This document shows positions 1 through 42,969 of a DNA stretch of 42,969 bases, piece by piece (position 1 is the first letter of the stretch; each line of letters starts with the position of its first letter). The stretch is from an uncultured Enterobacterales bacterium. GTDB taxonomy: Bacteria; Pseudomonadota; Gammaproteobacteria; Enterobacterales; Psychrobiaceae. The stretch covers positions 1 to 42,969 of the forward strand of contig CALJMY010000054.1 of NCBI GenBank assembly GCA_937981905.1, in the 5' to 3' direction. The position numbers were made by a program, and so were the translations under genes. The notes under the pieces are model-generated. The model made no database searches, was not told where the DNA came from, and saw nothing but the letters and a program-made list of their open reading frames with translations.

Positions 1-2
1 TC

Positions 3-374
3 GTAGGTTGTACTACACAAAGTCCAACTTTTAGTAGTACAACCGCAAATGAATCATTGCAACAATCGCAGTCAATTGAACAAATTCAAACGTCGAATAA
101 AATTATTCGCTGGACACACTTTGCAAGATTAAATATCGAAAACTATTTAGGAGATATATCACCATTCCTAAATGATTCTATAGAAATTGAGGTTGAAATT
201 GAAAGTGACGGTAACCTTACAGCGGTTAAAGTTCTACAAAACAGCCACAGTGAAGAGTTAGAAAAATTAGTATTAAATGCTATTGAGCAAGCTACGCCAT
301 TAAATACTAGTATGTTATCTTCCCAAGAATTCGAACAAGTTAAAATAATGAAAATGGTCTTTAGCTTTAATTAA
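3..374 (+). CDS. TonB C-terminal-like lipoprotein, 5' end outside window
   Basis: The reading frame is open from the left edge, so the true start lies outside the window. The first visible residues read VGCTTQSP, which looks like the end of a lipobox with the Cys as lipidation site, so the mature protein would be a periplasm-facing lipoprotein. The last ~75 residues (IEIEVEIESDGNLTAVKV, then a helix, then ATPL and a final hydrophobic strand) have the pattern of a TonB C-terminal domain: a strand, a DG turn, V.V..S, then LV..AI..A.PL. Family knowledge links such domains to TonB-like energy transfer or to stand-alone periplasmic binding modules; no membrane anchor helix is visible here. Function is unknown. 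The first ATG in frame would miss the lipobox, so I prefer the upstream frame. Confidence 0.6.
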   Translation, partial: VGCTTQSPTFSSTTANESLQQSQSIEQIQTSNKIIRWTHFARLNIENYLGDISPFLNDSIEIEVEIESDGNLTAVKVLQNSHSEELEKLVLNAIEQATPLNTSMLSSQEFEQVKIMKMVFSFN

Positions 375-512
375 GAAATTGATATTGAAAAGTCAGAGGA
401 AGGTCGAAGACGTTACTAAGCACTGAATGGCAATGGTGTACGGCTAATCTTAATTAATGGAAACCGTGTGAATGATTTTAATAAACTTAAAGTAATAGAT
501 TTCCTTAATTAA
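375..512 (+). pseudogene. Possible in-frame coding remnant after the TonB-C lipoprotein
   Basis: After the stop codon at 372-374 the same frame continues with coding-like text, interrupted once at 417-419 and ending at 510-512. The second piece contains LNGNGVRLILINGNRVNDFN, which is better protein sequence than random AT-rich DNA usually gives. It could be the decayed 3' part of a longer gene or of a lost neighbour. I do not recognise a family and there is no convincing start or ribosome binding site. Confidence 0.25.
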
Positions 513-525
513 ATAATCTTAGATT

Positions 526-555
526 AAAAAAGCCAGCAAATTGCTGGCTTTTTTA
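526..555. terminator. Bidirectional intrinsic terminator between lipoprotein gene and asnS
   Basis: A near-perfect hairpin (AAAAAAGCCAGCAA, one-base loop, TTGCTGGCTTTTTT) is flanked by A and T tracts, so it can act on both strands. It lies between two convergent genes. Confidence 0.85.
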
Positions 556-635
556 TTGTACGTTTAACTTTTTGTTAAGTACTTTCAGCTAAGTATTTTC
601 AGTTAAAAAACTAAATTAGTTAGTTGAAAGACTCA

Positions 636-2036
636 TTAGAAGTTAGCGCTACGTGGTGCACGTGGGAATGGAATTACGTCACGGATGTTTTGTACACCAG
701 TTACGTAAGACACTAAACGCTCGAAACCTAGACCGAAACCAGCGTGTGGAACTGTACCGTAACGACGTAAATCGCGGTACCATTCCATGTGGCTGCCATC
801 AATATCCATTTCAGCCATACGTTTGTCAAGCAGGTCAATACGTTCTTCACGTTGTGCGCCGCCAATGATTTCGCCAATGCCTGGTGCAAGAACATCCATT
901 GCTGCTACTGTCTTACCGTCTTCATTCATGCGCATGTAGAATGCTTTAATGTCTTTCGGGTAGTTTTGTAGAATAACAGGACCGCCAACGTGAACTTCTG
1001 CAAGGTAACGTTCATGCTCTGATGATAAATCAACGCCCCAAGAAACAGGGAATTCAAATTTCTTACCACAGTTTTCTAAAATCGTAATTGCGTCTGTGTA
1101 ATCCATACGAACGAAATCACTGTCAACCATAGATTCAAGACGAGTAACACATTCTTTATCTACACGTTGAGAGAAGAATTCCATATCATCTTTACGTTCT
1201 TCTAATACTGCTTTGAAGACATATTTGAGCATAGCTTCAGCAAGATCAGCAGCGTCTGATAAATCAGCAAATGCGATTTCAGGTTCAACCATCCAAAACT
1301 CTGCAAGATGACGCGTTGTATTTGAGTTTTCAGCGCGGAATGTAGGACCAAATGTGTAAACTTTACCTAATGCACAAGCATACGCTTCAGCATTTAATTG
1401 ACCAGAAACCGTCAGGAATGTCTCTTTACCAAAGAAGTCTTTGTCATAATCGACTTGACCTTGATCATTTAACGGTAAATTCTCATTATCTAACGTTGAA
1501 ACACGGAACATTTCGCCAGCACCTTCACAATCACTTGCTGTGATTAATGGTGTACTTACCCAAATGAAACCTTGCTCGTGATAAAAACGGTGAATAGCTT
1601 GAGATAAACAGTTACGAACACGAGCAACCGCGCCAATAATGTTGGTACGTGGGCGAAGATGAGCAACTTCACGTAAATATTCAATACTATGGCGTTTTGC
1701 GGCCATTGGGTAAGTGTCTGGGTCTTCAACTAATCCGATTACTTCGACTTGTGTTGCTTGAATTTCAAAAGACTGACCTTTACCTTGTGAAGCAACAACT
1801 TTACCCGTTACAGCAACAGAACAACCTGCAGTAAGAGATAATACGTCGGTGGTATAATTTTCTAGAGTATTTTCTATAACCGCCTGCACAGGATTAAATC
1901 CTGAACCATCGTAAATTGCTAAGAAAGAGATCCCTGCTTTTGAATCTCGACGAGTACGAACCCATCCTTTAACTGTGGTAATTTCGCCTTGTGGGACTTT
2001 GCCCGCAATAATATCGGCTACAGTGGCCAAACTCAT
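636..2036 (-). CDS. asnS: Asparaginyl-tRNA synthetase
   Basis: Charges tRNA-Asn with asparagine in the cytoplasm using ATP. The N-terminal ~110 residues form the OB-fold anticodon-binding domain ([20 protein letters not shown]), followed by the class IIb catalytic core with motif 2 around [15 protein letters not shown] and motif 3 near the C-terminus ([15 protein letters not shown]). I place the start at the ATG at 2036 ([12 protein letters not shown]), with GGAG about nine bases upstream. That gives 466 residues, the same length I recall for the E. coli enzyme; the open frame extends 21 codons further upstream without a better start. It is transcribed alone and ends at the shared terminator near 540. 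Confidence 0.97.
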
Positions 2037-2215
2037 TAAACTATACTCCAAAAAAATGTTATTTATCTTGGCAATATTACGTGGCTGTGTCGAATACACA
2101 AGAGGGAAAAGAGAATAATTTAACGCAATTTCGACTTATTTATCAGCAACGTCTAATTTTTCATCTACTAGGACTGAAATAAGCTAAACTATGAGAATAT
2201 TAATAGGGCGAAATA

Positions 2216-2551
2216 ATGAAAAAACGTATTTTAGACCGAATTCATGTAGTTGTTTACGCTTTATCAATTGTTGGTTGGGCGGCTCTTTTTTATTCGTTGA
2301 TTGTTTTTGATCAGGCTAGGCCAGAAATGAAAACTGTAGTGACCAATTATTTAGAGGTGCCATTACGAGATGATTGGATAGGGAAGGCTTATGATAAATT
2401 ATTAATGTTGTTATGGTTTTGCGCCAGCGTAAGCTTTATTAATGTTTTACTCAATTGGTATTTGAAAGTAGCCTACAAAGAAAGGTTATCGTTATCTATT
2501 TTTCTTTTATTGTTTATATCCGCAGTCGCTATTTTAATAATCACAATGTGA
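2216..2551 (+). CDS. Small three-helix membrane protein of unknown function
   Basis: A 111-residue protein with three predicted membrane segments: about residues 12-30, 62-82 and 90-110. The second segment follows a short hydrophilic stretch (PLRDDWIGKAYDKLL). A purine-rich TAGGGCGAAATA precedes the ATG. It sits alone between divergent asnS and convergent nudL. I do not recognise a named family. The good codon use, ribosome binding site and clean membrane topology make it a real gene; its function cannot be read from the sequence. Confidence 0.75.
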   Translation: MKKRILDRIHVVVYALSIVGWAALFYSLIVFDQARPEMKTVVTNYLEVPLRDDWIGKAYDKLLMLLWFCASVSFINVLLNWYLKVAYKERLSLSIFLLLFISAVAILIITM

Positions 2552-2573
2552 AAAATCATTATCGAATAGATAT

Positions 2574-3143
2574 TTAATCAGTAAGTAATAATCTTAATTG
2601 TTCAATAATAGAGGCTGTTGCTCCCCATATTAGATAATCATTAGTTGGTTTGAAATATACATCCATCTTAATGTTTTGTCGTGAAATTGGCATGTAAAAA
2701 TGATGCTCATTATTTATAAATTGCGCTAAAGGTAATTCGATAATCTCACTGACTTCATCACTATTAGCAATCATATTTGTAGATTCGTTAACCACAGCTA
2801 TAAATGGTTTGATGCTAAAACCGCTCGCCGTATGGTGAACAGGGAAATCACCAATGACATTGATGTATTTTAAATCTATATTGAGTTCTTCTTGAGTTTC
2901 ACGCAGTGCGGTATGAAGTAATGTCAGATCTTCTTTATCGAATTTCCCGCCAGGAAAACTGATTTGGCCAGGATGGTGTCTTAGATGGTCACATCTTTTG
3001 GTTAAAATAATATGGAGATTATCATTTCTAATGATTAAAGGAACAAGCACAGCGCTTTTTTTTAGCGTCTTGTTTGCAATATTAAGTTCAATGTTCTTTA
3101 AAGACCTAAGATTAAAACGAGTATGCATAGTGTTTATATTCAT
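2574..3143 (-). CDS. nudL: Nudix hydrolase, CoA pyrophosphatase (NudL-like)
   Basis: Predicted cytoplasmic hydrolase of CoA or related nucleoside-diphosphate derivatives. It carries the CoA-Nudix signature LRHHPGQISFPGG just before the Nudix box, GGKFDKEDLTLLHTALRET followed by QEELN, which supplies the metal-binding glutamates. At 189 residues it is the usual size for the YeaB/NudL group. Its start lies 15 bp after the pabB stop on the same strand, and a pabB-nudL pair is also known in other Gammaproteobacteria, which supports the NudL call over other Nudix families. The start is either the ATG at 3143 or the one five codons later. Substrate choice is inferred from the family. Confidence 0.88.
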   Translation of the reverse strand: MNINTMHTRFNLRSLKNIELNIANKTLKKSAVLVPLIIRNDNLHIILTKRCDHLRHHPGQISFPGGKFDKEDLTLLHTALRETQEELNIDLKYINVIGDFPVHHTASGFSIKPFIAVVNESTNMIANSDEVSEIIELPLAQFINNEHHFYMPISRQNIKMDVYFKPTNDYLIWGATASIIEQLRLLLTD

Positions 3144-3158
3144 AAACTCTCGTTCCTT

Positions 3159-4544
3159 TTAATTAATTTTTAAATTAGACAGTAAAGGCATGATGGAGGA
3201 CAACTTATCAAAACATTCTTGATATTCAGCATCAGCTGTTGAGTCAGCAACAATACCGCCACCAGCCCATGCTAATATTCTACCTTCGTGTGCCAACAAT
3301 GTTCTGATCGTAATACTGGTGTCCATATTTCCATCGGCACTGATATAACCAATTGAACCGCAATAAATACTGCGTCTATTGGGCTCTAACGTATCAATAA
3401 TATTCATAGCACTAATTTTAGGGGCGCCAGTAATAGAACCACCAGGGAATGCATCACGCAATAATTCAATTGGGGTAACATCATCAGGCAATGTTGCTGT
3501 AATAGTACTTACAAGATGATGAACATTTTCAAAACTTTCTATTTTAAACAAATGAGGAACGGCGACACTGCCAGCAACGGCGTTACGTGCGATATCATTT
3601 CTTAATAAATCGACAATCATTAAGTTTTCACTTTGATCTTTCTCACTTGCTAACAGTTGTTTAGCAAGTAATTCATCTTCTTTTTTATCAAGGCTTCTAG
3701 CAATGGTGCCTTTAATTGGTTTAGTCTGAATATTTTTTTGCTTTGTTTGTAAAAATCGCTCTGGAGATAAACTCATGATGGCGCAATCATCAAGTCTTAT
3801 AAAACCACTAAATGGCGTTTCGTTATTTTCAGCAAGCGCCAGATAAGCACTATATTCATTGCCTTTATAATCTAACTCAAATCGTTGCGTGAGATTAATC
3901 TGATAACAATCACCTTGTCTTAAGTGATGTTGCACTTGGTTAAATTTATCAGTGTATTGCGTTTTTGTGAGTTGATGTCGCCATTCATCACCACCAATAA
4001 AGTCTACTGTTGGTAAGTTTAATGTACATATATTATGAATTTCTTGGATGTATTGTTGATGTTCAAGTTCACTGCTGCGACTAACTACATGGCACTGTTT
4101 TGTCGTTTTATCAAAAACAACTGCATGTTTGTATATACCAACGGCCATTACTGGAATATCTAAATCTTTTGATGCCAAAGTATTAATATTTTCACAATGA
4201 CGCCCTAAGTCATAAGAAAGTAAACCGACCGCGCCGCCACTAAAAGGATATTGGCTTATCTGATCACTTAATGATAATCGTATTAATTCTTGTGCTAACA
4301 CATCGAAAGGATTAGCCAGTGAGAAAGTAGATGAGTTGGTATCGGTATAAGTCACTTTAGTTTCTACATCATCACTGACTAAGGTAACAATAGGGGAATG
4401 AACAACAATATCGAATTTTGCATCAACATGAGAACTACTTCCAGAATCTAACAGCATTGACCAAGGAGTGTTTGCGTAAAAAGAAAACAACTGACGAGCA
4501 TTTAATGGCGTAGATAATACTGTTGAGTGTAACGTTGAATACAT
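3159..4544 (-). CDS. pabB: Aminodeoxychorismate synthase component I
   Basis: Makes 4-amino-4-deoxychorismate from chorismate and ammonia for p-aminobenzoate and folate. Its partner, a PabA-type glutaminase, is not in this window. The N-terminal ~150 residues are the anthranilate-synthase-I-type N domain (PWSMLLDSG). The catalytic chorismate-binding domain follows, with PIKGTIAR (the lysine used by PabB enzymes), a GGSITGAPKISAM loop and CGSIGYIS, AGGGIVADS near the end. The PIKGT lysine separates PabB from TrpE. At 461 residues it has normal length with no fused glutaminase or lyase domain. It is the first gene of a two-gene operon with nudL. Confidence 0.95.
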   Translation of the reverse strand: MYSTLHSTVLSTPLNARQLFSFYANTPWSMLLDSGSSSHVDAKFDIVVHSPIVTLVSDDVETKVTYTDTNSSTFSLANPFDVLAQELIRLSLSDQISQYPFSGGAVGLLSYDLGRHCENINTLASKDLDIPVMAVGIYKHAVVFDKTTKQCHVVSRSSELEHQQYIQEIHNICTLNLPTVDFIGGDEWRHQLTKTQYTDKFNQVQHHLRQGDCYQINLTQRFELDYKGNEYSAYLALAENNETPFSGFIRLDDCAIMSLSPERFLQTKQKNIQTKPIKGTIARSLDKKEDELLAKQLLASEKDQSENLMIVDLLRNDIARNAVAGSVAVPHLFKIESFENVHHLVSTITATLPDDVTPIELLRDAFPGGSITGAPKISAMNIIDTLEPNRRSIYCGSIGYISADGNMDTSITIRTLLAHEGRILAWAGGGIVADSTADAEYQECFDKLSSIMPLLSNLKIN

Positions 4545-4720
4545 TTTAACCTATAACTGTGTTGTAAATTGTAGCACTTGGCTAGTGACATTCTTGCGAG
4601 GTATTATATACTTAAATTAATAAAAAGTATTAGCACTCTGTTTTAAACTATTTTAAAAAAGAGCCGTAAAATACTAATTAATAAAAGATGAGCAACCGTA
4701 ATAGTCCTAAGGGGATTTTA

Positions 4721-6235
4721 ATGTCAGTAATTAAGAAGGCCGATTTTGTAGATAGCATCGAAGATGCACTACAATATATATCATATTACCATCCAAAAGA
4801 TTTTATCGATGCGATGGAAAAAGCCTATAACACAGAGCAAAGCAGTGCTGCTAAAGACGCAATGGCACAAATCCTAATTAATTCTCGTATGTCTGCTCAA
4901 GGACGTCGTCCTTTATGTCAAGATACAGGAATTGTGACTTGTTTCGTTAAAATTGGTATGAATGTACATTGGGATTCAGATTTAACCGTTCAAGAAATGG
5001 TTGATGAAGGTGTTCGCCGTGCATATAACAATGTAGATAATCCATTACGTGCTTCTATTGTTGCTGATCCTGCTGGTAGTCGCAAAAACACAGGTGACAA
5101 TACACCTGCTGTTGTTCATATTGACATGGTTGCTGGCGACCAAGTTGAGGTGATGATTGCTGCTAAGGGCGGCGGTAGTGAAAACAAATCTAAAATGGTC
5201 ATGCTAAATCCAAGTGATTCAATTGAAGATTGGGTATTAAAAACTGTTCCTACAATGGGGGCAGGTTGGTGTCCACCGGGTATGCTTGGTATAGGTATTG
5301 GCGGAACAGCTGAAAAAGCTGCCGTTATGGCTAAAGAATCGTTAATGGAAAGCATTGATATGCATGAAATTATCGAAAACGGTCCACAGTCTGGTGAAGA
5401 GCAACTTAGACTAGATATCTTTAACGGTGTTAATAAGTTAGGTATTGGCGCGCAAGGTCTTGGTGGTGTCCACACGGTTCTTGATATTAAAATTAAATCA
5501 GCTCCAACACATGCGGCGTCAAAACCTGTAGTAATGATCCCGAACTGTGCAGCAACACGCCATGTACATTTCCATTTAAATGGTAGCGGTCCAGCAGAAT
5601 TAACGCCACCTAAATTAGAAGATTGGCCAGAAATCACATGGGAAGTAGGTGATAATGTTCGTCGTGTAAATGTTGATACGCTTCAGAAAGCAGATATTAC
5701 CGATTGGAAAACAGGCGAAACTGTATTACTTAGTGGTAAAATACTAACGGGTCGTGATGCTGCGCATAAAAAAATCCAAGGATTATTAGAGTCTGGCGAA
5801 GGTTTACCGCCGGGTGTAGATTTCAATGGTAAATTTATTTATTACGTTGGCCCAGTGGATGCTGTAGGCGATGAAGTTGTTGGTCCTGCTGGTCCTACTA
5901 CATCAACACGTATGGATAAATTTACTAAAATGATGCTTGAAGAAACTGGTTTACTTGGCACTATCGGTAAAGCAGAACGTGGCCCAGCAACTGTACAAGT
6001 AATTAAAGACAACAAGTCTGTTTACTTAATGGCAGTTGGCGGCGCGGCTTATCTTGTATCTAAAGCAATCAAGAAATCACGTGTTGTAGCATTCCCTGAA
6101 TTGGGAATGGAAGCAATTTATGAATTTGAAGTTGAAGATATGCCAGTGACTGTTGCTGTTGATTCTACGGGTGAAAATGCCCATGAAACAGGCCCAGCAA
6201 CGTGGAAAGTTAAACTACAAGATCCTGCTTCATAA
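4721..6235 (+). CDS. fumA: Class I fumarate hydratase (iron-sulfur)
   Basis: Interconverts fumarate and malate in the TCA cycle using an oxygen-labile [4Fe-4S] cluster. Candidate cluster cysteines are C66 (RPLCQDTG), C184 (GWCPPG) and C276 (IPNCAATRH), with the spacing expected for FumA-type enzymes. Both the alpha and beta domains are present in one chain; the beta domain contains YVGPVDAVGDEVVGPAGPTT. I choose the ATG at 4721 because AAGGGG lies 7-8 bases upstream and MSVIKKADF matches the usual N-terminus. An ATG 33 bp earlier has no such site. The result is 504 residues. It is monocistronic, with a strong terminator downstream. Confidence 0.95.
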   Translation: MSVIKKADFVDSIEDALQYISYYHPKDFIDAMEKAYNTEQSSAAKDAMAQILINSRMSAQGRRPLCQDTGIVTCFVKIGMNVHWDSDLTVQEMVDEGVRRAYNNVDNPLRASIVADPAGSRKNTGDNTPAVVHIDMVAGDQVEVMIAAKGGGSENKSKMVMLNPSDSIEDWVLKTVPTMGAGWCPPGMLGIGIGGTAEKAAVMAKESLMESIDMHEIIENGPQSGEEQLRLDIFNGVNKLGIGAQGLGGVHTVLDIKIKSAPTHAASKPVVMIPNCAATRHVHFHLNGSGPAELTPPKLEDWPEITWEVGDNVRRVNVDTLQKADITDWKTGETVLLSGKILTGRDAAHKKIQGLLESGEGLPPGVDFNGKFIYYVGPVDAVGDEVVGPAGPTTSTRMDKFTKMMLEETGLLGTIGKAERGPATVQVIKDNKSVYLMAVGGAAYLVSKAIKKSRVVAFPELGMEAIYEFEVEDMPVTVAVDSTGENAHETGPATWKVKLQDPAS

Positions 6236-6263
6236 TAATTATTTATTAGAATAATTATCACTT

Positions 6264-6316
6264 AAAGGCGCCAATATATACTGTAAAATTAAGTATAAAT
6301 TATTGGCGCCTTTATA
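6264..6316. terminator. Intrinsic terminator after fumA
   Basis: Long hairpin AAAGGCGCCAATA ... TATTGGCGCCTTT with further A/T pairing toward the loop, followed by TATATTTTGTT. It can work on both strands but only fumA reads into it directly. Confidence 0.75.
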
Positions 6317-6443
6317 TTTTGTTACGTAGTTTTAAACGTGATGAATTTACACACTTCCCTAAACTGTTGTACTCTATAACCTATTTTAATTATCAAGCTA
6401 CGTTGTAAAAAGTAGTTATTAATGTATTTAAACAGGTTGCCTA

Positions 6444-8501
6444 ATGAAACACCCTTTATTTTATGTTCTCCCTTTATTATTAAGTGCCACAACGGCTATT
6501 CCATTTTTAGGACATGCAAAAGGTTTTGACGTTAAAACATTAACAACGTTAGAAAGTATTCATTCAGGGGCTGTATCGCCAAATGGTGAATTTTTAGTGT
6601 ATGGCCTTACCAAGTTTAAAAATGACATAAAAATATCAAATTTATATATTCAAACTCTAAACGACTCATCAAATGCAATCGGTCAATTAACTAATCACTC
6701 TACAAAAGAGCATGATGTTGTATGGTCTAATGATTCTAAATCTATTTATTTTTTGAGTCAGCGTAATGGGTCATCACAGGTTTGGCGTTTGCCATTGCAA
6801 GGTGGTGAAGCATTACAAATTACTGACTTACCCATTGATGTTAATGGGTTTAAATTATCATCTGATAATAAAAATATTGTGCTGACATTAGATGTATTTA
6901 ATGACTGTGATTCCTTATCGTGTAATTCAAAGAAATTAGAAGATCGCGCTAAATCTCCTAATGCAGGTCGTGAATATAATCAATTGATGGTGAGACATTG
7001 GGACACTTGGAACGATGGCAGCTACAAACATTTATTTGTTGGTCAATTAAAAGATGATACGGTCAGCAATCTCATTGATGTAACAAAAGGCTTAGCTACA
7101 GATATTCCTGCAAAACCTTTTTCAGGCATGGAAGAAGTTAATTTCTCACCAGACAACAAGACAATTGTTTATTCAGCGAAAGCACCCAGTAAAAATCAAG
7201 CAAATAGTACCAACTTTGACATATGGCAAGTCAATATTGATGGTACAAAAAACCATAATTTAACCGAAAAAAATAAAGCATGGGATGCACAGCCAACATT
7301 TTCTGATGATGGTCGTTATATGGCTTACGCAGCGATGTCCAAAGTTGGCGCCGAGTCTGATAGAAGGGCAATCATGCTAAAAGATTTAATCACAGGGGTT
7401 GTTAAAGAAGTGGCACCATTGTGGGATAGGTCTGTTCGTCAGATGCAGTTTAGTAAAGACAGCCGCAACTTAATCGTTAATGCACAAGATATAGGGCAAG
7501 TCTCTGTTTTTCTAATAAATATTCAATTTGGCGATATTAAACAACTGACGCTTGATGGTAGTTCTTCGTTAATAGGTGTCAGTGATCAATATATTATTAC
7601 CCATAAAAAATCTTTGGATAATCCGGGACAACTTTATAAAATTAATATTGATGGTTCAAATGAAACGCTTATAACAAATATCAATGAATCAAACTTAAAG
7701 CATGTTGAATTTGGTCAATATTCTCAGTTTTCGTTTAAAGGTTGGAATGATGAACAAGTTCATGGGTATTGGGTAAAACCAGCAAACTTTAATCCTAAAA
7801 AGAAATATCCCATTGCTTTTCTTATTCACGGCGGACCGCAAGGTTCTTTTTCTAATTCATTTTCAACAAGATGGAATGCTCAATTATGGGCTGGTGCAGG
7901 TTATGGCGTAGTCATGATCGATTTTCATGGTTCGACAGGTTATGGGCAAGAATTTACACAATCTATTAATCAAGATTGGGGTGGAAAACCTTTAGAGGAT
8001 TTACAAAAAGGATTAGCGGCTGCGGTAAGCCAGCAACCTTGGTTAGACGGCGACAATGCGTGTGCGCTTGGGGGCTCTTATGGCGGTTATATGGTTAATT
8101 GGATAGCTGGAAATTGGCCTGATAAATTTAAGTGCTTAGTAAATCATGCGGGATTGTTTGATATGCGTATGTTTTATAATGTAACAGAAGAGCTTTGGTT
8201 CCCTAACTATGATTTTGGTGGTTCTTATCAACAAGTTTCTGATAGTTATGAAAAGTTTAATCCAGTTAATTATACCAAACATTGGAAAACGCCCATGTTA
8301 GTTATTCATGGTGAAAAAGATTTTCGTGTTCCTTACGGACAGGGTTTAGCTGCATTTACTGTATTACAAAAGAATAATATTGATTCTAAATTATTAATCT
8401 TTCCGTCTGAAAATCATTGGATTTTAAATAGTGATAATAAAATACAATGGTATAACAATGTATTGAATTGGATGACACGTCATACCAAAGAATTGAAGTA
8501 A
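6444..8501 (+). CDS. Secreted S9 family peptidase (dipeptidyl/acylaminoacyl peptidase type)
   Basis: A serine exopeptidase of the prolyl oligopeptidase clan, predicted to be exported. A signal peptide covers about residues 1-25 (hydrophobic core FYVLPLLLSATTA, likely cut near GHA). Residues ~30-420 are a WD40-like beta-propeller with repeats of the type SPDNKTIVYSA and SDDGRYMAYAA. The C-terminal alpha/beta-hydrolase domain carries the triad S545 (GGSYGGYM), D626 (HGEKDFRVP) and H658 (SENHWI), and HGGPQGSF forms the oxyanion region. Length 685 is normal. Such enzymes trim peptides in periplasm or medium, typical of protein-degrading marine bacteria. Exact specificity cannot be told. AACAGGTT precedes the ATG. 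Confidence 0.9.
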   Translation: MKHPLFYVLPLLLSATTAIPFLGHAKGFDVKTLTTLESIHSGAVSPNGEFLVYGLTKFKNDIKISNLYIQTLNDSSNAIGQLTNHSTKEHDVVWSNDSKSIYFLSQRNGSSQVWRLPLQGGEALQITDLPIDVNGFKLSSDNKNIVLTLDVFNDCDSLSCNSKKLEDRAKSPNAGREYNQLMVRHWDTWNDGSYKHLFVGQLKDDTVSNLIDVTKGLATDIPAKPFSGMEEVNFSPDNKTIVYSAKAPSKNQANSTNFDIWQVNIDGTKNHNLTEKNKAWDAQPTFSDDGRYMAYAAMSKVGAESDRRAIMLKDLITGVVKEVAPLWDRSVRQMQFSKDSRNLIVNAQDIGQVSVFLINIQFGDIKQLTLDGSSSLIGVSDQYIITHKKSLDNPGQLYKINIDGSNETLITNINESNLKHVEFGQYSQFSFKGWNDEQVHGYWVKPANFNPKKKYPIAFLIHGGPQGSFSNSFSTRWNAQLWAGAGYGVVMIDFHGSTGYGQEFTQSINQDWGGKPLEDLQKGLAAAVSQQPWLDGDNACALGGSYGGYMVNWIAGNWPDKFKCLVNHAGLFDMRMFYNVTEELWFPNYDFGGSYQQVSDSYEKFNPVNYTKHWKTPMLVIHGEKDFRVPYGQGLAAFTVLQKNNIDSKLLIFPSENHWILNSDNKIQWYNNVLNWMTRHTKELK

Positions 8502-8737
8502 TTTAAATTTTAAAGAATGCGTTATTAAAGTAACTAAATTAAAGCATTGTAAAAGTTATATTTATAATGAAGTCTCTGTAAAAGTGTGACTTTGTTTAAT
8601 TTTATTTAAATTTTTACTCGTTTATATTAAATATATATTGTAGATTACCTGCAAACCCTTTATAAACAAGCTTTATTTTCCTTAAGTAGTAGGAATAAAT
8701 ATTACTTAAGTAACGGTAGTAAAGTATACAACATTTT

Positions 8738-8751
8738 AAAACAAGTGTTTA
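8738..8751. promoter_or_regulatory. Putative PsrA operator upstream of psrA
   Basis: AAAACAAGTGTTTA fits the reported PsrA pattern of AAAC, a short spacer and GTTT in inverted order. It lies about 18-30 bp before the chosen GTG start, a position suited to autorepression. Assignment is by pattern only. Confidence 0.5.
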
Positions 8752-8768
8752 ATTACAGGAAAGTAATT

Positions 8769-9398
8769 GTGCAAAAAATAGACACGAAAACAAAAATACT
8801 CAATGCTGCTGAACAGTTATTTGCCGAACGCGGTTTTGCTGATACTTCTTTGCGTCTTATTACAAGTCAGGCTGAAGTGAATTTAGCCTCGGTAAATTAT
8901 CATTTCGGTTCAAAAAAAGAACTTATTCAAGCGGTTCTTGCGCGTTATCTAGATGTTTTTTCTCCTGCATTAGAACTATCATTACAAAATATTATTGATA
9001 ATAAAGACCGTATTAGCCAAATTGAAGTGTTTAATTGCTTAGTTGAGCCATTATTATCATTAGATGCCTTTAGGCATCAAGGTACAACAATGTTTCTTAG
9101 CCTGTTAGGGCGTGGTTACGTTGAAAGCCAAGGGCATTTACGTTGGTATATCATGACTAATTACGGCAATGTAGTTGCTACTTTTAATCATGTTGTACGT
9201 GAAGCGAATCCGCATTTATCGAAGGAAGAAATATTTTGGCGTTTACATTTCACGCTAGGTACTGTGGTATTTACCATGGCTTCGAGTAAAGCATTAATTG
9301 AAATAGCCAAAGCTGACTTTAACGCTGACGTTAATATAGAAGGATTAATACATCGTGTTATTCCTTTTATTGCAGCAGGTGTTAGTAGTCCAGCTTAG
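8769..9398 (+). CDS. psrA: TetR-family regulator, PsrA type
   Basis: Predicted repressor that senses long-chain fatty acids or acyl-CoA and controls beta-oxidation and related genes. The N-terminal helix-turn-helix reads ILNAAEQLFAERGFADTSLR then LASVNYHFGSKKELI, very close to Pseudomonas PsrA as I recall it. The ligand domain shares SQGHLR and FWRLHFTLGTVVFTM with that family. I choose the GTG at 8769, with AGGAAA six bases upstream; an in-frame GTG at 8745 overlaps a probable operator and lacks a ribosome site. About 209 residues. A strong terminator follows. The regulon cannot be seen here; no fad gene is adjacent. Confidence 0.85.
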   Translation: MQKIDTKTKILNAAEQLFAERGFADTSLRLITSQAEVNLASVNYHFGSKKELIQAVLARYLDVFSPALELSLQNIIDNKDRISQIEVFNCLVEPLLSLDAFRHQGTTMFLSLLGRGYVESQGHLRWYIMTNYGNVVATFNHVVREANPHLSKEEIFWRLHFTLGTVVFTMASSKALIEIAKADFNADVNIEGLIHRVIPFIAAGVSSPA

Positions 9399-9410
9399 CA
9401 TTAGTATTTG

Positions 9411-9437
9411 AAACCCACGTTCGCGTGGGTTTTTTAT
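9411..9437 (+). terminator. Intrinsic terminator after psrA
   Basis: Hairpin AACCCACG-TTCG-CGTGGGTT with a UUCG-type tetraloop and a run of six or more T. Classic strong rho-independent terminator. Confidence 0.92.
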
Positions 9438-9529
9438 GTTCTACAGCGTCAATATAGCGTAAAAATTCAGAAACAAGGTTGTGACTAAATTGTCATATAA
9501 CAATAACTACAAACCTAAGGAAGTTTAGT

Positions 9530-11188
9530 ATGGAACTCATACATAATTTTTTAACATTTTTAGATAGTTACCTTGGTAGTGCGGGATATTTCCCATTCCT
9601 ACTATTAGGTACAGGTCTATTTTTTACCCTGTATTTAGGGTTCCCACAAGTGAGATATTTTAAGCATGCATGGAATGTTGTCACTGGTAAATATGCCAAA
9701 AAAGACGAACAAGGTGATACAACTCACTTTCAAGCATTAGCCACAGCATTATCTGGTACTGTTGGTACTGGTAATATTGGTGGTGTTGCATTTGCTTTAT
9801 TTTTAGGTGGTCCAGCTGCTTTATTCTGGATGTGGGCAACAGCATTTTTTGGTATGACTACAAAGTTTGTTGAAGTAACGCTTTCTCACAAATATCGTGA
9901 CAAAGTTGAAGATGGTACCATGGCCGGTGGTCCAATGTATTACATGGACAAAGGGTTGAACATGAAATGGCTAGCAGTAATATTTGCTGTCGCTACGATT
10001 ATTTCATCATTTGGTACAGGTAATATGCCGCAAATCAACAGTATTACAGTTGGTTTGGAAGATACATTTGGTATTGAACCTATTCTAACGGGTGCTGTTC
10101 TTTCTGTATTCCTAGGGTTAGTTATTTTAGGCGGTATCTCGCGTATAGCTAAAGTAACATCAACCATTGTGCCTTTAATGTCTGTTATTTACATGGTTGG
10201 TGCGGTTGCTGTAATTTTATATAATATCGATAATCTTATTCCTTCATTCTTATCTGTTTTTGAATCTGCATTTACTGGTTCAGCAGCCGTTGGTGGTTTC
10301 TTAGGGGCGAGTTTTGCTTATTCATTTAACCGTGGTGTAAACCGTGGTTTATTTTCAAATGAAGCTGGGCAAGGTAGTGCGCCAATAGCTCATGCATCTG
10401 CTAAAACAAGTGAACCAGTTGCTGAAGGTATGGTATCTATATTAGAACCATTTATTGATACTATTATTATTTGTACACTTACTGGTATGGTTATTTTAAC
10501 GTCGGGCGTCTGGAATCAAAAGTTTGATAATACGTTCCAACGTACTGATATGGTATATCTAACTGGCACTATTAGCGATAAAGTTGATGATGATAGAAAG
10601 CAACTTTATAAGTTAATCAATAAAGAAACGTCAGAAATTGCACCTTATAGCGGTACATTTGAAGTGATTAATGGTAAAGCAATAACAGGTGGTTTTACTT
10701 TACTTGCTGCACGATCGATTGCTGAGAATGTTCATTACAGTATTAATGACAAGCCATTTAACGGCTCGTTGAAGGTTGTTAATGGTGCGCTGGTAAATAA
10801 AGTTGTTGAGATCAATGGCAAGTCATTAGTCCATTCAGTCAAATTAACTACACTTGCATTCAAGCAGGGTTATTTCGGTGAATATGGCCAATATATTGTT
10901 TCTATTGGTTTATTGCTCTTTGCGTTTTCAACAGCTATCGCATGGTCATATTATGGTGATCGCGCGGTAACATATTTGTGGGGTAGTAAATGGGTAAGTA
11001 CTTATAGAGGTATTTATGTCGCAGGATTCTTTTGGGCTTCATTTGCTGATACGACATTAGTATGGACATTAGCAGCTGTGTCTATTGTATTGATGACTAT
11101 CCCCAATCTCGTTGGTATTCTGATGCTTGCTAAAGAAATGAAAGCATCGGTAAAAGATTACTGGACTAATTTCAAACCTAACGATTAA
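9530..11188 (+). CDS. Alanine/glycine:sodium symporter (AGCS family) with large insert
   Basis: Inner-membrane transporter expected to import alanine or glycine with sodium. The AGCS signatures are present: [21 protein letters not shown] near residue 70, [27 protein letters not shown], and [19 protein letters not shown] near residue 275. The protein has 552 residues whereas family members usually have about 450-500. The extra length is a hydrophilic stretch at about residues 330-440 between two membrane helices, which includes repeats of the type [12 protein letters not shown] and [18 protein letters not shown] lies eight bases before the ATG. It is monocistronic, between two terminators. Substrate is assigned by family only. 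Confidence 0.9.
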
Positions 11189-11210
11189 TTTCAATTATTT
11201 ATATTCCTTG

Positions 11211-11244
11211 AGGCGTATGTAGATTTAATTACATACGCCTTTTA
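11211..11244 (+). terminator. Intrinsic terminator after the AGCS symporter gene
   Basis: Hairpin AGGCGTATGTA ... TACATACGCCT followed by TTTATTT. Confidence 0.85.
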
Positions 11245-11303
11245 TTTACATTCTTAATCCTCTCCGCTAAAATCCCTCTATAATTTCACTGAAAGAGTCG
11301 TTT

Positions 11304-11636
11304 ATGGCGATTATCAATTGTCCTTCGTGTAATGAACAAACATCTGATAAAGCTAAAGAATGTCCTAAATGTCAAAGTTCAACTGATTCAACTTTAGCAA
11401 CTAGTACTCAAAGTTCTTTAAAAGTTCAACGCATCAAATCAATACAATCTATTCAAGCACAAACAATGCTAGCATTATTATTAAGTATTGCTGGTTTTGT
11501 CTTTTATTATTGGGACGGTATTGAAGATCAATACATGCAACAATGGGTTGGAATGGGAACGATTATCGCTGGTTTAGTTTGGTACTTAATCAATCGAATT
11601 CGTATTAGTTATTTACATAGAAAATTCAAAAGATAG
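11304..11636 (+). CDS. Zinc-ribbon membrane protein
   Basis: A 110-residue protein with an N-terminal zinc ribbon (INCPSCNEQTSDKAKECPKCQ: two CxxC knuckles). A Ser/Thr-rich linker is followed by two hydrophobic segments at about residues 50-68 and 78-95 (TMLALLLSIAGFVFYYW, MGTIIAGLVWYLI). The C-terminus is basic (HRKFKR), suggesting it faces the cytoplasm. Such stand-alone zinc-ribbon proteins are common and mostly uncharacterised. It is followed eight bases later by yeaC, so the two are probably cotranscribed. Confidence 0.75.
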   Translation: MAIINCPSCNEQTSDKAKECPKCQSSTDSTLATSTQSSLKVQRIKSIQSIQAQTMLALLLSIAGFVFYYWDGIEDQYMQQWVGMGTIIAGLVWYLINRIRISYLHRKFKR

Positions 11637-11644
11637 AGAAATTA

Positions 11645-11917
11645 ATGCAAGTAGAACAATTAATTAATGCAATGTCACCACAAGTCTATCAAGTGCTTAA
11701 ACAAGCGGTAGAAATTGGAAAATGGCCCAATGGCGTTTCATTAACAGATGATCAAAAAGAACAAGCGACACAAGCAATGATGTTATATCAAGGTACGCAT
11801 CTTGAACAAACTGATCATATGAGCATTGGTAAAGGCGGCGTGATAAATCATCACAGTAAAGCTCAATTAAAAAATCAATTTAATACTGACGAGATTATGC
11901 GACAATCTGTAAAGTAG
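11645..11917 (+). CDS. yeaC: YeaC family protein (DUF1315)
   Basis: A 90-residue cytoplasmic protein resembling E. coli YeaC: LINAMSPQVYQVLKQAVEIG, KWPNG, LT..QKE.A...M..YQ, then a C-terminal KAQLKNQF. The family has no established function. In E. coli yeaC lies close to sppA and ansA, and here those genes are also neighbours (13.8-16.8 kb), so the local order is partly conserved. Spacing suggests an operon with the zinc-ribbon gene. Confidence 0.82.
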   Translation: MQVEQLINAMSPQVYQVLKQAVEIGKWPNGVSLTDDQKEQATQAMMLYQGTHLEQTDHMSIGKGGVINHHSKAQLKNQFNTDEIMRQSVK

Positions 11918-11953
11918 ACGTTATTTAATTGACCATCAGATCAGGACAATCAC

Positions 11954-13750
11954 ATTAGCACTTTTCAAGATATTTCAGCACTAAAAATAGCTATCGGGCA
12001 AAAACTAATGCTCGATATTCGCTATTTTAATCGTCTTGATGATAGTCCTCATAGTAATGATAACCAATTAGTTGGTTATCATAATGCTAATAATGAACCC
12101 GTATTAAAAGCCCCTCAAACGTCTTTAGAATCATCTGTTAGTAAGTTATTAGTCGATTATAATATTGGCGGTGTCATTTTATTTTCTGAAAATTTAGTCA
12201 ATAAGCAACAAATTGTAAAGTTAACTGCTGATATTCAAGAGGTAGCTACTTTTAGTTCAAGTGGTCAAAAACTCTTTATTTCTGTAGATCAAGAAGGTGG
12301 GCGCGTTGCACGATTACCTCGTGATGAGTTTCCTGCATTTACTGGAAATATGGCAATTGGTGCTCTCGCAAAAGATGTCTGTAAGCTTTCCTATGAAGTG
12401 GGTGAGGCAATTGGCCAACAAATATCTTCATTAGGTATTAATGTTAATCACGCACCAACCATTGACGTAAATTCAAATCCTAATAATCCTGTCATTAACG
12501 TTCGTGCATTTAGTGACTGCCCACGACGAGTTGCTGAACTTGGCTGCGGTATAGGGCAGGGAATGTTGTCCACTGGTATTATTCCAACATTTAAACACTT
12601 CCCTGGGCATGGTGATACAAACGTTGACAGTCACACAGGATTACCATTGGTTAATCACGATATTGCAACCGTATATAATGTAGATTTATTTCCGTTCATT
12701 AATGCGATTGAACAAGATTGTGCACCTATGATTATGACGGCTCATATTCAATATCCAGTGCTAGATGATTCAATGTTAGTGGGAAAAAATGGAGAGTCAT
12801 TCATACGTCCAGCCACACTATCTTATGATATTTTAACAACATTATTACGAAATGAATTACAGTATCAAGGTGTTGTGATTACCGATGCATTAGACATGGC
12901 TAGTATTAGCCACTATTTAACACCAACGCAAACGGTCATCGAAACATTTAAAGCAGGTAGTGATATTGCGTTAATGCCGTTTAAGATTCATAAACCAAAT
13001 GATATTGTCGCTTTTGATACTTTTTTTAATGATATTGTCCGAGAAGTTAGTAAAGATAGTGAGTTATGTGAAAAGGTAATTGAATCATATAACCGAATAT
13101 CATTATTGAAAAATAGATACCTCGCTAAACTAGATAAGCCAACCAATTATCATTGTGAAAGCATGACTAAGTCACATAAGGTGTTAGAGCAAACTATTGC
13201 TGAGCATTCTATTGTGATTCAAAATGAAAAAAGTCACTTAGACTTAAGTAAAATCAGAAAAATAGTCACTGTATTTAATACTAAAGAGCAGGGTGCTGCG
13301 CTGTCGAATCAATTAACGGTTCAATTTGACAGAACAATAAATGTTGAAAATTTTACATTTAATGATGATTTTAATGACGAATTAGATGCTAAAGAGGCAC
13401 TTAATACTTTGCTTGTTATTGGTATTGAAGATGTAAAAAGCTTAGTTGATATTGGCGGTGTTGATGATTTGGCCGCAACAGAGAATAAACCCACTCGTAA
13501 TATTAAAGAGTTGTTATTGTCTCGATTATCTCTACAAAAAAAACAAGGCGGACAGTCGGTTTTTATCTGCCTTAAAGCACCCTATGATTTAGAGCAATAT
13601 ATTGCACATGCAACCATCTCCTTAACGTCTTTTGATGGCAGTGTTTATCTTAATTCTCAACAAGAATGGGAAGGTCCCGCGTTTTCAGCGCTTGCCAAAA
13701 TCATCACACAACAGATTAAGCCGTGTGGCATTATGCCAATTAATAGCTGA
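11954..13750 (+). CDS. Glycoside hydrolase family 3 protein, NagZ-like, probable ATT start
   Basis: Predicted beta-N-acetylhexosaminidase acting on muropeptides or chitin-type sugars. The GH3 N-terminal barrel is clear: ISVDQEGGRVARLP, FTGNMAIGAL, INVNHAPTIDVNSNPNNPVI and the catalytic KHFPGHGDTNVDSH loop (NagZ-type His/Asp), then VVITDALDMASI. It is longer than NagZ (~340 residues) and keeps a C-terminal alpha/beta domain. The first ATG (12008) falls inside the conserved-looking stretch KIAIGQKLMLDIRYF. The frame is open back to 11933 with no ATG, GTG or TTG, but ATT at 11954 has AGGA seven bases upstream, giving 598 residues. A sequence error turning ATG into ATT is an alternative. It is convergent with ansA. 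Confidence 0.85.
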   Translation: MSTFQDISALKIAIGQKLMLDIRYFNRLDDSPHSNDNQLVGYHNANNEPVLKAPQTSLESSVSKLLVDYNIGGVILFSENLVNKQQIVKLTADIQEVATFSSSGQKLFISVDQEGGRVARLPRDEFPAFTGNMAIGALAKDVCKLSYEVGEAIGQQISSLGINVNHAPTIDVNSNPNNPVINVRAFSDCPRRVAELGCGIGQGMLSTGIIPTFKHFPGHGDTNVDSHTGLPLVNHDIATVYNVDLFPFINAIEQDCAPMIMTAHIQYPVLDDSMLVGKNGESFIRPATLSYDILTTLLRNELQYQGVVITDALDMASISHYLTPTQTVIETFKAGSDIALMPFKIHKPNDIVAFDTFFNDIVREVSKDSELCEKVIESYNRISLLKNRYLAKLDKPTNYHCESMTKSHKVLEQTIAEHSIVIQNEKSHLDLSKIRKIVTVFNTKEQGAALSNQLTVQFDRTINVENFTFNDDFNDELDAKEALNTLLVIGIEDVKSLVDIGGVDDLAATENKPTRNIKELLLSRLSLQKKQGGQSVFICLKAPYDLEQYIAHATISLTSFDGSVYLNSQQEWEGPAFSALAKIITQQIKPCGIMPINS

Positions 13751-13781
13751 TACTTGTCATTCGCTTAAAGTGAAGAGCTAT

Positions 13782-14828
13782 TTAAAGCGATAGCTCTCCT
13801 GCGATATTTTTTTGCATCAATTGTTTGATTATCTCCAACTCAGTATAGTTACTAAGCACCCAATGTAATTTAGTTAGCGCTGCTTCAATAGTCATATCAA
13901 GTCCACTTATTACACCAATCTGATTAAGTGAAGACCCAGTAGCATATCCGGTCATGTTCACTTTACCTCGGTGGCATTGACTCAAATTAATAACAACTAT
14001 TCCTGAATTTACGGCTGTTGCTATTACACTAAGTAATGCTGAGTCTTGCGGCGCATTGCCAACACCATAGCTCATCATGATTAATGCTTTGACGGGTTGT
14101 TGAATAATATTTGTAACAACACTTGCACTAATTCCGGGATACAACATGACAACACCAATCTCTTGGCTAGTTATGTCAGCAACATTAAAAATAAAATCGG
14201 AAGAAATCTGTGAACAATCATCAATAATGTTAACTCCCTCGTGTAATTCAATGTTAATCCCTACATTAAGTAATGCTGGGAAATTTGGCGATTCAAACGC
14301 ACTAAAACCATCAGCATTGGCTTTAGTAGATCTATTACCGCGCAATAACTTGTTATTAAAAAATAACGTCACTTCTGCAATGGGGTAAAAAGCTGCTATG
14401 TATAGTGCATTTTGTAAATTAGATTGACCATCTGATCTGAGTTGAGAAAAGGGGATTTGAGACCCTGTTACAATTACTGGTTTGGTTAATCCTTGTAACA
14501 TAAATGACAGAGCCGAGGCTGTATAAGCCATGGTGTCTGTACCGTGTAAAATAACAAAACCATCATAATCGTCATAACGACATTTAATATCTTGCGCTAT
14601 TATTTGCCAATCACTAGGTTTCATATCTGATGAGTCGATTAATGGTGAATACTCATTAATCGTATAATCGGGCATTTCCTCACGGCTAAATTCTGGAGAG
14701 TTCTCCAGACAATGTGTTAAAAAACCAATTTCAGGGATAAAACCATTAGGTGATGATGTCATACCAATGGTTCCACCGGTATAAGCAATATAGATACGTT
14801 TTTGAGGCATGTTTATAGTTGTAGTCAA
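13782..14828 (-). CDS. ansA: L-asparaginase I, cytoplasmic
   Basis: Hydrolyses asparagine to aspartate and ammonia. The two catalytic threonine motifs are visible: IAYTGGTIGM near the N-terminus and LHGTDTMAYTAS around residue 95. There is no signal peptide, which fits the cytoplasmic type I enzyme. Length 348 is slightly above the usual ~335. A TTG start at 14828 has GGAG about six bases upstream; the ATG six codons later is too far from any ribosome site, so TTG is preferred. It lies downstream of sppA on the same strand, an order also found in E. coli, though a possible hairpin separates them. Confidence 0.93.
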   Translation of the reverse strand: MTTTINMPQKRIYIAYTGGTIGMTSSPNGFIPEIGFLTHCLENSPEFSREEMPDYTINEYSPLIDSSDMKPSDWQIIAQDIKCRYDDYDGFVILHGTDTMAYTASALSFMLQGLTKPVIVTGSQIPFSQLRSDGQSNLQNALYIAAFYPIAEVTLFFNNKLLRGNRSTKANADGFSAFESPNFPALLNVGINIELHEGVNIIDDCSQISSDFIFNVADITSQEIGVVMLYPGISASVVTNIIQQPVKALIMMSYGVGNAPQDSALLSVIATAVNSGIVVINLSQCHRGKVNMTGYATGSSLNQIGVISGLDMTIEAALTKLHWVLSNYTELEIIKQLMQKNIAGELSL

Positions 14829-14930
14829 AATAACTCCGTCTTGTAAATAAGCAATTTACAGGGCTGGCCTTTTATCAATAAGTATTTAGTAGAAAGGTTT
14901 TCTATTTAGAGATCAAAATATTTAACAAGA

Positions 14931-14958
14931 AACCTCAACCGAATATAACGGCCGAGGC
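14931..14958 (-). terminator. Possible weak terminator between sppA and ansA
   Basis: On the minus strand CCTCGGCCG pairs with CGGTTGAGG (one internal mismatch pair) and is followed by TTTCTTGTT. The T tract is poor, so partial read-through into ansA is plausible. Confidence 0.4.
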
Positions 14959-14972
14959 TCTTAAGAAAATTC

Positions 14973-16823
14973 CTATTTAGTACATTCCATACAGTATAGA
15001 TAAGCGTTTTGTGGATCGTCGAATTGATTAAAGATTGATAATTTTGCCTCTAACTCTCCAAATATTTTATTCATAATAGTTGGTTGTGTTGGTTCAATAC
15101 CAAGTGATTCAATAGCAACATTAAATACATCGCGGTAAAATTGCTCCATTGGCGTTAATGTTTTTTCAATAAGTTGAATTGAATATGTCTCTAAATCTGC
15201 TAACTTGGCCGCGGCTAAAACAGCATCATCAAAATTACCAAGTTGATCAACTAAGCCAAATTCAAATGCTTTTTGACCAGACCATACCCGTCCTTGGGCA
15301 ATTTGATCAACTTGGTCAATCGTCATGTCACGCGAGTCAGCAACTAAAGAGATAAATTGTCGATAGCCATATTCGATATGCGTTTGCATTAAGTCTTTAA
15401 AACCTTGTGGTAAGTCACGTGTAATACTTAATCCACCTAATTCATTTGTACCAACACCATCAGTATAAACACCAATACTCTCTAACGTATTTTCAAATGT
15501 GTTTATCATACCGAAAATACCAATAGAGCCAGTGATAGTGGTTGGTTGTGCAATGATTTTATCGCTACTTGCAGCAATCCAATAACCACCAGATGCCGCA
15601 ACGCTGCCCATTGAAGCAACAACAGGTTTACCTGCTTCTTGAAGTGCTAATACTTGAGTACGAATTTGTTCAGAAGCATAAGCACTACCACCACCTGAAT
15701 CTATACGTAAAATAACGGCTTTAATATTATCATTTAGACGTGCTTTTTGAAGTAACCGAGAAGTGCTAACACCACCAATGGTGCCACTAGGTTGATTTCC
15801 ATTTAAAATGGTTCCCTTAGCGACAATAACAGCAATATTGTGTGGTGTATTGTCAGTGTCAAAAGAAGGAATATTATTTCGATAGCTTAGATAATTATTA
15901 ATCCCAATTTTGTTGTAACTCATTTTATTTTTTGAAGGACCAACAACATTTACCAATTCATTAATAATATTCAAATCACTATCGATAACATCAACCAACC
16001 CTAAGTTTAATGAAGTTAATGCAAGATTACCCTCTGCTGATTTTAATGCGGCTAAGTAATCATCTACTGATAAATCTATTTGCTCTGGCGTTAATTCACG
16101 TTGCTGGGCGACATCGCTAACATAGGCACCCCATAAATCAGACAACCAAGCCATGTTAGCTGTTTTAGCGGCAGTTGACATGTCGTTACGTAAGTAAGGT
16201 TCAAGTGCGGATTTAAACGTACCAACGCGGAAAATATGAGAATTAATTTTTAACTTATCTAATAGACCTTTATGATATTGACGATAACGTGCATAACCTT
16301 CTAATGACACATTACCCTTGTGATTCATGAATATCTTATCGGCGTAACTTGCTAAATAATATTGTGCTTGGGAATAACTCCCACCAACAGCATAAACAAG
16401 TTTCTCGCTTTTTTTGAACTCTGTAATTGCTTGACCAATTTCTTGTAATTTAGCAAGTGAACCACCAGACATCGCACCAGAGTCGATGACTAACATTTTA
16501 ATATTTTCATCATCTTTTGCTAACTCAATAGCGTAAATTACATCGCTAACCAGTGTTTCTTGTTCTATCTTCTGGCCATAAACATCATTTGTGAGTTCAT
16601 CAATTGGATTTGTTGGTTGTTTTTGTTCAACTAAATTCCCTTGAATGTTTAACACTAACGCCGCTTGATCTGGTGAATTTACTCCTTGATCTCTAGTACT
16701 TGATATTAGCAATGCTAATAAAAGACCGAAGAAAATAATATTTAAGAATAATTTACGCGTGTTGTTAATTACTCGCCATACAAAAGCGATAAGTCTGATA
16801 AAAATATTAGGTTTGTCTGACAT
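14973..16823 (-). CDS. sppA: Signal peptide peptidase SppA, 67 kDa type
   Basis: Inner-membrane serine protease that degrades leftover signal peptides from the periplasmic side. One membrane anchor lies at about residues 24-41 (LFLNIIFFGLLLALLIS). Two tandem S49 domains follow. The Ser/Lys dyad can be placed at K204 (VGTFKSALEPYLR, first domain) and S407 (SMGSVAASGGYW, second domain), close to K209 and S409 of E. coli SppA. I choose the ATG at 16823, 616 residues; a TTG four codons earlier gives a less natural N-terminus. No residue key to activity appears missing. It is followed by ansA. Confidence 0.95.
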   Translation of the reverse strand: MSDKPNIFIRLIAFVWRVINNTRKLFLNIIFFGLLLALLISSTRDQGVNSPDQAALVLNIQGNLVEQKQPTNPIDELTNDVYGQKIEQETLVSDVIYAIELAKDDENIKMLVIDSGAMSGGSLAKLQEIGQAITEFKKSEKLVYAVGGSYSQAQYYLASYADKIFMNHKGNVSLEGYARYRQYHKGLLDKLKINSHIFRVGTFKSALEPYLRNDMSTAAKTANMAWLSDLWGAYVSDVAQQRELTPEQIDLSVDDYLAALKSAEGNLALTSLNLGLVDVIDSDLNIINELVNVVGPSKNKMSYNKIGINNYLSYRNNIPSFDTDNTPHNIAVIVAKGTILNGNQPSGTIGGVSTSRLLQKARLNDNIKAVILRIDSGGGSAYASEQIRTQVLALQEAGKPVVASMGSVAASGGYWIAASSDKIIAQPTTITGSIGIFGMINTFENTLESIGVYTDGVGTNELGGLSITRDLPQGFKDLMQTHIEYGYRQFISLVADSRDMTIDQVDQIAQGRVWSGQKAFEFGLVDQLGNFDDAVLAAAKLADLETYSIQLIEKTLTPMEQFYRDVFNVAIESLGIEPTQPTIMNKIFGELEAKLSIFNQFDDPQNAYLYCMECTK

Positions 16824-17016
16824 ATAATAATCCAAGATCCTGAGATTTAAATGTAAAATAATTCATGAGTTAGTTAATATAACAACTTAATTCATCGATT
16901 CTAGATAGAAATTGTAACAGTTTTTAGCAAACCAATCAGATATTTAAAAGCAATGTTTCTATAAACAAACCTTTAAGCTTATAATAGCTATCATCTAAAT
17001 CTAATAAATAACTTTT

Positions 17017-17691
17017 ATGATTAATTCGTCACCTTTAACTTTATCATCTATATTCAAACAAGCTTTTGAACTAACAAAAGGCAACTTTCTTGCGTTTTTG
17101 CCTATTCTTGTTCTTATATTATTAGCATTTAATCTTTTTTCTATACAATATTTATCAGATATAAATTTTGAAGAACCTGATTTTTTACTGCATCTACAAG
17201 ATAAAACATACCTAATTACTATTATTACCTTGCTTGCAACGCCTATTGAAGTCGGTTTAATGCTAATGGGCGTGAGGGCTGCTCGTGGCTTTTCTATTAA
17301 ATCAACTAATCTATTCGCTATCTTCCCTGACAGTGCGCGAATAGTTATTCTTGCTCTTTTTGCCTTTGTTGCCGTGCAAATTGGGATGGCTTTATTTATC
17401 TTACCCGGCCTATTTCTTTTGATGATGACGTCAATGGCACAGCCACTTATGTGTGATTTTAGATTATCAATGGTTGAAGCTGTAAAACGTTCTTGTATTA
17501 TTTGTTATGAGAATTTCGGGTTAGTTATTAACTTTTATATGATTCTTTTTGCAATTATTATCGCTTCATTTTTTACCTTTGGTATTGCATTAATTTTCAC
17601 TATTCCTTTTTATCTTAATGCTAAAGGGGTGTTGTATTGCCAATTATTTGATAAACAGTCAGAAAAAAATGACGAAGAATTAACACCTTAA
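17017..17691 (+). CDS. Multi-pass membrane protein, YciC-like architecture
   Basis: A 224-residue integral membrane protein with about five to six hydrophobic segments (FLAFLPILVLILLAFNLF near residue 25, then around 70, 110, 130, 160 and 190). It shows a pattern seen in YciC/UPF0259-type proteins: LTLSSIFKQAFELTKGN at the start, VQIGMALFILPGLFLLM in the middle, and A.KRS....Y.NF later. Function is not known for this group. The gene starts an apparent three-gene run with the Bax-like and DUF2987-like genes; 18 bp separate it from the next, with an AGGAG site in the gap. Confidence 0.7.
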   Translation: MINSSPLTLSSIFKQAFELTKGNFLAFLPILVLILLAFNLFSIQYLSDINFEEPDFLLHLQDKTYLITIITLLATPIEVGLMLMGVRAARGFSIKSTNLFAIFPDSARIVILALFAFVAVQIGMALFILPGLFLLMMTSMAQPLMCDFRLSMVEAVKRSCIICYENFGLVINFYMILFAIIIASFFTFGIALIFTIPFYLNAKGVLYCQLFDKQSEKNDEELTP

Positions 17692-17709
17692 GATATATTA
17701 GGAGTAATA

Positions 17710-18492
17710 ATGAAATATAGTTTTACTGGAAAAATCATTACTGGATTCGCCATATTAATTTTTGGTGTTGCATTTTTTATTTCTAATAACACGTCACAGA
17801 CAAATCCTGATAATGATCAAATTGTTGGAAAACAATCTTTACCATCTAAGGATGTTATTCCTGCATTTTCAGCGATGACTAATGTTGTTGAAAAGAAAAA
17901 AGCCTTTTTTGAATTTATTCGACCTGGTATCGTTAATGCTAATTGTAAAGTTGCCCTTGATCGTCAATATTTATTAGATCTCAAAGAAAATATTAATCTC
18001 GATTCAAAAGCACCACAACGCTATCTAACATTATTAATGCAATATAAAGTTAAAGCGACGGAGTTTAATCGTGAATCGATAACACAGTTGTTAACCCATG
18101 TAGATACGATTCCTCATGCATTAATTATGGTTCAAGCGGCAAATGAATCAAGTTGGGGGACATCACGTTTTGCAAGGTTAGGTTTAAACTTTTTTGGGCA
18201 GTGGTGTTTCAAAAAAGGATGTGGTTTAGTGCCTAACTCTCGTAATAAAGATGCAACCCATGAAGTTCAAGCGTTCAAAAGTGTTGATGAATCTATCGAC
18301 AGTTATCTAATGAATCTAAATACACATGCGGCGTATCGTCATTTACGCGATATCAGAGCGCAACTAAGAACTCATAATGAGACTGTTACTGCTGAAAAGC
18401 TTGCTCAAGGTCTTGTAAAGTATTCTGAGCGTGGCGACGATTATGTTTTAGAGTTATTGCAAATGTTACGACACAATAAGGCTTATTTATAA
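17710..18492 (+). CDS. Bax-like glucosaminidase domain protein
   Basis: Probable periplasmic peptidoglycan hydrolase. A signal anchor at about residues 8-26 (GKIITGFAILIFGVAFFI) is followed by a linker and a glucosaminidase domain at about residues 110-255. Key features are HALIMVQAANESSWGTSRFA, where the Glu in NES is the likely catalytic acid, and NFFGQWCFKKGCGLVP. E. coli Bax has the same layout and a similar size (~270 residues). AGGAG lies seven bases before the ATG. Its stop overlaps the start of the next gene (TAATG), indicating translational coupling. Confidence 0.85.
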   Translation: MKYSFTGKIITGFAILIFGVAFFISNNTSQTNPDNDQIVGKQSLPSKDVIPAFSAMTNVVEKKKAFFEFIRPGIVNANCKVALDRQYLLDLKENINLDSKAPQRYLTLLMQYKVKATEFNRESITQLLTHVDTIPHALIMVQAANESSWGTSRFARLGLNFFGQWCFKKGCGLVPNSRNKDATHEVQAFKSVDESIDSYLMNLNTHAAYRHLRDIRAQLRTHNETVTAEKLAQGLVKYSERGDDYVLELLQMLRHNKAYL

Positions 18493-19160
18493 TGTTATCC
18501 AAATTTTTGAAATTATTAATACCTGTATTAATAATTTCATCGCCAGTGAGTGCTAATACTCAAAAGAAAACATCATTTACTTATGCCGGACTTTATAAAA
18601 GTCTGAAGACATCAAAGCAGTCAGACTTCTCGCAATTGTCATTACATTTCTTATTGATAGAAAATAAAACTAATGAGCGATGTCCTACTAAAAAAGTGAC
18701 ACTTAGTGACGGAGAGTTAAATCAACAGGTTTTACTTAATGATCAGGGAGCATTGTTATTACCACTAAATAAAAATTTAAAAACAGATCACGCCGCAATT
18801 AGTTTTTTTACAGATGAAAAGATTAGCTGTCATCTATCTATGGAAATTTCTGTTGCAGATTTTGAATTAGATAAATTTAGTAAATCAAATATGATTTCTT
18901 GGTTTAATCAGTTTGAAGATATTTATTCTACGTTGGCAGGATGGCCTGGTCGATATTTTATGCCGAGTGTTAATGGCATTGCTATTCATACATCACAAAA
19001 AGATATTAATGTTGTAGTTGATAACCAAAACGTTAATCAACTAGCGACTGTTGATAATATATTATTACTAACGCGCGACATGATAAGTAACTTACCAAAT
19101 GATAGTGAATTAATTTTTAATCAGAAAATAAAGAAAGTATTACCAACGTTAGAAAAATAA
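18492..19160 (+). CDS. Exported protein, DUF2987-like
   Basis: A 222-residue protein with a cleavable signal peptide at residues 1-22 (FLKLLIPVLIISSPVSA, cut after SANA-type AxA near SAN). The mature part reads FTYAGLYKSLKTSKQSDFSQLSLHF and later contains a CP...C pair (C at RCPTKK and SCHLSM) that could form a disulfide. It resembles the DUF2987 family of marine Gammaproteobacteria; I am not certain of that match. Translation is coupled to the Bax-like gene through a TAATG overlap, so it may assist a cell-wall enzyme, which is inference from position only. Confidence 0.65.
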   Translation: MLSKFLKLLIPVLIISSPVSANTQKKTSFTYAGLYKSLKTSKQSDFSQLSLHFLLIENKTNERCPTKKVTLSDGELNQQVLLNDQGALLLPLNKNLKTDHAAISFFTDEKISCHLSMEISVADFELDKFSKSNMISWFNQFEDIYSTLAGWPGRYFMPSVNGIAIHTSQKDINVVVDNQNVNQLATVDNILLLTRDMISNLPNDSELIFNQKIKKVLPTLEK

Positions 19161-19163
19161 AAA

Positions 19164-19187
19164 CCAATTAAAATAATTTTTAATTGG
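19164..19187 (-). terminator. Terminator after ttcA
   Basis: Perfect stem CCAATTAAAA / TTTTAATTGG. On the minus strand it is followed by TTTTTATTTTT, so it best serves ttcA; on the plus strand the T tract is poor. Confidence 0.7.
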
Positions 19188-19229
19188 CTTGATTACTATT
19201 ATTAAATTTATCGTTTGATTTGCTAATGC

Positions 19230-20132
19230 TTAATCAAGCGATAAAGATATAACTTCAACATCATTAGTTTGCACTGCAGGTGTAACTTCTTGGTCAAAAG
19301 CAGTATCACCGCCTTCAACAATATCACCCGTTGTAATATTTTTAAAATCAAACAGACTATGATCAGCAAGGTGTGATGGCACTACGTTTTGCATTGCTGT
19401 GAACATTGATTCAATTCTACCAGGAAAGCGCTGAGCCCAATCATTAAGCATCCCTTTAACGGCCTGACGTTGAAGGTTATCTTGAGAACCACATAAATTA
19501 CACGGAATGATAGGGAATTTTTTAAGGTCAGAAAATTTTTGAATATCACTTTCAACACAATAAGCTAAAGGTCGAATAATAATATGTTCTCCATTATCAC
19601 TGCCTAACTTTGGTGGCATTGATTTTAACTTCCCTGAATAAAACATATTTAACATCATCGTTTCAAGCATGTCGTCACGGTGATGACCCAGAGCAATCTT
19701 GGTTGCACCAATTTCTTTAGCAGTACGATATAAAATTCCACGACGCATCCTTGAACACAAAGAACACGTTGTTTTGCCTGGCTCAACTTTGTCTATCACT
19801 ATTGAATAAGTATCTTCTTCCACCACTAAATATTCAATACCTATACTTTCTAAATATTCTGGTAGCACATGTTCAGGGAAACCGGGCTGTTTTTGATCAA
19901 GATTTACTGCAACGATATCAAAATGTATAGGCGCTCGTTTCTTTAATGACATTAAAATATCAAGCATTGCATAGCTGTCTTTACCACCAGAAACACAGAC
20001 CATTACTTTATCGCCGTCTTCAATCATATTGAAATCACTAATTGCTTTGCCGACGCCGCGTGACAATTTTTTGTCTAATTTTTTCAGTGCTTGTGGATTA
20101 TTATCGACCGGAGAATGTTGAGTGCTTTGCAT
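19230..20132 (-). CDS. ttcA: tRNA 2-thiocytidine(32) synthetase
   Basis: Adds sulfur to C32 of certain tRNAs with ATP and an iron-sulfur cluster. The PP-loop SGGKDS is at residues 48-53. Two CxxC pairs, C123/C126 ([12 protein letters not shown]) and C211/C214 (IPCNLCGSQ), match the cluster-binding cysteines of Ttc[16 protein letters not shown] is the conserved downstream block. At 300 residues the length is normal. The gene follows uspE on the same strand but a terminator separates them. The fnr-uspE-ttcA order is common in Alteromonadales and Enterobacteria. Confidence 0.95.
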
Positions 20133-20145
20133 GAGTAAAATTCAA

Positions 20146-20178
20146 ATAATAAAAAGGTCGCTATTATAAGCGACCATT
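20146..20178 (-). terminator. Terminator after uspE
   Basis: On the minus strand GGTCGCT-TATAAT-AGCGACC is followed by TTTTTATTATTT. Confidence 0.8.
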
Positions 20179-20194
20179 CGTTAAATACCAATCA

Positions 20195-21115
20195 TTAAGC
20201 AGGGCATTGAAAATTTTCGGGCTTAACAGCTAATAGGTCACAATTAATTGAATCAATAATATGCTCAGCTGTATTACCAATAAATGCAGCTGATAAACCT
20301 GTCCGGCCAATTGTTCCAATAATAACTAATTCGGCATCTAAATCTTTCGTCACTCTTGGAATAACTTCTTCAGCCAGCCCTTCATTAATAATACATTGCT
20401 CTGGATCTAAATTAAATTGTTGCGCTAATTCAATTGTTTTGTCTTGATGATGATTTTTAACAGATTCGTTATATCCAGTAGTATCAAACTCAGGGACCTC
20501 AATCGCAATATTCATTGGTGTTCCTGGGTAGGCGTTAATAACTTTTACATTAGCATTGATTACTTTGGCCATGTCTACTGCATGTTGTAAAACTTTATGA
20601 TTTAAATTGATATGATCACTATCCTCACTAACGGAGTTAACTGCTGTTGCTATTGTTCCATTTACTGGCCAGTCATGTTCTTTGACCAATAATACATCAC
20701 AAGGAGATTTACGTAATAAATGCCAGTCTGTTGGGGTAAATATAATAGATTTTAATTTGTCGTGATTATGAGTCGATTTAACTAAGAGGTCGTGGCTTTG
20801 CGCTTTGATTTGGTCAATGGCGGCTTGAAAAGGTCTGTTATGCCAAACAACATGAGATTGAATTAGAATGTCACTATATTGATTGACTATATCATCTAAC
20901 CATTCTTTATGTTGTGCCATAACGACTTGGCGCATGGATTGTCTTTCTTGTTGAGATAACATAGAAGTCATTTCATAAGATAAATCGTAAACTGCTAATA
21001 ATACGGTAATTTTTGCGCCATAACTTCGTGCTAGAAAAATAGCACGCTGTAAACTTATTTGTTTATCTTTTGTTGGATCTACCATGACTAACAGGTTTTT
21101 ATATTCCATCATCAT
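20195..21115 (-). CDS. uspE: Universal stress protein E, tandem Usp domains
   Basis: Cytoplasmic stress protein with two Usp domains, residues ~5-150 and ~160-300. The first starts YKNLLVMVDPTKDKQ. The second ends VIIGTIGRTGLSAAFIGNTAEHII, a G.xG..G...S..GN-type nucleotide-binding loop; the first domain has a degenerate version (KSTHNHDKLKSIIF). The length of 306 matches UspE. There are three consecutive ATG codons at the start; AGGA upstream fits the first or second. Position between fnr and ttcA supports the name. UspE is linked in E. coli to stress survival and cell interactions, which cannot be tested here. Confidence 0.92.
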   Translation of the reverse strand: MMMEYKNLLVMVDPTKDKQISLQRAIFLARSYGAKITVLLAVYDLSYEMTSMLSQQERQSMRQVVMAQHKEWLDDIVNQYSDILIQSHVVWHNRPFQAAIDQIKAQSHDLLVKSTHNHDKLKSIIFTPTDWHLLRKSPCDVLLVKEHDWPVNGTIATAVNSVSEDSDHINLNHKVLQHAVDMAKVINANVKVINAYPGTPMNIAIEVPEFDTTGYNESVKNHHQDKTIELAQQFNLDPEQCIINEGLAEEVIPRVTKDLDAELVIIGTIGRTGLSAAFIGNTAEHIIDSINCDLLAVKPENFQCPA

Positions 21116-21188
21116 TAATTCCTCGCATTAAGATTACTTATTAATAGTATGCCAAGTAATCGATAATAAAAAGAGAATTTAGATCAAA

Positions 21189-21213
21189 AAAAACCGATAA
21201 ATTATCGGTTTTT
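21189..21213 (-). terminator. Terminator after fnr
   Basis: Hairpin AAAACCGATAA / TTATCGGTTTT with long T tract on the minus strand (and T tract on the plus strand too). It separates fnr from uspE. Confidence 0.85.
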
Positions 21214-21232
21214 ATACTTATTGCTATAAGCG

Positions 21233-21961
21233 CTATTTATCTGAAACGCCAACAATAAGATCAAGCCCAGGTTTATCAACAATAGTTACATAGTTACCAG
21301 TCACTTCAATTATATTATTCTTTTTTAATCGTCCAAATAATCGTGATACTGTCTCAACAGTTAACCCTAAGTATTTACCTATATCACCGCGAGTCATCGT
21401 TAGCCTAAATTCTTTAGTCGATAAACCTCTTTTACCATAACGTTCACTCAACAAGCTAATAAAGCTGGCTAACCGTTCTTCTGCATTACGTTGACTAAGT
21501 AACATCAACATTTTTTGGTCATCAAGTATTTCATCGCTCATTAAACGCATCATGTGTTGACGTAATCGAGGCATTGTACCGGAGAGTTTTTCTACTGTTT
21601 CATAGGGAATTTCACAGACCATTGAGGTTTCTAACGCGACAGTAAAACTTTGGTGCACGCCTCGACCAATACTATCAAAACCTACAATGTCACCAGCAAG
21701 GTTGAATGATACAACCTGTTCATCACCATTATTTGACAACGAGTAACTTTTAAAACTGCCAGAACGAATAGCAAATATCGATTGTAATTTATCGCCAGCA
21801 TTACAAATCAATTGGCCTTTTTGAATTGGTTTTTTTCGCTCAATGATATTATCCAGTTGTTCCATTTCTGAGTTATTAAGAGAGAAAGGAATACAAAGGT
21901 CTGACATACTACAACTATGGCAATGGATACCTTTAGCACTAGATTTTGAGTTACTATTCAT
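21233..21961 (-). CDS. fnr: FNR/EtrA oxygen-sensing transcription regulator
   Basis: CRP-family activator that binds a [4Fe-4S] cluster without oxygen and switches anaerobic and microaerobic genes. Cluster ligands are visible at C14, C17, C23 ([14 protein letters not shown]) and C116 (SMVCEIP). The cyclic-nucleotide-like barrel spans about 30-150, the dimer helix follows, and the recognition helix-turn-helix reads [20 protein letters not shown], whose E..SR contacts match the TTGAT half-site. The protein is 242 residues. Its gene follows the cbb3 assembly operon with a 67-bp gap holding a near-perfect FNR box, so autoregulation is likely. Confidence 0.96.
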
Positions 21962-22018
21962 TTAACTATCCTATATATGAATATAATACTATTTTTGTAT
22001 CATACCATATAAAGTTAA

Positions 22019-22032
22019 TTGATTATGTTCAA
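22019..22032. promoter_or_regulatory. Probable FNR box upstream of fnr
   Basis: TTGATTATGTTCAA differs from TTGAT-N4-ATCAA at one conserved base. It sits 58 bp before the fnr start and overlaps the 3' end of the TauE-like gene. Confidence 0.6.
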
Positions 22033-22718
22033 CTGATAAACTTCATAAATACATTATAAATCAAATATAAACCATAACCTATAATGATAAATGCACAAGT
22101 AAAACGAACATAAGGTTTATTAATGAATCTATTAAGTTGTTGTGAAAAGTAGCCGATTGAAATCATTGCTGGCAAAGTACCAAGTCCAAAACCAAGCATA
22201 ATTAATCCGCCACTAACTGCGCTACCTGATGCTGCCGACCAAGTTAAAACACTGTAAACAAGCCCGCAAGGTAACCAACCCCATATAATGCCAAAGGGAA
22301 GTGCACTTAGCGGTGATTTAAAAGGAACGAAACGTCGTGCAAAGGGTGAGATAATCGGCCATAAGAACTTACCAATAACCTCAGTTTTTCTAATAAGATT
22401 AATAACATTAGCTAAATATAAACCGATTGCAACAAGCATAAAACCAGCAAAAAACTGAACGAAATAAAGTACTGCAGACGATTTAATTGAAAAGTAACTA
22501 ATTGAATAACCAATTAAGGCACCCGCGCACACATAACTTGTAATACGGCCTATATTGTACGATAAAATATATAATATTTTATGTCTTGGACTCATACGGT
22601 GATGTAATGGCAAATTTGTTGAAAAGGCGCCAACAATTCCACCACACATAGTTAGACAATGGCCTGCGCTTAAAAAACCAATGACTAAAGCAGCCGAAAA
22701 ATCATACTCATTATTCAT
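22029..22718 (-). CDS. TauE/SafE-like membrane protein of the cbb3 cluster (DsbD_2/UreH-like)
   Basis: A 229-residue integral membrane protein with about six to seven helices. The first helix contains HCLTMCGG, a conserved His/Cys/Met/Cys motif of this family that could bind a metal or act in thiol chemistry. Proteins of this type are regularly encoded after ccoS in marine Gammaproteobacteria and are often labelled sulfite exporter TauE/SafE, a name that probably reflects fold rather than substrate. The gene overlaps ccoS by eight bases, so it belongs to the fixH-ccoI-ccoS operon. A role in copper or thiol handling for oxidase assembly is inference from motif and position. Confidence 0.82.
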   Translation of the reverse strand: MNNEYDFSAALVIGFLSAGHCLTMCGGIVGAFSTNLPLHHRMSPRHKILYILSYNIGRITSYVCAGALIGYSISYFSIKSSAVLYFVQFFAGFMLVAIGLYLANVINLIRKTEVIGKFLWPIISPFARRFVPFKSPLSALPFGIIWGWLPCGLVYSVLTWSAASGSAVSGGLIMLGFGLGTLPAMISIGYFSQQLNRFINKPYVRFTCAFIIIGYGLYLIYNVFMKFIS

Positions 22719-22908
22719 CGTTTTTGCTTATGGTGTCGACACCTTTGTTGTTTTCAGTGCTTGTTTCAATATCATCATCGAATAATATATTAGATGCTTG
22801 ACGGTCCAAGTCTTCGAACTGATCACTTTTAACGGCCCAAAAAAATACGTAGCCAGCAATTAAAATTACAGCAATAGCTATAGGAATAAGAATAAGGATA
22901 ATATTCAT
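22711..22908 (-). CDS. ccoS: cbb3 oxidase maturation protein CcoS
   Basis: A 65-residue single-pass membrane protein. The N-terminal helix (ILILIPIAIAVILIAGYVFFWAV) and the following KSDQFEDLD match CcoS, which is needed to insert cofactors into CcoN. AAAGGAC precedes the ATG within the end of ccoI, the start overlaps the ccoI stop, and the end overlaps the next gene. All this indicates tight translational coupling. Confidence 0.92.
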   Translation of the reverse strand: MNIILILIPIAIAVILIAGYVFFWAVKSDQFEDLDRQASNILFDDDIETSTENNKGVDTISKNDE

Positions 22909-25337
22909 TATTTGTCCTTTAATAAACGTAATGAGTTTGACACTACAATAATTGAACTAAGCGACATACCAATTGCTGCAATATAAGGCGGTAACAAACC
23001 AGCCATAGCAAAGGGTAGTGCTGTACAATTATAACCAATTGCCCAACAAAAGTTTTGTATGATAATACGTTTTGTTTTTTTTGCGAGCGTAATCGCTTGA
23101 CCAATTTTAGATAAATCATCATGCAGTAAAACGATGTCAGCTGATGATTTTGCGATATCAGCACCCGTGCCCATTGCAAAAGACAAGTGAGCTTGACTGA
23201 GAACTGGGGCATCATTAACACCATCACCAAACATGGCTACGATTTCGCCTTTGTCTTGTAAGTTTTTTAAGTAAGTTAACTTATCTTTTGGACTCTGTCC
23301 TTTAGCGATATTATCTATATTTAGCTTTTGTGCTACAGAGTCTGCGTTTAAGGAATTATCACCCGTTAATAATGTAGTTGTTATACCAATTGATTTTAAT
23401 TTATTAATAAGAGGTTCACTCTCGGTGCGTATATCATCATTAAGCGAGATACTAGCAATAATGTTTTTAGCTGTTGCTAAATAGATAATGACATTGTTGT
23501 CGAAGTTATCAGCCAAAACATAATCATTTGCAGGGATGTTGTTTGAAACAAATTGATGATGACCTAGAAAATATTGTTCATTATTGACTGTTGCAGATAA
23601 GCCGCCACCAGGAAAGTTTGTAACATTATCAACTTCATAAGTATTATCGAGGTAAGGTTTAAAAGTATTCGCGATAGGATGGGTAGATTGTGATTCTATG
23701 GCAGCAATGATGGCGAAAATTTCATTTTCATTGTTGCCCATCGAATCAATATGCTTAATAGCAAACTGACCAGTAGTTAATGTCCCTGTTTTATCAAAAT
23801 TAATATGTGTTAGCTGCGTCAATGTATCAAGAGCACTACCTTGTTTTGCTAATAAACCTAAGTGTTGTAACTGGCTAGATGCAGCCGTATAAGCCGATGG
23901 TGTGGCTAAACTTAGTGCACAAGGGCAGGTCGCTACCAATACTGCTAGCGCGATCCATAATGCGTCATCATTCCCAGCTAACCACCAACCAAGATATGTT
24001 GAGATTGATAAGACTAAAATTCCTATCACAACATATTGAGACAGTTTATCGGCAAGCGTCGCAAGTTTAGGTTTATCAATAACAGCTTGTTCTTGCAGCG
24101 CAATAATTTTGGAGATCAGTTGATCACTGCGTTCATGCTTAACACAAATTTCAATCGTTTGATCGTGGTTAACCGTACTTGCAAAAACCCAATCACCAAG
24201 AGTTTTATTAACAGGTAATTGCTCACCGGTTAATATAGCTTCATTACATTGTGTTTCGCCTTTAATAATAATGCCATCAGCCGGAATTATTTCTCCAGGT
24301 TTGACTAATACAATTTGATCCAATGTTAAGGATTTTGCGGGTATTTGTATATAAGCATCATCTTCAACAAGTGTGGCAATCGATGGAATTAATTTTAACA
24401 GATTACTACTTGATTGAGCCGCCTTTCTTTTTGTAATTTGCTCAAGGTATCTTCCTAGTAATAAAAAGAATGCAAACATACAAACAGATTCGAAATACAC
24501 ATCACCTTGTTTTGTAATAGTTGCATAAGCACTGGCAATAAAAGCTAAAAATATCGCAATAGAAACAGGGACATCCATATTTAAACGCTTAGCAAATAAG
24601 GCAGAGAGTGCATTATTATAAAAAGGAGTACTTGAATAAAAGACAACGGGTAGGGCAAGTAACAAACTAATATAACGGAAGTAATCATTCAGGCCGTTAC
24701 TTAAACTGCCATCACCGTCACTGCCAATAACATCAAAATAACTGGCCATTGCAAACATCATCACTTGCATTGTTGCAAGTCCGGCAACTGTTAAACGTCT
24801 TAAATAAGCCTTGGTGGCTGCGACTTCATTCTGTTCTGCAACATCAGCTTTAAATGGATAAGCTTTGTAACCAATTTGAGCCAACGCTAGTAGTATATCA
24901 CTTAGTTTTAATTGCTTACTTTGCCATTTTAAGCTAAGTCTTGCGCTAGAAGTATTGACGCTACATTGTTCAATACCACTTAATGTACCAAGTTTTCGTT
25001 CAATTAACCAAGCACATGCAGCACAAGTGACATTTTCAACCGTCAGAATAACTTCTTTAGTACTCCCATGGCTTTGGGTAAATTCTTGCTCGATTTCGGT
25101 TAGATCATACGATTGTAAATTTAATAATTCTTGAGGAATAAGCGTAGAGCCTTTGACGCTTTTTTCAGTGCGATGTCGATAATAACCAGTTAAATTATTG
25201 CTTACAATTGTTTCTGCAACAGCGGCGCACCCGTGGCAACACATACTTTGGTCAACATTTTCAATCTTAACCTGTAATGTGAAGCTTTTTGGAATAGGCT
25301 CACCACAATGAAAGCAATCTAATAGTGTTGATGACAT
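22908..25337 (-). CDS. ccoI: Copper-transporting P1B-type ATPase CcoI/FixI
   Basis: Inner-membrane copper exporter that supplies copper for cbb3 oxidase assembly in the periplasm. The N-terminus has the CcoI-specific cysteine region (CFHCGEPIP, then CCHGCAAVAETI), followed by a heavy-metal-associated domain with VTCAACAWLIE. Downstream are the transmembrane CPC (ATCPCALSLATP), the phosphorylation site FDKTGTLTTG, the hinge GDGVNDAP, and a TGDN block. At 809 residues it is typical for FixI/CcoI and longer than most CopA proteins. It overlaps fixH upstream and ccoS downstream by single bases, so it is the second gene of the assembly operon. Confidence 0.95.
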   Translation of the reverse strand: MSSTLLDCFHCGEPIPKSFTLQVKIENVDQSMCCHGCAAVAETIVSNNLTGYYRHRTEKSVKGSTLIPQELLNLQSYDLTEIEQEFTQSHGSTKEVILTVENVTCAACAWLIERKLGTLSGIEQCSVNTSSARLSLKWQSKQLKLSDILLALAQIGYKAYPFKADVAEQNEVAATKAYLRRLTVAGLATMQVMMFAMASYFDVIGSDGDGSLSNGLNDYFRYISLLLALPVVFYSSTPFYNNALSALFAKRLNMDVPVSIAIFLAFIASAYATITKQGDVYFESVCMFAFFLLLGRYLEQITKRKAAQSSSNLLKLIPSIATLVEDDAYIQIPAKSLTLDQIVLVKPGEIIPADGIIIKGETQCNEAILTGEQLPVNKTLGDWVFASTVNHDQTIEICVKHERSDQLISKIIALQEQAVIDKPKLATLADKLSQYVVIGILVLSISTYLGWWLAGNDDALWIALAVLVATCPCALSLATPSAYTAASSQLQHLGLLAKQGSALDTLTQLTHINFDKTGTLTTGQFAIKHIDSMGNNENEIFAIIAAIESQSTHPIANTFKPYLDNTYEVDNVTNFPGGGLSATVNNEQYFLGHHQFVSNNIPANDYVLADNFDNNVIIYLATAKNIIASISLNDDIRTESEPLINKLKSIGITTTLLTGDNSLNADSVAQKLNIDNIAKGQSPKDKLTYLKNLQDKGEIVAMFGDGVNDAPVLSQAHLSFAMGTGADIAKSSADIVLLHDDLSKIGQAITLAKKTKRIIIQNFCWAIGYNCTALPFAMAGLLPPYIAAIGMSLSSIIVVSNSLRLLKDK

Positions 25338-25843
25338 TAATGATTAGCAACAGAATCAAGCATTGTTAATTCTTCTTTAGGAAACTTATCAACGGTTTGA
25401 ATGCGCCACTTAGCATCAAACGATTCTAGTTGTATAGTCCATTTACCAACTAATGGTTTGGGTAAGTTGAATGTGTACTCACCATTGGCATTTGCTGTTA
25501 GTAGTTGTTCAAAATCATTAATTTTTAATGTGCGATGAATAAACTTTAAACGAAGTGCTGCAGATTGAGGTTCGCCAAAAGTTTGTACCAATTTAATTTT
25601 GTTACCATCAACACTTAAACTAAATTTTAAAGCAAGGCGATAAGCATTATCCAAACGACTCAAGTCAACATTAATTGCTTTACCTTTTTTGTAATAATCT
25701 TCAACAATCATATCTGGTTTATTTTCAATAGCGATAAATAGAGTGCTTACGCTCGCAACAACAGCACATAACGGTAAAAAGATTAAGACCCAAGGCCAAA
25801 ATTGTTTATACCAAGGTTCGATATCACTCACAAAATTCTCCAT
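25337..25843 (-). CDS. fixH: cbb3 oxidase assembly protein FixH/CcoH
   Basis: A 168-residue protein with one N-terminal membrane helix (PWVLIFLPLCAVVASVSTLFI) and a periplasmic domain. DYYKKGKAINVDL after the helix is the FixH signature. The C-terminal part (PLVGKWTIQLE) has the Gx-W pattern of the FixH/YtkA-like fold. FixH is needed for stable assembly of cbb3 oxidase. It opens the fixH-ccoI-ccoS-TauE-like operon. A terminator separates it from ccoP, so it is likely to have its own promoter in the 25844-25905 gap, although I see no clear FNR box there. Confidence 0.9.
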   Translation of the reverse strand: MENFVSDIEPWYKQFWPWVLIFLPLCAVVASVSTLFIAIENKPDMIVEDYYKKGKAINVDLSRLDNAYRLALKFSLSVDGNKIKLVQTFGEPQSAALRLKFIHRTLKINDFEQLLTANANGEYTFNLPKPLVGKWTIQLESFDAKWRIQTVDKFPKEELTMLDSVANH

Positions 25844-25907
25844 CGATTAAATATATAGGCGTTAATTTACAATAAAATTTACTAACGGTTATACACTTTA
25901 AAAAAAT

Positions 25908-25964
25908 AAGGCTTCGCTAAGCGAAGCCTTATATAGCCCTAGTCAATTTTACTCGTTAGGGCTA
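25908..25964 (-). terminator. Tandem hairpins ending the ccoNOQP operon
   Basis: Downstream of ccoP on the minus strand come first TAGCCCT ... AGGGCTA (25934-25964), then AAGGCTTCGC-TTA-GCGAAGCCTT (25908-25930) followed by ATTTTTTT. The second is a strong intrinsic terminator. Confidence 0.85.
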
Positions 25965-25978
25965 CACATCTAATAAAA

Positions 25979-26932
25979 TTATTTTTTATTAGATAAGCTG
26001 TAAACATAAGCAGATATTACGTGAACTTTATCTTCACCCAATATTTTACCCCATGCTGGCATAACACCAATACGACCATTACTTACTGAGTCAGTAATCG
26101 CTGCAGTTGAGCCACCGTATAACCAAATGTTATCAGTTAGATTAGGCGCGCCAAGGCTTTGATTACCTTTACCTTCAGCACCATGACAACCTGCACAAAG
26201 GCCAAATTTAAGTTTACCGGCAGCAGCATCTTTAGCGTTAACCTTACGACCACTTAAACTACGTACGTATGTTACTACGTTATCAACATGTTCTTTACCG
26301 CCAAGTGCAGCAGTCCAAGAAACCATTGAACGACTGTTTCTACCATGAATGATAGTTTCTTTAATTTTACTGAAACTTCCACCATGTAGCCAATCATTGT
26401 CAGTAAGATTAGGGAATCCACGTTGTCCACGAGCATCACTGCCATGACACTGTGCACAGTTTTGTATGAATAAACGTTGACCTACTTCTAGCGCTTCATC
26501 ATTTTCCATTAACTCTTCAACAGATTGAGCCGCATATTTAGCAAACGTTTTACCGTAAACTGCATCAGCCGCGTCCATCTCATTAATGTATTGATTGATA
26601 CTGTTATTAGCACGCGTTTCAGCGTTAGCTTTGTTAACAGACGCTAGAGAATAATGTGCTTTATTTGCACTTTTCCAGCCTACGATACCTTCATAACCAC
26701 CAAGGCCGTACCATACAAAATATCCTAATCCCCACACAATGCTCATAGCGAACATAATAGTCCACCATTTTGGTGGTGGGTTGTTCATTTCAACAATACC
26801 ATCAAATTCATGAGGCATTTGTTTGCCTTCTTCACCCATTTTGTCAACAATAACCATACGTAATAAATACGCACTGCCAAAGACGACAATAAGTGATCCA
26901 GCTATAATCCAAGCACTCCAGAAGTTACTCAT
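25979..26932 (-). CDS. ccoP: cbb3 oxidase diheme cytochrome c subunit CcoP
   Basis: Membrane-anchored subunit III that passes electrons toward CcoO and CcoN. It has two membrane segments (about residues 8-26 and 57-76), the usual pattern for long-type CcoP. Two heme-binding CxxCH motifs lie at C159-H163 (NCAQCH) and C246-H250 (LCAGCH), each followed by PNLTDN, with distal Met candidates near MVSW and GVMPAW. Length is 317. Its start overlaps the end of ccoQ by eight bases. Nothing is missing. Confidence 0.96.
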   Translation of the reverse strand: MSNFWSAWIIAGSLIVVFGSAYLLRMVIVDKMGEEGKQMPHEFDGIVEMNNPPPKWWTIMFAMSIVWGLGYFVWYGLGGYEGIVGWKSANKAHYSLASVNKANAETRANNSINQYINEMDAADAVYGKTFAKYAAQSVEELMENDEALEVGQRLFIQNCAQCHGSDARGQRGFPNLTDNDWLHGGSFSKIKETIIHGRNSRSMVSWTAALGGKEHVDNVVTYVRSLSGRKVNAKDAAAGKLKFGLCAGCHGAEGKGNQSLGAPNLTDNIWLYGGSTAAITDSVSNGRIGVMPAWGKILGEDKVHVISAYVYSLSNKK

Positions 26933-27107
26933 GTGTACTTTGCTCCTGATTTTTATCTTTCTGTTTTAATTGTTCATCAGCAAACACAAGATTTGCCGCT
27001 TCATCATAGCTTTTTTTGCGTCGCGGGCTGTAAGCCCAAGCGTAAATGCCGATAAACAAAATCAGCATTCCCACTGTTACGATGCCTCTAAATGTACCGT
27101 AATCCAT
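26925..27107 (-). CDS. ccoQ: cbb3 oxidase small subunit CcoQ
   Basis: A 60-residue single-helix protein: MDYGTFRGIVTVGMLILFIGIYAW-type N-terminus, followed by AYSPRRKKSYDEAANLVFADE, the typical CcoQ motif. CcoQ stabilises the interaction of CcoP with the CcoNO core. It starts eight bases after the ccoO stop and overlaps ccoP. Confidence 0.93.
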   Translation of the reverse strand: MDYGTFRGIVTVGMLILFIGIYAWAYSPRRKKSYDEAANLVFADEQLKQKDKNQEQSTHE

Positions 27108-27115
27108 GGGAACTC

Positions 27116-27730
27116 CTATTTTAAGTTAGTACCAAGTGATTGAAGGTATGCTATCAATGCCTGAAGCTCAGTTTTACCTGCAACGGCTTCTTTAGCACCA
27201 GCGATATCAGCATCAGTATACGGAACGTCAAAAGTATTCTTAAAGATACTTAATTTTTTAGCCGTTAGCTCACCATCCAACGTATTTTCTGCCAACCAAG
27301 GGAAAGCTGGCATGTTAGATTCTTCAACAACATCACGTGGGTCCATTAAATGAGCTTCATGCCATGCATCGCTGTAACGACCACCAACACGAGCTAAATC
27401 AGGACCAGTACGTTTAGAACCCCAAAGGAAAGGATGATTCCAAACAGATTCACCTGCTAATGAATAATGACCATAACGTTCAGTTTCATGACGAAATGGA
27501 CGAATCATTTGTGAATGACATTGCACACAACCTTCACGGATGTATATATCACGGCCTTCAAATTGAAGGGCAGTCATTGGTGTCATGCCATCAATAGGGC
27601 GATTTGTTTCTTCTAGAAACAAATTAGGTGTGATTTCTACTAATGTACCGAAACTAATCGCTAAGATAGTAAAAACACCTAACAAACCAGCATTTTTTTC
27701 AACGAGTTCATGGTTAAACTTTTTAAACAT
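27116..27730 (-). CDS. ccoO: cbb3 oxidase monoheme cytochrome c subunit CcoO
   Basis: Subunit II, a cytochrome c held by one N-terminal helix ([19 protein letters not shown]) with the heme site CVQCH at residues 68-72. [10 protein letters not shown] before it and [15 protein letters not shown] after it are CcoO signatures; MPAFPWL carries the likely distal Met. Two ATG codons lie in a row; the second (27730) has AAGGAG at ideal distance, giving 204 residues. It is ten bases after the ccoN stop. Confidence 0.96.
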
Positions 27731-27740
27731 CATAAGCTCC

Positions 27741-29162
27741 TTATGCTTCTTCTTCAATTAATGAGCCATTAGGCGCAGTAATTGTTTTAATAACGTTGTA
27801 TAGCATGATTAACATACCAGTTAAGAAGAATGCTCCACCAATTGCACGCATTAAGTAAAATGGTTTTGAGGCAGATACACTTTCTACAAAGCTATATGTC
27901 AAGGTTCCGTCAGCATTAACAGCAGACCACATCAACCCTTGTGTAACACCTGAAATCCACATTGCTACGATATAAAGAACAGTACCGATTGTAGCCAACC
28001 AAAAATGTTTGTTCATTAATGATTTACTATACATTCTAGTGTTACCGTATAAACGAGGGATCATATGGTATAAAGCACCAATAGAAACCATAGCAACCCA
28101 ACCTAATGCACCAGAATGTACATGACCAATAGTCCAATCAGTATAATGAGATAATGCATTTACCGTTTTAATTGCCATCATAGGGCCTTCAAACGTAGAC
28201 ATACCGTAGAATGAAAGAGAAACAATTAAGAAGCGTAAAATAGGATCTGTACGAAGTTTATGCCAAGCACCAGACAACGTCATTATGCCATTAATCATAC
28301 CACCCCATGACGGAGCAAATAAGATAATAGACATTACCATTCCAACTGTTTGAGTCCAATCAGGTAGAGCAGTGTAATGAAGATGATGAGAACCAGCCCA
28401 AATGTATAAAGCGATCAATGCCCAAAAATGAACAATTGATAAACGGTATGAGTAAATTGGACGTTCAGCTTGTTTAGGTACGAAGTAATACATCATGCCT
28501 AAGAAACCAGCAGTTAGTAAGAAACCAACAGCATTATGACCATACCACCACTGAACCATAGCATCAGTAGCACCACCGTAAGCAGAATAAGATTTTAACC
28601 AATCAACTGGCACTGCTGCACTATTAATTATATGTAAAACAGCAACAACTAAGATGAAACCACCATAAAACCAGTTAGCCACATAGATATGTGAAGTTTT
28701 ACGTTTGATTAATGTTCCAAAGAAATTAACAGCGTAAGCTATCCAAACAACAGCAATCGCAATATCGATTGGCCATTCAAGCTCAGCATATTCTTTAGAT
28801 GAAGTATAACCAAGAGGTAGTGTAATAACTGCAGAAACAATTATTGCCATCCAACCATAAAAAGTAAATCGCGCAAGTTTGTCGCTAAACAATCTTACTT
28901 GACAGGTTCTTTGAACAACGTAATAAGACGTTGCGAATAATGCGCTTGTACCAAAACCAAAAATAACAGAGTTAGTATGTAGCGGACGTAACCGACTAAA
29001 CGTTAACCAAGGTGTATTGAAGTTTAATTGCGGCCAGTATAACTGTGCTGCTATTAAAACCCCAACCGCCATTCCAAAGATTCCCAAAATAACAGTGGCA
29101 ATCGCGAATTGACGAACAACAGTGTAGTTATAATCAGCGTGTGATGGACTAGTGTGAGTCAT
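27741..29162 (-). CDS. ccoN: cbb3 oxidase catalytic subunit CcoN
   Basis: Catalytic heme-copper subunit I that reduces oxygen to water at low oxygen and pumps protons. About 12 membrane helices are visible. Histidine ligands include [38 protein letters not shown] (Cu-B His plus the C-family Tyr region), [12 protein letters not shown] and VHSGALGW. The best start is the ATG at 29162 ([16 protein letters not shown]), with GGAAG upstream, giving 473 residues; the frame extends 16 codons further without support. It heads the ccoNOQP operon. A perfect FNR box lies about 175 bp upstream. Confidence 0.96.
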
Positions 29163-29307
29163 CTTTATGCTTCCAGTGCTTACATGTGCTTGTGAATACC
29201 GAATTATCATGTTCGGCTTAAAACCTAAATATTATGATATTAATATTTAGGACCGTTACTGATATTAAATAGTAGCTTTACGGGCGCACCTATTTAATTT
29301 CAGCTAT

Positions 29308-29313
29308 ATCATA
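29308..29313 (-). promoter_or_regulatory. Candidate -10 element of the ccoN promoter
   Basis: TATGAT on the minus strand, 23 bases after the FNR box, close to the spacing of a class II FNR-activated promoter. No good -35 is present, which fits dependence on an activator. Confidence 0.45.
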
Positions 29314-29336
29314 CATTACAACACTATTATTGTAGC

Positions 29337-29350
29337 TTGATTTAGATCAA
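29337..29350. promoter_or_regulatory. Perfect FNR box between ccoN and the divergent lipoprotein gene
   Basis: TTGATTTAGATCAA matches TTGAT-N4-ATCAA at every conserved base. It stands in the 309-bp divergent region; the rest of that region is AT-rich and shows no other gene. Confidence 0.85.
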
Positions 29351-29471
29351 AGATAAATTTGAAGTCAGCTAAAAATCTAAAAAAGTGTAAAAAAAAGAGA
29401 GGTTGATGTTTTTATATGCGGATAGTTTAAATTTTATAGGTATAATTCATTGTGTTTAAACAGGAATTACT

Positions 29472-29861
29472 ATGAAAAAGTATATATTTTTAACGTTATT
29501 GTTTTTAGGTGCTTGCCAAGATCCTATCGTAGAGGAAGAACTCAGTATTAAAACACAGAAAATTAAAACTGATGATATTACTATTCAAATCCCGGTGGAA
29601 ATTAATGCAGAAACGTTATTTGAAATTGATTTAATGTTTCCTAAATCAGTGACCATTATTTCAAGTAAGCTTGAATCTGTTTCTATGGATATGGGTGTTA
29701 TTCCCGTCATCTTTAAAGAAGATGACAGTTTTAAGGAATTTAAAGCACAAATGCTTGTTGGAGCCTGTGCTTTACCAAAAATGCAATGGCGATTAAATAT
29801 TGTTTGGATGCAACAAGGCCAAAGAAAAGTCTTTAGCCAAATAATAGATGTTAAGCGCTAG
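29472..29861 (+). CDS. Lipoprotein with FixH/YtkA-like pattern, divergent from ccoN
   Basis: A 129-residue lipoprotein: the signal FLTLLFLGAC has a clear lipobox (LGAC), so Cys16 would be lipidated. The mature part has one small beta domain: PVEINAETLFEIDLMFP, then SKLESVSMDMGVIPVIF, then AQMLVGACALPKMQWRLNIVW. The order SMDMG, then a Cys, then PKMQWRL resembles the FixH/YtkA-like immunoglobulin fold, and the Met and Cys residues could bind copper. It is transcribed away from ccoN and may share the FNR box at 29337. A role in oxidase maturation or copper delivery is inference. AGGAATT precedes the ATG. It overlaps the convergent ComFB-like gene by 11 bases. Confidence 0.78.
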   Translation: MKKYIFLTLLFLGACQDPIVEEELSIKTQKIKTDDITIQIPVEINAETLFEIDLMFPKSVTIISSKLESVSMDMGVIPVIFKEDDSFKEFKAQMLVGACALPKMQWRLNIVWMQQGQRKVFSQIIDVKR

Positions 29862-30126
29862 GCCTATTATCGTGATCTGTTAAGTATTGCACAGCCGCTT
29901 TTACTGCTTCAGACACTTCATGATTCATTTGCATTCTATCGTCCGAGCTTAAATAAAAAGACATGTCAATTTCATGCCTAATATATCTAGCAGGTAGACG
30001 TGTTAAAGCAAGACAACAAACATCGGCCATAAATTCTTTATCAAAATCAGCGTATTCATTAGTTGTTACTAAGTGCATAACCATTAATTTTTCGTAATAA
30101 TTATGTATATCTAAGTCTAAATGCAT
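29851..30126 (-). CDS. ComFB-like protein
   Basis: A 91-residue protein resembling the late-competence ComFB family: YYEKLMVMHLV, then DVCCLALTRLPARYIRHEIDMSFYLS, where D(V)..LALt.LP.RY is the family core, then a C-terminal helix (VSEAVKAAVQYL). The cysteine-rich stretch often found before the core is reduced here. ComFB-type proteins have recently been described as cyclic-di-GMP binders in other bacteria, as I recall; whether this one binds cannot be read from sequence. AGGA precedes the ATG. It stands alone. Confidence 0.75.
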   Translation of the reverse strand: MHLDLDIHNYYEKLMVMHLVTTNEYADFDKEFMADVCCLALTRLPARYIRHEIDMSFYLSSDDRMQMNHEVSEAVKAAVQYLTDHDNRPSA

Positions 30127-30184
30127 AATGAATCCTTTTTTATTTAATTATTGTCAAATAATAGCATGTCTTTTAAGCAAATGT

Positions 30185-30817
30185 TTACTCTTCTCCCCAT
30201 TCACCAGCATCGTCTCCATCATACAAGTCCGTACTTAATGCTGCTTGTTCAACGATATCAGCAAAATTAGGGGCTAAATCATTAATCATTGAGTACATAA
30301 TAGGAGAGAAAACAATGATATTACTATCATCTTGACTATCAACAACTTCTTGAGCAACTTGACGATCAGCAAAGTATGTCATAGCCATTATTGCTAATGT
30401 AAAAGTTTCTAATATCTCACTTGACTCGGTCATGTTATCAAGCAATTTATTGGAATAGAAATTCACACCACATGCAAATCCGTAGCACCATTCATGTAAT
30501 GGATGACCACTTAGAAAATTAGCTTCTATCATATCTGAAAATTCAGTCACTTCTGGAAGTTTATATCCCTCTTCAAATATCAAATCACTGGTATGATTGT
30601 AAAGTTGGGCTAATGCCATGGTTATTTCATCAGGGATATCGTCGGTTTGATTGTTAAAAATGAGAGGCAACCACTCATTAACATCAATCGGATCAGGACT
30701 TGCAATAACTGCGAAGAAAAAACCCTTAACAGCATTCAAACACAATGTCTGACTAGGTGCCTGATCGACAAGCCATGATGATAATTGTTGTTCTTGTTCA
30801 TTGGTTAATTGATGCAC
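30185..30817 (-). CDS. UPF0149 (YgfB/YecA) family protein
   Basis: A 210-residue cytoplasmic all-helical protein. Family features are LSSWLVDQAP near the start, LNAVKGFFFAVIASPDPIDVNEWLP and HEWCYGFACGVNFY. The C-terminal SEC-C zinc motif of some YecA proteins is absent; the end is acidic (DGDDAGEWGEE). The start is GTG at 30817 with AAGGGG upstream. It lies 13 bp after the DUF3087 gene, likely one operon. Function is not established. Confidence 0.82.
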   Translation of the reverse strand: MHQLTNEQEQQLSSWLVDQAPSQTLCLNAVKGFFFAVIASPDPIDVNEWLPLIFNNQTDDIPDEITMALAQLYNHTSDLIFEEGYKLPEVTEFSDMIEANFLSGHPLHEWCYGFACGVNFYSNKLLDNMTESSEILETFTLAIMAMTYFADRQVAQEVVDSQDDSNIIVFSPIMYSMINDLAPNFADIVEQAALSTDLYDGDDAGEWGEE

Positions 30818-30830
30818 TATAACCCCTTAA

Positions 30831-31340
30831 TTATTTAAATTGTTGTAGGTTTTGACGCTTATACATATCAGAATTTGGTGTATAAGTAGATTGTGATACC
30901 CAGTCTTTAAATTTATTCTCTTTAACAATAAATTCTTCAATTGTTAAAGTATTATCATCTAATGACCATATTTGATGTGTTGCTTGATAATAATAAGCCA
31001 ATATATCTAGTGCAACATCATTTTTACTTTTAGCAGCTAATTCAACGTGCTTAATTTTTCGTTGGATATGTGACAGCTCAAATTTTACCTGCCAAACATA
31101 AAACATATCAGCAAAGTAAGGTTTTTTCTTAACGTTGATAAAAAACAGCGCAATAAATATAAGCATGATAAATACGGCTGATAGATTTAAATTGAAGTTA
31201 CTATCTTTATTACCGCCAACCAACTCTATGAATAATGCAGATAATAGTAAAGAGCCACCCAGTAGAATAATGATTACTGCAAATGTCGTATTTCTTAATC
31301 TACTTCGATATTGGTCTTTATTAACAGCACGTAATTGCAC
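30831..31340 (-). CDS. DUF3087 family membrane protein
   Basis: A 169-residue protein with two membrane helices (about residues 20-40 and 52-70) and a soluble C-terminal part beginning KKPYFADMFYVWQVKFELSH, which fits DUF3087 as I remember it. The GTG start has AGGA six bases upstream. It heads a probable two-gene operon with the UPF0149 gene and is divergent from the DUF501 gene. Function unknown. Confidence 0.75.
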   Translation of the reverse strand: MQLRAVNKDQYRSRLRNTTFAVIIILLGGSLLLSALFIELVGGNKDSNFNLNLSAVFIMLIFIALFFINVKKKPYFADMFYVWQVKFELSHIQRKIKHVELAAKSKNDVALDILAYYYQATHQIWSLDDNTLTIEEFIVKENKFKDWVSQSTYTPNSDMYKRQNLQQFK

Positions 31341-31461
31341 AAATAATCCTATAGATCATGTAATCAAAAAAAGAATATTACCAGATCTTGGAATAATAAC
31401 AGTCATAAACGTTAAAAATAGAGGTATAATTACCTCATTTACAGACTCGAAAAACAACATC

Positions 31462-31980
31462 ATGTCAAATTGCCAACTTACAGAACAAGAACTTGAAATA
31501 ATTACCCAGCAATTGGGGCGTATACCACGCGGTATTATTAAAATTGCACATCAAACAATAAATAAAGTACCAACGGTGCTTCAAACAAGAAGTCTAGTTG
31601 CAGATAAACCATTTCCAACAATGTATTGGTTGTGTTCTAAAGACCTACACAAAGCGATTAATAAAATTGAAACGAGTGGTTGGACGAAACATATTGAACA
31701 ACGCATTATGGATGAGCCAGAGTTACGTGAAATATTTCATGGCAATCATGAGCAATATGTTAAAGACCGTTGGGAAGCTATGTTACCTGAAGATAAATCT
31801 CGTCTAGAAGAACTGGGATTTATTAAATTATTTGATCAGTACGGTATTGGCGGGATTACAAACTGGACAAAAGTGCGTTGTTTGCATATGCAATACGCAC
31901 ATCATTTATGCGGTGATAATATTATCGGTAAGTTAATGGATGAAGAGTTTGAATTAAATAAACTAGTTATTAACCTGTAA
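31462..31980 (+). CDS. DUF501 family protein
   Basis: A 172-residue cytoplasmic protein. The conserved pattern is QLGRIPRGIIKIAHQ at the start, KPFPTMYWLCSKDLHKAI in the middle, and VRCLHMQYAHHLCGDN near the end, with Cys and His residues that could bind metal. It matches DUF501, which has no known function. The ATG at 31462 (MSNCQLTEQELEII) is preferred; the frame runs open upstream for about 110 codons, but that part overlaps the divergent DUF3087 gene and does not look like protein. Confidence 0.82.
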   Translation: MSNCQLTEQELEIITQQLGRIPRGIIKIAHQTINKVPTVLQTRSLVADKPFPTMYWLCSKDLHKAINKIETSGWTKHIEQRIMDEPELREIFHGNHEQYVKDRWEAMLPEDKSRLEELGFIKLFDQYGIGGITNWTKVRCLHMQYAHHLCGDNIIGKLMDEEFELNKLVINL

Positions 31981-32004
31981 TAACTAGTTATTGGTTATTT
32001 TTTC
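31963..32004 (+). terminator. Terminator after the DUF501 gene
   Basis: Perfect stem CTAGTTATTA-ACCTG-TAATAACTAG spanning the stop codon, then TTATTGGTTATTTTTTCT. Confidence 0.5.
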
Positions 32005-32633
32005 TCTTGATAAGAGGGCAATGACCATCCCCAAATAATAGCGGCTGATCGTAATGAAAAAGCCGCTAAAATACCAGCTATCATCGCAAGGCTTTCAACT
32101 GCTCCTACCCAATGAAGAATGCCATAAGTAGAACCACCAACAACCGCAACTGTTACATAAAACTCACGATTACCTAATATTAAATCATAGCCACATAAAA
32201 CATCTCTAATAATACCGCCAAAAGATGCTGTTACGACACCCATACAAATAGAAATTAAAGGTGGCGCGCCTGCAGTTGCCGCAATCTGTGTACCAGTTAC
32301 ACAAAATAATGATAAACCAAGCGCGTCCATCCAAATTAATGTTTTAGCGCGTGAAGCAAGCTTAGGGGCAATAAAATACGTAATTATCGACATGAAAATA
32401 CATAAGCCAACATAAGTTGCGTCCATTATCCAATAGACGGGTACATTACCTAAAAGAATATCTCGAATGGTTCCACCACCTAAACCGGTGACAGTTCCAA
32501 TGAGAATGAAACCTAATATATCCATGCCTTTTCGAGCGGCATCAAGTGCACCAGATACCGCAAAAACAGCAATACCAAATAAGCTAAGTAAAGAAAGCAT
32601 AAAATCTAATTCTAAAATGTGTGCCATAGTCAT
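31995..32633 (-). CDS. TRIC-type cation channel family membrane protein (YadS/YicG, UPF0126)
   Basis: A 212-residue membrane protein made of two repeats of three helices plus one. Each repeat carries the family glycine motif: GTVTGLGGGTIRDILLG in the first and GVVTASFGGIIRDVLCG in the second. Bacterial members fold as trimeric channels related to animal TRIC and are thought to conduct cations or small solutes. The start is the ATG at 32633 or the one two codons later. It has no operon partner. Confidence 0.9.
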   Translation of the reverse strand: MTMAHILELDFMLSLLSLFGIAVFAVSGALDAARKGMDILGFILIGTVTGLGGGTIRDILLGNVPVYWIMDATYVGLCIFMSIITYFIAPKLASRAKTLIWMDALGLSLFCVTGTQIAATAGAPPLISICMGVVTASFGGIIRDVLCGYDLILGNREFYVTVAVVGGSTYGILHWVGAVESLAMIAGILAAFSLRSAAIIWGWSLPSYQEKK

Positions 32634-32865
32634 ATTCTACTCGTTAGTATATTCATAATATAACCGCGATTAATGGCAAAAAACTACTAAATTATTATCA
32701 ACAACAATGAATAATTAATTAGACTGCTAATTTATCAATATTGTTAGTAACATGAGATATAGAACATAAAATATTTATTTTTATAAGATCTAGCACACAT
32801 TATTTAATTACAAATTAGTTTAGATAATTATGGCGGTTGTAATTTTATTGCTCGCTTATTTACGT

Positions 32866-32871
32866 TATACT
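32866..32871 (+). promoter_or_regulatory. Candidate -10 element for gnd
   Basis: TATACT about 39 bp before the gnd ATG, with a weak TTTATT 17 bases upstream. The ribosome site AGGA follows closely before the start. Confidence 0.35.
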
Positions 32872-32909
32872 GCCGCGCAATTTAATTTGGTTGGTCTAGG
32901 ATATATAAA

Positions 32910-34439
32910 ATGGCAGAACAAGAAGCGCTATGTGATATCGGATTTATTGGTTTAGGTGTTATGGGGAAGAATATTGCCCTCAACCTTGCAGATAATGGGT
33001 ACAAAATTGCAGGATTTGACTTAGATCATCATCGTATTGATGATTTAATTGAAGAAGATGCGCTAGAACGTGGCGAACAAGAACCACGAATTATCGCTTG
33101 CCAATCTTATACTCAACTACTGAGTAAGCTTAAGGCACCACATTTAATCATTTTATCAATACCAGCAGGCTCTGCTGTTGATGATGTATGTTTAAAATTA
33201 ATTGATGCCGGTATCAAAGCTGACGATATAATAGTTGATACAGGTAACAGTCTTTGGACTGATACTATAGAACGTGAAAAACGTTACCAGGGTAAATTCA
33301 TCTTCTTTACAACGGCCGTTTCCGGTGGTGAAGTCGGTGCACGTTTTGGCCCATCACTCATGCCAAGTGGCGACCCATATGCATGGGCTAGAATAGAACC
33401 TGTTTGGCACGCAATTTCTGCTAAAGTAGAACCTGAAACAGGTCGTGCATTAGAACGTACACATCATACTCAACCGCTTACGGTTGGTGAACCTTGTGCA
33501 ACTTACATCGGTCCTGCTGGGTCTGGTCATTACGTAAAAATGGTTCATAACGGTATTGAATATGCCGATATGCAAATGATTTGTGAAGCGTATCATATCA
33601 TGCGTGAATCCCTAGCAATGACGCCTGTTGAAATTGCTGCGGTATTTAGGCAGTGGAACAAAGGTGTATTAAACAGCTACCTTATTGAAATTAGCAGTGA
33701 AGTCCTTGAGCATTTTGATGACGAAACTGGTAAACCACTTGTTGATATCATTTTAGATAAAGCAGGGCAAAAAGGTACTGGTTTATGGACTGCAGTTAGT
33801 GCATTACAAATTGGTGCTCCAGCTACAACTATTGCACAATCTGTATTTGCCCGTTCTTTATCGACATTAAAACACGCTCGTGTTCGTGCTTCTAACTTTT
33901 TAGTCGGACCTAATGTTGAACAAGTAAAAGAATCTGAAAAAGCTCAATGTATTGAACAAATTCATGATGCGCTTTATTGTTCAAAGATTGTTGCATATGC
34001 ACAAGGTTTCCAATTAATTAAATTGGCTGCTCGCGAACAAAAATGGCCAATCGATTTTGGCGGTATTGCTAAAATTTGGCGTGCTGGTTGTATTATCAGA
34101 GCCGCATTTTTGCAAAAAATTACCGACGCTTATGACCGTGACAGTGACTTAGGTAACTTGTTATTAGATGAATATTTCGCTGGCGAAATCGCGAAATATC
34201 AAAATAACTGGCGCCAAGCTATTTCACACGCAACTATTACTGGAATTCCGTGTGGGGCGTTTAGTTCAGCGCTAGCTTATTACGACTCATACCGTACAGA
34301 AAATTTACCAGCTAGTTTGTTACAAGGTCAGCGTGATTATTTTGGCGCTCATACATTTGAACGTGTAGACAAGCCTTTAGGTAAAAAATACCACATTAAA
34401 TGGACAGATCAAGACCGTCCAATGGTTGAAGTAGATTAA
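32910..34439 (+). CDS. gnd: 6-phosphogluconate dehydrogenase, decarboxylating
   Basis: Oxidises 6-phosphogluconate to ribulose 5-phosphate and CO2 in the pentose phosphate pathway, making NADPH. The Rossmann motif is GFIGLGVMGKNIALNLADNG. Substrate-binding motifs follow: VSGGEVGARFGPSLMPSGD and GPAGSGHYVKMVHNGIEYADMQ, with catalytic Lys and Glu. QKGTGLWT and the C-terminal tail YHIKWT are also typical. Length 509 is in the long range of the family. No zwf or pgl lies next to it. A palindrome and a strong terminator follow. Confidence 0.94.
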   Translation: MAEQEALCDIGFIGLGVMGKNIALNLADNGYKIAGFDLDHHRIDDLIEEDALERGEQEPRIIACQSYTQLLSKLKAPHLIILSIPAGSAVDDVCLKLIDAGIKADDIIVDTGNSLWTDTIEREKRYQGKFIFFTTAVSGGEVGARFGPSLMPSGDPYAWARIEPVWHAISAKVEPETGRALERTHHTQPLTVGEPCATYIGPAGSGHYVKMVHNGIEYADMQMICEAYHIMRESLAMTPVEIAAVFRQWNKGVLNSYLIEISSEVLEHFDDETGKPLVDIILDKAGQKGTGLWTAVSALQIGAPATTIAQSVFARSLSTLKHARVRASNFLVGPNVEQVKESEKAQCIEQIHDALYCSKIVAYAQGFQLIKLAAREQKWPIDFGGIAKIWRAGCIIRAAFLQKITDAYDRDSDLGNLLLDEYFAGEIAKYQNNWRQAISHATITGIPCGAFSSALAYYDSYRTENLPASLLQGQRDYFGAHTFERVDKPLGKKYHIKWTDQDRPMVEVD

Positions 34440-34442
34440 TGT

Positions 34443-34462
34443 CATGAGTCTATAGACTCATG
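34443..34462. repeat. Perfect 20-bp palindrome after gnd
   Basis: CATGAGTCTATAGACTCATG starts four bases after the gnd stop, just before the terminator hairpin. It may help fold or protect the transcript end. Confidence 0.7.
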
Positions 34463-34467
34463 AATAT

Positions 34468-34508
34468 AAAAAAAGCCGCTATATCAATTTGATATAGCGG
34501 CTTTTTTA
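34468..34508. terminator. Bidirectional terminator between gnd and cydB
   Basis: Stem AAAAAGCCGCTATATCAA / TTGATATAGCGGCTTTTT with A and T tracts on both sides, between convergent genes. Confidence 0.92.
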
Positions 34509-34524
34509 TTTTAGATATTAATGT

Positions 34525-35532
34525 TTAATAATACTGTAAAGGTGACACTTTACCCCAAAATACTTTATAAGAATAAATTGTATATAAAATAATGGTAGGT
34601 ATAACAATCATCGCACCCCATAACAAAAAGTTAAGTGATTGTGGTGCTGCAACTGCTTCCCAGATAGTTAATGTCCCTGGCACAATGTAAGGAAAGAAAC
34701 TTAATCCTATTCCTCCAAAACACAGGATAAAAATAATAGTGGTTAGTACGAAAGGTGTCCAACATCGTTGATCGTCATTCGCATCAATACTTTTTCTAGT
34801 TATCATCTTATTAATTTCAAATAATGCTATACCAAAACATACAGCACATAATATTGGTAAGCTCCAAAATATTGGAGAACTTAACCACCGATCAAATACA
34901 GCAGCGTTAGCTAAAGGATTCACAACCGATACAGCTAGAACACCTAAGCCGCTGATAAAAATAGCTTTATGAAACCATTTTATTGAACGCATTTGTAGTT
35001 CACCTTCACATTTCATAACTAACCATGCCGCACCAATTAATGTGTATGCGATTGCGACACCAACGGCACTTAATAAACTAAAACCTATTCCTATGGCGCT
35101 TTGGTCAAATCCAACAATAAATTGACCTAACATGTAACCCTGACTTAAAGATGCAAATAAAGAACCAAATTTAAAGGCTTTATTCCACAAAGGTTTATGA
35201 GTAAAAACAGCTTTAGCTCTAAAATCAAAGGCAATTCCTCTTAAGATCAAACTTATGAGTAACACTAGTGTAGGAATATATAATGCCTTAAATACAATAG
35301 AGTGGGCTTCTGGAAAAGCAATAAGTAATAGACCAATTGCCATCACTAACCATGTTTCGTTAGCGTCCCAAAAAGGGCCGATAGAAGCAATCATAATATC
35401 TGCTTGTTTGTCATCGTTTAAAGGCATTAGCATGCCTACACCTAAATCGTAACCATCTAAGATGGCATAAAGCAGAACAGTTAATGCCATTAATCCGACA
35501 TAGATGACTGCTAAAGTATCTTTATCAAACAT
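34525..35532 (-). CDS. cydB: Cytochrome bd-type quinol oxidase subunit II
   Basis: Structural membrane subunit of the bd oxidase. It has about eight to nine helices. The N-terminus has the family signature LYAILDGYDLGVGMLMPL, and ETWLVMAIGLLLIAFPEAHSIVF follows. At 335 residues it is slightly shorter than E. coli CydB (~379). It starts one base after the cydA stop, showing translational coupling. No CydX-like small gene can be found between its stop and the terminator. Confidence 0.93.
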   Translation of the reverse strand: MFDKDTLAVIYVGLMALTVLLYAILDGYDLGVGMLMPLNDDKQADIMIASIGPFWDANETWLVMAIGLLLIAFPEAHSIVFKALYIPTLVLLISLILRGIAFDFRAKAVFTHKPLWNKAFKFGSLFASLSQGYMLGQFIVGFDQSAIGIGFSLLSAVGVAIAYTLIGAAWLVMKCEGELQMRSIKWFHKAIFISGLGVLAVSVVNPLANAAVFDRWLSSPIFWSLPILCAVCFGIALFEINKMITRKSIDANDDQRCWTPFVLTTIIFILCFGGIGLSFFPYIVPGTLTIWEAVAAPQSLNFLLWGAMIVIPTIILYTIYSYKVFWGKVSPLQYY

Positions 35533-35533
35533 A

Positions 35534-36907
35534 TTAAACCTCGTTACTTTGTTTTGGAGCTATTTTATGGGGGCCATAATATTCATCTTGGCTATCATCT
35601 ATTTCTTCAATTTCAATGGCACGTTTCGCCATCGTAAGTAATGTATGTAGATATGCCCACATTACTAAAACATATATGATTAAATATGCGATTAAAGAGA
35701 ATAAAACATTACCTGATGCAATATCGGTTGCCGCATCTTTAACTGTTAATACGCCAGTTACAAGCCAAGGTTGACGACCAATTTCGGTAACATACCATCC
35801 AGCCAATGTGGCTACCCAACCAGAGAATGTCATCACAACTAACACGCGTAATAACCAACGTGGCAATTCTTTTTTACGTGCCAGAATTATCCGAGAAACC
35901 CAAGAAACGGTTAACATTAAGAACCCTAGTCCAACCATAATTCTAAATGCATAAAATAGTGGGGCAACTGGAGGATGATTTCCTTTAAACTCATTTAATC
36001 CTTTAATTTCACCGTTAACATCATGGGTAAGAATTAAACTCGCTAAATTAGGCACAGCTATTTCAAAATGATTTTGACGATTCTCTTCATCAACTACAGC
36101 AAATAGTAAAAGGGGAACGCCTTCTTTTGTGTCCCATACGCCTTCCATTGCCGCTATTTTTTGTGGTTGATGCTCTAACGTGTTTAGCCCATGTAAATCA
36201 CCAACATATACTTGAGTTACCGTTAATATCATCGCCGCAGATAAACTGATTTTTAATGCTTTATAAGGAGCACGTTTGTTATCACCTTTTAATAAACGAT
36301 AAGCACTGATGCCAGCAATTAAGAATGACGCCGTTAAACCAGATGCCACTAACATATGTGTCAATCGATAAGGAAATGACGGATTAAAGATTATTGCAAA
36401 CCAATCAGTTGGGTAAGCAACACCATCAATCATTTCAAACCCTTGAGGCGTCTGCATCCAAGAGTTTAATGCTAATATCCAAAATGCTGATAATGTTGTA
36501 CCAAAAGCAACAATAAAAGTAGCCATTGTATGGACAAAAGGAGGTACACGTTTAATACCAAACAACATAATGCCAAGAAATGAAGCTTCTAAGAAAAATG
36601 CAGTTAGTACTTCGTATCCCAATAATGGACCAGCGATATTACCTACTGTTTCCATGAATTTTGGCCAATTGGTGCCAAACTGAAATGACATAGTAACGCC
36701 AGTTACTACACCGATAGCGAATGTTAGGGCAAATATTTTTACCCAAAAACGATACATACGCATCCAAATTGGATCATTTGATATATTGAACCGTATTTTG
36801 AAATACACCAAAAACCAACTTAACGCGATAGTAATAGTTGGAAATAAAATGTGGAAACTAATGTTTGCAGCAAACTGCATACGAGAGAGCATTAATGTTT
36901 CTAACAT
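35534..36907 (-). CDS. cydA: Cytochrome bd-type quinol oxidase subunit I, short Q-loop
   Basis: Catalytic subunit with hemes b558, b595 and d; oxidises quinol and reduces oxygen without pumping protons. Signatures are SRMQFAANISFHILFPT (His ligand of b595/d), the Q-loop QPQKIAAMEGVWDT with the conserved Lys and Glu, and GWYVTEIGRQPW. At 457 residues it lacks the ~65-residue extension of the E. coli Q-loop: the text passes quickly from GLNEF to PPVAPLFYAFRIMVG. This places it with the short-loop, often cyanide-insensitive (CioA-type) enzymes. Sensitivity itself cannot be deduced. It is preceded ten bases upstream by a GbsR-type regulator gene. Confidence 0.94.
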   Translation of the reverse strand: MLETLMLSRMQFAANISFHILFPTITIALSWFLVYFKIRFNISNDPIWMRMYRFWVKIFALTFAIGVVTGVTMSFQFGTNWPKFMETVGNIAGPLLGYEVLTAFFLEASFLGIMLFGIKRVPPFVHTMATFIVAFGTTLSAFWILALNSWMQTPQGFEMIDGVAYPTDWFAIIFNPSFPYRLTHMLVASGLTASFLIAGISAYRLLKGDNKRAPYKALKISLSAAMILTVTQVYVGDLHGLNTLEHQPQKIAAMEGVWDTKEGVPLLLFAVVDEENRQNHFEIAVPNLASLILTHDVNGEIKGLNEFKGNHPPVAPLFYAFRIMVGLGFLMLTVSWVSRIILARKKELPRWLLRVLVVMTFSGWVATLAGWYVTEIGRQPWLVTGVLTVKDAATDIASGNVLFSLIAYLIIYVLVMWAYLHTLLTMAKRAIEIEEIDDSQDEYYGPHKIAPKQSNEV

Positions 36908-36916
36908 GACTAACTC

Positions 36917-37465
36917 CTATCTATTGTTACTTAATAATTTGTCTTTAATATCTAGAACCTTACTAACTCCTGAACCGAGTTTCATTAAAGTATGTAGGTT
37001 ATCTGGATTCATCGTTTGTAATTCACTAGCCCATTGGGTAATTGTTTCTAATAAGTCGTGTATTTCTAACATCTGTTGATGAGCATATGTTTCTTGCTTC
37101 GTTATCGGCTCATCTAACAAGTTGTCACGAAGTAGAGAAAGTGTAGGGTCAACTTCTCGTTTACGGCGCTCTTCGAATACTCTAATAGCCATATCCCAAA
37201 TAGGTCCTGCTGGAGCATAGTATTCTTTTCTATCTTTAGGTTTGTGAGTGATACTAATTAAACGCCAAGACTGGAGTTCTTTAATACCCATACTTACATT
37301 ACCACGTGAAATATTAAGTGATTCTGCTAGTTCTACAGCGGTTAATGGCTCTTCACTAATAATCATCAATCCATACATTTGACCAACCGTACGATTAAAG
37401 CCCCAACGACTACCCATTTCACCGCAATGCATTACAAATGATTCTATTTTTGCTGCAAGTTTCAT
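36917..37465 (-). CDS. GbsR/MarR-family transcriptional regulator of cydAB
   Basis: A 182-residue DNA-binding protein with the GbsR-type winged helix: CGEMGSRWGFNRTVGQMYGL, then LTAVELAESLNISRGNVSM, GIKELQSWRLI and DRKEYY in the wing. The C-terminal half is helical (EERRKREVDPTLSLLRDN) and may dimerise or sense a signal. I choose the ATG at 37465 (MKLAAKIESFVM); an upstream in-frame start would run through a perfect palindrome. It is the first gene of an operon with cydA and cydB. It likely controls its own operon through the palindrome at 37485; the signal is unknown. Confidence 0.85.
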   Translation of the reverse strand: MKLAAKIESFVMHCGEMGSRWGFNRTVGQMYGLMIISEEPLTAVELAESLNISRGNVSMGIKELQSWRLISITHKPKDRKEYYAPAGPIWDMAIRVFEERRKREVDPTLSLLRDNLLDEPITKQETYAHQQMLEIHDLLETITQWASELQTMNPDNLHTLMKLGSGVSKVLDIKDKLLSNNR

Positions 37466-37484
37466 AATAATTGTATCTTCTGAA

Positions 37485-37504
37485 GTTTCAGTAATTACTG
37501 AAAC
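37485..37504. promoter_or_regulatory. Perfect 20-bp palindrome, probable operator of the regulator-cydAB operon
   Basis: GTTTCAGTAATTACTGAAAC lies 20 bp before the regulator start. A half-site TGAAAC recurs at 37527-37532. The remaining stretch up to 37812 is AT-rich and holds no gene I can support. Confidence 0.65.
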
Positions 37505-37812
37505 TATACACATTCATACAACTAATTGAAACTAATAATGGAAATAATTGAACAAGGAGCCATGATAGGTATGTAGCAAAATAGATTAAAATTAGATCAA
37601 GTCTGATGTAGATACAAGGGTTGGTAATAATACGAAAGGATTAGTTTATATTGTGTTTTACTAGCAGTTTTAGGAGAGATTTTGAAAGAATTTATAAGAA
37701 TAGTTATTAAATTAATATAAAGATTAAGTGTTAAAAATCATCGATATAAAATTTAATGGGTAGTGGTAATAAACAATACGATCGTATATCACCACGCCAT
37801 GAATATTCAACG

Positions 37813-38349
37813 TTAGTGAATTAAATGCTTGGCCATTTCTTTAGCAATTAACGCTGAATGTTTAATTCCACGTGTATGAGCCATAACAATAGCACCTTCA
37901 ATCAACAAGCCAATCTGATTGGCTTTCATATCGTCTTTAATCGTTAATTCGTTATTAATTAAATCTACAATAGCTTGTTTATGTTCAAGTGATATTTTAT
38001 TGATAGGATCAAGGACATTAGTGTACTCAGCTGTCGCGTTAATAAAATTACAACCGAAGAAATTATCACTATTAAACCAGTGATCGAATGTATCAAAGAT
38101 AGCTAAAACTCCAGATTCCCCTTTGTCATGAGCGTCATCAATGTTTGTTTGAATCATTTCTAACACTTGTGTATGTCTCTGTTGTAAAACAGCTAAAATT
38201 AATTCATCTTTACTTCTAAAGTGTTTATATAACGTTGCTTTAGATACTTTAGATTCTGCTAAAATCAAATCAATTCCTGTGGCGTGATAACCATGCTGGT
38301 TAAATAACAATAATGCCGTGTCGACTAAATGTTGCTTTCTTGGTTGCAT
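37813..38349 (-). CDS. TetR/AcrR-family regulator
   Basis: A 178-residue repressor. The N-terminal helix-turn-helix reads LVDTALLLFNQHGYHATGID then SKATLYKHFRSKDELI. The ligand domain contains FFGCNFINATAEY, a block with a conserved Cys found in several redox- or electrophile-responding TetR proteins, though this is not proof. It is divergent from the VOC/PNPOx gene pair, with two operator-like repeats between them, so it most likely represses that pair and itself. Confidence 0.85.
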   Translation of the reverse strand: MQPRKQHLVDTALLLFNQHGYHATGIDLILAESKVSKATLYKHFRSKDELILAVLQQRHTQVLEMIQTNIDDAHDKGESGVLAIFDTFDHWFNSDNFFGCNFINATAEYTNVLDPINKISLEHKQAIVDLINNELTIKDDMKANQIGLLIEGAIVMAHTRGIKHSALIAKEMAKHLIH

Positions 38350-38420
38350 ATTATTTACCTTTTCAATTGTGCTTTAAGTTTAACAATAGATGATTATTAG
38401 CAAAGTATACCAATTTTAAC

Positions 38421-38450
38421 TTGACGTAAACAGTTCTGTTCACCTATTAT
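38421..38450 (+). promoter_or_regulatory. Promoter of the VOC-PNPOx pair
   Basis: TTGACG (38421-38426) and TATTAT (38445-38450) with an 18-base spacer. An operator-like repeat fills the spacer. Confidence 0.6.
38426..38444. promoter_or_regulatory. Operator-like repeat, copy 1
   Basis: GTAAACAGTTCTGTTCACC with palindromic core ACAG-TT-CTGT. Overlaps the promoter spacer. Confidence 0.6.
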
Positions 38451-38455
38451 TACTA

Positions 38456-38474
38456 GGTAGACAGACCTGTTTAC
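38456..38474. promoter_or_regulatory. Operator-like repeat, copy 2
   Basis: GGTAGACAGACCTGTTTAC, inverted relative to copy 1, core ACAG-AC-CTGT. Centre is 31 bp, about three helical turns, from copy 1. Confidence 0.6.
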
Positions 38475-38518
38475 TTATGTCGAACATAAAATTAAACGTA
38501 AAATAAAGGTTATCCATT

Positions 38519-38941
38519 ATGTGCGCAACAACTAATTCAGCAAAAAGTATCACTACTTTAGGTATTCATCATCTAGGTTTAACAGTTCCTGATATTGTAG
38601 AAACTTCACGTTTTTTCATTGAAGAAATGAATTTCAACCAAGTAGGTGAAGTACCTGAATATCCGGCGGTTTTCATCTCAGACGGTACTGTTATGTTAAC
38701 ATTGTGGCAAGTTAAAAATGCTGACAATATGGTGCCTTTTGACCGTACAAAAAATATTGGTTTACATCATTTTGCGCTCAAAATTGAAAATCTAGAAAAA
38801 TTGAAAGACTTACATAAACATCTATTAACACTTGATAATGTCGAGATTGAATTTGCCCCAGAACAACTAGGTGACTTACCAATTCATCATATGATGTGTA
38901 CGATTCCGGGTGGAGTAAGACTAGAATTAATTTGTGACTAA
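38519..38941 (+). CDS. VOC-family (glyoxalase/bleomycin resistance) protein
   Basis: A 140-residue cytoplasmic protein with two beta-alpha-beta-beta-beta modules. Metal-binding candidates are the His in GIHHLGLTV, the His in GLHHFALKI and the Glu in VRLELICD. These fit the lyase or dioxygenase-like VOC families; the reaction cannot be named. AAGG lies upstream of the ATG. It is followed 12 bp later by the PNPOx-fold gene and is divergent from a TetR gene, which suggests an inducible detoxification or small-molecule response. Confidence 0.88.
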   Translation: MCATTNSAKSITTLGIHHLGLTVPDIVETSRFFIEEMNFNQVGEVPEYPAVFISDGTVMLTLWQVKNADNMVPFDRTKNIGLHHFALKIENLEKLKDLHKHLLTLDNVEIEFAPEQLGDLPIHHMMCTIPGGVRLELICD

Positions 38942-38953
38942 AGGGCTATTTAT

Positions 38954-39895
38954 ATGAATGAGTTAATTAGTAAATCAATGAGTGATGATCAAATAAATGT
39001 TTGGCACGAAGGTGAATTAGCTGTTCAAAAAATGGCTGGCACGGACGAACGAATGGCCGAAATTGGCCCTAAATTTATACGTGAGTTTATGCCAGATCAA
39101 CATCGTGCGTTCTTCCAATCATTGTCTATGTTATTTATTGGTTATACTGATTACTCTTCAAATATTTATAGCAGCATATTATTTGGCGACCCTGGATTTA
39201 TTCAATCGCCAACACAAACAACCTTAATCATTAATACGCAACAAACAATGGGTGACTTAGTAATAGGGGATCTTAGTGTAGGTGATAGAATTGGTCTTGT
39301 TGGTGTTGTTTTTGAAACAAAAAGGCGTAACCGCGTTAACGCCGTAGTTACTGATATTAATCAAAAAAATATTGAACTGAGGATTTTACAAAGTTACGGA
39401 AATTGCCCTAAATATATTCAACCACGAACATTTAAAGCAAATCCTTATTATGGTAATTTTTCATCATCAACTTACAAGTCATTAAGTCACGATGATAAAA
39501 AATTAGTGAGTAATGCTGATGTTTTCTTTATCGCCAGTAGTTTTAACGATGATAGAAGCTTAAATAATCGCGGTACTGATAACTCTCATCGAGGTGGTGA
39601 ACGAGGTTTTATTACCATCAACGACGATGGACAATTATTAATTGATGATTATTTCGGTAATGGATTTTTTAATACAATGGGTAACTTATTTAAAAACCCA
39701 GTAGCTAGTTTGTTATTTTGTGATTGGAATAGCGGTCACGTTTTACAAATCACGGTCACTAGCGAAGTACTATGGGCGGATGAAAATACGACTTATAGTC
39801 CAAACCAACAAAGTAATCAGAGGATTCTACGTTTTACTCCGATTAAAGTGCAGCAGATAAAAAACGGTTTAGCGCATCTTGAGATAAACCATTAA
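38954..39895 (+). CDS. Pyridoxamine 5'-phosphate oxidase-fold flavin-binding protein
   Basis: A 313-residue protein with a split-barrel FMN-binding fold. Visible features are FFQSLSMLFIGYTDYSS (first barrel strands), GDPGFIQSPTQTTLII, GDRIGLVGVVFETKRRNRVN and, in the second half, FIASSFND...HRGGERGFI and GNGFFNTMGNLFKNPVASLLF. The last blocks resemble the phosphate- and flavin-contacting regions of this clan. It is cotranscribed with the VOC gene. Such larger proteins are usually labelled pyridoxamine 5'-phosphate oxidase family; they are not PdxH, and their substrate is unknown. AAGGG lies before the ATG. Confidence 0.82.
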   Translation: MNELISKSMSDDQINVWHEGELAVQKMAGTDERMAEIGPKFIREFMPDQHRAFFQSLSMLFIGYTDYSSNIYSSILFGDPGFIQSPTQTTLIINTQQTMGDLVIGDLSVGDRIGLVGVVFETKRRNRVNAVVTDINQKNIELRILQSYGNCPKYIQPRTFKANPYYGNFSSSTYKSLSHDDKKLVSNADVFFIASSFNDDRSLNNRGTDNSHRGGERGFITINDDGQLLIDDYFGNGFFNTMGNLFKNPVASLLFCDWNSGHVLQITVTSEVLWADENTTYSPNQQSNQRILRFTPIKVQQIKNGLAHLEINH

Positions 39896-39916
39896 CGATA
39901 ATAACTGATGGTTTAT
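39884..39916. repeat. Inverted repeat between PNPOx-fold gene and integrase
   Basis: Perfect 9-bp arms ATAAACCAT / ATGGTTTAT around a 15-base loop that includes a stop codon. No T tract on either side, so it is a poor terminator. Confidence 0.5.
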
Positions 39917-39920
39917 AGCA

Positions 39921-41186
39921 TTAAACCTTTCTAAGTAAACCTGATCTTGCTCGGTCTTTAATATTACTTTGAATGTAATTTTTATCGGTTGTTTCTGAAG
40001 AAGCGTGACCTAGTTCATCGGCGAGATGCTTCAAAGGACGACTGCCAGCATCTTCAGTCGCTCCAGTATGTCGTAACCAATGAGTAGTCGCCGCCATTAA
40101 GTAATTAGCGTCGTCATCAAAATCGTCACGTTGCAGTGCATTAATAGCCAAATCAAAGCTTTGTTCAACAATACGTCTAATTTGACGAGAAGTTAAATTC
40201 CCATTACCCCGTAACTTATTAAGCATTGATATATCTTCATCTGGTGAGGGTAGGGAAGACAACCCTCGATAAACTCGGTACCTTTTTAGATATGGCATAT
40301 AGGCCGAAGGTACCGTTACATCTCTGATTTTATTACCTTTACCAAACACTGTTAGATACCAAAAACCGTCACTATCGACTGAAAAATCAGACATGGTTGG
40401 TGACCATTTGGCATGTTGTGATAATTCAGAAACGCGTAAATATAAACTTTTTAGCGTTGCTACAATGAATAAATTACGTTCAAAAGCAGGGTCTTTATCT
40501 GCCGTATCTCTAGTAATACCTAACACATATTCCCATTGTAATTGGCTTAGTGTGTCTGGTGTTTTACGTTGAACTTGTTTTATTAAGTAAGGACAGCTTT
40601 TCTTAACAACGGGCACATAATTTTTATCACAAACTTCTTCCATTTGTGCATGCTGATAGAGAACACTTAATACAGTAAATGTTGAGACTAACGATTCTTG
40701 TGATGGTCGATACTCATCAATAACAGCCAGTTTAAGTGGATCTTTTTTAGTGAGGGATTTAGCGATTTTAACGACAAACGGGCGCCATTTAATATTTGAT
40801 AATAGTTGACCATTTTTAATAACAAAGCGTTGTTGAACTGAAGTACCAATCCAAGATTTATCAGGTTGATAGACAAAATCAATATACGATTCAATGTCTT
40901 TACGAGTAACTTCAAATATTCCTTTTTCGTGATGTTGCCAGCAATATAAGCACCAGCGCTCAACTTCATTGCGAAACCTAAGATAGGTACCATTTGATTT
41001 ACGTCCCATTAAATAAAGAAATTCCATCACAAACGATAATTCAGTATTTGCAGTAGGAACCTTCGATTCAATTGACATTAGAAACGAATGGAGCTGTGGA
41101 TAGTCATCATGCAAGTCATTATTAGTGAGTGAACGACGTTGTGATTTCACATTATCAAAAGTATCGATTAATGGTGTAACTAACAT
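39921..41186 (-). CDS. Tyrosine recombinase / site-specific integrase
   Basis: A DNA recombinase of about 421 residues. The N-terminal SAM-like core-binding domain covers ~40-150 (TYLRFRNEVERWCLYCWQH). The catalytic domain holds the expected residues: Arg in LYLRVSELSQ, Lys in FGKGNKIRDV, HxxR in THWLRHTGAT, His in ELGHASSETT and the nucleophile Tyr in DKNYIQS. The active site looks complete. The start is uncertain: the ATG at 41186 has no good ribosome site, and the frame runs open to 41276 through a hairpin. It lies at the border of chromosomal genes and unexplained DNA, so it may belong to an integrated element. No tRNA is next to it. Confidence 0.88.
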   Translation of the reverse strand: MLVTPLIDTFDNVKSQRRSLTNNDLHDDYPQLHSFLMSIESKVPTANTELSFVMEFLYLMGRKSNGTYLRFRNEVERWCLYCWQHHEKGIFEVTRKDIESYIDFVYQPDKSWIGTSVQQRFVIKNGQLLSNIKWRPFVVKIAKSLTKKDPLKLAVIDEYRPSQESLVSTFTVLSVLYQHAQMEEVCDKNYVPVVKKSCPYLIKQVQRKTPDTLSQLQWEYVLGITRDTADKDPAFERNLFIVATLKSLYLRVSELSQHAKWSPTMSDFSVDSDGFWYLTVFGKGNKIRDVTVPSAYMPYLKRYRVYRGLSSLPSPDEDISMLNKLRGNGNLTSRQIRRIVEQSFDLAINALQRDDFDDDANYLMAATTHWLRHTGATEDAGSRPLKHLADELGHASSETTDKNYIQSNIKDRARSGLLRKV

Positions 41187-41220
41187 ATCTATATTAAAGC
41201 CAATATCTAAAAGCTTTATT

Positions 41221-41270
41221 ATAATAAAAAACACCACTATGTCCAATACTCTTAAGTATTGGACATAGTG
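41221..41270 (-). terminator. Perfect 16-bp hairpin with T tract upstream of the integrase
   Basis: Arms CACTATGTCCAATACT / AGTATTGGACATAGTG around a four-base loop (41235-41270). On the minus strand it is followed by GTGTTTTTTATTAT, giving a terminator or attenuator shape directly in the integrase leader. Confidence 0.7.
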
Positions 41271-41276
41271 TAGCAA

Positions 41277-41737
41277 GCTATATAGAACTGTATATTGCTA
41301 CGATACGTAATAACCATTGAACTCTACTACGTAGTTAATCATTACATTAAATCTATTTAACATAATATAGATTGTGCGCATATATAGTTATTTAAAATAG
41401 TAAACGTTTTACGTTAAATGACGAATACTTTTACTGTACTGTTTTATCTATCGTTTGTTAATTCTTTCAAAGTCTTTAACCACTACCTTTCATGCAGCTA
41501 ATATTTACTGGTGCTGAAAATATATGTACGTAATTGAATGTATTTCAGGCGACGCTATGTGAAATCTGATAATAAATCATACCTCATATGCTCACTAGTT
41601 ACGTAGCAACACGTATATTACTGTCTAATGAGATGCGTAAATATGAATAACTAATTTAACTTAACTTAGCGCTATAACATCCAAAATAATATTGAATAAT
41701 AGTTATCTCGCTAAGTTAATGTGTATATATCTTCTTA
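41277..41737. other. 461-bp noncoding AT-rich region with four TACGTA sites
   Basis: No supported gene on either strand. TACGTA occurs at 41304, 41328, 41527 and 41600; the second lies in a perfect palindrome ACTACGTAGT. The region could hold promoters for the flanking genes and binding sites for the adjacent recombinase, but I see no proven attachment site. Confidence 0.5.
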
Positions 41738-42286
41738 CTATTTAATCATTTGTTGATGCATTGCTTTAACTAAAGCAACTAGTGCGTCTTTTGATAATTT
41801 GTTAGCTTTATCAACAGTATCAGAAAGACTTTTAGTATCAGCAACAATTGGTGTGAAATCAACAACCGGTTTAAGTACAGCCTTAATTAATGCCTTAGCT
41901 TTTGCTGGTTCATTATTAGCAAGAATGTTTAATACTTCAGCTTTCATCTCTGAATTCTTATCAAGTAATAACTTAGAGATGTGCGTAAATCCGACTATTT
42001 CACATTGCTCTAATGTGCCAAATTTTGGCATCATACGCCATGAAATTAACGTACTCGGTGTTACTTCTTCAATACTTACTGGGCATTGAGGAATAACTTT
42101 TTCCCAAACCCAATCTAAGAACGCTTCATCACTACAAAGAATTTCTCTAGCTTTGTTACATGCTTTACCAATTGTATATTTAGCTTCTTGTTTTTCTTTT
42201 GCTTGTGGTGCATTAACATCAATGTAATGTGTGATATCTAAATGTTTTAATATGATATCTGCTTGGTCATTTAACGCTGAGCTCAT
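41738..42286 (-). CDS. Hypothetical protein
   Basis: A 182-residue soluble protein I do not recognise. The N-terminal half is mixed (AKYTIGKACNKAREILCSDEAFLDWVWEKVIP) and somewhat recalls DUF3102-type mobile-element proteins, where a GEALIEAK-like helix precedes a FLxW motif; this is a weak resemblance. The C-terminal half is helical with lysine- and leucine-rich repeats (AKALIKAVLKPV, KANKLSKDALVALVKAM) and may form coiled coils. TAGGT lies eight bases before the ATG. It is next to the integrase and codes on the same strand, which suggests an accessory element gene. Confidence 0.65.
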   Translation of the reverse strand: MSSALNDQADIILKHLDITHYIDVNAPQAKEKQEAKYTIGKACNKAREILCSDEAFLDWVWEKVIPQCPVSIEEVTPSTLISWRMMPKFGTLEQCEIVGFTHISKLLLDKNSEMKAEVLNILANNEPAKAKALIKAVLKPVVDFTPIVADTKSLSDTVDKANKLSKDALVALVKAMHQQMIK

Positions 42287-42451
42287 TGATTATACCTATT
42301 TTTTGACAGCTAATTATTAGATGTCTTAACGAATTATGCGTAGTTTATATTACCCAAAGAAAGTGTCTATAAATATTGATCATAAGTCTAAATGAAAGTT
42401 TATTACTGCATCCTCTGTCTATTATATTATGTAACATTGGAGATGATAATT

Positions 42452-42721
42452 ATGTGTAGTAGCCCAGGTGGTTCAAGTAAAAGTACGGTTAATAAACCTC
42501 GTTCTGGCGGTTTATATGCTGACATGTCAGCTTCTGCTAGATTAAGTTTTGCTAAAAATGCGAATGCCGCTGATGATCGAAAAACAGAACGTCTAGAAAG
42601 AAAGAAAACAAAATTGATGAATGAAAAATCAATTACTAATCAGGACGTTAATACAATAAAGTCAACGAAACAGGTTAAATCTAACGCTTGGTATTCTTCA
42701 GTATTTAAATATTTTTATTAA
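42452..42721 (+). CDS. Small hypothetical protein, phage-like N-terminus
   Basis: An 89-residue hydrophilic protein starting MCSSPGGSSKSTVNKPRSGG. The ATG at 42452 has GGAGA about eight bases upstream; earlier in-frame ATGs would add a hydrophobic piece lacking a ribosome site. The MC..P start followed by Gly/Ser/Pro residues is often seen in short phage structural-region proteins. The rest is highly charged (DDRKTERLERKKTKLMNEK). No family can be named. It may be a remnant of a prophage. Confidence 0.55.
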   Translation: MCSSPGGSSKSTVNKPRSGGLYADMSASARLSFAKNANAADDRKTERLERKKTKLMNEKSITNQDVNTIKSTKQVKSNAWYSSVFKYFY

Positions 42722-42858
42722 AGAAGCATTTATAAAAATTAATCTATTTCGAGTAAAGAATACTCTAGATAAATGATACAAGTGCCCTGCTTTATTTTCC
42801 ATTTTTAGCCTTACTAATTTTATATCAATGTTTTATTTTATCGAACTTACTATAGAGT

Positions 42859-42969
42859 TTACTCATCTTTTAAACCAGAATTTGACAGCATGTAGTAAGT
42901 TTTATTATTCTTATTTTTTCCTTCACTACCAAACTTTGTTATTTTATAAAGTACGTCTTTGTCTAATTC
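42859..42969 (-). CDS. C-terminal fragment of a gene running off the right edge
   Basis: The minus strand is open from the window edge to a TAA at 42859-42861. The 36 visible residues include DVLYKITKFGSEGK and TYYMLSNSGLKDE, which look like real protein. The gene starts outside the window and cannot be identified. Confidence 0.5.
   Translation of the reverse strand, partial: ELDKDVLYKITKFGSEGKNKNNKTYYMLSNSGLKDE

Follow-up and report, generated by a model that had tools for sequence, protein, structure and literature searches.

A CydE/CioR-type regulator and its predicted operator at a cytochrome bd operon of an uncultured Enterobacterales bacterium, and probable relocation of the operator among quinol oxidase genes of relatives

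The 42,969 nucleotides analysed here (the window) very probably contain a cydEAB (cioRAB) operon that is autorepressed by a MarR protein of the GbsR subfamily at a 22-bp inverted repeat, an inducer raising the level of the bd oxidase. Gene order, protein family, conservation of the operator and its link to the regulator were observed in the comparisons described below. A dimer of the regulator would occupy the inverted repeat immediately upstream of its own gene, next to or over the promoter, and would repress the regulator-cydA-cydB transcript. An inducing condition would release it and lead to more short-Q-loop, CIO-type bd quinol oxidase, which may sustain respiration while cyanide, sulfide, NO or metals block the haem-copper oxidases. 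Binding, footprint, repression and protection by the oxidase have been demonstrated by others in orthologous systems; we infer binding and repression in the window organism, the dimeric state and the exact promoter overlap. The locus is one more operon of a published type and confirms the operator across Gammaproteobacteria. The following features were assigned:

36917..37465, minus strand: cydE/cioR-type MarR regulator of the GbsR subfamily, 182 aa (MarR_2, CudC/GbsR model, 1ku9, AF2/Foldseek)
35534..36907, minus strand: cydA/cioA, bd oxidase subunit I, 457 aa, short Q-loop type (PF01654, E 3.6e-162)
34525..35532, minus strand: cydB/cioB, bd oxidase subunit II, 335 aa (PF02322, E 1.1e-78; TIGR00203 above cut-off)
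34469..34507, no strand: terminator-like hairpin 3' of cydB (18-pair stem plus T run)
37484..37505, no strand: predicted operator, perfect 22-bp inverted repeat AGTTTCAGTAATTACTGAAACT (conserved in relatives; matches the CydE footprint)
37504..37509, minus strand: possible -10 element TATAGT at the outer edge of the operator, as read from the sequence
37517..37530, minus strand: TTCAATTAGTTGTA, a degraded element at the position of the FNR-like box TTGATNNNNATCAA of relatives (5/10 match)

On the minus strand, the order is operator, regulator, 9 bp, cydA, cydB and terminator-like hairpin, the 9 bp separating the regulator stop codon from the cydA ATG on the same strand. An earlier interpretation (the sequence-only reading) had placed the regulator ten bases before cydA and had called it fused into the operon. 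The operon is real; the gap is one base shorter, and the arrangement is that of an operon with no gene fusion. The hairpin is common to cydB and a convergent gnd-like gene. The neighbours of the regulator are cydAB and not genes for uptake or synthesis of osmoprotectants. Subunit I aligns over nearly its whole length with 5doq, the Geobacillus-type enzyme, which has a short Q-loop. At the Q-loop, between residues 308 and 311 of the window subunit, the E. coli enzymes bd-I and bd-II are longer by about 65 residues. The window oxidase is thus of the short-Q-loop (CIO) type, a cyanide-resistant kind of bd quinol oxidase. On the other side of the regulator, window positions 37813-39895 contain a TetR-type regulator, from which a glyoxalase-fold gene and a PPOX-type flavoprotein-like gene diverge. 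Next to these genes, an ORF at 39921-41276 resembles a tyrosine recombinase/integrase (by eye, HWLRHTGAT motif), which hints at the border of a mobile element.

The regulator is a MarR-fold protein of the GbsR subfamily. Profile search yielded a MarR_2 match with E 3.6e-8, and the CudC/GbsR model matched with E 8.6e-12, which is under the model's own cut-off. Mj223 (1ku9) was found by sequence with E 8.3e-11. The AF2 model has a pLDDT of 90, and its Foldseek matches are 5jbr, 1ku9 and 4nb5 with TM values of 0.57-0.62 on the query. The start codon ATG at 37465 is conserved among relatives. A longer ORF with its start at 37513, which would cross the palindrome, was rejected because the conservation among relatives begins only at the ATG at 37465. 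With the CudC/GbsR model, no second GbsR-type gene was detected in the genome of the window, whose assembly is approximately 83% complete.

The 20-mer core GTTTCAGTAATTACTGAAAC of the predicted operator spans 37485-37504 and ends 19 bp before the regulator ATG. The sequence-only reading correctly recognized the palindrome as perfect; its extent is 22 bp instead of 20, and the distance had been given as 20 bp. The 43-kb window has just one other perfect palindrome of 16 bp or longer. This palindrome, TCATGAGTCTATAGACTCATGA, is also 22 bp long and is located at 34442-34463 between a 6-phosphogluconate dehydrogenase-like gene and the hairpin that follows cydB. In Alishewanella sp. WH16-1, site 1 of CydE has been defined as TTTCAGAAATTTCTGAAA by EMSA with short fragments and by DNase I footprinting (PMC6096048). 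Comparison of the window site AGTTTCAGTAATTACTGAAACTTCA with the footprinted site 1 TATTTCAGAAATTTCTGAAAGTTCA gave 20 identical positions out of 25, and none of 500 shuffles was as good. Further copies of the 20-mer with up to three mismatches were found neither in the window nor in the 3.1-Mb assembly, and a wider regulon in this genome was therefore rejected. The loose pattern TTTCA-N8-TGAAA occurs at 27 sites of the genome, compared to 13 for a reversed control.

The search for the palindrome at other regulator-cydAB loci, which the sequence-only reading had proposed, comprised 57 homologous loci (window included) with a short-type cydA directly downstream of the regulator. TTTCA-N8-TGAAA was present in 56 of the 57, matching in 9-10 of 10 positions at a distance of 25-60 bp upstream of the regulator. 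The loci share common ancestry, so that their counts are not independent trials. Each of the 56 operators scored better than dinucleotide shuffles (p<0.05), and the arms covary, with the flanks AC..GT, AG..CT and AT..AT. The one exception, L089, reads TTACAG..CTGTAA and is changed in both arms. The same reading had regarded absence of palindrome and regulator from most orthologous cydAB loci as evidence against it. This was not the case: of the 30 top-ranking cydA loci in the order of the window, 29 have the regulator, and all 28 of these with readable upstream DNA contain the operator; at the remaining regulator locus (L137), which was left out of the operator count, a contig end cuts the upstream DNA. 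Among 24 loci of the order and class that have a short-type cydA without an adjacent regulator, the operator was found once. This perfect copy (L150:2540-2557) is located directly before cydA in genome G060, for which the class search revealed no such regulator and in which none is detectable beside cydA. The autoregulated switch of the bd oxidase that had been proposed is well supported by the conserved operator, by the conserved operon structure and by orthologous systems in two genera that were tested by footprinting or EMSA.

Some related regulators and sites are found at non-oxidase genes. The members L093, L096, L098 and L106 of a sister clade (35-43% identity) have DCC-type thiol-disulfide-like, DoxX-like and epimerase-like proteins as neighbours, as judged by eye. 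In several members of this clade (L095, L105), palindromes such as TTTCTGTAATAACAGAAA resemble the operator but are not the same. Exact copies of TTTCAGTAATTACTGAAA occur at L248:1168-1185 and L249:1196-1213 between two divergent genes, by eye a protease-like gene and a gene for a small membrane protein; this may be a further member of the regulon.

Other possible promoter elements were seen in the window and its relatives. TATAGT likewise precedes the operator in the nearest relatives L001 and L002, and was not picked up by a promoter scan; its overlap with the operator would fit simple steric repression. Most close relatives possess the FNR-like box TTGATNNNNATCAA approximately 27 bp before the operator. 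This box scores 9-10/10 in L001, L002 and most Colwellia loci, compared to 5/10 in the window, where it has been lost. The degraded position is overlapped by the extra TGAAAC half-site (37527-37532) noted in the sequence-only reading. The half-site exists, but it is missing from L001 and L002, and at the window's own frequency one is expected within 150 bp with a chance of approximately 10%; it was therefore rejected as half of a second operator. Conserved elements such as the FNR-like box of the relatives lend some weight to the idea that the palindrome is bound by a different regulator (FNR/CRP or another MarR protein) and that the adjacent GbsR-type gene controls something else. This is extremely unlikely, as the palindrome differs from FNR/CRP sites and matches the footprinted CydE site. 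Moreover, it tracks the regulator to other oxidase genes, as follows.

In the genus of the window, the regulators of four genomes (G444, G461, G476, G504; L196-L199) directly precede a cydA of the long-Q-loop type. They are 63-66% identical, and the operator is located at -34/-35, which suggests that the oxidase was exchanged behind a retained regulator. In many Pseudoalteromonas genomes, a regulator with 68-72% identity has no cydA beside it; the orphan loci that were inspected have an alcohol dehydrogenase-like gene, on the opposite strand, or other genes in their vicinity. In all 18 orphan-regulator genomes of Pseudoalteromonas with a long cydA elsewhere (L172-L177, L200-L211), this unlinked cydA is preceded by the operator at a distance of 47-88 bp, whereas the unlinked long cydA has no operator in all six genomes having the regulator at a short cydAB (Fisher 7e-6, relatedness ignored). 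This contrast, seen within the genus for Pseudoalteromonas sp. G4 (L044, L178), speaks against a different protein acting at the palindrome. G578, another genome with an orphan regulator, lacks a long cydA, and the site is absent at its short cydA (L227).

The operator is also found at genes of a bo3 oxidase, in which cyoA was named from its own sequence and the CyoB-like ORF after it. TTTCA-N8-TGAAA occurs 751-925 bp before cyoA in all 11 orphan-regulator genomes that have cyoA (L254-L264; cyoA counted at ≥79% identity). In the five cyo clusters that were read, the site is approximately 50-105 bp before an ORF of 136-147 codons preceding cyoA, a candidate for the opening gene of the cyo operon. 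In another lineage (L085), 59 bp separate the site TTTCACAAATTTCTGAAA from cyoA downstream, and a regulator of 53% identity is encoded approximately 1.1 kb upstream. In the tree of the regulators, those in cis to a long cydA form one clade (100/99) and most orphans another (100/100), and both sit within a group mainly of regulators in cis to a short cydA. It is plausible, and in our estimate rather likely, that the CydE-type regulator serves as a repressor of quinol oxidases in general and that its operator is transferred among short cyd, long cyd and cyo genes, the Pseudoalteromonas orphan acting in trans on two oxidases. A transfer of this kind between short and long bd oxidases, and probably bo3 oxidases as well, would be new compared to the literature; a search that covered few subscription papers found none on a Pseudoalteromonas GbsR with cytochrome bd, or on cyoA or cydA with this operator. 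The comparison leads to testable predictions as to which oxidases are under the control of each regulator, and points to the relocation of a 20-bp operator as a way in which bacteria may rewire respiration. The question of the inducer becomes narrower as well, because a ligand has to be plausible for both bd and bo3 quinol oxidases.

Published inducer candidates are sulfate and Fe/Zn. They disagree between the two orthologues studied, and may act indirectly. Sulfate was reported to release CydE of Alishewanella (PMC6096048). CioR of Chromobacterium violaceum is released in vitro by 100 µM iron or zinc, which EDTA reverses; cyanide induces cioRAB via CioR, apparently indirectly; neither cyanide nor H2O2 releases CioR in vitro; and DTT does not reverse the inactivation by iron or zinc (PMC11837568). 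The sequence-only reading had considered redox sensing. A direct redox or thiol sensor inactivated by oxidation might use the single cysteine, Cys14, which in many orthologues is part of the highly conserved motif HCGEMGSRWG. This residue is replaced by Phe or Trp in L083, L085, L087, L090, L091, L093, L095, L197 and L198, and some of these regulators share the same operator. A thiol-based mechanism is therefore very unlikely, and the results obtained with DTT, cyanide and H2O2 on CioR also argue against it. A direct response to Fe/Zn via conserved His and Glu residues, which would refine and not exclude autorepression at the 22-bp repeat, is a tentative possibility. The EDTA-reversible release of CioR is in line with it, and the zinc-dependent MarR proteins AdcR and ZitR are weak relatives. 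In 33 homologues, H13, E16 and H74 do not vary and H136 hardly does, which is compatible with a metal site and equally with structural roles; the His residues belong to parts of the protein that are possibly needed for folding or for contact with DNA. Moreover, the metal concentrations were high, and CydE of Alishewanella responded to sulfate instead.

Control of a terminal oxidase by the GbsR family, which the sequence-only reading did not know as established, has already been published (CydE 2018, PMC6096048; CioR 2025, PMC11837568), so that this statement is out of date. A phylogenomic survey found 34 of 179 gbsR genes adjoining cytochrome bd genes (PMC6207618). The closest likeness is to the CydE-CydAB system of Alishewanella, in which CydE is co-transcribed with cydAB and represses cydEAB (PMC6096048): there, too, a GbsR-type gene directly precedes cydAB in one operon, and site 1 is nearly the same palindrome. 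The two differ in the second footprinted site GGGATGCGCATATGCAAAT, which has no counterpart upstream in the window (best match 10/19, shuffles doing as well). Repression could therefore differ in detail; GGGATGCGCATATGCAAAT was not treated as defining, because it was reported in one strain only. The CioR-CioAB system of Chromobacterium has the same gene order and a short-Q-loop oxidase, and direct repression of cioRAB was demonstrated there by EMSA and by derepression in a ΔcioR strain (PMC11837568). In contrast, Chromobacterium belongs to another bacterial class, and its repressor is released by Fe/Zn in vitro and its operon induced by cyanide. The Bacillus proteins GbsR, OpuAR and OpcR are repressors of the same MarR subfamily with a Mj223-like fold, but control osmoprotectant genes. 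CydE is reported to have only about 19% similarity to this group and is said to be without the aromatic cage by which GbsR and OpuAR respond to choline/betaine (PMC6207618). The locus in the window belongs to the CydE/CioR type.
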